This document shows, piece by piece, positions 1-64,000 of a stretch of DNA of 64,000 bases. The position numbers and the translations under genes are program-made. The notes beneath the pieces are model-generated. The model was not told the origin of the DNA and made no database searches. It worked only from the letters and a program-made list of their open reading frames with translations. This DNA comes from Tilletiopsis washingtonensis. Taxonomy: Eukaryota; Basidiomycota; Exobasidiomycetes; Entylomatales. The first letter of the stretch is position 1; every line of letters begins with the position of its first letter. The stretch covers positions 1 through 64,000 of the forward strand of contig NW_020312012.1 in NCBI RefSeq assembly GCF_003144115.1. The letters are read 5' to 3'.

Positions 1-95
1 ACCCTAACCCTAACCCTAACCCTAACCCTAACCCTAACCCTAACCCTAACCCTAACCCTAACCCTAACCCTAACCCTAACCCTAACCCTAACCCT
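1..95. repeat. Telomere repeat tract, (CCCTAA)n
   Basis: About 16 uninterrupted copies of CCCTAA, equal to TTAGGG on the other strand, start at the first base and stop at position 95. This is the usual telomere repeat of filamentous and many basidiomycete fungi. Its orientation marks the left end of a chromosome. Confidence 0.98.
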
Positions 96-1100
96 GAGCC
101 TCACTGTTGGCCTGACAAACAAGAAGGAGGGGTGGGACTGGGCCTCTGCATTCTCTTGTGGATGAGAATGCCCAGGGCGTATGGGCTTTGAGTGTTGCCA
201 AGTGCTTGAACATTGTTCTTGATGAGGCCAGCTGCTTGATCTTCTGAGCTGCTCAATTTCTCATTTGCAGGCTTGTTTGCAGCAACAACAGAGCTGCTTG
301 ACTTCCCTCTTGCAGGATCTTCAAGAGCAACAACATTGCTGTATTCATGCTGGATGCAGACATGATTGTGCACAATGCTGGGGTGTATTGCTAGATTGTG
401 CAGCTGTTGCCTGTGTGCTCTGCTGCTTCTGCATGGGCACTTCACACCAAGCCTTGCAGCGGGCGCCAGCACGCAGCAGGCGCGCCCATGACTCTCATGT
501 TTTACGGTTGAAACAGCTGCTCTGGCGACTGGTGCTTGCCTTCAGCAACAACAAGGCTGCTGGCGCCGCTGCGCAAGCTGCTGCCCTCTGGTCTGCGGGC
601 GCGCTTGCCAAAGACCAATGCAGACAATGTGGCCAACGCCTGTTGGCGGCGGCGCTGACCAAGCCACGTCTCAAAGGTGTTGTGCTGCTGCAGAAGCTCC
701 AAGTAGACGGCGTCAAGCAGCGTGCTGCACGCCATTTGGTCCTCAAAGGCCACAGCATTGGTCAGCAGCATGATGCGTGCCATGCCAACATGTGCCTGGC
801 AATTGCTGTTGCCCAAAATAGGTCTGCTTTGCCGCCAGCTGCCGCTGCCCACAGTCTCTGCCATTCCATGCTGCTCCCTGTCAGGCTGCCACATGACTTT
901 CTGCTGCTCTGCTGTCCTGCAGACAGAAACGCAGATTTGTCAGGGGCAAGGCTGAGAGGTTGAGACTCCGAGTGGAGGCGTTGCAGCGCCATCACGTAAG
1001 CGAGCCCCGACTGGCGCGCACGACACGCCTGCCCTGCTCTGGCCCGTGCGCCTTCGCCCGCGACCGTCATCACCTCCACCACCTGCGCCCTGCCGCCGCT
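96..1100. other. Subtelomeric segment, no convincing gene
   Basis: This stretch is visibly less GC-rich than the rest and has many CAGCAACAACA/GCTGCTG-like words. Read on the minus strand, two open frames (894-502 and 472-101) carry loosely repeated peptides such as NVVALED, SVVAANK, SLVVAEGK and NAVAFED. That could be a decayed or lineage-specific subtelomeric gene. No known domain is recognisable and no intact start-to-stop model with good splice sites was found. The 5' untranslated region of the UBX gene probably occupies the last 100 bases or so. Confidence 0.5.
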
Positions 1101-3979
1101 ATGTCCGACCGCGACACCCGTGCGTGCCGCCTCGGCTGCACCGCATCACACACCTGCTCACCTCTCACGCCTGCCCGCCCCTCGCAGTCCTCAGCATGGG
1201 CTTCGCGCCGGCGTCGATCGAGTGGGCGCTGCGTGCGACGCGCAACGCCGGGCTGCAGCCGGCGATGGACCACCTGCTGGCACACGCCGGCGAGACGCCG
1301 CCCGCGGCCGGCGACGACGACGACGAGGAGCAGGAGGCGCTGGCGGACATGCTCGGCAAGAAGGGCGCCGGCGCGCAGGAGGAGATGATCGTCGGCGCGG
1401 GCGAGGCCAAGGTGAGCGGGCAGGAGGGGCCGATCCGGCGTGCGGCGGCGAGTTGCGGCGCGCTGCGGCAGGGGATGAAGGGGGGCGGCTGGAGCGCTGC
1501 GGCACAAGGTGTCAAGGATGCGTCAGAGTCGAGTCCGTCCTGCTGTGGCGACGATTCGGGTGCCGCGCGCGAGGTGAAGGGAGCTCGGCTGCGACGGGCA
1601 GCGGCAGAGGCGACGGCGACGCCCGGCAGTAGAAGGTTCCGCGACGGGCTGCAGCGCACTGCGGGTGATGAGTTGCCGTGCAGAGACTCGATGCATGCGC
1701 TGCGTGTGTTGAACGCTGTGACGCTTGCGCGTGAAGCCAGGCGGCGCCTGCTCTGCAGCTGTCTGGGCCTGCCGTGCTGTACGTCTGGGCACGCTTCACA
1801 GCACCCCGTGGCTGGCACTCGTCGCAGCCGAAGCACTTGCACCCTTACACCGCTCGTCGGGTGTCGAGGAGAGCGCCACCTGCGCAGTCCCGCACTCAGC
1901 TTTGCCGCACTTGTCTGCACTGCCGCACTCGCCCCTCCACTAACCCTTCTGTCCAGTCCATCAAGTGCCTCGAGTGCGGCAAGATCCTCAAGTCCGCCGC
2001 GTTCGCCTCATTCCACGCCGAAAAGAGCGGCCACACCAACTTCGAGGAGAGCACCGAGGAGGTCAAGCCGCTGACGGAGGAGGAGAAGCGCGCGCGCCTC
2101 GCTGAGAGTGAGTCGGGCTGCTCACAGCACGCGCCCGTCCCGCCGCTGACCATGTCTCCGCTCAGTGCGCGCGAAGCTCGAGCAGAAGCGCGCCCTGCAG
2201 GCCAAAGAGTCCGCCGAGGAGAGCAAAGCCAACGAGAAGATCCGCCGCAAGGCCGGGCAGGACCTCGGCGAGCTGCGCGAGGAGATGCAAAAGAAAGGTG
2301 AGTCGCGCGGCGTCGTGGCTGGCGACGGCGGCGGCGAGGCGCACGCCGGTGAGTGCGCCGTGTGCGGTGTGCGGCATGCGCTGACACGCGGCAGATGGGG
2401 CGCCCGGGACCCGCTTCGACATGGCAGACATGGCGCTGGCGCTGGGCACGCCAATGGCGTCGGGCACGCCGTCGCGCTCGGCGCTGGGCTCGGCTGCCGG
2501 CACGCCGTCGCGCTCGACGCCGTCTCCGGCACTGCCGCCGCTCGTCTCGTCCTCTGCACTGTCCTCCTCGGCACTGTCCCCCGCTGCGCCGTCCTCTGCC
2601 CTTTCGTCCGCACCAGGCCCATCGAACACGCCGTCCGGCTTCGTGCTGCCCGCGCTGCACGCTTTCCCGCCGTTCTTCACGCCACAGCCCAACGCGGCGA
2701 CGTGGGCGTCGCAGGCGGCGCACTGGTCGCGTCTCATCCGCGCGTGGTGCGCGCACCACCGCGTGTGGCACCTCGACGCCGCCGGCAGCTGGGAGCGCGC
2801 CGGCGCCGACGGCCTGCTGCGGAGCACGCTCGCGGGGCGCTCGCTCAGCGAGGCTGCCACGCGGCGGGTGCTCGAGGTCATGGTCAGCGAGGGTGAGTCG
2901 TGCTGTGCCGTGTGGCGCTTTCGCTGCTGACACCCTGCGCAGGCGACGCCGTCTGGGACCCGCCTCGCAAAACCCCTCCGCCGACGCGCGCCATGATCTA
3001 CTGGCGCCGTCCCGAGGAGTGGGCCGAGCGCCTCGCGGCCTGGGTCGCACGCACGGGCCAGTCGCGCAGCATCGTGACGTTCTTCGAGATCCTCGAGGGC
3101 GACGAGGCGGGTGAGTGGCAGCCGCCGCAGCCGAGGCCCTGCACATGAGCGCTGACGCACGCACAGACTTTGCGGGGATGCCCGAGGCGCTGCTGCGCCG
3201 TGCGCTCGACGTGCTCGTGCGCGCAGGCAAGGCGCAGGTGTTCGGCGGCGCAGACGGGGAGGGTGTCAAGTTCGTCTGAGCGCAGCACGAGGTGCTGGCG
3301 GGCAGAGGAGAAGGCGGGCAGGGCGAGCGCTCGCGGCGGAGGCACCCATCTCACCATCCACTCCTCAGAGGCGATCAAGGAGGCCGAGAAGCGCAAGGCC
3401 GAGGCCAAGGCAGACGTGAGCGCCGAACTTGCCCCTTTACGGCACAGCATCTGACCCTCCTGCAGGCCGAGGCGAAGCGCCGCGTGCGCGAGCAGATCGA
3501 GGCCGACAAGCGCGAGCGCGCTGCCCGCACTGCGCGCGAAAAGGCCCTGCGCGACGGCACGCTGCCGACCAGCGAGAGCGCGCCAGTCGCCGTCTCGAAG
3601 CCGGCAGCCGCAGCAGCCCCGGCGGCGAGCACGGCCAACGAGGCGCGCCTGCGCGTGCGTGCGCCCGGCGGCATGTGGATGGGTGCGTCGAGTGCGTTGC
3701 CGTGCTGCTAATCGCATGCTCACACGTGGCACAGGCACACTCAGCGCGGACAGCACGCTGCGCGACCTCGAGAAGGCGCTGCTCGACGCCGGCAAGGCAA
3801 GCGGCTCTCTGCAGGTAAGACTCTCCGACGCGCGCATCTCTGCACGCCGCGCACGCTCACACGCGCGCCAGTTCTCCACGACGTTCCCGCGCAAGACGTT
3901 CAGCGGCAGCGACGCAAGCAAGACGCTGCGCGAGCTTGGGCTCGTGCCCAACGCCGCGCTCGAGGCCAGCGCAGTGTGA
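1101..3979 (+). CDS. UBA-UBX domain protein (UBXN1/SAKS1-like Cdc48 cofactor)
   Basis: Eight exons: 1101-1119, 1188-1411, 1957-2107, 2166-2297, 3369-3415, 3466-3682, 3735-3814 and 3872-3979. Phases agree throughout and give 325 residues. The N-terminus (LLSMGFAPASIEWAL) is a ubiquitin-binding UBA domain. A C2H2-like knuckle follows (CLECGK, then H..KSGHTNFEE), then a charged coiled coil. The C-terminus (RLRVRAPGGMWM to FPRKTFSG) is a UBX domain, the ubiquitin-like fold that docks on Cdc48/p97. The family links ubiquitinated clients to Cdc48. Intron 4 (2298-3368, about 1.07 kb) contains the whole VPS25 gene; skipping it rejoins EMQKK to EAIKEAEKRK exactly in phase, as homologues read. Intron 2 is also long (545 nt) with nothing recognised in it. 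The start relies on a short first exon (MSDRDT). The gene lies about 1 kb from the telomere. Confidence 0.88.
2298..2394 (+). other. Alternative intron joining the UBX gene to VPS25
   Basis: This 97-nt stretch has a GTGAGT donor shared with the large UBX intron, a GCTGAC branch-like motif and a GGCAG acceptor. It looks like the ordinary introns of this genome. Splicing 2297 to 2395 keeps phase 1 and reads DGAPGTRFD straight into the VPS25 ATG at 2421. It would give a UBA-coil-VPS25 fusion of about 434 residues, or the segment could lie in the VPS25 5' leader. Only transcripts can tell which. Confidence 0.45.
2421..3279 (+). CDS. VPS25: ESCRT-II subunit VPS25, nested in a UBX-gene intron
   Basis: Three exons, 2421-2892, 2943-3110 and 3167-3279, give about 250 residues. 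The hallmarks of Vps25 appear in order: FPPFFTPQPN, then QAAHWSRLIRAWC, then the winged-helix pair with IYWRRPEEWA, TGQSRSIVTFFE and GMPEALLRRAL, ending at GVKFV and a stop. Vps25 is the arm of ESCRT-II that recruits Vps20 and starts ESCRT-III assembly when ubiquitinated cargo is sorted into endosomal vesicles. The family normally begins a few residues before PPFF; here a Ser/Pro/Ala-rich leader of about 70 residues precedes it, so the start is uncertain. The gene sits wholly inside intron 4 of the UBX gene, same strand, with its stop 89 nt before that intron's acceptor. Identity is firm; transcript structure is not. Confidence 0.88.
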
Positions 3980-4022
3980 TGGGGCACGAATGCCATTGGT
4001 GACAGAGCTGTGTAGTGATCGT

Positions 4023-6514
4023 TCAGTCTCGTAGGCCGAGACTCGAGCCGCGCGGAGGCAGCAGTGGCGGCGGCGGCCAGGCATGCTCGGCGTCCAGCGC
4101 ACGCGAGTCGACCGTCCACGTGGTGCGCGGGCGCGTCGTGGACGTCGACCACAGCGATGCCTGAGAGGCGGCAGCAGGCCCAGCCGGCGGCGGCGGCGGC
4201 GGACTGACGGCGCGGCGAGGGCTGCGCTCGCACCAGTGCCCCTTGAGCGCGTGCGAGCCGCAGCAAGGCACGGCGCGCTGCAGGCGAGATGGCGAATCAT
4301 CGCCCAGCGATGTGGCCATCGTCGAGGCGCTCTCGTGCGTGTCCCTGCGTGCGTGTCGCCACGGGCCTTGCATCGTGCGCTCGGGCGAGAGGAACGTGCC
4401 GTGCGATGAGAGTGACGACGCCGAGGCGTCTGAGCGTGTGCGCTGGTGGCCCGGCGAGCACGAGCGGGGAAAGTCGTGCAGGTCGTGGCGGAACTCATGG
4501 CGCGGGTCATGGCGCTCGTCGTGGCCGAAGATGGGCCGCTCATCGCAGCGCTCGCCCTCCGCGGTGACCGACTCGATCGCCTCTTGCTGCTGGTCCTTCT
4601 CGGGCTGCAGGAGCGCCTCGGCGCTGCGGCCCAGCTCGCGTCCGCCGCCCAGACGCTGGCGCACGACAGCGGCGAGGCCAGCCACCTCCTGCGCCAGTGT
4701 CTCGATGAGCACGCCGTGCTCCTGCAGCGTCTTGGCCTGCGCGCTCAGCTCGTTGCGCAGCTCGGGCGCACTGGCGCGCGGCCGCAGCGCCAGCGACGGC
4801 GGCGGAGAGCAGGAGCTCTTGCGGCCCGTCCACGAGCCCTGGCAGCCGCACTGCCAGGTGGCAGCACCGAACTGCGCCACGGTACAGCCGGCGGCGTGGA
4901 AGGCCTGCCAACTTGCGATCAGCGATGTCCGAGCCTCTCGCACGAGTTGCTCACCGAGGGATGCGATGCGACGCTCTGAAACGTACACGGCATCAGCCTC
5001 CGTCGGCACCAGCCTCCGTAGATGGCCTCTTGGCACCCTCCACTCACCGGCACGCCGCCGCTCGACACCTCGATGCTCCACGCATGCAGACGGTCCTTGC
5101 GCTCGCGCGCCTTGCGCTGCTCGAGTGACGCCAGAAAGCCGCGATGCGCATGCGGCAGTGCAGGCGGATCACCGCGCGGCGGCGTGCTCAGGTCGGGCAG
5201 CGGCGGCAGCGGCCGGGAGAAGTTGAGGTTCGAGCCCGGCGAGATATTCGTCTGCGGAGCACGTCGAGGCGGCGTGCTCGGAGGGATGTGGCGCTCCGAC
5301 GAAGGCATCGCTGGCTGAGTCGCCGCCGCCGGTGCTGGCGCCGTCTTGTGTTCAGCTCGTCCGCCGCTCAGTGCCCGTGCGCGGGCCAGCGCCAGCTTGA
5401 CGGCCGGACTCTTGCTGCTCGGCGAGGCCTGCGATGCACGCAGCGGCGACGACACGGCCGCACGCGCCGGCGTGCCACGCTCGGCCGTCGGGACGCGCGA
5501 CGTCGGAGCCAAGTCGGCAGAGAGCCGCAGCCGCAGTCGACGTGCTGTGCGTCCGGCGCTCGCTGCCTCGTCGGGAAGAAAGAGGCGCCGCAGTCCGCGG
5601 GCCGGCGGTGCGCTGTGCGGCGGACTCGCGCCGCGCCGCGGCGTCTGCGACCAGGCCGAGCTGAGCGTCGGCGGCTGCGGGCGCGGCACGGTGCGCGGCG
5701 GGCGTGACATCGTGGCCGAGACGTGCGCATACGGGCGTGTCGGCGACTGTCCAACGCCCGCGGCCGGCACGCGCTCGCGCACCGGCAGTGCTGGTGCGAG
5801 GCGCAGCTCCTGCGGCGACGGCGTCTGACGGCTCGGCGGCGAGGGCGCCGGGCGCGGCGTCTCAAAGGCACTGCCGGGCCCGGCGGGAAAGGCATGCAGC
5901 AGGTCAGCCAGCGGCGGCGACTGCGGCGAGGGCAGCGACGAGTGCGCCGTGCTGGCGTACGTGTAGCGCGAGCGCGGGCTGCCGGCGGGCGGCGAGGAGG
6001 GTGCGGCGTGGTGGTGCTGGACGGCGACGCGCTGCAGCAGGTGCGCCGGCGGCGGGTTGCGCGGCCGCGGCGGAGGCGGCGCCTCGACGGCGTCGTCCTG
6101 TAAGCCGCTGCTCAGATGGCGAGCTCGCTCGGCGCCGGCCTGGTGCGGCGAGACGGAGCGGCTGAGCTGGCGCGGCGGCTGCGGCGGCGGTGCGAGCTGC
6201 CAGCCGGCGTGCCAGAGCGTGCTGCGTGCGGCGTGCAGGTGGGCCTCGGTGGCGCCGCCTGCTGCGGCATGCACTCCATGCTCGCTGCCGGTGATGCGGC
6301 CTGCTGCGGCGGTGCTGCTCTCTGGCGCATGCAGCGCGTCGCCCTCGCGCGAGGCGGCCGCATCGACGCTGCGCTGCGTGCGGTGGCGCGCCGGGCGTGT
6401 CGAGCGCGCGACGGAGCCGGGCGTGAGGGGAGCGGTGACGTGGGCCGGGAGCGTGCTGCTGCTGCTGCTGGCGTGCGAGCGCGCGCTGCTGGCGGCGCCG
6501 GGCGACGAGAGCAT
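4023..6514 (-). CDS. Orphan proline/serine-rich protein with a coiled coil
   Basis: I do not recognise this protein. The model has three exons (6514-5048, 4975-4955, 4904-4023), all joining in phase 0, giving 789 residues; the middle exon is only 21 nt. The first 450 residues are low-complexity Pro/Ser/Ala/Arg, with SP and TP sites typical of kinase-regulated scaffolds. A more conserved-looking block follows (SNLNFSRPLPPLPDL, then FLASLEQRKARERKDRLHAW). After the micro-exon comes AFHAAGCTVAQFGAATW, then a probable coiled coil around ELRNELSAQAKTLQEHGVLI. The tail is rich in His, Asp, Arg and Pro. No signal peptide or membrane segment is seen. It converges on the UBX gene with only 43 bases between the stops. 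The start is the first ATG of the frame and may be wrong. Confidence 0.6.
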
Positions 6515-7187
6515 GGCGGCGCAGGGCTCGCCGGGCGGTGGTGGTGGTCGGACGGCAGAAGCGAGGCGAGCAGCGTCGGACGAGGGCCAGCATCAGCGCC
6601 TGTCTTGCCCCTGCTCGTCTGGATGCAGCCTCGACGGCTCCGGCGGCTGTCGCTGCTCCGCTGCTCCGGCGCCGCACGCATTCAGTGCCTCAGGGGCACG
6701 CACCGCGCACCCTCGTCTCTTTGTCACGCGAATGCCCGGCGCAGGCACCGCGCCAAGCGCAATAGAATGCCTGCACCTGTCCAGCAGAGCGCTGCACGGC
6801 ACCGAGCAAGGCAGCAAGGTGCGGCACAGGCGGCCGGCTGCGGCACTCCCAGAACGGCACCCGGCAGGCGCCCCCTGGGCATACGCCAATCAACACCGCC
6901 TGCGCCTGCAAGGGCGCCACGCCGCACCGCGCTTGCTGCGCCCAGCTGCAGCGGGCCCTTGCACCCTGCAGCGTGCGGCGGCGGCGCGACGCCTCGTGCC
7001 GTGCCTGGCGGCGCGCTGCTCCCACGCCAGTGCGCCGCCGGCCAACGGCGGAGGTGCAGCGTCTTCATGCGTGCGCCGCAGCAGCATGCAGCGTCGCAGC
7101 TCGCGACGCACTTCACACGGGATGCGCCACGGCATGGTTGATACAGGGTAACAGGTGACACACACGGAACGGCACGGCACGGCTGCC
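6515..7187. other. Intergenic, nothing recognised
   Basis: Upstream of the orphan gene and downstream of HIR1, both on the minus strand. It is GC-rich; the open frames across it have no domain, no credible splice sites and the composition expected of antisense or random frames. It presumably holds the orphan gene's promoter and the HIR1 3' end. Confidence 0.5.
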
Positions 7188-10100
7188 TCACGGCGCCGCA
7201 ATGGCACGCAGCAGCTCCTGGTACGTCTGCACGAGGCCGAGCAGCAGGCGCGACTTGCCCATCGCCTTGAGCACGTCGGCCAGCAGGTCGCGCTGGCGGG
7301 AGGGTGAGCGTGGGGGCATGTGAGCGGAGTGCGCAGAGACGCACCTTGGCGAGGCCGAGCACCGTCGGCTCCCACGTCTCGGGCATGCCCGGCTTGCTGT
7401 GGCGCAGGGGTCAGCACGGTCAGCGGCGTGGCGTGGCACCGTGGCAGAGCAGCATGGGAGCGCGGCCTGCCGCACTGCACACTGCTGCTGGGCCTGAGCA
7501 CTCACTAGTACACTGGGCCGCAGAGACTCTTGCACAGGTCCTCGGCCTGGTTGCGGATGCCCTCGTCGGCAAGCTTGCGCGCATACGCCAGCAGGTGCAC
7601 GCGGTACTCGCCCGGCGAGTCGAGCAGCGTCGCCGCCAGCATGCGCGTCTCGAGGTGCCGCAGCGCACACGACACGGCTAGCTCCTCGGCGCCCGGCGCG
7701 CCGGCCGGCACTGCCGCGTGCGCACGCTGGCCCGTCGTGCCGCGCGATAGGACCAAGTCGTTGATCTCGACCTCGAGCGCCTTGACGGGCTCGCGCGCCG
7801 CAGCACTCGACTCGCCGGCGCCGCGCCGCCCGCGCACGTCCCAAAGCGCGCTGCTGTCGGCCCACCAGCTCGAGGCGATGCACACCCACGCCAGCTTGCG
7901 CGCGTCGAGCGTGTAGGCCGTCTCGTTGCGCAGCAGCAGCACAGGCGCACCGTTGCTGTGCACCCAGAACTGCAGCAGCGCGTCGCCGCCGGGCGCTAGC
8001 AGGCCGCGCAGCGACACGGGCCGGTGCAGCTCGCGGTCGCCGGGCACGTCCCAGCGGTGCACGAGGCCGGACGTCGTCACCGCCACGAGCGTTGAGCGCG
8101 CCGCCTCGAGCCGGTAGCACGGCGCATCGAGCTGCAGCGTCGCGCTGCGGCGGCCCTTGGCCGTGTACAGCACGAGCGAGCCGTCGTCGAGCGCCGCGGC
8201 GGCAAACTGCGCCGTGCTGGTTGCAAGCAGCACCGGCGCGGGGAGCACATCGAGCCACAGCACGCGGCCGGCCGGGTCCATCTGGACGAGCTGCGTGGGC
8301 TCTGCGGGGCAATGAGCAAGGGTCTCCGCATCTCATGCCGCCTCACTCACGCGCGCCGTCCGAGTTGCGCGCCTCAAGCGTGCCCTCTGGCCGCTCCCGG
8401 CGGTACACGCTCATCAGCGCGGGCGTCGGCAGCATCTGTGCACCGTCGGCTGCCACGCTGCCGCCGGCGAAAGTAGCGCCGCGCAGCGCCACGGCCGGGC
8501 CCGCGGCCGTGCGTGCGAGCTCGCCGCCGAGGGTGCGTCCGACGTCGCGCTGGCGGTGCTGCGGACGCGCGTCGGCGGCCAGCTCCTCCTCGGCCGGGCG
8601 CTTGAAGCCGAGATCGGCGGCGCTGGCGCCGATCGACATGTCGATGTCCATGTCCTGGTGCGCAAAGCCGTCGTCGGCGCTGGAATCTTCGCCGGACAGA
8701 AGCGTCGGGCGGATGCGACGGCGGCCCTTGGCGTCGCGCGTGATGACCTGCACCAGACGCGCGGGACGAGCAGCAGCCGGCGCCGGCAGCCCGCCTGCCT
8801 TGGAGGCCGGCGGCACGCCGCCGCGCTTGCGAGCCATCAGCACGTTAGGCCGCTCCATCGTGCCCGACGACACGCTCGGTGCCACCGAGGCCTGCGAGGC
8901 GGCGCGCGACGTCTTCTGCCAGCCCCACGACTGGCGCGCGACCTCGAGCGCCTCATCCGAGGCGAGCGGCGCGAGAAACTCCTCGGTGAAGATGAACACG
9001 GCGATGCGTCCGTCGGCCGAGCAGGCGTAGAGCGTCAGGCCGTCGGAGGACCTGCGAGGGCATGTCAGCCAGGCCGTGTGCTTACACACGCGGCGCAGCA
9101 CGCACCAGCTGAGGTCCATCACCTGCCGCTCAAAGACGTCGCGCGCCACGAGCAGCGGGCGCGGCTGGCCAGTGATCCACACGCTGACGCTCTGGTCGAG
9201 CGAGCCGAGCGCCATCACGGTGCACGGCTGGCCGTCCTCGTTGGGGTTGCGATTCTTGAACAGCCGGGGCGAGAAGGCCTGGGATGGGAGGCGAGGCTGG
9301 TGTCAGCACGCGGTTGCAGCACGTCAGCTGCTTCCCACTGACCGTCACGGCGATGCTGTTCTCGTGGCCGACAAGCGAAATGTCGCTGTTCCAGTCGCGG
9401 CGGTGCGCGACGGCCGCGACGAACACCGGCCCGGACATGGCGTTGGCGCAGAGCACATGCGCACCGTCGGGCGACCAGCTGTGGGCGTGTCAGCACGCAG
9501 CACAGCGGTCGAGCTGTCCTGGAACACACCTTGGCCGCGTGAAGAAGACGGTGCTCGGACTCGTCTCGAACGGCTTGGTGATGCTGGCCTCCTCGCCCCA
9601 GTCCGAGACGCGCCAGATGCGCAGCGTCTTGTCGTCCGACGCCGTCGCCAGCAGCTTGCCGAGCGGGTCCCACACGACGCCCTTGACGAAGCCGGCGTGC
9701 GAGTCGATGCGCCGGATGCGCTCAAACGCGCCGCCGCCGGCGGTCCGCGCGCCGGCCCAGATGTACACGGCCGAGTCGAGGCCGACGGTGGCGAGGTACG
9801 TGTCGTCGAGGTCCTGCGACCACGCCAGATCGACGACGTCGGACTCGTGCGCCGCCAGGCGGCGGTGCGGGCGCCACGCCTCGATGTTGACCTCGGACGG
9901 TGCGGCGCCAAACGAGGCGCCGCCTGAGAGGCCCGTCGGGTCGAGATCCCAGATCAGCGCAATCGTGTCGTCCGAGCCCGAGGCGAGAAAGCGGCCCGAC
10001 GCCGACCAGCGCACGACGAGCACCGAGCCTGCCGGCGTGTCAGCGCATGTGGTGCCGCGCGGCGCGGCGCAGCTCACCGGTGTGGCGCGAGAGCGTGCAG

Positions 10101-10633
10101 AGCAGGCGGTTGGCGCTCGTGTCGGCCTCGAGCGCCGCGTCGAGGATGGGCGCCGTGGCCCAGATGCGGATCTTGGAGTCTGTGCATGCAGTCAGCAAGC
10201 AGAACGCAGGTGGAGAGAAGCGGCAGTGTGACATCGTCCGCGTGCTCTGCTGTCCTCAACGCCGGAGCGCACAGTCCCTCGCTAGCCTGCGAGCAGGGCA
10301 CGGGCTGTCCAAGCTGGCGGCCGGCATTGCTACGAGCGACCTCTCGCTCGTCCAGCCGGCTGGTCATCGCTACGAGCGAGACGCTCGCTCGTCCAGCCGG
10401 CTGGTCATGACCACGATGTGCACAGGCCTTGCCCCTCGTCCCACCACCTGCGCCTCCTGCACCGCCGCCGCTGCCCATCACCCTCTGCTCTCCTCGCACC
10501 ACTCACCCAGGCCCGCCGTCGCCACGCGGCTGCCGTCGGGATGCACGTGCACGCTGAAGATGGTGCTGCGCTTCGTCGTGCCGCCGTCGCCCTCCTTGTC
10601 GTGCGCGATCCACGCGGGCGAGACGAGCGACAT
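7188..10633 (-). CDS. HIR1: Histone chaperone HIR1/HIRA
   Basis: Nine exons from 10633 down to 7188 (10633-10507, 10179-10078, 10028-9530, 9478-9343, 9278-9106, 9051-8351, 8301-7506, 7396-7345, 7292-7188) keep phase and give 896 residues. The protein opens MSLVSPAWIAHD and IFSVHVHPDGSRVATAG, the first blade of the HIRA propeller. WD blades follow, with LASGSDDTIALIWD, LATASDDKTLRIW and FSPRLFKNRNPNEDGQP. A B-domain (RDAKGRRRIRPTLL, about residues 446-460) is the Asf1-binding motif. The C-terminal Hira domain ends in LLADVLKAMGKSRLLLGLVQ. The HIR complex deposits H3-H4 outside S phase and represses histone genes. Intron 1 (327 nt) is oversized and carries palindromic repeats. Confidence 0.95.
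10332..10404. repeat. Tandem palindromic repeat inside HIR1 intron 1
   Basis: Two adjacent units of about 41 bp. Each has an inverted repeat (ACGAGCGA...TCGCTCGT, with 3-4 nt loops at 10332-10351 and 10372-10392) followed by the perfect 12-bp palindrome CCAGCCGGCTGG (10352-10363 and 10393-10404). The units differ only in the hairpin loop region and the spacer. Confidence 0.85.
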
Positions 10634-11395
10634 GGCGGCAGCAGCAGCGGCGGGCCGGCCGCGCGGCTGCGCAGGTGCGGAGCAGACGGCGCGGGCGGGG
10701 TGTGCCGGCGTAGCAGGCGTGTGCGGCGCTGAGGCGAGGCTGTGGTCAGGCGGAAGGGCGGAGCGAGGCGGGCGTGGTGGTGGTGGTGAGCAGCATGCGG
10801 CTGCCTCTCGAAAGTCGTGCGTCTGGGAGCGGCCGCGCCTCGAGAAGAGCCGCGGCGCGCGCGCGCGCGTCTTGGCTCGTGCGTCCGCCGCCGGGCCGAG
10901 CGTCCGACGCCGCCCGCCGTCCTCGCGCGACGTCGAGCAGGCAGCACCATCACGGATGAGCTTTGCCTTGCGCTGCATCCGAAGCGCCAAGCGTCATCTG
11001 TGCCTTTGCGAGCCTTGGCAGCAGGCGGCAGGCGGCGGCGGGGCGCAGCGGGCGCGCGGCCCTCGGCGCCGTCGGCCGCACATCGGCGGCGCGCGCACCC
11101 GTGACCGGCCCGACCGGCCCAAGACACATCCCTCGCTCCAGCACCCCACAGATCGGGCGATTGCGGGGCAGCCAGGCACGGCATGGCCGCAGCTGATGCG
11201 GCGTCTGGCCGGCCAGCGGCATGAGCTTATGCTCGAGGTGGACACGAATGGCACGCTGGCTGCTGCTGGCGGCGGACTGGGAGGTGGAGCCGCGATGCGG
11301 GGAAGACGCGCGCGCCGAGCCGCACCGGCGGCGAGGGTTCATGAGGCGGCCTCTTCGCGCCGCCGGTCGCCGCTCCTCCACCACCACGCCCCGCC
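10634..11395. other. Divergent intergenic region
   Basis: This shared 5' region lies between HIR1 (minus) and the AhpD-like gene (plus). It contains an alternating GC run near 10856-10870 and TGG-rich stretches. No domain-bearing frame is seen. Confidence 0.5.
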
Positions 11396-12772
11396 ATGCC
11401 CTCGCTCCCGCCGCCGCTCCGCTCGCTGCTGCAGCAGCGCCTCTACCCCGCCGCACGCGCCGCGGGCGCCAGCGGCGGCGCCGCGCTGCTGCCCGCCGGC
11501 CGCCGCGCCGGGCCGCTGGCGGGCCCGCCGCGTGCCCGCCTCGGCGAGCTGTGGCACGGCATCGAGCAGGAGGCGCAGCAGAAGAACATCGCGTGGCACG
11601 AGTGGGGCTGCTTCGCCGTGAGTGGGCTCCAGCGGCGAGCAGGGTGAGCCGGGTGGCTGGTGCATGGAGCAGCCCAGCCAGCGCTGCCTCCACACGCCGC
11701 ACGCTGAGCACGCTGGCATCCTCACTGCTGCTGCCACAGCCCCAAGCTCACACCGTGCCGCCCACAGACGGCCACGCTGCTCACCCTCAACGCCTCGGCG
11801 CCGCTCGCCGACTTCCACCGCCACAGCGTGCCGGCCGCGCTGCCGCTGGCCGAGCGCCTGGTGCGCGCGCAGCTCATGCGCGAGACGGGCCTCAAGTGCA
11901 TCGGCTTCATCGGCATTCCGAAGGTGAGCGTAAGCAGTTGGCGGCAGAGTATTGGTGCGGCGGCGGCAGGCGGCAGCTGTGTGCGCCGGGTGGTGACGGC
12001 AGGCAGGGCTTCGCCACGGCGCCAGGCACAGGACGCTGCAGCAGCAGGCGTCGACCGTTTGCCTCTCTGCAGCTGCAGCAGCGCGCCTCGAGCTGCTCTC
12101 CGCTTGCTGACACGAGCGCACAGGTCATCAACAACCTCGCAGCGCTGCGTGCGGCCGTCGATGAGGACGCCGAGCTCGCCGAGGCGCTGCCGACGGCGCC
12201 GCGCCGGTGCGTTGCACTGCTGCATGTCCCGCTCTGCCACTCCGCTCACGCTCCCACAGCAAAGTGACGTCCGACAGCCTGCCGCGCGTGCAGGCGGCCG
12301 CCGAGGCGCTGTGGGACGACATCTACACGCCGCACAGCGCCAAGCTCGTCAAGATCCTCGGCAAGTCGCACCCCGACCTGCCCGTCTTCATCATCGACGG
12401 CGAGTATGGCCCGCTCTTCTCGCCGCCCGCCTCGTTTGCCGCGGCGCCGGAGCAGGAGCCGGCGTGGGAGGTGGGCCGCCTGCGCACCAGCCTCGTCGCC
12501 GTCGCGGCGCTGCGGGCGCAGGGCGGCGTGGGCCCGCAGGTGACGAGCCACATCTGGGGCCTGCTCAAGGCCGCGCCGGCCGCGCACGGCGCCGGCCAGC
12601 AGTGGCTCTGCACCGAGGAGGGCGCGCTGTGGGTCGTGCGCACCGTCGATAAGGTGAGCAGCCAGCGGACTGCGTGCGGCCGCATGCCGCTGACTGGCCC
12701 GCACAGATCTGCCAGGCCGTCGAGCAGGTGCCCGAGGACGACGGGCCCGCGGCGCGCGAGAGCAAGCTGTAG
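11396..12772 (+). CDS. Possible AhpD-like / carboxymuconolactone decarboxylase-fold protein
   Basis: Five exons (11396-11617, 11768-11923, 12124-12206, 12260-12653, 12707-12772) with consistent phases give 306 residues. The central block GLKCIGFIGIPKVINNLAAL followed by acidic helices resembles the all-helical AhpD-like fold seen in fungal proteins of unknown role. The C-terminal half (HPDLPVFIIDGEYGPLF, RLRTSLVAVAALRAQGGVG) continues the helical pattern. I see no CxxC redox pair, so a classic AhpD peroxidase-reductase activity is doubtful. The first 35 residues are Ala/Pro/Arg-rich and could be a weak mitochondrial presequence. The gene converges on the fasciclin gene. Gene structure is well supported; function is tentative. 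Confidence 0.65.
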
Positions 12773-12908
12773 CAGACAGACTGTGCAATACACCGCTGAG
12801 AACACGCCACAACGCTCGTCGGCGGCAAGGCTCATTGCTCAGGTGCCGCGCTACATGGACGTCAGCGGGAAGGGGATAGAGAGGGGACGGACAGGATGCG
12901 CTAGGCGG

Positions 12909-14750
12909 CTAGAGCAGCGCAAGCGCGGCGGCGCCGTCGCCGTAGCCGTGGCGCGTGGACTCGGCGGCGACCTCGGCCCAGACGCCCTTGCCGTCGCCGT
13001 GGCCGGCGGGCATGATGAACTTGTCGAGGAGGTGGATCGCGCCGTTGGCCGCGGGAATGTCTGTGGAGCATGTCGTCAGCCAGCGTCGCACGCCTCGCAC
13101 AGCACATCTCTCACCCTGGAAGCTCACGCCGACGCCCTGCACCTCGACGCGCGTCTGCAGCGGGCCGCGGCCGCCGGGCAGGATGTGGTAGCGGTACACC
13201 TTGACGGTGACCTGCTCCATCTCCTCCTTGGCCGCGACGTGGTCGTGGTGGTGCGGGCAGTGGATCTTGGGCAGCGCGCTGTCGAAGACGTACGTCTGCA
13301 CGTCGGCGCCGCCGAGGCCGCCAATGGCGCTGGCGTCCTCCGTCGAGGCCACGCCGCTGCTCTTGCCCTTGGCCGAGTAGATGGCGTCGGCGAAGACGGC
13401 ATCGTACGGCAGCGAGTGCAGCATGAGCACCTTGCCGAGCAGACGCTCGCCCCACGGCGAGAAGAGGTAGGCCTGGGGAAACGTGTCAGCCAAGCGATCG
13501 GTCAGCACAGCACTTCGCGCCTCACCTTGAACATCGGCGGGATGCGCTTCCAGGCCAGGTTCGACGGCGCAAAGAAGGTGCCCGTGGCGAGGCCGACGTC
13601 GCCGTGTGGCTCCTCGTGGTGGTAGGCGCTGTCGACGAGCTGGCCGAGCACGGCGGCGTGCGCCAGCGAGACGCTCGACTCGTTGCGGCGCGGGTGCGGC
13701 AGGCGCAGGAAGCGCTCGGCGTGCAGCTTGAAGATGGCCGTCGTCGTGCCGCCGAGGTCGGGCTCGCCGAAGAGGAGCGCCTGCACAATCGACGGCGGGA
13801 TGAAGAGCGGCGCCGACACGGCGTGCAGCACCGACGAGCCGGCGGCCTCGACGTCGGGGTAGACGAGGCGGCTGTAGCTGCGCGTGCCAAAGGGTTCAGC
13901 TCCTGCGCGGCCCTCAGTGCCCACCACGCCACTCACAAGTTGAAGTACACGCCGGGACGCGGCAGCAGGCTCTTGCCGGCGCGCACGCGGAACGGCTCGC
14001 CGGCGAGCAGGTCGCCGACGTACTTGCGTGCCTCGCCGTCGACGTGCAGGCGCGTCGCGAGGCTCGAGTTCTGCGCAATGGCGTCGGCCTTGAGGCCCTC
14101 GCCGCCGGGCGCGGCGACGAGGTGGTAGCGCAGCGTCGCATCGATGGCCTTCTGGATGAAGCGGCGGCGGCGCTCCTTGTCGTCGTCGCCGTCCGCGAGC
14201 GTGTGCATGGCGGTGATGGCCTGCTCGAGCACCGTCATGGCCGACACGGCCGGCTCGGCAGTGAAGGGCGCGGCGGCGGCGTCCGTCTCGAGCGTGCCGA
14301 ACGCGGCGTCGCGGTGCTCGCGGTGCCAGTTGACGGGCGCTGCGGCAGGCGTGAGCGCATGCACCGGTCGCCTGCTGCACCGCGCGGCTCACCCAGCAGC
14401 GTCAGGCCGTGCTCGCCGCCGTCGAGCAGCTTCTTGGTGCTGATGCTCGAGTAGTTGAGCACGTGGGCGAGGTCCTATGTGGAGGTGAGCACATGGCCGC
14501 ACAGGCAGGCCACGCGACGCACCTTGAAGTGCTCGTCCTCGTTGATGATGTGCCAGAGCGTGCGCTCGCTCGCCGCCGCGGCGAGCGGCGCCGGCTGCTC
14601 GGCGGCGTACACGGGCGAGAGCACGCCGGGCGCGGCGTGGTGCTGCAGGCGCAGCCAGCCGGCGAGGCGCGCCGCGGCCGAGTCGTCGGCGGCGGGCGCG
14701 GCGGCGGCGGCGGCGGCGAGCGCGAGCGCGAGGGCGGCAAAGAGACGCAT
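12909..14750 (-). CDS. Secreted protein with two fasciclin (FAS1) domains
   Basis: Six exons (14750-14523, 14474-14393, 14339-13937, 13877-13526, 13472-13115, 13060-12909) give 524 residues. The start MRLFAALALALAAAAAA is a clear signal peptide. FAS1 domain 1 begins near ERTLWHIINEDE and includes LLAPVNWHREHRD and TLRYHLV. Domain 2 has the H1-like box FFAPSNLAWKRIP, the YRYHILPG segment and the H2-like box DIPAANGAIHLLDK. FAS1 proteins act in adhesion at the cell surface or in the vacuole or ER lumen. The tail ends weakly hydrophobic (AAALALL), not a convincing GPI signal. A His/Asp cluster (HCPHHHDH) lies inside domain 2. Confidence 0.87.
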
Positions 14751-15282
14751 GCTGGGTGCGAGTGCGTGGGTGGTGGGTGGGCAAGCGGTGCGGCCAGGTG
14801 CGGCCTCTTGTAGTGCGCAGCGGCCGGCGGGACCCTGCTGATGCTGGTGGAGCAGCGCCGCGATGACCAATGGCGTGCGGCACGCTGGCTGGCGAGGCGG
14901 CGAGGCCCGCGTCGAGGTCGCACGCTTGTGCTGCTGCGCTGCCGTGCCGCCATGCCGGCGCCGGGCCGCGCGTTCCGCTGCCGCGCCCGATCTCACTGCC
15001 CCGCACATCGGTGCCTCGCCGCGCACGGCCCACGCTGACAAGCCGCTTCCGCTTCCTGCCATGCCGCAGCGCAGCACAGCACAGAGTGCAGAGGAGTCAG
15101 GGTCACATTGCGGCCGCAGAGGGGCGGGAGACGGAAGCAGCGTGCATGGCCGGCGCGAGGTGGTACAGCATGAGGAGAGCAGAGGCGAGTGACAGGGAGA
15201 GACAGGGGAAAGGGACAAGGGACAGTGATATGGTGGATCGGTGATCGGTGGATCGAGGAGCGGACCGTCGCTGCGGCTGGGC
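14751..15282. other. Intergenic, promoter of the fasciclin gene
   Basis: It lies between the fasciclin start and the MGA2 stop, both on the minus strand. Nothing specific is recognised beyond GC-rich sequence and a purine-rich patch with GGGA repeats near 15190-15225. Confidence 0.5.
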
Positions 15283-18200
15283 TCAGCGCAGCAGGCGCGC
15301 GGCCGCCTCGGCCAGCGGCGCACCGAGCACGCCCGTCGCCGGCGGCGCACGCGTGCCCGCCGGCTGCGCACCCACGGCCAGCGGCACCGTGGGCATGTAC
15401 GACGCCAGGTCGGCAAAGCTCAGCACCGAGTCGCGCGACGCAAACAGCAGCACCAGCAGCACCGCCGCCAGCGCCGGCAGCCAGAAGTACAGCAGCATGG
15501 CGTCGTCGCGCAGGCTGCGCACGCGCGGCGCCGCGCTCTTCTGGGGCGCCTTGGCGACGGCGGCGTCCGACGCAGAGGCACTGCGCCGCGTGCGCCGCTC
15601 CGCCGGCACCTCGGGCAGCGGCAGCGCCGTCGCCGGCGCGCTCTTCTCCTCGGCGCCGCTCCACGTCGCGGCACGCGGCGACGGCGCCGGGCGCGGCGAG
15701 GCGGCGCGCGCCTTGTGCGGCGAGTTGGGCGACGCCTGCGCGATCGCCGGGAAGCGGCTCTGCGCCTCGGCACGGCTGCTGCTGCCGCCGCTGCTGCTGC
15801 TCGCGTCGGCCAGTGTCGACTCGTACGTCGGCGGCGGCGGCACGTAGAGCGGGTTGATCCAGAGCGCCGACTCCTCGACGATGTTGCGCCAGAGCGTGGC
15901 GATGCGCGTGCGCTCCTGCTCCATCGTCTCGAGCCACTCGGGCGCCGGCGCGCCCGAGTCGTCGCGCTTGCCTGATGCCCACGCGGGCATAAAGCTCGGC
16001 GTCGCGGGCAGCGCGAGGTGGAACACGGACACGGCGGGCATCTGCATGTGCATGTGCGCCAGGCGGTCGTGCAGCGCCGGCAGCTGCAGCCGGTGCGCAA
16101 AGTCGCCGAGGCCCGCGGCCATGAGGTTGCGCAGGCTCAGCGTCGCGTCGCCGCCGGCCTCGGCGGCCTTGCTGCTGGCCTCGGCAGCCTTGCCCTTCTC
16201 GCTCGGGGCCGGCTTGTCGTCGAGCGGCTCCTTGACGTCCGACGGCAGCGGCAGCTTGACATCGGCGGCAGCCGGCTCCGGCGTCGGCGTGACCGTCTCG
16301 TCGTGTTCGCGCGAGTCTGACTGCTCCTCCTCGTCGTCATCCTCGGTGAAGGCGCCCGACTCGTCTTCGAACTGCGAGCTGATGTTGTCGTCGTCGACCT
16401 CGTCGCCGCTGCTGGCGAGGGCGTCGCTGAGCGCAATGCCCGAGTCCTGCAGGCTCGGCGGCGCGCGCGGCTGCAGCGCTGCGTGCTCTTGCAGCAGCGC
16501 CTCGACGTCCACCTGGTCCTTCTCGCACGCGACGTCGACGGCACGCTGGCCCAGCGCCGAGCGCAGGTCGTGCCGGGCGCCGTTGGCCAGCAGCATGCGC
16601 GCAATCGTCATGCGGCCGAGCAGCGCGGCAAAGTGCAGCGCCGTCATGCCGTTGTGGTCGCGCGCGTTGGGCGGGCAGCCGCGCTCGAGCAGCGCGTACG
16701 CCAGGCGGTGGAAGCCCATCATGACGGCCAGGTGCAGCAGCGTGTGCCCCTGCGCGTTGGCGAGACGGATGGCGTCGCGGCGTGCGTTGGGCGCATCGAC
16801 TTCGACGTCCAGCAGCGCCAGGAACTGCATCACGCCGTTCTGGAACGACTGCGACGCGCCGCGGCTCGACGAGCTCGTGCCCGTGGCGAAGAGGCCGGCG
16901 ACCGCATCGCGCGGGATCAGAGCGCGCTGCTGGTAGCCGCCGGCGTTGGAGCCGCCGGCCTGCTGCTGCTGCGCCTGGGCGCCGCCGCCAGAGCCAACGA
17001 CGCGCATGGCCACGTCCCGCGCAGACTGCATCTGGCCCGTCATCTGCAGGCCGACGACTTGCAGCGCGAGCTCCATGAGCGCACGGTCCGTCGTGTCGAC
17101 GTAGGTGAAGAGCTGCAGCGGGCGGTGCTGCTCCGACGGCGGCGGCGTCGGGCCGCCTTTGATGTCCACCACGACCGGGCCAGCGCTGCAGCTCGGCGGC
17201 AGCAGGCAGACGAGCGTGTTCGACGCCCACACGCGCGTGTTGGCCGCCGGCACGTCGCCGAACACGCACACCAGGCCGTCGGTGAAGTTCTCGCCGAGGA
17301 TCGTGACCTCGATGCCGCCGGTGGTGGGTCCCTCGCCGGGGATCAGCTTCGAGATCGACGGCAGCGGCACGGGTGCTGGCTCGAACGCCGGCTGCATCGG
17401 CTGCATCGGCTGCATCGGCTGCATGGGCATGCCGAACGGAACCTGCTGCTGCTGCCCATTGGCGGCGATCGAGCTGGCGGCGAGCGCCATGATCGAGTCG
17501 ACGCCCTGGCCCGTTGCGGCGTCGCGGAAGAAGCGCTCGAAGTCAAACGACGGCACGCTCTGCGGCGCAGTCTGCAGGGTCGTCGGCGAAAGCGAGCCGT
17601 CGTGGGCGCTCTGCCAGGCGGCCGTAGCGGCGGCAGGCGACGTCACGCTGGCGATGCTCGTCGAGCCGGGCGACGAGGCGTCGGCCGGCGTGCGCGGGCC
17701 CTGGATGCTCGCTGCTCGGCTCAGCGACTCGACAGGAGCAGCGGCAGGTGTGTTTGCGGCAGTGGCGGCAGCAGGCGTCAGGGCAGTGCTGCTCGCCGTG
17801 CTAGTGTTGGCGGCTCGCCGTGAGGGCCGGTCGGCGGCGTCGCCGTAAGGCTTGGCACGTGAGGTCTTGCGTGGTGCGGCCGTGGAGGAGCGTCGACTCG
17901 CCGGCGGGCTCGCATCGGCGTCGGCGGACGGGCCGCGGCTTGGGCGAGGCTTGTCGACCGTCTTGACGGGGCCGCTCGAGGGCTTGCTCTTCGACTTGGA
18001 CGTCTCGGCCGGCGGAGCAGCAGCGGCCGCAGCTGCAGCAGCCGCAGCAGCGTGCGCAGCAGCCGACTTGTGGTCGTCGGTGATGAGCACCGGCGGCGTC
18101 GAGCCCGTGGCCACGACGTTGCCCTGCCAGTCGCGCATGGTAAAGATGATGCAGAAGCCAATCTTCTCCTGGTGGTGCCGGCAGTAGCACGTGATGCGCG

Positions 18201-19743
18201 TCGGCAGCACACAGCTGCCGTCCTGAAAGTCGACGTACTCGCCGCAGTTGAAGAGCACGATGCGCTGCTTCTCCTCCTCCTCCATCTTGGCCGTCGCCAG
18301 CTCGGCGGCGTCGGGCGCGGACGGGTCGACGCCGAGCTTGCGCATCTCTTCCGGCGACGGCGGCAGGTCAAACACCTCCTTCTTGCGCAGCGCACGCTTG
18401 CGCTCGCGCGTGCGGCAGCCCTTGCACACGAGCACGCGGCCGTGCGGCGGCGTGGCATTGACGACCGTGGCGTCGACAAAGAGCGTGCGCTCCGGCAGCA
18501 CCTCGGCACCCTTGGGCTTCTTCGACTTGCGCTTCGTGCTGCTCAGCGGCGGCAGCTTGATGTGCGTGAACGAGCCGATGCGCTCCCACGACGTCGGGCC
18601 CTTGCCGTCCTGCGCCGGCGGGATTGCGCTGCTGCTGCTCGACGACGACGCGGCGGCCGAGCTGCCGCCGGCCGGGCGCACAAGCTCGATGCGCGTGCGA
18701 ATCTGCGTCTCGACGCGCGACTTGGCGCCGCTCATCGGGATGCCGTGGACGTGCACCTGCAGGTTGCGCAGCTCGTCGCTCGGCGGCTTGACCACGACGG
18801 AGGCCGAGAAGCCGAGCTCCGAGTCGGTCGTGTGCACCAGGTTGTTACTCGATGCTGGCCGTGCGGCGCGGCTGGGTGCAGGCGCGGCCTTGGGCTCGGC
18901 ACGCTTGGGCGTCGGCTTGGCCTCGGGCGTGGCCGCAGACGAGGCAGCCGGCGTGGCGGCCACCTGCGGCGAGCCGGCGGTGGAGGCCTCGTGCGGCGTC
19001 GCTGCCGGTGCCTGTGTGCTGGCAGCTGGCAACTCGTCGTGGTCCGAGCATGCGGCGGACGAGGGCCTGCACTGGAGGTCAGCCCGGCCACGCATGGCGC
19101 GACACACGCACACTCACCCGAAGCTGTCCTCCTGGATGAGCGAGTCAAACATCGCCTCATCCGTGTCCGACGACTTGGCCGCCCAGCTCACGTCGCCGTA
19201 GCCGTTCTGCGCCGAGCTGGCGGCCCAGGCGTCGAGGCCGCCGCCGCGGTCGAGCGCCAGCTGCACCTCGCGGCCCACATCGACGCCCGCGCCGCTCGGC
19301 GCCCAGGCGTACGGCGTAAAGAGGGCGCCGGGCGGCGGCGCGGCCGAGTAGTGGCTCGGCACGGCCTGGTAGTGCTGCTGGTGCGGCGACGCGGCCGGGC
19401 CCGCCGCCCAGCCGCCGGCCATGGCGGCGTCGGCGCCGTCGGCGCGCGGCGGCGCGGCGGCGGCCCAGCTGTGCAGCGAGAGCTCGTCGCGCTGCTCGCT
19501 CTTGAGCGGGCCCATGGCCGCGGGGCGCGCCTGCAGGAGGTGGTGCGCAAACGTGGCCGACGCCGGCGAGTCGTGGTCCGACGCCGAGCGCGGCGACTCG
19601 CTGCTGTTCGTCAGGCTGGGCGGCGAGTCGGCGTCGGACGAGGAGGTGTGGTGATGCTGCGGCTGCGGCTGCGGCTGCTGCAGCGGGCGGCCAAAGGCGT
19701 CGTGCGCGTACGGAGCAAAGGGCGGCGCAGCGCTGCTGGACAT
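15283..19743 (-). CDS. MGA2: Membrane-tethered transcription factor, MGA2/SPT23 family
   Basis: Two exons, 19743-19118 and 19066-15283, give 1469 residues. In order: a Gln/His/Ser-rich acidic N-terminus ending FDSLIQEDSF; the family's N-terminal domain at about 290-545 (VHVHGIPMSGAKSRVETQIR, FVDATVVNATPPHGRVLVCK, TRITCYCRHHQEKIGFCIIF); an IPT/TIG fold at about 775-860 (GPTTGGIEVTILGENF); ankyrin repeats at about 975-1070 (TLLHLAVMMGFHRLAYALL); a PPTY motif near 1288; and one C-terminal transmembrane helix (LPALAAVLLVLLF). In yeast, Mga2/Spt23 sit in the ER membrane, sense lipid saturation, and are ubiquitinated by Rsp5 and freed by the proteasome and Cdc48 to switch on the fatty-acid desaturase. 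A tandem MQP repeat lies just before the IPT domain. Confidence 0.93.
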
Positions 19744-21995
19744 GGCGGCAGACGGGCGCGCAGCAGCCAGCAGCGGGCGCCGCAGAGCAAGCGGCGCGGC
19801 GGAGCGGTGAAGAGCGCAGCGAGAGCGCTCGCAGCGGCAAAGAGAGCAGCGGCCGCTCGTCCGGCGGTGCGCTGCGGCGGTGGTGGTGGCGGCGGCGCGC
19901 AGCGAGGCTCCCTCGGCGGAGCGCGCAGCAGGCTCGGGATGCACGTCACCGGCGCGGCGCGGCGCAGGAGAGGTGGGGACGCCGCAGGGGGCGCCGGGGC
20001 AGGCGGAGAGGCGCGCGCAAGAGGGCGGCGCCGGCGGTGAGGATGCACGAGGCTGCGGTGTAGGATGCGTGGATGGAGTCGGTGGTGAGGAGTGAGGGGT
20101 GCGCCGTGGACGAGCAGCGAGGAGCAGGCGGCAGCAGCGCCAGGAGAGTCGCAGCCGGCTCCCAGCCAGCGCAGCAGCCAGCAGCGGCGCGGCACAGCCG
20201 CCACGAGCGTACCGCCGCCGCACTCGCCTCGCCTCGCCCGCAGCCGCGTCACTTGCCGCTCCTCCTGCGCGCTGCTGCGCTGCATGTGCTGCGACTGCGC
20301 TCTGCCTGCACCCAGCTGGGTGCTGCTGCACTTCACCTCCGCCCTCGAGATGCTTGCCCGTCCGAGCACGAGCAACAGGCGCGCGGCGGGAGCGAGCAGA
20401 TCCGCCGCGAGAGCGCAGCGCCGCGCCGCTGCGAAAAGGGCAGGCGCCGGCGGGAGGAGGCATCCCGGGCACGGCGCCTGTCTTGTTTCGTTGGGGCGCG
20501 CGCTGGCGCGGGCTCCGCACGCCCGCAAGCAGCGGCAGCGAGCGGCGTGCGGCGCAGAGAGACCGCGCGCCTGCCTCGCTCTCGCGCCTGGTGCTGCTTC
20601 TGCCGGCGCCGGCGCCGCGCCACGCCGCGGCGCGCTGCAGCGGTGCATCTCGCGCGCCGCTCCGCCCCGCCGTCGCGCCTCTCCGCAGCGGGCACTCGTC
20701 GAGTGGGCAGCGCGGCAATGGCAAGCAAGCAGCGCTCGCATGCAGGGCCCGCGGCGGGCCTGCAAATGGCTGCAGCGCTGCGGCAAAGCGAGGGTGCGAG
20801 AAGGAGGAGGCGCTCGGGTGCGGCTGGCACTCCACACAGCGCAGCTGCCGCGGCAGAGTGCCCGTCCCGAGCTTCTGGAAGCTGCTCAGCACGGGCAAGG
20901 TGCCTGGAGAGGGGCAAAATGCGCAATCCGCTCGAGCGTCGCACGCCAAAGTGGCCGGTACAGGGCACTTGGGCGCCGCCATGGCGTGGGCAGTGACGGC
21001 TTGCACCCTGAGCGCCGGCCAGCCAGCCAGCCTTCGTCGCAGCCGCCGCACCTCAACGCAGCGCATCCCATTGTGCGAGGCTGAGTTGGCACTGTCAATG
21101 CTGGCATCTCGCGGCACGAGCCACGGCCGTGTGTGCCAAGAGACCACGCGATGCCGCTGCGGCGGCGAGTTTCGAGCTGGGCAGCGTTCATGCGTGCTGT
21201 CGAGGATCGGCGCCGGCCGTCACCACGAGGCCGTGCGATGCGCTGCAGCGGTGGGCAGGTGTGCATTGCACGAGCACAACGGCGGCGCCCTCTGGCAAAT
21301 TCTGGTGCGAAACGAGGGCCCGTGCAGCGGACAGAGCAAGGGCAGGCGGGGCCGACGAGGACAAGAGATGTGCACCGAGCTTGCAGCGAGGCCGCGCGAG
21401 GGCCGCCGCGACGAACGATCGGCGCTCGGTGCTGATGCTGGCAATCGGGCCGGCTGAGACGGCACACTGGACTGCCGAAGCAGCGGCTGCCGATTCTGCG
21501 CCCACTCGGAGGTCATTCTGGCGCATATGCGACGCTGACAGCACCGGCGAGGCGGGGTGGGGGACACGACCAGAGGCTGGTCGCAGGCCCGGAAGCGTGG
21601 GAACGCTGCGCTGCCCGCCGGTGCCTCTCCGGCCCGCCTTGGCCAGGCGCTTGCTCGTCTTGCGATGCACCACAAGCTGCGCCGAGCTGCTCTCGTGAGG
21701 ACCAAGCGTTGCTGCCTACCCGCACGGCTGCACGTCATCATGAGAGACGTGAATGCGGAAGGCACAGCTGCAGGCCGCGGAAGGGATGCATGGCTTGCGT
21801 GGGCGTCACGGAAAGGGTCACACAGGCGGTTTAAGAGGGAGAGAGAGAGAGAGAGGCTCGATGCAGCGGCAGCATTGCGGACACACGGGAGGTCCAGGGG
21901 AGATGAAGGAGGAAGGCGGGGGGAATAAGAGGGGCCGGGCAGCACGCACGCCTGCCAGGACCCCGGTAGCAGAGCCTGCGACCTCTCGCGCACGC
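19744..21995. other. Large intergenic region (2.25 kb)
   Basis: It lies between the MGA2 start and the OSBP stop, both on the minus strand, so it holds the MGA2 promoter and probably a long 5' leader. Several long open frames cross it on both strands (for example 20099-21457), but all are Arg/Ala/Gly-rich products of high GC and show no domain or splice logic. A GA dinucleotide run occupies about 21836-21855. Confidence 0.5.
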
Positions 21996-24584
21996 TCACT
22001 CGTAGCCGTCCAGCATGCCCTCGCCGTCGAGCGCCTTGCGGCCCTCGGCCGTGAGGCGCGGCCGGCCGTCGGAGATGTCGGCGTCGAAGAAGACGGGCAC
22101 AAAGCTGCGGCAGGGTCAGTGACGACGCACACCGGCAACGCCTGCACCGCACCACTCACGACTCGTCCTTGCGCTTGCGCTCCGCCGCCGTGTCGCGCTG
22201 CTTCTGCTCGATGTCCTGCTTGGCCTTCGTCGCGCCGCTGTAGTCCTTGGCGATGATGGCGTTGGTGACGGGCTCCCAGATCTTGCGCGACTCCATCTCC
22301 TGCTGCGCCTTGAGCGGGCGCACGACGCACTTGCTCGGCTCCAGCTCGTCGAGGTCGATCAGCAGGCGCGCGTCCTGTAGAGGCGTGAGCTTCGCGCGCA
22401 GCAGGGCGTGCCTGTGCTACACACCTTGTCGCCCTTGCGCTTCCACGTGATGGCACCCTTCCACGTGCCCTCGAGCGTCGCGACGACGCGGTCCTGCGGC
22501 ACGTCGCGGATGCGCTTGTACTCCTCGGCCGCCTGCCCCTTGCTCTCGTCGTACTCGTACACGACGGCCTCGAGCGCGTATTTGGCCTTCATCACCCAGC
22601 TCTGCCACGGCGCGTCAGCTGACGGCCACTGCAAGCCGTGTCACGCTAGCACGCACCTCATCCTTGTACTCGACGAGCGTGCGCAGCCGCGGGCCCTGGC
22701 CCTCGGCCTCCTCGCCCTCGCGCCGGCCGCCGCGGCAGGTGATGCTCGTCGTGTCGCAGATGGCCACCCAGAGCGAGCCGCGCAGCAGGCCGTTGACGCT
22801 GGCCGTCGGGTGGGTAATCTGGTACTCCTCGCCCGCGGGCCCGCCGCGCGCGTTCTCGAGCAGCTTCACAAAGATGCCCTGGTTCTGCTCGCCCGAGAAG
22901 ATGCGCACCGCTGCAGGCACGCGCGTCAGCACAGGCATGACTTGCGATGCTCGCGCGCGCGCGACTCACCAGTGCCCGTGAACTTGGCGCTCAGCTGATC
23001 CACGCCGCACAGCTGCACGCCGGCCTGCTTGCACTCGACGAAGAAGCTCGAGATCGGCGGGTGGTGCGAGACCTGCTCGGTGAGGAACGTGATGCGCCGC
23101 TTGCCCGCCTCGAGCTGCGGCAGCGCCTCGGCCTCGCTGTGCGTCGTCTTGAACGAGCCGGCCTGCGACGCCGCGTCGTCGAACTCATCCTCGTCCTCGC
23201 CGTCCGTCGAGCGGCCCTCGGGTATCCGCGCCGGCACGGCAGTGGCCTGCGCCTGCGTCTTCTCCACTGCCGGCGTGGCAGCCGGCGTGGCCGCCGCCGA
23301 GCCGGCATCGCCGCCGCCGCTGCGGTGGCTGCGGCCGAGCAGCTTGCTGAGGCCCTTCTTGGCCTTGTGCGCCACATCCTCCGTCGTGCTCGTGCTCGTC
23401 GTCGTCGCGGCGCTCGCCGTGCTGACGCCGCGCACCGAACCTGGCCGGCTGAGCTTGCCGGCGCTCGACGCCGCGCTGCTGGGCGGCACGGCACCCTCGG
23501 CCGACGTGCGGGCCGACGTCCGTGCGGGCGCCTCGACGGGCGCAGCTGCTGCCTGCTGCTGGCGTGCCGCCTTGCCGCTCAGCTTCTTCTTGGGCCCGCC
23601 CGCCGCGGCCGAGCCTGAGGAGGCCTGCTGCAGCGGCCGCGGGTCGGCAACGCGCAGCGCCATGCGCGGCAGCAGGTCGCCCTCCTCGGTCAGCGCCGGC
23701 GGCTCGACGTCCCAGTGACACCGGAAGTGCTCGCCCTGCGCAGAGGCGCTCAGCCGCGAGCTCGTCTAGCGTGCACGCGCTACTTACGAGGATGGAGTTG
23801 TAGGGCTTGCAGATCTTGCCGTGCTGCAGGAGAGGCATCAGCGCAGGAGCGGCAGGGCATGCGCTGCTGCACTCACGACAAACTTGAGCTCCTTGGTGAA
23901 GGTGAAGCGCAGCGCCGCGAGCATGCGGTCGAGCGGGTCCTCGGACTCGGCGATGCTGTGGAGGCGCTCGCGTAAGCGCCAGGAGCGTGCGCTAGATGCA
24001 GCACACGTACGTGGTGAAGAGGTCGCCGCGGTCTGGTGCGCAGCGCATATGTGAGCACGGCACGGGCACGGCAGCGCAGTGCGGCGCACTCACCGAGGTA
24101 GTTCCAGTACTCGAGGTTTGGCACCGGCTCAAGCAGGTTCGCCGGCAGCGAGAGGCGGCTGCAGCGGCGTCAGCACGGGGCAGGGCATGTGCGCAGAGTG
24201 AGAGCAGGCCTGCAGTGCACCGAGGCGTGCACTGGCGGCACACCGCTTGCCACACCGACGCATACACCTCGCTGCTGCTCCTCGGCCCTGCCTGCCGCCA
24301 AGCGCCTCTCCTCGCGCCTGCAGCGCTGCGCCTGCTCTCGCGGCGCCTCGCCGTGCCACTTACATGGCGGCAATGTCCTTGACGCCGACCATGCGCTTGA
24401 GGATGCCCATGAGCGTCTTGAGCTTGCTGCTGTCGCTGTTGTCGCCGCCGCCCGCGGCGCTGAGCTCCTCCTCGTCGGTCATCTGCACGGCCTCGGGCGC
24501 GGCGGCGAGCTCGTCGGCGCTGGCGGCGGAGCCGGGCGCTGCGTCGGGCGCCGCGGCAGCAGCGGGTGCGGCGTCGGCAGGCAT
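21996..24584 (-). CDS. Oxysterol-binding protein (Osh/Kes1 family)
   Basis: Ten exons (24584-24364, 24158-24094, 24032-24011, 23955-23877, 23823-23788, 23735-22970, 22910-22657, 22601-22425, 22374-22160, 22104-21996) give 647 residues. The lid and core of the sterol/PI4P-transfer domain are clear: RLSLPANLLEPVPNLEYWNY, ALRFTFTKELKFVHGKICKP, GEHFRCHWDVEPP, the signature EQVSHHPPIS (about residue 360), EEYQITHPTASVNGLLRG and YKDESWVMKAKYALE. No PH or ankyrin domain precedes it, so it is a short, Kes1-like lipid exchanger acting at ER, Golgi or plasma-membrane contacts. A disordered Ala/Ser/Thr insert of about 150 residues splits the domain before the HHPP motif. Exon 3 is only 22 nt. The exon 7/8 acceptor at 22602 restores the family KDESW sequence. 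Confidence 0.93.
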
Positions 24585-26173
24585 GGCGGGTGCGGGGGGT
24601 GAGGTGGTGGTGCGGTGGATGGCCTGAGCGAGGGATGTGCGCGAGCAGAGCAGCGAGGCGACGCAGGCGAGCAGCTCGCAGGCGCAGCCGCAGCCGACGG
24701 CGAGGCCCGGCAGCCGGCGGCGATGCGGAGATGCGCGGCACGCCGCCCGCCAGCAGCGCAAGGCGCCGCCAGCGTGTGGAGTGCACAGGCGCGCGCGCCC
24801 AGCAGCGCCGCTCCTCAGCCTCGCAGCACGCCGCCAGAGACACCCGTGCCACCTTGAACAGCACAGCATCACCACAGCTCAAGCCTCCATCTTTGGCTAT
24901 CTCGCCTCGGGACGTCCAGGCGATGGCGGCGCGAGGCTGCCACGCGCCCGGCCGTCTCCGCGCGCCGAGATGTTGCGTCTGCGGGCGGCGGCGTCGCGCG
25001 TCATCAGCCGCTGCGCCGACGCTCGCCGCTGCTTGCAAGCTGCCCGCCGGCCGCGCGTGGCGCTGCGCCCTCCGCCGCCCCGGCTTTGCTCCTCGGCACA
25101 CCGCCGGTGTCAGCGCGGCGCGGCGCCCTGCCGCGGCCCAGCTCTCGCTCTCCACACCTGCGTGGAGAGCAAGCCCTCCTCGTCCTCTCCTCCGCAGCAC
25201 CACGAGCATCCTCTCAAGCAGCCGTCAGCCGAGATGCAGCATCTCGCAGTGCCGAGAGAAGCAAGCGCTCTCTTCGTCGTTCTTGCGATGCTGATGCGCT
25301 GGCGGCGCCCCTTCGCCGGCGAGTGCGGCGTCTATGCGCTGGGCGGTGGAGGCACGTGGCCAGCACGCCGGCGCACGGAGGCTCGCGGCCCCTGAGCGCG
25401 GCCAGTCGAGAGCGCTTGAGCAGCAGCAGGCTGCACACCATCGCCTCTTCGTCTCTCGCTCGACAGCACGCAGCGAGCGGGTAGCAGAAGGCAGAACGAA
25501 GCCTCGCCCAGCGAGCATGGTGGGGCAAAGGCTGCGTTTTGGGCGTGCGATGAGCGCCTGCACCTGCTGGCCGGCCTGCTGGGAGCGACGTCGGCGGCAG
25601 CATCGGCGCACAGACCACCCCGCTCGCGACGAGAGGCCAGCGCGCCCGGCACGGCCAGCGTACAGCGGGTCAGGCCAAGCAGAAGAAGCGAGCTGTGACC
25701 TCGCAGAGCGGTCGTGCGGACGTCAGGCTCCTCTCGAGCTCCGAGCTGCGCCCTCTGAGAGCCGGCCACGCCGTGAACCGGCCTCATCTCGCCGTCTTCC
25801 TTCTCGCTGTCACGCCCAGCCACGGCACAGGCAGCAGCTCGCGCGGCCCTGCTGAGGCTCTTGCAGCTCTGTCGGTGCCGCCTACGCTCCCGCCACGACG
25901 GGCCCGGGGGCACGGCACCGCCATGCCCCGAGGGCGGCTGCACGTGACCGGGCCGAACCCTGGCGCACGTTCGCGCGCCCGTGCGAGAAAATCGTGGTTC
26001 GAGCGCAGCTGGAAGATGCAGAAGCGGGCTGCCAGCACACACAGGCGAGGTGCCGGGGCGGTCTTCGGGTGCGGCGCTCGCTCGGCAGCGCGAGAAGCGC
26101 ATCTTCCAGCGCACGCCACGCCGCCGCGCCTCACCCTTCCCACCCACCACATCCCACAACACCCCTGCCCATC
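24585..26173. other. Divergent intergenic region, OSBP and SAHH promoters
   Basis: This 1.59-kb stretch lies between two divergent genes. Open frames through it (for example minus 26162-25332) are low-complexity and unconvincing. It contains a CACGTGAC element 233 bases before the SAHH start. Nothing else is recognised. Confidence 0.5.
25941..25948 (+). promoter_or_regulatory. CACGTGAC element upstream of SAHH
   Basis: CACGTGAC contains the E-box core bound by Cbf1-type bHLH factors, which in yeasts control sulfur-amino-acid genes. Its place before a methyl-cycle enzyme gene makes it a plausible site. Binding is inferred. Confidence 0.4.
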
Positions 26174-27156
26174 ATGTCCAACAACTACAAGGTGTGTGCC
26201 GCTGCAGCATGCTTGCACCGTGCCGCCACTCACCCGCCGCGCAGGTCGCCGACATCTCGCTTGCCGCCTTCGGCCGCAAGGAGATCGAGATCGCCGAGGT
26301 GCGTTGCACCACACACCCTGCCGCGCCGCACTTCACTCACATCTCCACCAGGCCGAGATGCCCGGCCTCATCGCCCTGCGCACCAAGTACGGCGCCGAGA
26401 AGCCGCTTGCGGGCGCGCGCATCGCCGGCTGCCTGCACATGACGATCCAGACGGCCGTGCTCATCGAGACGCTCGTCGCCCTCGGCGCCCAGGTCACCTG
26501 GTCCTCGTGCAACATCTTCAGCACGCAGGACCACGCCGCCGCCGCCATTGCCGCGACGGGCGTGCCCGTCTTTGCCTGGAAGGGCGAGACGGAGGAGGAG
26601 TACCAGTGGTGCATCCAGCAGACGCTCAAGGCGTTCCCCGACGGCAAGGCGCTCAACATGATCCTCGACGACGGCGGCGACCTCACGTGGATGATCCACG
26701 AGAAGTACCCCGAGCTGCTCGCCGACATCAAGGGCGTTTCCGAGGAGACGACGACCGGCGTGCACCACCTCTACACGGCCATGAAGCGCGGCACGCTCAA
26801 GATCCCCGCCATCAACGTCAACGACTGCGTGACGAAGAGCAAGTTCGACAACTACTACGGCTGCCGCGAGTCGCTCGTCGACGGCATCAAGCGCGCCACG
26901 GACGTGATGCTCGGCGGCAAGGTCGCCATCGTCGCCGGCTTCGGCGACGTCGGCAAGGGCTGCGCCGAGTCGCTGCGCGGCTACGGCGCGCGCGTCATCG
27001 TCACCGAGATCGACCCCATCAACGCGCTGCAGGCCGCCATGGCCGGCTACGAGGTCAACACGATGGACGACTGCGCCTCGATTGCCAACATCTTCGTCAC
27101 CACGACGGGCTGCCGCGACATCATCACCGCCAAGCACTTCGAGGCCATGCAGGAGG

Positions 27157-27189
<33 letters not shown>

Positions 27190-27590
27190 TTGAGATCGAT
27201 GTCGCCTGGCTCAAGGCCAACGCCAAGGAGTGCATCAACATCAAGCCGCAGGTCGACCGCTACACGCTCGCCAACGGCCGCCACATCATCCTCCTCGCCG
27301 ACGGCCGCCTCGTGAACCTCGGCTGCGGCACGGGCCACCCGTCGTTCATCATGAGCTTCTCGTTCGTCGCGCAGACGCTCGCGCAGATCGAGCTCTGGGC
27401 CAACAACACCGACAACAAGGTGTACGAGCAGGGCAAGGTGTACTTCCTCTCCAAGGAGCGCGACGAGGAGAACGCGACGGCGCACCTGCAGAAGCTCAAC
27501 GTCAAGCTCACCAAGATGACGCAGGTGCAGGCCGACTACCTCGACCTCCCGCTCGCGGGCCCCTTCAAGGCCGGCCACTACCGCTACTAA
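26174..27590 (+). CDS. SAH1: S-adenosylhomocysteinase (SAHH)
   Basis: Three exons, 26174-26191, 26245-26298 and 26352-27590, give 436 residues, the usual length. It starts [20 protein letters not shown] and ends in the family tail (FKAGHYRY). The substrate site ([29 protein letters not shown]) and the NAD-binding glycine loop GFGDVGKG are intact. The enzyme reversibly hydrolyses S-adenosylhomocysteine to adenosine and homocysteine in the cytosol, relieving product inhibition of methyltransferases. Both introns fall near the 5' end, common in highly expressed fungal genes. The third exon is strongly biased to C-ending codons. It converges on the next gene with about 300 bases between the stops. 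Confidence 0.98.
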
Positions 27591-27888
27591 GCGCGTCGCC
27601 GCCGCCCCCGCCTGCAACGCCGTGTGTCCGCGCGCGAGCGGCCCCGTCTTTTCAACACCAGACGGATGTCCCGTGCGCCTGACCTAGTTGCGCCATATTC
27701 CCCGTCGTGGCCACGTCTCTCTCTCATCGTTCCTTTATCATCGTTCCGCGATTCTTCCCGTCATCACTCATCCTGCATGTATCACCAGCACACGCTTCTC
27801 AACAAGGCGCATTCATTGTCTACGGGGTATCGTGAGGCAGAGAGGCGTGGAGCGAGGCGTGGGTATGCAAGCGTCGAGCGGCGAGTGC

Positions 27889-29603
27889 CTAGATCGGTGG
27901 GCCGGAGGAGGGAATATGCCGGCGGGGCACGGCCTTGCGCGTGACGCTGTGCTGGGCACGCTCGGACGGCAGTGCCGGCGCCGAGGCCCACTCGGATGCC
28001 CACTGCTTGGCGACGGGCAGCACCGGGGCGTCGTCGCGCGTGTGCTCGATGTCGGCACGCACGATGCGCGTGCCGCCGGGCACGTATGCTGGCAGCGGCG
28101 GCGCGCCGACGAAGATCAGCTGGTCGTCATCGTCGTCGTCGTCGTCCGGGTTCGCTACGTCCGCCGAGGCGTAGTGCGACTGCGCCGAGAAGGCCGAGGC
28201 GGCGCCGGGCGAGGGTGCGACGCGCATGTGTGGAGCCTTGGGCAGCGGCGGCGCGGCGTTCTTGCGGGCCTTGGGAGCGGCGCCGAGACGCAGCTCGCGA
28301 AGGTGACGCGAGAGGACGAGGCTGCGGCGGCGCACCGCTGCGGTGCCTCGGGCAGCGATCTCGCGCGCGCCGCTGAGGCCACCTGCGGCAGCACGGCGCT
28401 TCTTGGAGCTGGCGCTGTGCGTGCTGCGCCGCCACGGCTCAAGATCGGCATTGGCGCCGGCCTGGGCGCGCGCCACGGTGCCGGCGTCGGCGGCGGCACC
28501 CTGCGTGGGCGCGGCCGGCTTGCTTGCCGATGTGCTCGGCTGCTGGCGCTGCGCCAGCTCGGCCTGTTGCTGCCGCGCCATCTCGGCGGTGCGTGGGAAG
28601 GGCAGGCCGTGCGCCTCGTTCCACTCGGACGCATCGCTGAGGCCGCGCTCCAGGTCCTTGTCCGCCGCCGCCTCCTGGGCGTCGTCGAGGGCCATGAGCT
28701 CGCGCAGCTCGCGCACGCGGCGCTCGCGCGCCTCCTCCTCGCGCTCGGCACGCAGATTGGCCTCACGCGCACGCTGGCGCAGCAGCTCGGCGTGCGAGAC
28801 GGTCTCGAGCGAGGGAAACGAGTTGAGCTCGCGCGTCGTCACCGGCGGCGCGGCAGCGGATGCCTTGCGGGGTGTGACCGGCTTGCGGCGCAGCTTGTCG
28901 ACGGCCGAGGCGCCGAGGTTCGCCAGACTGCTCATCGCAGGCGGCGTCGTTCGAGGCTTGGGCGCAGCGACCCGCTTGCGCCGGCTTGCGAGGATGGAGC
29001 GCATGTCGCGGCCGGGAGCGCGGAAGATCATGCCGGACACGACGTTGAAGAAGCCGCAGAAGAAGAGGAGCCAGGCAGAGACGAGCGGGAAGAGCCAGAG
29101 ATACGTGGAGAGCAGCGAGGCACCGATCTGGAGAGCGCTTGTCAGCAATGACTCGCTTGCCGTCGCGTTGGCACGCACCATCATCTGCACAAGTCCGAGA
29201 GGCGCAGTCGAGAAGCCGCTGCCGAGGATGGGAACGTTGTAGCTGAAGAAGCGCTCGGCAAGGCCGCCCCAGTTGATCTCTGTGCGCCAGCGTCAGCCTC
29301 CGACGAGCCCTCTCCCGCAAGCCACTCACCGGAGCAGAAGCAGGCAATGAGCAGCAGCAGCAGAAAGAAGCGCTGCAGCTGCACCCAGAAGAGGCCCCAG
29401 ACGTGCGTCGGCACGCTCGTGTCGCCAAAGTAGTCGCACTCCTCGAGCGCCTGCGTCCTCTCGTCGGCGCTGAGCGCCTTGATGGCGCGCGCATCGAGCA
29501 CCATGATGTCGATCACGGCCGCGAAGACGAGAATGAGGCTGCTGACGGAGACGAGGCGCAGGAAGTTGAGGCCGACGAAGCGGAGTGCCGAGGGTGCGAC
29601 CAT
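27889..29603 (-). CDS. Four-segment membrane protein with a long cytosolic tail
   Basis: Two exons, 29603-29330 and 29279-27889, give 554 residues. Four hydrophobic segments fill the first 170 residues: LRLVSVSSLILVFAAVIDIM, FFLLLLLIACFCS, LLTSALQIGASLLSTYLWLF and LVSAWLLFFCGFFNVVSGMI. The order, spacing and the closing GMIFRAPGRDMRSI recall an uncharacterised basidiomycete membrane family (annotated, as I remember it, as DUF7598); this was not checked. The remaining 380 residues are polar, with a charged coiled coil (REEEARERRVRELREL) and an acidic run of eight aspartates near the C-terminus. No function is known. It is divergent from eS26 and has a TATA-like box 139 nt upstream of its start. 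Confidence 0.75.
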
Positions 29604-29741
29604 GGTGCGAGCCAGCCTCCGGGGCGAGCGAGAATGCGCAAGGTGCGTGTCTTGCAGAAGAGAGCGTGGGTGCGTGCAGGGCGTGTAGGTCGAGGCGAGA
29701 AAGAGGCGATGCCGTCGCCTGCTCCACGACGGCGCCCGTCT

Positions 29742-29747
29742 TTATAT
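29742..29747 (-). promoter_or_regulatory. TATA-like box
   Basis: On the minus strand the sequence reads ACATATAAAGACG. TATAAA lies 139 nt upstream of the membrane-protein start. AT-rich words are scarce in this GC-rich DNA, so it stands out. Confidence 0.45.
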
Positions 29748-30420
29748 GTGTCGCGCGGGCCGGGGCAGGACAAGGAAGCAGCGGCACACTGCGCCGAGCC
29801 CTTGTCCTAGATGCTAGGGCTTGCGAGCGTAGAGTGAGCCGCAGACGAGCACAAAGGACGACGCGCGCTGCCGGCTGTCCGAGGTTGTCCGGCAGCGGGC
29901 GCGATGGACGAGCCCGCCGCGCCGGGCTCCTTTGTCCTCGCTGGGTGGTGGGTCGCGCCGCACGCACGCCGCGCCGCAAACGTCACCGCATGACCGGGGG
30001 CAGCGATGTCGACCGCTCATCGGGCGCATGACTCGTCCATTGTCTGCCTGCTGCTGCTTCACCGAGGGCGATGTGTGGCAGGCCAGATCGAGCAGGCTCG
30101 CTCGCCTTGAGGCGCACAGGCGTCGCGGCTCACGCTGCCGCAGGGCAGGTCCCTGCGCCTGCTCTGACCGCGGGACTTGCTGCGCCGACTAGCCACCATC
30201 TCGTGTGCCCTGCTGCAGAGCTTCATGCGTCGGGGCAGCCCTGTGCAACCGAGCTGAAGGGTGGCCTTGCGGTGGGGCGCTGCGGGGCGGCAGGGGCCGG
30301 GACGAAGGCGTGGGAACAGAGCCAGGCTGCGGCGCGCGCCGTGCCGCTGCGCCCAGCCGCCGCGCCGTCTGCGTCGCCGTGGTGGGGGGACGGGACCTCG
30401 GCTATAGCGCGAGAGCGCGC

Positions 30421-30434
30421 CACGTGACGCGCCC
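30421..30434 (+). promoter_or_regulatory. CACGTGACGCGCCC promoter element before eS26
   Basis: This 14-mer occurs identically at 42412-42425 before the La gene, and its first 12 bases occur inverted at 42802-42813. The core is a Cbf1/E-box motif. In some yeasts Cbf1 works with Tbf1 at ribosomal-protein promoters, which fits this position. Confidence 0.5.
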
Positions 30435-30570
30435 GTCCTGTCTTCGCGCGCGCGGCAGCGCTGCCCAGCGTCGCTCACGCAGCGCCGCCCACGCTCGATG
30501 ACTCACAGCGCGCCGCTCCTCGTCCGCCCACCGTCCGTCTCCACCACTTCCTCAACACCTCAAGCCCATC

Positions 30571-31461
30571 ATGTGCGTGCCGCCGCCGCGCCCGCCGTGC
30601 GCTGCATCGCTGACACGCCGTGCGCCACAGGACGAAGAAGAGAAGAAGTGAGTATCGGCGCGGCGGGCAGGGTGCGCCTCGGAGAGTGAGGCGCTGACCG
30701 TGCGTCTGCTGCGCAGATGGCGGCCGCTCCGGCAACAAGGGTCGCGGCAAGACGGCCAGCATCCGCTGCTCCAACTGCTCGCGCATGTGTGTGAGTAGCG
30801 CCGTGGTGCGGCAGGGCTGAGTGAGCGCATGCTCAATGGTGTCGTGCGCGCATGCAGCCCAAGGACAAGGCCATCAAGCGGTTCACGGTGCGCAACATCG
30901 TCGAGTCCGCGGCCGTCCGTGACCTGAGCGACGCCTCGGTGTACGCTGGTGAGTGCCATGGAGAGGAGCGCAAAGCGGAGGGAAAGCAAAGGAGGGCAAA
31001 AGGACGCGAGGCAGCACAGAGGCACGAGGAGAACGTTGGCAGGTCACCAGGCAGTGTGCAGGCAAGAAGAGGCGGTCAGGGCTGCGTAGGGCGTCAGGGC
31101 TACGTAGGGCGTCAGGTCGTCGGGACGGCATGCGCTTGCGGCACCGGCATGTGGCCGGACCGCGGCACGCACCGCCATGCCTCTGCGCATGCCCGCTGCG
31201 TCTGCTGCGCCTCGATGGCCATCGCCGCTGCACGCTCCCGAGCAGCGCTCATGCCACCGCCGCTCCGCAGAGTACGCGCTGCCCAAGCTGTACCTCAAGA
31301 TCCACTACTGCATCTCGTGCGCCATCCACGCCCACATTGTGCGCGTGCGCTCGCGCGAGGGCCGCCGCAACCGCGACCCGCCCGTGCGCGTGCGCTACAA
31401 CAAGGACGGCAAGAAGATCAACCCGGCCGTCGCGCAGGCCCAGGCTGCCGGTGCGCGCTAA
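30571..31461 (+). CDS. RPS26: 40S ribosomal protein eS26
   Basis: Five exons: 30571-30572, 30631-30647, 30717-30790, 30858-30948 and 31271-31461, giving 124 residues. The protein reads [17 protein letters not shown], then the zinc-binding [16 protein letters not shown] with CISC later, [10 protein letters not shown] and RVRSREGRR, all diagnostic of eS26. eS26 lies at the mRNA exit channel of the small subunit and contacts mRNA near the start codon. The start codon is split: AT ends exon 1 and G opens exon 2. No other ATG gives the conserved N-terminus. Intron 4 (322 nt) is much longer than the rest and includes an 18-bp tandem repeat; no C/D-box snoRNA motifs were seen in it. Confidence 0.96.
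31074..31117. repeat. 18-bp tandem repeat in eS26 intron 4
   Basis: Two and a half copies of an 18-bp unit (GCGTCAGGGCTRCGTAGG) lie in the enlarged fourth intron. Confidence 0.8.
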
Positions 31462-33485
31462 AAAGGGGGCTGGCGTTGCGATTCCTCGCGCTCCCCGTCA
31501 CTCTTTTGTCCATTCACGCGCACCACATGCATCGACGGCTCTCACACACAATCTGATGTACCTCTAACCATGCGTGGCTGTGCGGTGAGCTTGCTTGCTG
31601 GTGAGGTGTCGTCGAGTGATGCGCGGCAGGTCATGCCACGGTGTCGTTGAGCTCAGCCAGGGGACAGCGAGGTACGGGACGGGACAGCGAGGCAGTAGCG
31701 GGACGCTCGGATCGCTGAGCGTCAGCGCATGACCGAGGGACCCTCTTGCTGCCGACGAGTTCCGCACTGCGCCTGCGTGGCCCTGTTCCGCGGTGCTCTC
31801 AGATCTCGTGCACAAGCGCTCAGCCTTGGCCTTCATACCGGGCCGAATTGTGTCCACTGCCAGCGCACTGCAGCGCGTATCAGAACGCACGACGCCCTGC
31901 GGCCAGTGCCGGCCAGCGAACCCGCCATGCCCGGCGCCGGGCCACGCCGCTGTGGAGCCGCGACGCCATGGGCCGCACGCCGCCGAGACTGCCGGGCGCC
32001 TTTGCGTGTGTACCGCTGCGCATGGGGCACGCTCGGCAGGCGCCAGCCGGCAAGGAGCGGACTGCGCCTCGTTGTGCGCTGTCTAGATTCGCATCTCACT
32101 CAGACTCAACTAGACACTGCAGCGCTACGGGTCGAGAGTGCGGGGAGCACTCGCTCGTCAGAGTCGCGCTGCCCTCATCACGCGGCAGCTTGCACGAGGC
32201 GCACGGCGGCCGGCCAATGGCAGCAGCGGCAGCGGGCCGCAGCGAGCAGCATGCTCCGCCCCGACGGCTGGCGAGCCAAGCGTCAGGGTCTTCGCAGAGG
32301 CGAGCGGAGCCGAGCCGAGGCGAGGCGGGACGGGACAAGTGGCGCCGCAAGCGCGAGACGGCAGAGAGGCAGCCGCCGCAGCGGCACCCAGCGCCTCCGC
32401 GGGGCGCCGCACGCCGCGCGCCGCGTGTCGCCGCTGGGGGCTGGCCCAGGGGCCGCCGCCGCTGGCACTCAGCACCCTTACCAGGCTCCTTCCTGACCCC
32501 CACCATCGCCGCCCCAAGGACCCTCGCTGTGCGCTGCGGCGCTCGGGCGCTCCTTCGCGACACCCGCTGCGCCGTGCTCGCCTTGCTCCTTCTCTTCGCG
32601 CCTCTTGCGTTCCCACAGCAAGCGCGGGCAAAGAGAGCGCACGCATGACAGCCCGGCGCTGCGGCGCTGCCCGGGCGACGGAGGACAGCCGGGTGCAAAT
32701 CAGTCGCATTCACGTCCTCGTCTCTTGCGACGTCTGCAATACATCTCGTTGAGCCCGCTGCGTTGCTAGTGACGCCGCGAGCGTCATGACGCTCCGTCTG
32801 CGCGACGCTGAATGCGTCCGAGGAGGCCGCGCTGACACATCGTGCGCTCGCGCCTGCGCCAGGCAGCCAGAGCTTGCTCCTGCCGCACCTCTGTCGCCCA
32901 GCACTCCAGTGCTGGAGCTGCGGCGCGCGTTGGGATGCTGTCATGGGCCAGGTGGCGCAGCAAGCCTCAGGTCGGCGTGGTCGTCCATGCGAGGCGGAAC
33001 GGCAGTGAAGCTGTCTCACGACGCCTCGCTGACGGCCGCACCGTGAGCGCTCCGCACCCTGAGGCTGCGTCACTTCTGGCACCAGGACTTGGCTGATGGA
33101 GCGGACTAACGCGGCGAGTAGCTTGCCACAGGCTCTGCATCTGCAAGTGAGGCCCAGTCCTGCCTCGCGGCACTCGACCAAAGCACCCAGCTTGCGAGCT
33201 CTGGCTGCACACACACGGACGCTGCTCAAGGGTGTTCGCAGCGGCTCCACCGTCGCAGAGTGTAGTAGCGACCAGATAGCACGCCTGCGGCTCGCGAGGA
33301 GCACCTCGCAGGACAGGCCTGCCTTGCGTGCCCGCATGCTGTGCACGCGCCGCCACGTGCTTCCAAGCAGCCAGACGCCGTCTCAATCACCTCGAAACAC
33401 CGGCTACTCATGCAGCGTCCTCCTTGCTGAGTTCATACTGTACATTCTATTGCGCCGCCTGCCCCCGTCCAGTCTGCGCCTCTGA
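31462..33485. other. Large intergenic region (2.0 kb)
   Basis: It lies between the convergent eS26 and PFK-2 genes. There is a short GGGACAGCGAGG direct repeat near 31660-31700. A minus-strand frame of 416 codons (33346-32096) crosses the region but is rich in Arg, Ala and Cys with no domain, so I do not call it. I found no tRNA, 5S or snRNA signature by eye. Confidence 0.45.
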
Positions 33486-35815
33486 TCAGGCAGCCAGCGG
33501 CTGCGGCTCCTGGCTCGGCGTCGCCGGCGGTGTGCCTTGCAGGTCGTCGTCCTCGGCCGCCATGGCCTCGTCGCGCTTGCGGCGCTCCTCGACGGGGTCC
33601 CAGAATCTGGGAACGGGGTCAGCGTGGCGATGACGGCGGTCAACGGCTCGCAACGCACTCAAGCTTCTCCATCGCCGTGCCATACGCCTGCGGCGAGAGC
33701 ACAATGAGCTCGCCCTCGCGCACCGAGATGGCGGGAATCTCGTTTGGTTTGAGGCCCTGCGTGTGGTCAGAGCGGCGAGCCGGGGCGTGCCGACGCGGCG
33801 CACTCACTTGCAGGTACGCGATGAGGCAGCGAAGCACCGACGACTGGCCGACGACGAGCACGTCTGTGGAGGCGCGCTCCAGCTCGAAGATGATCGGCTC
33901 GAGACGAATCTGTAGGGGAACTCGTGAGCCACGCCCAAGGCAGGGGCATGCTCGTTACGCACCGAGAGGTCGTGGTAGCTCTCTGCGCGCGGGAAGCGAT
34001 GCGAGTAGGGCTGAGGCGAGTGTCAGCCCACGCCAAGGCGCCACGGCAGGACACTCACCTCGACCTTCTTCTTCTCCCACTCGTCTGGATACCGCGCCCG
34101 GATCTCGTCCTCGCTCATGCCGTCGACGACGCCCGGGTTCATCTCGCTCAGCTGCGAGCGCTCAATGACGCGGTAGCCGCGCTCGGCGAACGGCAGCGCC
34201 GTGTGCGAGGAGCGCCGCCGCGCCGAGGTCCAGATCTGCAGAACGCGTGAGCAGCGAGCGACCAGCGCCGAGCGGCATCACGCACCTCGAGGTTGCGCCC
34301 CTCCTCGCCCGGCCCGCTGCCCGGCTCGTCGCGCCCGGTGAAGCGGCCCTCGTTGGCTGCCTTGATGGAGCGCTCGGCGGCCGCCTTGCGCGTCGTCTCG
34401 AGGAACTCGGCCAGGCGGTCGGCGTACTCCCAGCCGAGACTGCTCAGGTCCGCATCGGCCTTGTACAGGTGCTCGATGAGCGCCTCGCCCGCGCGCGCCA
34501 GGTAGATGGTGCGCGAGCGGTTGTGGATGTTCATGAGGAAGAAGACGATGCGCGACTGCAGGTAGCCCTGGATGTTGTTGACGATGATCTTTTGGCCCTG
34601 CAGCGGGTGTCAGACTGGCAAGACAGGCAGACGGCAAGACACGCACCACATTGATGACCTTGATGTAGGGGAACGACGGCTGCTCGATCGGCTCGTAGTG
34701 CTCTGTGCTGCTGTCAGCAGATGCGCGCACGCTGCAGCGAAGTGCGACCCACCCTCGTGGCCCTTGATGCGCGTCTTGAAGTCGGCCACGGCCTTCTCCG
34801 GGTCCCATGCGAGGTACTGTGTGCAGCGTGAGCATCGCACACATCCGTCAATTTCGACGTCTGTGGCCCTACTCACGTCCGGGCTCGAGATCTTGACGCT
34901 GCGGATGTTGGCCTCGACGATGCGCTGGTCCGTGCAGATGCTCTCTGCGCGGCGCGAGGAGAGCGTCAGGCCTCGCCGCCGGCACCCGCCGCGCCCGCGC
35001 GGCACGCACCGAGGAACATGACGTGCACGCCGAGCTCCTTGCCAAACTCCTCGCGGATGCGGTCGCGCCGCGCCACGGTGCCGTTGTTGGCGTCGTAGAT
35101 GACGACCTGGCCGCCGTCGGCGTAGAACTGGCGCACCTTGTCGTCGAAGGAGCGCAGGATGCGCGCACGCAGCGCCGCCGTCTCCTCTGATTTGGGCCCT
35201 GCAGGGCGCAGTGAGCCCGGGCGTCAGAGGCAGGTAGGCGAGAGTGGCGGATGGGGTGACCAGTCAGGCCAACAAGACGTGCTTCGGCGCACAGACCAGT
35301 GCCGCAGCTGGCCCTCTGAGGCACCAGGCCAATGAGACGAACCGTCATGCCAGCCCGGCGAGTGCACCGGCGCACAGACCAGCCTGGTCAGTGCCGTCAC
35401 TGAGCCTTGAGGCACCACACCAGCCGTGCTTGCCGATCCGCCTCAGCACCGCGCTGCCCGCGCGCCCGCGCCACTCACCGCTGTGGAAGTAGTCGGCGGG
35501 CACCTGGCCGGCGCCGCCGAGCACGGCGCGGCGGTGGTCGCCGAGCGAGAAGACGGCGCACTTGACGCCGAGCCAGCGCAGGTAGCGCTCGAGGGCGTGG
35601 GAGAGGTGCGTCTTGCCGCGCGCCGGCAGCCCGACGGTGGCGATGAGGATCTTGCCGCTGCATGGGCGTCAGCGTGGGCTGGGCGGGCAGGCGGGAGAGA
35701 AGGACGCACGCATGGTACAGCTGGCCGGACGCCGTGGCTGGGCGCAGGCGCGGGTGAGCAGGCAGGCGCAGCGGGCGCGCAGGCGGCACGACGCACTGTA
35801 GAGCGGCGCAGCCAT
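33486..35815 (-). CDS. 6-phosphofructo-2-kinase with a degenerate bisphosphatase domain
   Basis: Thirteen short exons (35815-35797, 35737-35710, 35657-35479, 35198-35010, 34944-34877, 34816-34753, 34702-34647, 34597-34286, 34235-34059, 34010-33963, 33909-33808, 33756-33659, 33606-33486) keep phase and give 486 residues. The kinase half has the P-loop GLPARGKT (25-32), SLGDHRR, YDANNGTVARRDRI and FLESICTD. It makes fructose 2,6-bisphosphate, the activator of glycolytic PFK-1. In the phosphatase half the catalytic RHG motif reads RAG (IYLARAG, Ala237), and the second catalytic histidine is a glutamine (VVGQSSVLRC, Gln402). The fold survives (PRAESYHDLS, LRCLIAYL), so I expect a kinase-only enzyme, as known for yeast Pfk26. 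Intron 3 (280 nt) contains repeats. It is divergent from PRP24, 212 bases apart. Confidence 0.94.
35265..35418. repeat. Imperfect direct repeats in PFK-2 intron 3
   Basis: CGGCGCACAGACCAG occurs at 35285-35299 and 35368-35382. CAGGCCAACAAGACG (35265) recurs as CAGGCCAATGAGACG (35325), and TGAGGCACCA recurs as well. The intron looks expanded by local duplication. Confidence 0.7.
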
Positions 35816-36027
35816 GGCGGGCGCAGAGAGTGCGGCAGCGACGGCAGCAGCGGCAGCGAGACGATTGATGTGGTGCGGAGGCAGGGTGCCCGCTGCGGGG
35901 CCAGGCGAGATACGGGGCGGAGCGGCGGGGTTCGCGGCGCGGCGCTCTCGGCCGGCACAGCGCGCGCCTCTTGATGAGCCTTCGCGCAGCCGTGCGCACG
36001 GCCTGCCTCCGCTCCACCACATCCACC

Positions 36028-39000
36028 ATGAGCCGCTCGCCGTCGCCGTCGCCGTCGCCTGCGCCGCCGGCCGCCGCGCCGCTCGCCGACGACCCGGGCC
36101 TCGCACCGCGCGCCCACCAGCTGCGCCTGCGCGCCCTCTGCAGCGCCGTGCGTGCGGCACAGGGCGCCGCCGACGAGGCGCCGACGCATGCCCTGCGCGC
36201 CGCCCTCGCCGACACGGCCGCGCGCCTCGCCCTGCCGCACGCACACGTCTCGCTGCGCTCCGCACTCGCACTGCACGCCCTGCGCGCCGCGTACTCGCCC
36301 GAGGCGCTGCTCGCCGCGCTCGACGTCCTCGACGCTGCCACGCACGAGTCGGGCGCCAGCCGCCTGTATGCGCCCGCCTTTGCCGCCGCCGTGTCGGCGC
36401 TGCTAGCCGCGCACTACGCCTGGGCCGGCCTGCAGCCCGACGACGACGATGACGAGGGCGAAGCCCCGCCGCCGGCGCCGCTCGTGCGCGACCCGCTGGC
36501 GCACTGGCTCGGCATCGCGCACGGCCCGCTGCTCGGCCCCGCCGGATGGCGGCGCGCCAGCCTGCCGCGCCCGCAGCCGGCGCAGCCGGGCCTCGAGGAG
36601 CTGCTCGGCGAGGAGGCCGTGCGCACACGCATGCGAGAGTGGTGGAGCCGCGTCGCCGGCGACGTGCGCCAGGTGAGTGAGCGCGAAACGGACAGCTCCT
36701 GGCTGGGCGCTAGTGCCACAATGCACGCAGGCCAACCCGGTCCGATTGAGTGCAGGACAGCAACGGCTGACCAGCATCACTGCAGTCTCAGGTCGTTTGG
36801 AACCAGTTCCTCACATTCGAGCTACTGCACCTCGCGCGCGACCGGACGTCGGAGCGCGTCGAGGCAGTGCGCGCCATGTTCGCGGCGCGCATGCGCCAGC
36901 CGCATCACGGTGAGCCTGCCAAAGACAGCACGCTACACTGTCCCTGACTCGCCGCTTCGCAGACCTGCAAGCGACCTTCGAGCGCTTCTCCTCCTTTGTT
37001 TCAACGTACATGCCCGCAGACGTCTACGAGAAGACGATGTCGAGTGCCTCTGCGTCGCTCGCCGCGCCGCGAGCGGCCTACGCCGAGCTCACGCCCTTCG
37101 AGGATGCGCTGCCGTCGTGGCGGCCATACCTGCGGCATGTCGGCGCTCTGCGCCCGCCGCACGCGCACATCGACGCTATCAGCGCCACGTACGAGCGTGC
37201 ACTTGCGACGCTGGGCCTGCCTCAGGCGCTGGGCGGCGAGGCTGTGCCTGCGAGCGCCGAGCGCGACGAGGAGCAGCGCAAGGAGCGCCGGAGGATCGGC
37301 GGACGCGCGTGGAAAGCAAGAGAGGAGGCCGAGGAGGCCGAGCTGCAGCGCAAGTGGAGCGAGGCGCAGGGCGTGTGGGAGGAGTACTGCTGGGCGCTCG
37401 TGAGTCATCTCTCGAGACCGGCCTGGCTTGTGCTGACGTGCCTTTTCGCTTCAGAGCAGCCCGCGCGTGTCGGGCACGTTGGTTCTGGACGCCTGTGCAC
37501 GCGCGACCCGAGCGCTTCCCGCATCGGGCGCTCTGTGGGGCACATACCTGCGTGCACTGGCCCGGCAGCGGCGCAGCAAGACGCAGCTCGACGACGTCTT
37601 CTCCACGGCTGTCGCCAGCGGACTGCTGTCGTCCGATGCACAGATTGAGCTGCTCGTGGCGCGCATCGACGCCGAGCGTGAGGGCGCAGCTGTCGCCCTC
37701 GCCGCCGCGCAGGGATGCGAGCCGGCCGAGGCCATGGCGCTGCTGCCGCGCGACGGCGAGCGCTTCATGGACGTGTACGGCCTCATCTCGTACTGCATCT
37801 CGCTCGTACAGCCGCCGGACGCGGCCCTGCGTCTCGAGCGCCTCGCCGCCGACTGGGCCGACGCCGGCGGAGATGCCACGCGCGCTCTTGCCGCGGAGAT
37901 CTGGCAGGCTGCACGTGCGGCGCAGCCGACCAACGCCGCTGCGTGGCTCGCCGAGGCGCAGTTTTGGATGCGCGTCGGCGACGCAAAGCAGGCGCGCGGC
38001 CTCTTCAAGATGGCCGCCAGCCGCGCAAACGTCGCGCCAAAGGACGAGCTGCTGCGTGTCTGGCTCGAGTTTGAGCAGATCTACGGCTCGGCCGCCGAGG
38101 TGGAATACGCGCGGGCACGCGGACGTGCCGAGCGCGAGCGCCAGTGGGAAGCCTGGGTGAGTTTCGCGCCTACGCGCCGCGCCGGCCTTGCTGACTCCAT
38201 CTGCAGTACGAGGCGTACGCCCAGCAGGCTGCGGCACCGGCCGCCGCGGCTGCACCCGCTGCTCCGGCTGACGTTTCCATGACCGATGCCACCGAGCCAA
38301 GTGCAGCGGACGACTCCAGCGCCGCGCAGCCGGAAGCCAGCTCTTCGAAGCGCAAGGCCGACGACGAGACGATGGAGCCGGCGCAGAAGGTGTCGCGTGA
38401 GGCGCCGCCCAAGGCCCCGAAGCGGTGAGTCGAGCGGAACTGCGCCGCTGGAGGAGCACTGACGCTGCATTCCACCAGCGACCGCGAGAACTGTGCCGTT
38501 ATCGTGGCCGGGTTGCCGCCGGACGCAACCGCCGACGACCTCGTCTCGCTCTTCAAGGACTGCGGCGCGTTCTTCGAGGCGCCGGACGTGCGCGTCTTCG
38601 GCAACGAAGCCGCTGCGCTCGTTGAGTTCGCCGCGCGCGAGTCCATTCCCGGAGCCCGCACGCGCGATCTCAAGCGCGTGCGCGGCCACGAGGTGCGGGT
38701 GCACCTCGGATGGGAGTGCACGCTGTACGTGACGAACTTTGAAGAGACGACGGACGACGTAGCAATCCGCGAGCTGTTCGCACCGTACGGCACGATCTTC
38801 GACGTGCGCTGGCCCAGCCGCCGCATCGCCACGAGCCGCCGCTTCTGCTACGTCTCCTACGCTCTGCCGGTGAGTTCGCCGCCCTGCCGCGATGGATCCC
38901 TACTTACCGCCATGCCTCCTGCAGGAGTCAGCTCGTGCTGCTCTCGAGCTGCATGGCCGGCAGCTGAGCCAGCTGAACAAGCTGCAGGTGCTCATGTCGG

Positions 39001-39819
39001 ACCCTGCACGCCGGCAGGTGCGCTCCGACGAGCACGCAAGCGACCGTCAGCTGTACATCTCCGGCCTGCCGCGCGCCGCGCGCCTCGAGGATGTGCGCGC
39101 TCTGCTGGCGCCGTTCGGCGACGCCGTCGGCGACGTGCGTGTCCCGCTCAACCCGGACGGCTCGAACCGCGGCCTGGCGTTCGTCGACATGCAGAGCGTG
39201 CTTGATGCCCAGCGTGCCGTGGCAGAGCTTGCCGATGCGCGCATCAGCGGCAAGGCCGTGCGTGTGGCCCTCCAGCAGAGCAAGGTGCGCGCCGGCATCA
39301 ACGCCAGCAACGCTCGCCCGCACCTCGGCTTCGCGGAGCGCGCCCGCGCCGTCAAGGTCAGCGGCCTGCCGCACGACGCCCAAGAGGCCAAGATCCAGCA
39401 GCTGTTCGAGCACGAGGCTGAGGGCCCCGGCAGTGTGCAGCGCGTCGACTGGACGCCGGGCGAGGAGGGCAAGGGCTATGCGACGGTCGTCTTCCGCGAT
39501 GCCGCAGTGAGTGCGCGCATGCCATGCGTCCACGCTTCGCGAGCTGACACGAGCTCCGCAGACCGCCGGCCGCATCTCGATGCTGCCAGAGCTCGCGTAC
39601 GAGGGCACGCCGCTCGGCCTGTCCCTGCTCGAGGCGGGCAGCGCTGCGGGCTTCGCGCCGCGCCTCGCCAGCCGGGGCCGGGGCCGTGGGCGCGCACGCG
39701 GCGGCCTCGGCTTTGGCGCGGCGGCGAGCTCGTCTCGCCCTGCGCAGTCGGCCCCCATGGACGTCGACGCGGCGCCCAAGGGGCAGGACGCATTCCGCGA
39801 CATGCTGCGCAAGGGCTAG
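36028..39819 (+). CDS. PRP24: U4/U6 snRNA-annealing factor PRP24/SART3
   Basis: Eight exons (36028-36672, 36792-36909, 36963-37399, 37455-38156, 38207-38424, 38479-38869, 38925-39506, 39562-39819) give 1116 residues. The N-terminal two thirds is a HAT-repeat region (VVWNQFLTFELLHLARDR, GTYLRALARQRRSKTQLD, AAWLAEAQFWMRVGDAKQAR). A Lys/Arg linker follows, then four RRMs with RNP-like strands (CAVIVAGLPPDATADDLV, LYVTNFEETTDDVAIRELF, QLYISGLPRAARLEDVRALL, AVKVSGLPHDAQEAKI). An RGRGR patch and the C-terminal FRDMLRKG, resembling the Lsm-interaction motif, close it. The protein reanneals U4 and U6 snRNAs when the spliceosome is recycled. I chose the ATG at 36028 (CCACCATGAG); an in-frame ATG at 35971 would add 19 residues. 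Confidence 0.95.
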
Positions 39820-39875
39820 GCACGCCTCAAAAGCGCTTCTCGCGCACCACCCAGCACGATCCTACTACGTCACCG

Positions 39876-39901
39876 ACACACACACACACACACACACACA
39901 C
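39876..39901. repeat. CA dinucleotide microsatellite
   Basis: About 13 AC units in the 3' region of PRP24, between two convergent genes. Confidence 0.95.
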
Positions 39902-40028
39902 CATGCGCAGCTCTAGCGAGTCATGAATAATAGGGACGCCCGAGAAAATGTACAGAGTCGTCTAGCCTGTTGGGTCCGTGGTGCAACAGCGAGCATTTTG
40001 AGTGCCGGAGCAGGCGCACGCGCTCAGC

Positions 40029-42304
40029 TCACTCTGCCTTGGCGCTGCCGATCGTCGGCGGTGCGGCGCTGGCGCCCGAGCCGACGAGGTCGCCGGCGTC
40101 GACGGCACGGCGCTTGGCCGGCCGCTCCGAGGCGTTGTCGTCGCGCTCACGCTTGGCACCGTCGCCGCCGTCGCGGCGCCCTCCGCGTCCGCCGCCACGC
40201 CCGCCCCGCGCGCCACCGCGACCTCCGCGCCCGCCGCGCCCGCCCCGTCCACCCCGGCCGCCACGGCCGCCGTCGCGCCCGCCGTTCGAGGCGCCGCCGT
40301 TCTCGCGCATGTCCAGCAGGTAGTTGGCGCGGAAGTTGGCGCGCTCGACGTAGAACTGCTTGGCGCGGTCCTCTGGCGAGCGGGCGTCAGCGGCGGGAGC
40401 GCATGGGCGCCCTGGGGTCTGGCACTCACCGTCGACGCGCGACCAGGTCAGCACCTTGCCGCCCATCTCGATCGCCTTGTCCACGATCTGCTGCAGCTTC
40501 TCATCCTCCACCGTCTCCTTGAAGCCCACAGCGCCCTCCGTCGCACCGGCCGGGAACTCGACAAAGGCAGTCGGGTGCATCTCCATGAGGACAGTCTGCG
40601 CGGTGCGGGTGTCAGCTTGCTGCCTGGGGCGTCACTCTGCACTCTGCACTCGGCACTCACCTTCAGGTCCTTCCAGTTGGCGTTCTCGCCCGCGCCCTCG
40701 AACTTCAGCACGCTCTTGTGCGGGAAGGCCACGTCCTCGGGGTCGATGGTGCCGTCGGGCCGCGTCGTGAGCTTCTTGCCGTTGAACTCCATCTCGAGCG
40801 GGTCCTCGCGCTTCGGCTTCGGCGGCTGCTCGACCTTAGGCTTGCGCTCGCGCTCGGCGCCCGAGAGCGCGTTGGGCTTGCCGGCCGCCTCGCGCTCGAG
40901 CTCCTTGAACGCGTTGAAGCGCGGGCCGGCGTTGGACATCTTCTGCGAGCCCGAGCCGCTGCCGCGGTTCATCGTCGAGGGGTCGATGCCCTTCTCGACC
41001 ATCTTCATCTGGCAGTAGTCCTCCCTGCGCGCCGAACGCGGTCAGCAGGGCCCACACTGGCGCTTGCCGCGCAGCACTCACTTGGTCATGAGCACGAGCG
41101 GCGTGCCGTCCTCCCACTTGGGGTGCTCCGGCGCATCGTCAGGCAGCTTGCCGAGCGCGACAAACTTCTCCATCTCGGCAAACTCGGCAAACTCGATGAA
41201 GACGCTGTGCTTGAAGGCGCGCGTCGCGGCGTCGCGGCGCATGCGCACGACGTTGACGCGGCCGAACTGAGCAAAGTACTTCTCCAGCGCCGGCTGCAGC
41301 GCGGGCGTCTCATCCGGGAAGCCCTTCTGCACACGGGACAAGAATGTCAGTAGGCTGTCCGAGCGCGAGACTGCATACGAGTAGAAGGTGTGGCCTCGCA
41401 CGCTCATTGCAGAGCCGCCCGGCTATAGCAGCAGACGAGCGTGCGGCTTCGCAACAGACCTCGGGCCGCATCCGGAGCAGCGCACGGCAACGGCCTCGCA
41501 ACGCGCCTCCTGCGACCAGCGGCCGGTGCGCGCGACGCTTCGCTGCAACTGCTCTAGAGCGCGCAGTGGCTCCTCAGAGATCGCTTGAGAGCAGCAAGAC
41601 CCCTCTGCACACGCCGCCTCGGCAGTCGCGCGCCGGTGCGAGAGCCCGCACCCTGCCTCCCTGCAGTGGCCTTCCGTCTCGCACCGTCGCTGCCCGCGGA
41701 AGCACTCCTGATCGCCAGCTCATTCAGGCCAATGCCCAGCCCTACGTGCCCCCTCTCACCGCTGCTCCTCTCTGCCTGGCCCCTCAGCTCTCACTCACGG
41801 CATATGCGCTGCGCTGGAAGGCGTCCTTGACGGGCGCGAGCGCGACGCGGCGGCGCACGTGCGTGCCCGGCTCGTCGACCTCGAGCGACGCGCTGGGACG
41901 CAGCGCGGCCGCGAGCTCGACGTCGCTGAGCGCCTCGCGCATGGGGCGCATGCGCTTGAAGCTCGCCAGCGTCGCCAGCGGTACCCAGCCGTCGGCGCTC
42001 TTGCGCGAGAGCGTGAAGAGGAACTTGTCGAACGGCAGGTTGGCGTCGGAGAAGTAGAACTCGACTAGGCAGAAGGGAAGCGTCAGCACGGCAGCATGCA
42101 CCGACGTGGACGAGAGCACACACCCTGGCGCAGCGTCTCGGCCGTCGCGGCCTCCTTGGAGAGCGGCTCGGCGTCGCCGGCCGCCGCGGCGGCACTGCCG
42201 GACGTGGCCGGCTCGGCGGCAGCAGGCGCGGCGGCGGCGGCGGGCGCAGCAGCAGCCGGTGCGTCCGTCGTGGGCGCAGCAGACGTCGAGGGTGCGTCGG
42301 ACAT
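40029..42304 (-). CDS. LHP1: La protein (RNA polymerase III transcript chaperone)
   Basis: Six exons (42304-42124, 42064-41799, 41326-41082, 41024-40661, 40595-40430, 40372-40029) give 521 residues. After an Ala/Pro-rich leader comes the La motif (VEFYFSDANLPFDKFLFTL, GWVPLATLASFKRMR). RRM1 follows (AYAKGFPDETPALQPALEKY, FKHSVFIEFAEF), then a charged linker, an xRRM-like second RRM (SVLKFEGAGENANWKDLK, FVEFPAGATEGAVGFKE) and an RGG-rich tail with a basic KRERDD...AKRR nuclear-type signal. La binds the 3' UUU-OH of new Pol III RNAs and protects them. Intron 2 (472 nt) interrupts the conserved SAYA-KGFP boundary; nothing was recognised in it. It converges on PRP24. Confidence 0.96.
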
Positions 42305-42411
42305 GGTTGCAAGTGGATGTGGTGTGAAGGCAGGCCAGCAGGCGAGTGCGCCTTGCCGGTGTGCTTCTCGCCTGCGCCGCCTGGCGCTTCGCTCCAGCCA
42401 AATTCTCGGCG

Positions 42412-42425
42412 CACGTGACGCGCCC
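42412..42425 (+). promoter_or_regulatory. CACGTGACGCGCCC element, 108 nt before the La start
   Basis: Identical over 14 bases to the element before eS26 at 30421. A Cbf1-like site is inferred from the CACGTGA core. Confidence 0.5.
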
Positions 42426-42801
42426 GGCCAGCTGCTCCCACGGTCCGTCTCCGTGCAGCAGCGACGGCCGCCCAGCGTCGGTCAGACAGCGCTTGCAGGA
42501 CGGCAGTGGGCACAAGCATGAAGCACTGCGTCATCGGCGCTCAAGCTCGAGCCTTGCACAGGACCGTCAGGCGCTGTGCAATGAAGGGAGACGGCTGGCA
42601 GGGCGCGTACGTGCGAGCTGCTTGTCAGGCGCAGGGGCCCGTGCCATCACCTGTCATCGTTGCTGGCTCGTCCGCCGCCTGCCAAGAGCCTTGATGCAGC
42701 ACAGTCCTTTGATGACTCAACGGAGAATATTGCGCTCAAAGGCTCTCTTCATCATGGCTGCGCCTGCGCTGTGGCTCATCACCGCTGGCCAAGCGCTGGG
42801 C

Positions 42802-42813
42802 GCGCGTCACGTG
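42802..42813 (-). promoter_or_regulatory. CACGTGACGCGC element (inverted), 290 nt before the arrestin gene
   Basis: On the plus strand it reads GCGCGTCACGTG, the exact reverse complement of the first 12 bases of the eS26 and La elements. Confidence 0.45.
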
Positions 42814-43102
42814 CGCGGGCGCGTGGATGTGGAGAGGCGCCGTGCGCTGCGCTGCATGCTCAGGGGCTTGCTGTTGGCGCGCCGGTGCTTTGGTGCCGGG
42901 CGCGGCGCAGCGCAGCGATGCTCCCGCCGATGCCTCGTGCCTCTCGCCGATGCCGCCTGCCTCTGCTCTTCATCCTCGCCTTCCCGCTCACGACCACGCT
43001 ACGCTCACGACTGCCACGACCCCCTAACGACCCGCCACGACCTATCCCTTTCACCCATACCGCGCTGCCCGCCTTGCGCCACGCCACTGCCCGCCGCCCG
43101 CC

Positions 43103-46100
43103 ATGTTCTCGCCGCCCGCGCCGCACGCGCCGAGCGAGGCGCACATGAGCGTCGTGGCGCGCCACCCCAAGGTCAGCGTGCGCGTCGTGCTGCAGAGCGC
43201 CGTCTTTGAGGCCGGCGCGCCCGTCGCCGGGCAGCTGGAGCTCAGCTGTGCGACGGGCACGCGCCTGCGCCTCGGCGAGATTGCCGTCGAGCTCGAGGGC
43301 CGCGAGGGTGAGTGCAAGCGAGGAGCGCACGCAGAGACGGGCGAGGATAGCTGAGCGTGGGAAGCGAGGCAGCTGAGATGGCGACGACGAACGGAGCACT
43401 GCGCTGGCTATGAGGTCGACGATGAACGGAGCACTGCGCTGGCTGAGAGGGCGACGATGGACAGAGCACTGCGCTGGCTGAGGGTGACGATGAACGGAGC
43501 ACTGCGCTGGCTNNNNNNNNNNNNNNNNNNNNNNNNNNNNNNNNNNNNNNNNNNNNNNNNNNNNNNNNNNNNNNNNNNNNNNNNNNNNNNNNNNNNNNNN
43601 NNNNNNNNNNNNNNNNNNNNNNNNNNNNNNNNNNNNNNNNNNNNNNNNNNNNNNNNNNNNNNNNNNNNNNNNNNNNNNNNNNNNNNNNNNNNNNNNNNNN
43701 NNNNNNNNNNNNNNNNNNNNNNNNNNNNNNNNNNNNNNNNNNNNNNNNNNNNNNNNNNNNNNNNNNNNNNNNNNNNNNNNNNNNNNNNNNNNNNNNNNNN
43801 NNNNNNNNNNNNGAGCACTGCGCTGGCTGAGGGTGACGATGAACCGAGCACTGCGCTGGCTGAGATGGCGACGATGAACCGAGCACTGCGCTGGCTGAGA
43901 GGGCGATGATGCACTGAGCACTGCGCATCTGCTGCATCGTCCGCTCGGCGACAGCGCCTCTGCTGCGTCGGGCGCACAGTGCCTCGTGCTGGCGCACCTC
44001 GCTTGGCACTCCTCCTGACACTGTTGCGCTCCGCAGAGCTCTCGTCGCGCGAGCACAGCGCCACGCAGGCCTTTCTCTACAGCCGCGTGCTCTTCCAGGG
44101 CGCGCACCTGCCGCCGTCGAACGCCGTGCTGCCGGCGGCACCCATCGCCGGCGGCTACTGGACGGCGCGCAAGGGGCGCACGTCGTTTCCCTTCTCCTTC
44201 CGCCTGCCCGCCTCGGCGCCGTCGTCGGCGACGTTTGCCGGCAACGCGGCGCTGCGCTACAGCGTCAAGGCGAGCGTGCAGACATGGTGGAACGACGCCA
44301 AGCACATCGTCTGCGCGCGCACCGACGCCGACGTCGTCGAGCGCTGGGAGGACGAGCACGACGAGGCGTACCGCCAGCCCATCGAGGCCGTCGCCGACAC
44401 GCGCCTCTTCATGGGCGGCACGGGCGCCGTGTGGTGAGTCTGCTGCAGCGTAGCGCATCACCCTCACCTGACACTGTCTGCAGGCTCGAGGCCGGCATCA
44501 CCGAGCAGCTCTTCGTCGCCGGCTCCAACATCCTGCTCCGCTGCGGCGTCAAGAACAACACCAAGCGGCACCTTTCCGGCCTCAAGGTGTACATCGCGCG
44601 GCGCCTCATCGTCTCCGGCCCGCCCGGCGCGCCTGCACGCATGGACGCGCCGGCGCCGCACATCACCGAGATCCTGCATGAGCAGTCCTTCAACGGCGCC
44701 GGCTACCAGTTCGGGCCGGGCGAGGAGCTCGTGACAAACGTGCTCGTCGACCTGCCGCGCGAGCTGCGCAGCGTGCGCAAGACGCGCCTCTTCGAGGTGC
44801 AGCCCATCGCCATCGTCGAGGCGCAGCTCGGCAGCTTCGCCAAGCCGCTGCAGGTCGAGATTCCCTTCTTCGTCGCGCATGCCGCCAGCCTGCGCCGCGC
44901 GCCCGAGCCGACGCTGGATGCGCTGCACCCGCACCCGCACGGGCACGCGCCGCCGCCACGCTCGCACTCGTCGGCCGGACACCACGGCGCCCACCATGGC
45001 GCTCACGCGGCGCTGCCACACCGCGCACGCCCGCACCACCAGCACGCCGCTGCCCCGCCCTCGCCCTCGCTCGCGGCGCTCGAAGCGTACGGCGCCGAGC
45101 GAGGCTGGTCTCCGGCACCCTGGGGTGGCGCTCCGCCATCGCGGCCGGCGTCGGCAGGCGGCTTTGTGCAGCTCCCGGCCTCGCCGCTGCCCTTTGCCGT
45201 CGATCCCAGCGCTCATCAGCTGCAGTGGGACCCGCAGGCACATGGCTGGGGCGCAAGTGCCTTCGTTGTGCCGCAGATGCCGCGCTCTGCCAGTGCAGCA
45301 CCGAATCTGGCACAGCAGCAGCAGTTCTTCGCCGTGCCACCGACGGCTGCCTTTGCGCCGCCGCAGCGCAGCGTCAGTGCTGCGCCGACTCTGGCGCCGC
45401 AGCACCTGCGCACCGGCACGGCTGGCAGCACGCACCTCATGCAGCAGCAGGTGCAGTCGCGCAACGTCAGCGCGCCGGGCAATCTCGGCTCGCATGGCGC
45501 GTCGGAGCCAGCGCAGCTGCTTCTGCATACGCCGCAGGCCGCCAAGCCCTCGCCACTTGTGCCCTCGTCGCCGCTTGCGCCCGAGGCGCCCGTCGAGGAA
45601 CTGGCTGGCCTCGCCACCATCGAGGAGGACAGCGAGTCTGCGGCCGGCACGGTGCGCTCGCTGCGTGCGCTCGGCGCCGCCGGCAGCGTGAGCCGGCGCG
45701 ACGTGGCCAAGTTCGAGGAGATGGCCGACGAGCACGAGGCGCGCGAGGAGATGCGCAGCATGGGCATGGTGCCCGAGGAGGAGCCTTGCTCGCCGAGACC
45801 GGCACAGGTCGCCTCGATCAGTCACGAGGCAATCGTCGCCAAGACGCTGCCCGGGCCGCCCGTGCCCAGTAGCAAAGAGAGCCGCTCGACGGCACGGCCG
45901 CGCGCCAGCGACCTCTTCGCCAAGCCCGCACCTGCGGCGAGTGCCCCGCAGCCCGGGCCAGACTTGCCGACGACGCTGCGCAACGCAGCACCTCCAAGCG
46001 AGAGCAAAGCTGCGACATCTGCTGCCTCTCCTGCGCGCGCCGGCCTCGCAGCCCTCGAGACGCGTCTGCGCTCTCCGGCGCCCGATGCGCCGCAGATGCC

Positions 46101-47799
46101 CGTGAGCCCGCGCCTGGCGCCGTCGCCGCGAGCAGCATCAGAGCGACGCAGCAGCGGCGCCTTGCGTGCCGCAGCAGCGACTGCCGCAGCTGCGGAGCGC
46201 GAGCGCACGGCGCGCGAGGCAGAAGATGCGAAGCGGCGAGAGGCTGAGGCTGCCAAGAGCCAGAGGGAAGCGGCGGCGCGAAAGGCGCAAGAAGAGCAGG
46301 CCCGCAAGAGCAAAGCCGAAGCGGCAAGACTCAGCCGGCATTTGCAGGAGCAGGAAGAGAAGGCGGCCGCGACAGAAAAGCAGCGCGAGGAGCAGCGCTC
46401 GGCTCTCGAGACGGCCGCGAAGCAGCAGGCTCCCGAGGACTCGGCCAAGGCTCTGCCCGCCGCGCGCTCGGGCTCCAACGTCAGTCTCGAACGCAGCGCC
46501 TCAAACGCCAAGGAAGCGAATGGCGAGCGCAAGGCAATCAACCCTGGCGAGGTGCGCAGCCTGCACCGCCAGGCCGTCTCGCGCGTCGACGGCTGGCTCT
46601 CGGGCACGCCCACGGCCTCGACGCGCAGTGGCGACGATGCGGCAGCCAAGCCCGCGCCCTCGGAGCTGCTGCACCACACGCTCGAGAAGCCGAAGACGCC
46701 GCCACAATCGTACCTCTTCGATTCGACGCCCAGCGCCATGCCTGCGTCGCGCGATGCTGCGCGCGAAGGCCTGCCTGCGACCAGTAAAGTCGCCGCGGGT
46801 GGAATGTCGTCTGCGCTCTCTGCGGACCTGCGCGCTCTCGTCGACGGCGCAGAGGTGCGCGCGGCGCCCAAGCCAGGCACAGCCATCCTGGCGCACGCTG
46901 CCAGCCGCCGCTTCTCGAGCGGCCCTCCGAAGTGCGACGAGACGCCGGCTCCTACGGCTACGTCGCCAGCTTCGCGCCGCGTCTCGATGCCCGTGCCTCC
47001 GCCCGCTGCTGCGCCGGCAAGCGAGAGCGCCAGCGTCGTGCAGATCAGCGTGCCGCTGAGTGTGCGCAAGGAGCTGCTCGCCGCCGATGCCGCACATGCC
47101 GCCGGCGAGGGCGCCGTCGAGAAGCGCGAGGCGCCGCCAGTGCGCGGCGGCCGCGTCTCGAGCGTGGCGAGCATGTGGGCGTCGATTGCCGAGGGCAGCG
47201 ACGGCGCACTGCTGCCCATGCCGCCGACGCTCTCGGCCAAGCCCAAGGCGCGCACGCCGCGTGCCGGTGCGCCGGCCCTCGACTTCAGCAGCAAGACCGC
47301 AGCCGCATCTGCAAAGGGCTCTGCGCCGGCTGCAGCCGCTCAGCCGCCGACGGCCATCGCCGCGCCCAAGGCGCTGCGCCCGACGCCCGCGCTCAAGGCC
47401 ACCTCGGCGCCGCACTTCCTCAACACGACGATGCCGCGCCCCGTCTTTGCCAGCTCAGCGGCGGGGGCCGCTGCGTCGCCGACGTCGCCGCTCTCGCCCG
47501 TGCCTGCCGCTGCCAATGCTGCCCTCGCATCTCCCGCCGCGGCGGCACGGCGCATCGCCAGCGCGCCCGCCGTGCACCCGCAGTCGGCGGCGGCGCTCCG
47601 CCCGTCGCGCCGCGAGATCTCGGACCGCGTGGCGCGCGAGGCCAAGGTGGTGCAGGCGCAGAGCGAGGTGCAGGCGGCCGTGCAGCAGCTGCCGCTCGGC
47701 CTGCCTACCGCCGAGGGCAACGCCATGGACGCACGCGGCACGACGCGCGCCATCGGCAAGACGAAGATGAACTCGCTGAGGAGTCTGTGGGAGCAGTGA
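43103..47799 (+). CDS. Alpha-arrestin-like protein with a long disordered tail
   Basis: Three exons, 43103-43307, 44037-44433 and 44484-47799, give 1305 residues if nothing coding lies in the assembly gap inside intron 1. The arrestin N-domain has VRVVLQSAVFEAGAPVAGQL and IAVELEGREEL, then LPSSNA-type loops and FPFSFRLPASAPSSATFAG. The C-domain follows (ITEQLFVAGSNILLRCGVKN, LKVYIARRLIV, LVTNVLVDLPRELRSVRKT). The other 900 residues are Ser/Pro/Ala-rich, with a His patch and a charged coiled coil (EREAEAAKSQREAAARK-like, near 46200-46420). It ends in a compact block with TRAIGKTKMNSLRSLW. Alpha-arrestins adapt Rsp5-type ubiquitin ligases to membrane transporters; I saw no PPxY motif here, so that role is unproven. 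Confidence 0.85.
43375..43926. repeat. Minisatellite in arrestin intron 1, broken by an assembly gap
   Basis: Units of 33-35 bp built on GAGCACTGCGCTGGCT plus GAGRKGGCGACGATGAAC-like sequence. Four copies lie left of the gap and three right of it. Copies differ by a few substitutions and a 2-bp indel. True length is unknown because of the gap. Confidence 0.95.
43513..43812. other. Assembly gap of 300 N
   Basis: Exactly 300 N characters, a round number that suggests an estimated or placeholder size, placed inside a tandem repeat that short reads could not cross. Confidence 0.99.
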
Positions 47800-47938
47800 G
47801 CGTCCTGCCGCCTCTCACCGGGCTCGCCCGTCCCCCTTCCTGTCCCATCCTGCTTTGTCTCATACTCTGCCTCCTTCTTCGGACCCCACCACCTAATATC
47901 CCCCGCGCATTCCATGCTTTTGATGACTTGCATTGCGC

Positions 47939-48760
47939 CTAGCCAAAGTTGACCGAGGCGTTGCTGAGGTCCATCTCGGGGTGCTGCTGCTTGAACTTCT
48001 CCAGCGCCTGGATAAGGAGTGAGCTTCTGGCCAGGCCGGGCGCATGCCGCCGCCGCTCACCTCGTTCTGCTTCATCTGGTCGGACGTGGGCTTGCCCATG
48101 GCCTTCTGGCGGTTGTCGAACTGCGCAGACAGAGAGTCAGGACAGGTGCGGCACTGCGTCGCGCGTGCGGACTCACCATCATCTTCTCCACCATCGCCCT
48201 GGGAGGAGAGCGGCGTCAGCAGAGCGACACGCGCCGCACACACGCCACGCACCGCGTCTCGCCGTCGAGGTCGCTGAGCTTCGAGTTCTCGGGCACGAGC
48301 TTGGTCGTGTCGATCTTGGGCGCCGAGGTGACGACGTGCGGCCACCACTGGTCCTGCGCCGACTTTTCGAGGTGCACCTCGACGAGCTTGTTGTCCTCTG
48401 CGGCGGAGCTACGTTAGCCGCGCGCTGCAGGTGTGCCTGCGCCTGCGGCGACGCACCGACGGACCACGTGCTCTCGTCCTCGCGGATCTCCTTGAACAGC
48501 TCGCCCTCGATGAGCGGCGGCGCGCCCCTCAGCCCGATGCTGATCTTGCGCCGCTGCAGGCGCACGGCGAGGTCGCGCGCCCGCGTGCCGGCGGGCACGG
48601 GCAGCGAGAGGGCGACGTGGTCCAGCGCCTGCGTCCAGGCGTACGGCAGCGCGCCCTGCTCGGCGGCCTGCTGCGCCGCGGCGGCGGCGTCGTGGGTGCT
48701 GCGCTCGGCGGGCGAGAGCGCATCGTACTCGGCGGGCGTGAGCTTGGGTGCGGAAGCCAT
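47939..48760 (-). CDS. nudC: Nuclear movement protein NudC
   Basis: Five exons (48760-48457, 48397-48253, 48198-48177, 48120-48061, 48007-47939) give 199 residues, normal for a fungal NudC. The core CS (p23-like) domain runs from [20 protein letters not shown] through [19 protein letters not shown] to [16 protein letters not shown]. The diagnostic tail follows ([48 protein letters not shown]). NudC works with the dynein regulator LIS1 and Hsp90 in nuclear positioning. Exon 3 is a 22-nt micro-exon coding AMVEKMM. The gene converges on the arrestin gene and is divergent from NBS1. Confidence 0.97.
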
Positions 48761-49016
48761 GGTGTGCGGTGTGGTGGTGAGAGGTGCAGAGGTGAAGTGC
48801 GGCAGGCAGAGCAGAGCGAGGCACGGCGGCATCTTCCGTTCCCACGCTGTCCGACCTCCACGCGGCGGCGCACGACGCGACACCGCGTAAAGTGTTGCTT
48901 GCCGCGCCGGCGAGGGCCGCTTGCCTCCCCACCACGAGCACCGCAAGCCTCTGCAGCAGCAGCGCAGCCCACCCACCCAGCTCGCCCGCCGCTCCGGCCG
49001 GCGCACCGCCGCCGCC

Positions 49017-52000
49017 ATGGTCTGGCTGCTCGAGTGCGACTTTGCCAACACCGAGGGTGAGCGGCGCCGCGCCCAGTCGCGCTGCCGTGCTGAGCCTCTT
49101 GCCCGCAGCACCGCCAACGCGCCGCCTGCTGCGCCCCAGCAAGTCGTACGCCTTCGGACGCAAGCCGCCGGCCGACATCATCATCGCCAGCAAGCAGGTC
49201 TCGCAGGATGCCGGGCGCATCAGCGTCGCCGCCTTCAGCGCCGATTGCGTCGCCGACGCCGCCGCACGCCCGGCCGTGACGCTGCACGCGGGGCGCAAGG
49301 GCATGCGCGTCATCCTGCCCGCCGACGAGCCGGCGTACCGCGCCAACCTCGCCGGCTTCGTCGGCGCCGTCGTCGAGCCGGACACGGAGCGCCGCGTCGA
49401 CGACCAGTCGCTCGTCGTCGTCGCCAAGAGCGTGCCGACGCCGCGGTGAGCTGCGCCAGTGCTCGCAGCCACGCCCAAGACTGACCTCGTTGCGCAGCCT
49501 GGTGTGGCAGAACTTCACCTTCTGCGTGCACCGCGAGACGGCAAAGGAGATGGAGCCGCGCGTTGCCGCTGCCGCAGTCATGGGTGCGTGGTTGCAGCTA
49601 CGCCTAGCCATTCACCCGCTGACATCGCGCAGGCGCTCACATCGTCGTCAGCAAGACGTTTGCCGCGGCCGACTACTACGTGACGAACAAGGCGAGCCTC
49701 ACGACGCGCCTCATGCTGGCGCTCACGAATGGCGTGCCCATCGTCTCGATGGCGTACCTCGACGAGGTGCTGCGCCTCGGGGCCCTCGCCGATGGCGCCG
49801 AGAGCTCGCTCGAGACGAGCTTCGATATGCCCGACCCCGACATGTACAAGCCCGAGCCGCTGAACATCGAGCAGGCCGCAGAGGGCGAGTTTGACACCCA
49901 CGCCTTTCTCGATATGCTCAGCGTCGACGTGCGCCGCCGCACTCTTCTCGTCGGCACCACAGCGCTCTTTATCCGCACTGGCACGGTGCGTTGCCTTCCG
50001 GCGCAGCCTGGTGCGGTTCTGCTGACAAGCTTGCACTCGCAGGAAGAGGCGAGCGCACAGATGATGCTGGCTGAGCTAGCTGGTGCGAAGAACGAGTCGA
50101 TTGAGTCGAGCAGCAGCTACCTCGAGAGCGACAGCAACCTGCGCCGCATCCTGCAGCAGCACAAGACGAAGGCTGCGGCTCGCCTGGCTGCGCTGCCTGA
50201 TGCTGCTGAGGTTTCCAAGCGCGCACCTGAGGGCGGCCTCGTCATTCTCGTCGAGGCTGCCATCCGCTGCGGAGAGGAAGAGTGGTACAGGCGCCTGGCG
50301 CGCATCGCCTCGGAGTGAGTAGCCTGTCGGGATGTGAACGTGCTTGCGCTGAGCATCTTCACAGGCTCGGCATCAGCATGCCCGACCCTGGCGCCACGAA
50401 TATCTCGCAGGCGATTCTCCATGTCGACGTCCGCACGTTCCTCGGCTCAGCGCCATCGTCCGAGAGCGCGCCGAGCCTGCGGGACCAGCCAACGCAAGAC
50501 TACACAACGCAGCCGCCTGCCGAGTCTCTGCGCTCGGGCGGCTCGCAGACGACCCAGGAGCCTGTGACGCAGGCCCCTGAGTCGATGGCTCCTCCCACGC
50601 CGCCGCTGCCCGCGCCAAGTGCAGGCGCCGCTGATGCGCCGATGTCTGCGCCCGCGGCTCCAGTGAAGAGGGTGAGTAGCGAAGAAGTCTGTTGCACGGC
50701 ACGCGGCTGAACGCTCCCCATCTGTCTGCAGCAGCTGAAGCGTCGCGCCGACACTGGGAGCGTGGCCAATCCGCTGGATGCGCTCTTTGCGATGGATGAC
50801 GACCCGTCGTCACGACCAGCGCCAGTGCAGTCACTGCTGTCGTCGGAGCAGAGCGCGCCTCGCTCTGCTCCACGCCTCAAGCGCCGCGCCGGTGCTCGAC
50901 CCTCAGACGCGTGGAACGCCGCCTTTGGCGGAGGGCCCAGCGCAGAGGACATGCTCGCAGAGAGCAGTGGAAGCGGTGCGGCAAACGCCGGCTTCTCGGC
51001 GTCGGCATCGCTGGGCGCCTCGCTCGACTCCACGGGGCAGCTCAAGAGCAAGCGCTTCCGTGCGCAGCTCGATCAAGAAGACGCACGCGCGCGGGCGGAG
51101 GCCTCAGGTGTCCCCTACGTTGAGCCTGCGCCTCCGCCAACAGCCACGCAAGGGGCGGACGCAGGTCGTGCGGACGTAGCGATGGATGACGCACCGGCGC
51201 CGTTCGAGAAGGAGAAGCGCAGCAAGCGGCCTGCGCCTGCAAGTCCGAGCGATGAGTCGCCTCAACGTCCGCGCGCCAAGCGCGTCGAGGGCGAGGCCGA
51301 ACGTGCCCGCGTGGGCACTGGCGCCGACGAGGAGCCTGAGCGCAACGGCGTGCGCCGCGAGCGGCCTGGCCAGGCGGGCATCGCCCCAGGCGAGAAGGCA
51401 CAGCGCGATGAGGGCTTCCTGATGGCGCTCAAGAGCCGCAGCAAGGGCCGTGCCAAGCTCGACCGCTTCGACGAGGAGTTCAACCGCCTGCGCATCGCGC
51501 GTCCGCCGAACGCCGGCGGCTGCCTCGCCGATCCGCTGATCGTCAACCCGGCTGATGTGGACGACCTGGCGTACGAGGCGTTCAAGGCCGCGCCGCCCGA
51601 GCAGCTCGAGGAGCTCTTCCGCATCTCGGCCGCGGGCAACTTCGTCGAGGTCGACTTTGTGCCGCTCGTGCGTCAGCGGCCGGCGGCAGCCGTCGTCGTG
51701 CGTGATGCGAGCGTGCCAAACTTCAAGAAGTTCAAGTCGGTGCGTGGTGCTCGAGCCGCATCCCGCATCTCAGCGTACTCACATCGCGCACAGACGAACC
51801 GCACCAAGCGCACTCCGATCGCGCTGAGCCTGCCAGACGAGAATGACTATGTGTCTGGAAGTGAGTCGGGTGCCGTGTCCTGCTCAGCAGCTGCGCTGAC
51901 CGCCTTGGCAGCGCGTCGCGCCGGGCCCTCCGTGCCGTCTGCGAGCGTTCGACCTTCTCAGATCGACGAGCTCGACCAAGACGACGGCGACGTGCTGGCC

Positions 52001-52504
52001 GGCCTGCACGCGCCGGCGGCGCCCGCCCGCGGCAAGAAGAAGAAGAGCATCTTCGCCAGCGTCTCGGACAGCGAGAGCGACGGCGCCGGCGAGGGCGACG
52101 AGGCGCCGCTGGGCGGCAGGCGCGTCGGTCGCAGAGCGACGGGACGCGACAGCGGCGGCAGGAGCCGCGCTGTAGTGCGTGACGAGGAGGAGAGCGAGCC
52201 GGAGGCGGACGAGCAGCGCAGCCCCGAGCCCGACCTGCGCCTCGACGTCGACTACGCCCCGATGGACCTCAGCGCCGACATGGGCCCGCCGCGCACGGCG
52301 ACGCGCCAGCGCAAGGGCACCGCCGTTCCGAGCAGCAGCCGCCAGCGCACACGCGAGTCGCCGGCCGCGGCGCCCGGCCGCTCGGACTCGCAGGTGGACC
52401 AGCTCATCATCGACGACGACGAGGACGGCGAGGTGTTCAGCGGCTTCAAGCGCAAGAAGGCGCCGAGCGCATCTGCAGGCGGCAGCAAGCGCACTCGCCG
52501 CTGA
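49017..52504 (+). CDS. NBS1: NBS1/nibrin, MRN double-strand-break repair subunit
   Basis: Nine exons (49017-49056, 49109-49445, 49498-49583, 49633-49985, 50043-50314, 50365-50671, 50732-51739, 51794-51860, 51912-52504) give 1020 residues. An FHA domain begins at SKSYAFGRKPPADIIIASKQ. A BRCT-like pair follows (AHIVVSKTFAAADYYVTNKA, NGVPIVSMAYLDEVL, then RTLLVGTTALF). A disordered region includes NPLDALFAMDDD, and the Mre11-binding motif NFKKFKS lies at about 795-801. Nbs1 brings Mre11-Rad50 into the nucleus and recruits Tel1/ATM at breaks and telomeres. In the FHA loop the usual phosphopeptide-binding SxxH reads SQDA (residues 45-48), so the histidine is missing. The acidic, basic-ended tail ends SKRTRR. 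Confidence 0.9.
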
Positions 52505-52590
52505 TGCGACACCGGCCCGGCTGATATCATTCGTTTCAAGTCATGCTGCGCTGGTGTGTCGCAGGTGTAGGAAGAGCGGAGCTGCTCGCG

Positions 52591-53695
52591 TCATAGAGCG
52601 AGCAGGGCCTCCTTGTCGTCGAAGACGGGCAGCGGCGCCTGTCCGCGGATGCGCTTGAGGGCGTAGCGGCAGATCTTGAAGCCCGAGAGGCCCTGCGCCA
52701 TCCACGCACGCTCGACGCGGTACAGGCCGCTGTAGACATAGCCCTCGACGGGCGCCCACTTCGTCGAGTTCTTGTAGCCCCGCACGACGCGCACGGGCTT
52801 CTTGGTCTCGGCGGAGCGCTTGAGCGCCGCGTTGGGCACGTCGTTGAACGTCTGGTCCTGCGGAGCGTGAGCAAGCCAGTGGGAGGCGGAGGGTAGGCAA
52901 CTCACATACGTCTGCGGCGCAGTGCGCAGGTTCTTGGGCTGGGCAGACGTGCCGCGCAGCAGACAGCCGCCGCTGCCCGTGTACGTGAAGCTCTCGCCCA
53001 GATCCGCGTCGTCGGCGTACGAGCCTGCCTGCCCGCCGCTGAGCACAATGCTGAAGCAGCCGGCCTCGGCACTGCCTGCGATGCCTGCCACAGGCGGCGC
53101 ATGCACGGCGTCGGTGGAGCAGTCCTGCAGCACAGATCAGCCAGCGCAAGAGAGGCAGCAGCGCCGCACGCACCATGCGCGACGTCCAGATCTTGCCCAC
53201 GGGGATGCCGGGGATGGCGCCGAACGTCTTTGGGTCGTGGATGCGCTGCCCGAGGCGCTGTGCCTTGCGCTGACGGCCGTCAAGCGTCTCGTCCTCGATG
53301 GAATCGTCGTCGTCAAGCTCGTCGCCCGCCTCGGCCTTGACGCGCCGGCGCTTGGGCGTCAGAGCGGCGCTGGCAAGCTCGTCCCGGTTTGGCGTGCGGC
53401 GCTCACGCAGCGAGCGACGCAGGCCGGAGCTGCCTGCTGCTGCTGCAACTGCCGGACTGTCTGATGCAGCTCTCGCTGAGGCGCGCCGCGCTCGTGCAGA
53501 CGGCGTGCGCGGTGAAGGAGCCTCTGCCTGCGACAGCTTGCGCTTGCGCGGTGAAGCCGACGCCGACGGCGTGCGTCTTGTCTGCGGCTCGCGCTTGACG
53601 GGCGACACGGAGAGGCCGAGCGACTCGAGCAGCGCCATGTTCGCGGCAATGTTGGCCAGCCGGCGCGCCTCAAAGTCGCCCTCCTCGTCGGCCAT
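52591..53695 (-). CDS. SRA/YDG-domain protein (putative methyl-CpG reader)
   Basis: Three exons, 53695-53174, 53124-52906 and 52857-52591, give 335 residues. An N-terminal helix (FEARRLANIAANMALLESLG) and a basic Ser/Arg-rich linker with KRRRVK lead into the SRA domain: FGAIPGIPVGKIWTSRM, GCFSIVLSGGQAGSYADDAD, LGESFTYTGSGG, NVPNAALKRSAETKKPVRVV-like, VEGYVYSGLYRVERAW, ending KICRYALKRIRGQAPLP. SRA domains bind hemimethylated DNA by flipping the methyl-cytosine, as in UHRF1. No PHD, Tudor or RING domain accompanies it. It converges on NBS1, 86 bases between the stops. Confidence 0.92.
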
Positions 53696-54017
53696 GGCGG
53701 CGGCGGCGTGCGTGCGTTGCGGTGGTGGTGGTCAGGAGCATGCCTGCGCGTAGACTCTCCCGCAGCTGCATGCGCGCGCCGCGGCGTGCGCGCGTGCCAT
53801 GTCGCTCTGCCCCCTGTGCAGCCGCCGCTGCGGGCTGAAGGGTGGCCGATGCGCGCACATCCCTCAAGTGCTCTGCAATCTCACTCATCATGCCCCGAGT
53901 CAGGTCCTGCTGATGCAGCTGTATCTTAGATTGCGAGCTTTTGGGTGTTTCTATGGCAAAGCGATGGCAGAGCCGGCCGGTGACGTGAGGAGACGGGGAC
54001 AAGGTGGGGCAGGGGAA
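53696..54017. other. Intergenic, promoter of the SRA gene
   Basis: This short region lies upstream of the SRA gene and downstream of the transporter. Nothing specific was recognised. Confidence 0.5.
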
Positions 54018-56138
54018 CTAGAGAATGTAGTACTTCAGCTTGCCCCAGAAGCCCTGCGGTGCGACGGGCGCGGCCGTGCGCGGGGCGTGCGGGTCGGCCG
54101 TCGGGTCGCTGAGGTCGCCCTCGCCCTCGACCATGCGGCCGTCGACGCCGCGGTCCTCGACGGCGTTGTGGCGCGCGCCGAGGTAGTAGTTCTTCATGAA
54201 CAGGCTCGCCAGCAGCGGCAGCACCGAGATGCACAGCGCCGCCAGCGTGATGGGGTACATGGCGCGGTCCGCGGCGCGCGACACCGCCTGGCGGATAGGG
54301 TCGTCGATGGGCAGCGAGCGCGCGCTGATGAAGCGGCCGTAGATGGGCTGGATGCGCGCCTCGGGCACGCCCTCCTCGCGCATGTAGCCGCGGATCGTGC
54401 CCTGCCAGATGGCGGCGCTGATGGCGCTGCCGACGCTGCCGCCGAGGCGCGTCCAGAGCGAGAGCAGCGCAATGACCTGCGCCAGGTCCTCGTGCGGCAC
54501 CGACGCCTGCGACGCCACGCGCGTGCCCACGACGGAGCAGGCGCCGCCGAGCGAGTTGAGCACCTGCGCCGAGACGAGTGCGCCCGTCGAGGCGTTGGGT
54601 CCGCGCGCCCAGAAGGTGAGGCCCATGGCGATGAGGCGGATGCAGTTGCCGCCGATCTGCAGCATCTTGTATCGGTGCGTGTACCGCAGAACGAGGCCAG
54701 CGCTGATGCCGAAGAGCGTGAGGCAGAACGTGCTGATGTTGTTGAAGTAGCCCCACTCGACCGACGTCCAGTCCTTGATGACGTACACGTACGACGAGTA
54801 GTAGAGGCTGCGCAGGCTGCCGGACATGAAGTAGAAGATGTCGAGCGTCACGGCGAGCTGGAACGTGCGGTTCTTGAAGATGCGTCGCGTCATGATCGGC
54901 TTGGCCGCCCACAGCCACTCATAGATGAAGAAGAGGATGAGCAGCGCGCCGCCGACGGCGATCATGGCGATGAGGCCCGGGTCGCGCCAGCCGCGCGGGC
55001 GGTCGCCGCGCAGCGAGAAGGGCAGGAAGATCAGGCACCACGCGGCGGCGAGCAGGATGAGGCCGATGATGTCGAGCTCGATGCAGAACTTCTTGACGAG
55101 CGTGAAGTAGCTCTCCTTGTTCTCCGTTGTGCCCTGCTCGGCGACGAGGCGCCGCTCGTACGGGCTGGCGGTGAAGGCGAGCTCGCCGTTGGCCTTGGCC
55201 ACCTTCTCGGCGCGCCACATGACAATGATCGCCGGCATGACGCACACGGGCGCGAGGATGCAGAACATGCCGAAGCCCCAGCGCCACTCGCGGCGGTCGA
55301 CGAGCGGGCCCGAGACCTGCGGGCCGACCCAGGCAAGGAAGAGGTAGGGCGACGAGGTGAGCGCCGTCATGAAGCCGCGCCACTGCAGCGGGCTGATGTC
55401 GGCGACGATGATGTCGGTGACGAGGTCGAGGCCGGCCTGGCCCGTGGCGCTGATGATGCGGCCGGCCGCAAAGCCGCCAGCGGTGGTGGTGGCTGCGACG
55501 AGCAGGTAGCCAAAGACGTAGCTGCGCGGAGAGGTGAGCAGGGAGCGCAGGCACGGCAGCAGGGCCGACGCACAGGACAAGGATGCCGAGGTAGGCCATC
55601 TGGCGCGACGAGATGTCGGCGACCTTGGAGATGAACGGCTTCGACACGGCGATAATGATGGCCTCGGCCGTGTCGATGACACCGAGGAGCTCGGCGTGCT
55701 TGGCGTACTCGCTAGCCGCGACGGTCTGGTAGCTGCTCGTCGTCGAGCCGTCGAAGCAGAACACGATGACGATGGCTGCGGCAGGACGTGAGCGCATGCG
55801 CCGGACACCTGCGGCCACGGCCACTCACCCGAGATGGCCGCATACAGCGTCCACACGGCGACGCGGTTGTTGCCAAAGACGCGGTACAGCGCCTCGATCT
55901 TGCTCACGCCGGCCGGCTGCGAGGCGAGGTGCGCGCGGTACTCGGCGTTGCTCTCGCCGCGCGGCGCGCCGGCGTGGCCCTCGCTGTCGGACACGTCCTT
56001 GCGCCCCAGCGAGTCGGCGTCGTCGTGCGACGGCGACGCGGGCGACGCGGCGCCCGAGCGGCTCAGCGGGCGCGGGCCATCGGCCTCGAGGCTGGCGCGC
56101 GGGCTGTGCGTGCCCTTGGCTTCGACTTGCGACGCCAT
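54018..56138 (-). CDS. Siderophore-iron transporter, MFS SIT/ARN family
   Basis: Three exons, 56138-55829, 55775-55574 and 55521-54018, give 671 residues. A polar N-terminus of about 90 residues precedes KIEALYRVFGNNRVAVWTLY, then a series of hydrophobic helices consistent with the 14-helix SIT fold. SIT hallmarks are FCFDGSTTSSYQTVAASEYA, GRIISATGQAGLDLVTDIIV, DISPLQWRGFMTALTSSPYL and the late loop YYLGARHNAVEDR. These plasma-membrane or vesicle proteins import ferric hydroxamate siderophores by proton symport. The next gene upstream is a ferrichrome-type NRPS, and a GATA-repressor site lies between them, so uptake of an endogenous ferrichrome is the likely job. The exact siderophore cannot be told from sequence. 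Confidence 0.93.
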   Translation of the reverse strand: MASQVEAKGTHSPRASLEADGPRPLSRSGAASPASPSHDDADSLGRKDVSDSEGHAGAPRGESNAEYRAHLASQPAGVSKIEALYRVFGNNRVAVWTLYAAISGEWPWPQVSGACAHVLPQPSSSCSASTARRRAATRPSRLASTPSTPSSSVSSTRPRPSLSPCRSRSSPRSPTSRRARWPTSASLSCASALLPCLRSLLTSPRSYVFGYLLVAATTTAGGFAAGRIISATGQAGLDLVTDIIVADISPLQWRGFMTALTSSPYLFLAWVGPQVSGPLVDRREWRWGFGMFCILAPVCVMPAIIVMWRAEKVAKANGELAFTASPYERRLVAEQGTTENKESYFTLVKKFCIELDIIGLILLAAAWCLIFLPFSLRGDRPRGWRDPGLIAMIAVGGALLILFFIYEWLWAAKPIMTRRIFKNRTFQLAVTLDIFYFMSGSLRSLYYSSYVYVIKDWTSVEWGYFNNISTFCLTLFGISAGLVLRYTHRYKMLQIGGNCIRLIAMGLTFWARGPNASTGALVSAQVLNSLGGACSVVGTRVASQASVPHEDLAQVIALLSLWTRLGGSVGSAISAAIWQGTIRGYMREEGVPEARIQPIYGRFISARSLPIDDPIRQAVSRAADRAMYPITLAALCISVLPLLASLFMKNYYLGARHNAVEDRGVDGRMVEGEGDLSDPTADPHAPRTAAPVAPQGFWGKLKYYIL

Positions 56139-57670
56139 GCTGCGGAGGAAGGTGGGCGGCGAGGGAGCGGGTTCAGGGGTATGGCGGTGGGGCGAGAGGC
56201 GGCTCGGTCCGGCGGCGGGCATGGCTTAAGTAGCAGGACGACGCCTGCGAGCTTTGGCCGCCGGGTGACAGGCGAGGCGGAGCAGAGGAGCGAGGAGCGC
56301 AGAGAGAGCGGCAGCAAGCGCGTCACCGAGGAGCGCGAGCCGCCGCGCTAAAGCGCATCAGCCGCCGCGCGCGCAAAATCTGCGCCGCGCTCATCGATGC
56401 TGCCCCTCCTCCGCCAGGCACGCCACTCTCGCCCGCTGAGAGCACCAGCATTCGCGCCACTCGACAGCGGGCCCACGGCAGCACGCGCGTGCATCTCCTG
56501 ATCATCTCCCAGGCACACGATAGGGTGCAGCACCAAGTGCGGCTTGGCTGCGCTGCCGGCTGCCGCCCTTGCAGCCGGCAGCAGATGGTGCGCCGAGCGT
56601 GCGTCGGCTGGCCGCCGCAGCACGGCCAGCAGCGCCGCCGGGAGCCTGCCGCTGGATGCGCTTCCACGCCGCGCGGCGCTGATCGGCAGAGCCGCCGGGC
56701 GGGCGGCAGTGAGCCCTCGGGCACACGCAGGAGGCATGCGCCGGCCAGAGAGCGTCGTCGCAGCGGCAGCGAGAGGCGTGCGAAGCTCTTGCTTGCGTGG
56801 CCGCAGCGGTGATGCGCCGAGACGCGCTAGCGCGGCGACCTCGCTAGCGGGATCTGATAAATCAGCAGGCACGGCGCCAGTGTCGTGCTTGGCCGGCCGG
56901 CTCTTGCTGCCGTGCGCCGCGGAAGCCTCGCGCCAAAACGCCGGGCACGCATCATGATCCTGACTCCGCCGGCGCTGCGCCGCCCTCCGGCCGCCCTCAC
57001 CGTCCATCAGGAGGTGCTGGCAGTGAGAGTTGGCTGGCTGCGCCGTCGGGACCATGGCGGCCACACGCCCATTTCCAGGAACACGCCATCGGCCGTGACA
57101 GGGCGCTGTAGCGTGCAGCCGAGGCACAGCTTGGCCGCATCTGCGTACGTCTCGGCGACGCTTGCCGCTTTTTCTGGTTGGCTGCGCCCGACGAGGCCCC
57201 TCCGCCATCATGCTGCCTGGGAGAGGGTCGCACGCCAGTCCCGGCTGCTTCCGTCGCCACACATGCGGCCCGAACGAGCGGATCTGCGGACGAACTGCTG
57301 CCAGTCAATCATCAGTGCAGGATCAGCAAGCTGCTCTCACGCGGGCCGTCTCCACGGACAGCATCAGGGTTTGGACCCCTTCCTGGACGAACCGCTGCCT
57401 CGGCAGGCATCAGCGGTACCTGCACTCCGATGACAGGGTCGCAGCTGATCTCCCGCCTTCCCTGCAGGAGGAGCTTCGGAGGCGTTTGCCGCAGACACCC
57501 GCTCCCGGAGCTGATGCTGCAGATATCTTCGGAGGTCGCCCGCGGCTGCGCTCCGTGACCTCCCGACGCGCCAGGGTGACTCTCAAGGCATGTCATTAGC
57601 CACGGCATTGCAGTTCGTTTCTCGTCGCTTCATCTATGTGCTTGGTGACCTGCTCCCATCTGTTGCCTGC
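56139..57670. other. Intergenic region between siderophore genes
   Basis: This 1.5-kb stretch holds the transporter promoter and the NRPS 3' end. It contains one perfect ATCTGATAA site. The 304-codon minus frame at 57262-56348 is Arg/Ala-rich with no domain and is not called. Confidence 0.55.
56852..56860 (+). promoter_or_regulatory. GATA-repressor site ATCTGATAA
   Basis: It matches exactly the ATCWGATAA consensus known for fungal siderophore repressors of the SreA/Urbs1 GATA family. It lies 714 bases upstream of the transporter start and extends into a short inverted repeat, CTGATAAATCAG. Confidence 0.6.
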
Positions 57671-60600
57671 TCACGACCGCTTGGCACGCACGGCGGAGGC
57701 CAGGAGCTCGGCCCATTCGCCAAGCGCGGCTCGCGCGTCGGCCTCGTCGACCAGCTCCCGCGCGCACTCGGCGACGAAGATCAGCTTGCCGCTCTCAGCG
57801 GAAGTGGCGACCACCACGTCGAGATCCACCTGTGGCGAATGTATCAGCTCGTGCTCTGGACCTCACCGCGCCGGCAAACTCACCTGCAGCTCTGGGAACA
57901 TTAGCGCCGGAGGCTCGCCGAGGTGGACATCCGCCGCTGTCACGGGCGCACTCTGCTCCTCCTGCGACAGGCGGTGCTTGACGGGCATGCGCTGCCAGAG
58001 CGCATCCTTCTTCGGCTCGGGCGCCTCGTCGTCGTTGCGGCCCTGCGTCGCAAAGAGCAGGTTGATCGTGACGTTAACGAGCGGCTGTCCCTTGCGGCCC
58101 GTCCACTCTGCGATGCGGCTGATGCGGCTCTGCTCGACCTCGCGCGGACGTCCCAGCAGCTCCGACTGCAACTTGCCGGCGACGCGCGCGAGCTCCGCCT
58201 GTTCGTCCTGGCTGCCCTGCAGGCGGACGTGCAGCGGCGCGACGTTGAGACACGGTGCCGCCAGGTTGGCCAGCTCCTCCGAGCCGCGGCCTGTCTGGAT
58301 GATGCCGAATGTCGCCGCGGAATCGCAGCGCTTGGCTTGCACCAAGGCCCACGCTCCGAGCACCAGCGACGACGACGAGACGCCAATGTCGCGGGCACAG
58401 GAGCGTACATCATCGGCCGTCAGCTCGCTCCGCACCTCGATGTCGAAGAGCGTCACGGCCGGACCTTCGGACTTGGCAGCCTGTGTCGGCCAGAGTGCCG
58501 GGCTGAACTTCTCCCCCAGTGCCTCGCGCCAGTACTTCTCCTGCGCGCCCTCGTCTGCGCCGGACGAGCTGAGGAAGCCCTCAAAGTCTGCGGATGCGCT
58601 GGCTTCCTTGCCCTGGTACATGGCCTCCAGATCGCCGAGGAGCAGCGGCAGCGACCACCCGTCTGCGGGAGTGAAGAGAGCGTCAGCTGGTGAGCAGCAC
58701 ATGCCACAGACGACTGACCATAGAGAACGTGTGCCATGTTGAGGACGACATAGTCGTGCTTCTTGCCATGCAGCAGAAGCAGGCGACACTGCGCTGCATT
58801 CGCCGGCATGTGCTCGCAGAGCAGCGAGCGAGCCTGCTGTGTCGCTGCTTCGTCCTCATCTGCGCCCTCGAGCTCCTGAACCTGGAGTGTCGGCCCGTCT
58901 TTGGCGATCAGAAGAGCGAGTGGCTGCGAAGCATCGTTGGTAGGCACCGGGATACCGCGCAGCACCTCGTGCTTCTCGAGCAACGAGCTCCAAGCCTGCT
59001 CCAGCTGCTTCACATCGATGCGTTCGTTGGCGCGCCGCAGCACGCAGACCTGGAAGGCGCGGCCGTTCGAGCGCTGCCAGCACGCGAAGGCATACTCGAC
59101 GCCTGCGCTGGACACGAGCACCTTGCTGCCTCGGCGGAGAACCTCGCTGATGTGCGAAGTCGCAACTTCGGCCTGAGATCCGGATAGCGTGACAATACCG
59201 GTGGAAGTCGGCTTCTTCGATTCCGCGTGCCCATTTGGCGAGCCAGACACGAGCCGCAGAAGCTCCTTGATCGTGGGAGCTCGAACGATGTCCGTGGGCG
59301 CCAGCTTGATGCCTGCCTTACGACAGCGCGACGAGAGCTGGATGGCGGAGATTGAGTCTAGGCCGACGGACGCAAGCTTCGTCGAAGGCAAGAGCTTGTC
59401 GACGTCGACCCGCAGGATCTGTGCGGCGAGCTTGCGGACCTCCTGCTGCTGCCCGCTGAGCTCTGCCGCGGGCTCGTCGCCAGACTCGGAGCTCTGCTCG
59501 TTCGTCTCAGCAGGCTTGAGCTTGGCGGCCTTGGCCTCAGCCTCCGGTGTGACGACGGTGCCGTTCGGCTGCGAGATGATGTCGACGACGGCCTGTCGGT
59601 AAAGCTGCAGCGCCTCATCCAGCTGCTCGCGAGAGAAGACGTCCGCCGCACAGCTGGAGAACACGGCGAAGCCATCGCGCTGCTCGTGCAGCTCCAGATT
59701 CAGGCTGAACTGCGTCGCGCCTTCGTCTGTGTCAGACGAGCGTGGCACGGCGCTCCACGGGCGCTCCGTCTCGCTGCCATCGCGCTCAACAAACGGTTGG
59801 AACACGAAGAGCACGTCGGAGATGGCTGGCAGCTGCAGAGCCTTCTGGATGTCGCGCAGAGAGGCATGCTGCGCCTTGAGACCCGCGACATTGTCGGCAT
59901 GGATGCGGCGCAGTGCCTCGCGAGCCTTGAGGTGGCTGTCGAGCTGCACACGGCAGGGGATCGTGTTGAAAACAGGGCCGACCACCTCGCCAGCGTCTGG
60001 CAGCGTCCGGCCCGAGACAACCTGGCAGAAGCTGATGTCTACGAGACCAGAGTATCGTGCGAGCAGCTGCGCGAGAGCGAGCTGGCCGATGCTTTGCGGC
60101 GTGACCTGGTAGCGTCTGGCCACGCGCCGCAGCTGCTCGCCCTCGTCGGCAGAGAAGTCAATGGAGGCGCGCCAGGCAGCCGTCGAGTCAGATCGGCTGG
60201 CGTCACGCTCGGGGAGGAAGCGCGTGCTAGAGCCGCGCATCCGCTCGGTCCAGTGCTCGGTGGCTCGCTTCTCCTCACGCACGATGCGGCGTGCCAGCGG
60301 GATGAAGGCCGGCAGCTTCGGAGCCTCGTCGCCGGCGAAGATGCGAGCGACGTGTCCAAGGAGGTTCGCGAACGACACTCCGTCATACATGGCGTGGTGC
60401 ATCGCCACCACGAGATGAGTCGCATCCTGGCCGTGCGCCTCGAGCAAGCACCACGGGGGCTTGCTCAAGCCGCCCTCGCTGCCTAGCGATAGGCTGCTGA
60501 CCGCTTGCTTGGCGAGATCGGCAGGCGCATCCTCAGTCTGGATAGTTTTCCAGGGCAGTGCAAATGCGCTGTGGACGACCTGTGCCCATCGACCTGACGA

Positions 60601-63600
60601 TTCGGCGAAGTGAAACGACGTCCGCAAGATGTCGAATGCGCCCAGCGCCTGGTCCCACGCGCTGCGCAGCTGTTCAGCATCCGCAGCGCGCCGAAGACGC
60701 AGCGGGAAGGCGTGCACGTAGAGCGTGCCCTCCGAGGCAAGCGTCTGTGACAGCATGCCGGCTTGCAGCGGCGTGCACAGTGCGAGCTCGGGCTTGTCTG
60801 CATCGTCAAGTGCCAGCTTGGGCAGACCTCCGAGCTCCTCGGCGAGCTTTGTCTCGCCGTCGTCAGCTGAAGCGTCGGATGAGTCGCCGTTGCTGCTCTG
60901 TCCTTGAGCGTCGATCTTCTGGGCGACTGCACGCGTGCTGTCGCCCTGAATGATGTCGACTGGGTCCACCGACAGGCCCTTCTTCTGTAGAGCCCGCGAG
61001 AGAGCGACAGCACGCAGGGATGTGAGGCCCAGCGACACGAGCGAAGCTCCAGCCGTAACGCTGCTGGCCGGTTGCTGGAGGAAATCGGCGACGATGCTGG
61101 TGACAGACTTGAGTGTCTCAGCGGAAGGCTCCGGGCCCTCGTCACGCGCCTTGCCGCGACGGCGCAGCTTCGGCCTGCTGTTGGCGCTGTTCTCGGGTCG
61201 GCCTCGGAGCTTCAGCTGCCCATCATCGCCCGCGAGCAGTGCAGTCACGACGCTGTCCAGCGAGTTGAGCAGCTCCGTTGACACCGCCGAGTCCAGCTCG
61301 GAAGTCCGGGCAGCTCGAGCCTCAATTGAGTCCGACTTCTCGACGAAGAGCATCTCGATTGCGAGAATGAACTGCGAGCAGTCGAGTCAGCAGCTGAAGC
61401 GCTCTGAGGTATGGCACAACACACCTCCGGCGCAGGCGGAGAGCCCTCCAGATGCTTGAATGAGCTGTAGCCCGACGCGTCTTGCTCGTGTCTGCAGGAG
61501 AACAGCACGTCGAACAGGCTCTTGACGCCCAGCCAGCCCTGTACCTGGCCGAGAGAAGAATGCTCGTGTGGCAGCGAGGCGACGAGGCTGTCGTGGGCAC
61601 CTGACAGGAAGCTGTCTGCATCGCCCTGTGCCAGGTCGACGTGCATCGGCACGAGAGTGACAAGCGGGCAGACAGCGTTCTCGATGCCGTCGACGGCGAG
61701 GTTGCGTCCGCTGCGCACCGTCTGCGGAAGGTTGAGCACGGGTCTGTAGGCGGAAGAGCGAGGTGGCACTCACTCCGAACACTGCATCTTGTGACCATCC
61801 GAAGGCCGAGCGTCCAGCAAGCGCAAAGGCGGCGTAGAAGAAGGACTGAAGCGTGATGCCGAGCTCGCTGCATCGGCTCTGCACGTCGCTCAGAGAGGCA
61901 GCAAGGCCGTGCGTTGAGCGCTCAGACTTGGCTCCGGCCTTTGGCCGCCGCGACGGCGCTGATTCCTGACGCTCCACTGCGGGTGCAAGGGCATCCTGCC
62001 AGTACTTCTTGTGCTCCGCCTCCGACGTCTCCGCGATCGAAGAGAGGATGTCTGTAAGTGCCACTGCGCTCGGCAGCTCTTCGCTCGAGCCTAGAAGCCG
62101 ATCGAGATCGGTCATGAGGGCGCGCACGGCGAATGCGTCGTACACCGCGTGATTCAGCGAGACGGCCATGAACCGAGGCTTGCTCCTCTCAGTCCCACAC
62201 AGCGTCAACTGCCAGCACGGCGAGCTGATGTCGTCGTTGATGCTCTTGGCGACGCTTTCGGCTCTGCCTTCGAAGAACTTCAAGAAGCCTTGGCTGTCTT
62301 GAACGTCGGCATCTGCATCGAAGAGCGGCAGCTCTGCAGCATTTGAATGAAGAACGACCTGCGCGAGTGCCCGGTCGGTCTGCAGGAAGCCGGTGCGAAG
62401 GATTTCGTGCCGTGCCACAGCTTGCGTCCAGGCATCTGTGAGCTGCTCGCGAGTGATACCGTCCTGCAGCTCGTACAGGAAGTGCTGCACGTAGCGCGAC
62501 GGGTCCTGCGTGATCTGGAAGAGCACGCCCGGCTGCACAGGCAGCGGAGGCAGGATGCGCTCCACATCGTCCGCCTTGAAGACGGCCTCCACGTCCGAGC
62601 GGTGCTCGTCTGCGAAAGCCGCAACTGCCGCAGCCGCCTCGTCGTTTGAGCGGCTGCTGCCTTCGCTGTGTCCTTCGATTGCGGCAGCGCAGTCGGCGAT
62701 GCGTCCGATGCTCATCAGCTGCGCCACCGAGAAGCGCGCGCCGAGCTCGTTGCGTATCCGCGTCGTCAGCACGGCGAAGTTGAGCGAGCTGAGGCCAGTT
62801 TCGAGAAGCTTGCGGCTCGGTGAGAACGAGCCATGACGCGCCTGTGTGAGCTGCTCGATCATCGCGATGAGCTTCGCTTCGAGCTCGGTGGGCTCGCGCT
62901 CGTCCGCTGCCTGGTCGCCTTTCGCGCCGCCATCGCCATCCTCCTCTTGCAGCTCCATGAGCTTGTCCATGTCCGTCTCCTTGAACAAAGCAATGAGCGG
63001 CTTGGCATCGATCTTGCCGTTGTGCGACAGCGGAAGAAACTCGGTCGGGATGATGTGCGACGGCCGCATGTACGAGGCCAGCCCTTGCTCGGTGGCATCG
63101 CGCAGCGTCTCCATCAGTCCTGGCGACAGCCGCGCGAGCGCCGGGGCAGCGCGGCGATCATTGGCCGAGATCGCATCGTCGTTCGGCGCGACAAAGGTGA
63201 CCAGCAGGTCAGAGCCGCCTGCGGCCTCGTGCGTCGTCACGACGGTGACTGCGTCGAGCGGCTGCTCGTCGGCGGCGTCGCGCACCACGGCGCTGACGCC
63301 CTCGCTCTCGATGCGCACGCCGCGTAGTTTGACCTGCGAGTCGATGCGCCCAGAGATGCTGATCGTGCCGTCGTGATTCATCCGCACGAGGTCGCCCGTG
63401 CGATATGCGCGCGATCCGGGCGTGGGCCAGGCGATGAACGCCTTCTTCGTGACGTCTGGCAGATTGAGATAGCCCCGACCAACGAGCGGCCCCTCCACAA
63501 TCAGCTCGCCCGGGTGGGCACGCGGGACAATGTTGAGGTTCGCATCGGCGACGTAGGCGCCGCAGCCTGGGAATGCCAGGCCAATGTTGTCCCTCCGCTC

Positions 63601-64000
63601 GTGTACGCCCTCCAGACGCCGAGATGTGCAGCCAATCGTGGCCTCTGTCGGCCCGTAGAAGTTGGCCAGGATCACGTCCGGGTGGGCGGCCCACTTCGCC
63701 AAAACCTGCCAGAGAACAGTCAGTCACGGCTCTGCGCCAGCTCACGCCTCGACTCACAGCATCGGTCAGCTTCTCGCCGCCAGAGACGAGATACTTGATC
63801 GGCAGCTCGTTGGGCTGCTTGGTGAGTGTGGCCTCGATCATGCTGGGCACCATGCCGATCTGCGCGATGCCCAGCCGCTCGATGTTCTCCTGCAGGTCCG
63901 CCAGCAGCGCGAGGCGGGAGGCGACGCTGACAAGGCAGACGCCGAGCGCCCACGACTGGACAATCTCGCTGATGTGCACGTCGAAAGCCACCGCTGAGCT
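57671..64000 (-). CDS. Ferrichrome-type siderophore NRPS, 3' part (A-T-C-T-C-T-C)
   Basis: The gene enters at the window's right edge, so its 5' part is missing. Segments 64000-63758, 63705-61774, 61721-61425, 61371-58719, 58662-57884 and 57829-57671 keep phase and code about 2020 residues. First comes the end of an adenylation domain: NFYGPTEATIG (A5), GELIVEGPLVGRGYLN (A6), YRTGDLVRM (A7), KLRGVRIESEG (A8), LSHNGKIDAK (A10). Then carrier domains ETGLSSL, LGLTSLRA and VGLDSIS alternate with three condensation domains (NHAVYDA near 62140, HHAMYDG near 60390, AHVLYDG across the intron at 58663-58718). A terminal T-C-T-C array is the signature of SidC/Sid2-type synthetases, which assemble cyclic hydroxamate siderophores such as ferrichrome from hydroxyornithine units and amino acids. 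Confidence 0.93.

Follow-up and report, generated by a model that had tools for sequence, protein, structure and literature searches.

Ski7 and Hbs1 are members of the same gene family. It was shown that the fungal SKI7/HBS1 gene gives rise to two functionally distinct proteins via alternative splicing; ESTs from C. neoformans and U. maydis document skipping of internal exons, their inclusion may yield a truncated Ski7-like protein, and the mechanism in basidiomycetes is, according to the authors, not entirely clear (Marshall et al., 2013, PMC3597508). This is the nearest known case to the locus described here, i.e., one fungal gene encoding two proteins by exon skipping. However, splicing of SKI7/HBS1 was shown by RNA while at our locus it is predicted only, and the alternative C-termini here originate from unrelated families, a UBX domain versus an entire ESCRT-II subunit. 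In the cholinergic locus, VAChT and ChAT are encoded on the same strand with 5' exons in common, and we know of no in-frame fusion among its products. VAChT is located inside the first intron of ChAT, resembling our locus in that a whole gene lies in the intron of a functionally linked gene (PMC6875150). The exons shared at our locus are coding, in contrast, and would form part of the VPS25 protein. Moreover, polycistronic read-through was described for Agaricomycetes, where neighbors on the same strand are transcribed together and termination signals are missing from the first gene, similar to what is proposed here; the tandem open reading frames are separated by stops, unlike the single spliced protein predicted for our locus (Gordon et al., 2015, PMC4503453). 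Finally, VPS25 genes of other organisms encode, as does the one reported here, an ESCRT-II subunit with tandem winged helices, and the passages on VPS25 in PMC1579232 mention neither a nested nor a fused VPS25. Among the matches listed in a search of the open-licence literature, no title or abstract opening described a nested or fused UBX-VPS25 gene.

The locus lies near one end of a 64-kb window, i.e., the whole stretch of Tilletiopsis washingtonensis DNA that was analyzed. Telomere repeats, (CCCTAA)n, occupy about positions 1–95 of this window, placing the UBX gene approximately 1 kb from the chromosome end. Joining its eight predicted exons on the + strand yields a 325-aa open reading frame plus stop codon. 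Exon 1 (1101–1119) contains the start codon at 1101, exon 2 (1188–1411) encodes the UBA domain, exon 3 (1957–2107) the C2H2 finger and exon 4 (2166–2297), ending at the high-scoring donor 2298, a coil, while exons 5–8 (3369–3415, 3466–3682, 3735–3814 and 3872–3979) encode the end of the coil and the UBX domain. Intron 2 (1412–1956, 545 nt) has no coding potential according to the local intron and coding models. Pfam assigns UBA_7 (E 5.3e-7), an OTU1-type C2H2 finger (3.5e-7) and UBX (4.3e-7), all above the cut-offs. C2H2 fingers of this kind are also carried by fungal members of the UBXN1/SAKS1 type, and the arrangement of this type, an N-terminal UBA domain, a coil (read from the sequence) and a C-terminal UBX domain, is found here in one spliced reading frame; by its domains the predicted product is a Cdc48-type adaptor. 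From 3369 up to the UBX domain the spliced reading frame is devoid of ATG codons, showing that the C-terminal part of UBX needs the long splice across the fourth intron and ruling out two separate genes for the two halves of UBX.

This fourth intron (2298–3368, 1071 nt), which has to be skipped for the UBX protein and whose phase-1 junction leaves the reading frame open into the UBX domain, encloses every exon of a predicted VPS25 gene on the same strand. VPS25 exon 1 (2395–2892) includes 26 nt in front of the first in-frame ATG at 2421 and is followed by exon 2 (2943–3110) and by exon 3 with the stop codon (3167–3279). Translation from 2421 (coding exons 2421–2892, 2943–3110 and 3167–3279) would give 250 aa; further in-frame ATGs are present at 2430 and 2454, all three upstream of the conserved core, resulting in proteins of 239–250 aa. 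The predicted protein matches PF05871 in Pfam (E 2.1e-35), and its best PDB chain is 3cuq_C, named VPS25 (E 6.1e-27), which we take to be human VPS25. The alignment spans residues 74–249 of our protein and residues 5–175 of the chain and takes in the motifs FPPFFT and GVKF, assigning the protein to the VPS25 family, which is characterized by a tandem winged-helix domain, a PPF motif near the N-terminus and conservation of the C-terminus, while residues 1–73 appear by eye to be rich in Ala, Ser and Pro. Searches with VPS25 in genome-contig and viral-contig collections, which include no fungal genome collection, and with UBX in the viral-contig collection returned no relative. Both VPS25 introns are in phase 1, which also holds for introns III and V in PMC1579232, and the positions look compatible. 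The best coding segment in the intron holding VPS25 scores 22.1, and none exceeds 8.7 in the 14 other introns of the window longer than 110 nt. The value of 8.7 belongs to a weak coding-like segment (50984–51070) within a predicted 537-nt intron (50672–51208), perhaps a missed exon. The results for VPS25 and UBX bear out two claims of the earlier note, a complete three-exon VPS25 on the same strand inside the intron and an acceptor at 3368 that rebuilds the UBX protein; its zinc knuckle corresponds to the C2H2 finger given above.

The splice and coding statistics were derived from the window itself. A purpose-written gene finder trained on it predicted 19 genes with 100 introns, and the donor, acceptor, branch-point, length and coding models were rebuilt from the 18 genes and 90 introns outside the locus. 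These 90 introns have a median length of 54 nt, 77 of them measuring 46–79 nt. The largest exon of each of the 18 genes was compared to Pfam, resulting in matches at E up to 1e-3 for nine, of which one (oxysterol-binding) stays below the curated cut-off. Elsewhere in the window, the largest exon of a predicted gene at 57671–63841 (− strand) encodes condensation and PP-binding domains as found in non-ribosomal peptide synthetases, and 300 N at 43513–43812 mark an assembly gap within a predicted 729-nt intron. At gathering thresholds Rfam reports no structured RNA family in the window, making doubtful a tRNA-Ala (anticodon GGC) that ARAGORN places at 31863–31958 (− strand).

Phase 1 applies to each of the exon ends 2297, 2348, 2892 and 3110 as well as to the exon starts 2395 and 3369, and UBX exon 4 can therefore be joined in frame either to VPS25 or to the remaining UBX exons; the alternative sites are phase-compatible and give two intact predicted proteins. 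Splicing from donor 2298 to 3369 yields UBX, and from the same donor to 2395 a 434-aa fusion with a 97-nt intron. Both were claimed by the earlier note and are reproduced here. Its donor 2298 is not the single one, however, as a second phase-1 donor, GTGAGT, is located at 2349, and its description of the 97-nt intron as classical fits poorly with a length outside the 46–79 nt range of most local introns. Together with acceptor 2394, donor 2349 defines a 46-nt intron (2349–2394) that would link exon 4 in frame to VPS25 in a 451-aa fusion. With the donor GTGAGT, the branch point GCTGAC and the acceptor GCAG (87th, 100th and 31st percentile, respectively), this intron scores 13.0, the best of four UBX-to-VPS25 introns scored, and surpasses 72 of the 90 training introns, the other 18 scoring higher. 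The intron 2298–2394 reaches 9.5 and is a possible but not the favored fusion junction; the score of donor 2298 taken alone equals the highest among the training introns. Order-2 random sequence totaling 2.56 Mb contained two sites scoring 12.99 or more, i.e., about one per 1.3 Mb, and 41 sites scoring 9.5 or more, corresponding for a stretch of 123 nt to chances of about 1e-4 and 2e-3. In the real window 40 of 42 non-overlapping intron-like sites scoring at least 11 lie in predicted genes. This figure involves some circularity, since similar scores guided the gene finder in picking introns, which does not apply to the random-sequence control.

The long intron 2298–3368 scores 3.9, mostly due to its length and a branch point in the 8th percentile (acceptor: 57th percentile); a weak branch point and a length far above 46–79 nt count against this splice. 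When all model scores are added up, the fusion via 2349–2394 reaches 132.9, the fusion via 2298–2394 125.4, UBX via donor 2298 120.2 and UBX via donor 2349 122.8; this last form is slightly above the one using donor 2298 and would gain 17 residues. An acceptor at 2427, combined with donor 2349 (9.5) or 2298 (9.7), is not favored, as its distance to the branch point is about 42 nt compared to 8–27 nt in 87 of the 90 introns. However, the unconstrained gene finder itself chose 2349–2427 over 2349–2394 when fitting everything into one gene, which counts against the shorter intron. The resulting 585-aa model, in which VPS25 is read into UBX, was rejected because the finder has no means of placing one gene inside another and because VPS25 loses its C-terminus and stop through the junction at 3262.

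Use of donor 2349 would extend exon 4 by 17 codons (2298–2348, 51 nt), retained in the fusion mRNA. The log-likelihood ratio of this segment in the UBX frame is +3.9, compared to an average of 4.8 (sd 3.2) for in-frame exon segments of that size, which are mostly training data as well. Among 231 frames of short introns, scaled to 51 nt, none reached 3.9; the share reaching it was 0.3% for segment-frames located outside predicted genes (n = 3192) and 0.4% for exon segments in the wrong frame (n = 3670). Two segments further downstream count against the fusion: positions 2395–2420 are non-coding-like in every frame (−4.6 in frame), and the Ala/Ser/Pro-rich stretch 2501–2640 is weakly coding-like, with −3.0 below ordinary exons and −14.2 and −29.2 in the other frames.

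Gene boundaries were compared to those of the 18 predicted genes outside the locus. In 17 of these the 50 nt preceding the start contain 58–74% pyrimidine, the sole exception being the gene at 63841 (40%), which lies close to the edge of the window and may be incomplete. The UBX start is preceded by 72% pyrimidine, whereas the candidate ATGs of VPS25 show 44–48%; the average of 298 ATGs inside exons is 50%, and 10% of these reach 60%. Over the 123 nt ahead of the start codon, the C-over-G skew ranges from −0.01 to 0.52 in the 18 genes and amounts to +0.29 for UBX but −0.20 for VPS25. Similarly, start-context scores are 1.8–3.8 in the 18 genes and 1.9 for UBX, compared to −1.5, −0.2 and −4.4 for the VPS25 ATGs at 2421, 2430 and 2454, a contrast that is inflated since the finder chose starts partly by the same score. 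At the 3' side, the lowest 40-nt GC content within 89 nt after the stop is 0.475 for UBX and at most 0.625 in 17 of the 18 other genes, the remaining one showing 0.70, so that the dip is not universal. For VPS25 it is 0.675, the gap between its stop and UBX exon 5 (3280–3368) having no terminator-like GC dip, and the T fraction after the VPS25 stop (0.09) is the lowest of 20 gene ends. Random coding pieces have a lowest GC of at least 0.675 in 34% of cases, suggesting that the 3' flank of VPS25 is closer in character to coding sequence than to the end of a gene; their lowest GC is at most 0.55 in 17% of cases, a caveat on dips as gene-end signals. Stretches of 40 nt with at most 53% GC start nowhere in 2298–3974 and once, at 1936, in 1101–2297; the next ones start at the UBX stop, and the GC dip that begins there and continues beyond it (3975–4043) represents the terminator-like signal of the locus. 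Nearly all other predicted genes of the window thus carry three boundary signals, namely a pyrimidine-rich leader, a favorable start context and a drop in GC behind the stop; UBX has all three and VPS25 has none. Averaged over the window, pyrimidine-rich 50-nt stretches before starts and GC dips after stops mark the gene borders and might be useful for annotation; 17 of 19 gene ends, including UBX, show a 40-nt dip to at most 53% GC no more than 150 nt after the stop.

According to these splice-signal, coding-potential and gene-boundary statistics from one and the same window, the VPS25 block resembles an internal segment of the UBX transcription unit that is used alternatively, more than a gene complete in itself. 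The main rival, which we regard as rather unlikely, is a plain nested gene: VPS25 would have its promoter in the UBX intron or in exon 4 and start at 2421, 2430 or 2454, the UBX transcript would splice over it, and the intron 2349–2394 would be unused or part of the VPS25 leader. The in-frame ATGs ahead of the conserved core fit such a gene, as does U. maydis VPS25, a single-exon gene encoding 232 aa, showing that a VPS25 close in length to our 239–250 aa exists without UBX exons in another fungus, in agreement with a start at 2421–2454 (PMC1579232). However, no leader-, start- or terminator-like signal surrounds VPS25, a leader containing 2395–2420 would have its first ATG, at 2395, out of the VPS25 frame (in a poor context, −6.1), and the coding-like segment 2298–2348 would be left unexplained.

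Less probable still is a mixed situation, in which most VPS25 comes from a weak start belonging to VPS25 itself and read-through yields minor amounts of the in-frame UBX-VPS25 chimera, which would have no function of its own. In a mushroom, read-through transcripts were found for 7.9% of transcribed loci, with upstream genes lacking A-/U-rich termination signals, and the genes joined in this way also have separate transcripts (PMC4503453), which favors such a mixture. Yet an accident would require neither a chimeric intron scoring above 72 of the 90 outside introns nor a coding-like extension. We give very little credence to a second promoter at about 1900–1950, near the end of the unusually long, non-coding intron 2, from which a shorter transcript with its first AUG across the junction 2107/2166 would encode coil-VPS25 or coil-UBX without UBA domain and finger. 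Positions 1901–1950 resemble local gene leaders (74% pyrimidine, C-over-G skew 0.53) and could be an internal promoter; on the other hand, a high pyrimidine content may simply be a property of long introns near their 3' ends, and the proposal has no independent support.

With moderate confidence we favor one transcription unit, which gives UBX by skipping of VPS25 and a UBA-VPS25 fusion by its inclusion. A single promoter upstream of 1101 and a single terminator after 3979 would serve the whole locus, VPS25 presumably lacking a separate promoter, and the pre-mRNA, about 3 kb long, would have two splice outcomes, both probably in use. For skipping, donor 2298, perhaps 2349, would be joined to acceptor 3368 to encode the UBA-C2H2-coil-UBX protein. 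For inclusion, exon 4 would be extended to donor 2349 and spliced to acceptor 2394, placing the UBA-finger-coil part on the N-terminus of VPS25 in the 451-aa protein; translation of this mRNA would end at 3279 and the UBX exons would become 3' untranslated sequence. As the UBX part needs the long splice, both outcomes would need to be used if selection keeps both domains. The dual-outcome locus proposed by the earlier note thus remains plausible and is strengthened by the statistics, with the favored junction corrected from 2297–2395 to 2348–2395 (13.0 versus 9.5).

The fusion protein might enter ESCRT-II, where its UBA domain could add ubiquitin binding. More tentatively, VPS25 may be present mainly as the UBA-finger-coil fusion, forming an extra ubiquitin-binding arm on ESCRT-II, and the choice of acceptor following exon 4 (2394 or 3368), perhaps set by the donors 2298 and 2349, may divide one ubiquitin-binding head between the Cdc48/p97 and ESCRT routes. 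If this is true, such loci call for caution in automatic annotation, which can merge or split them, as our own gene finder fused both genes in the 585-aa model. Moreover, two unrelated machines for ubiquitinated cargo would be served by one gene and one ubiquitin-binding head, and a single splice choice would act as the balance between them.
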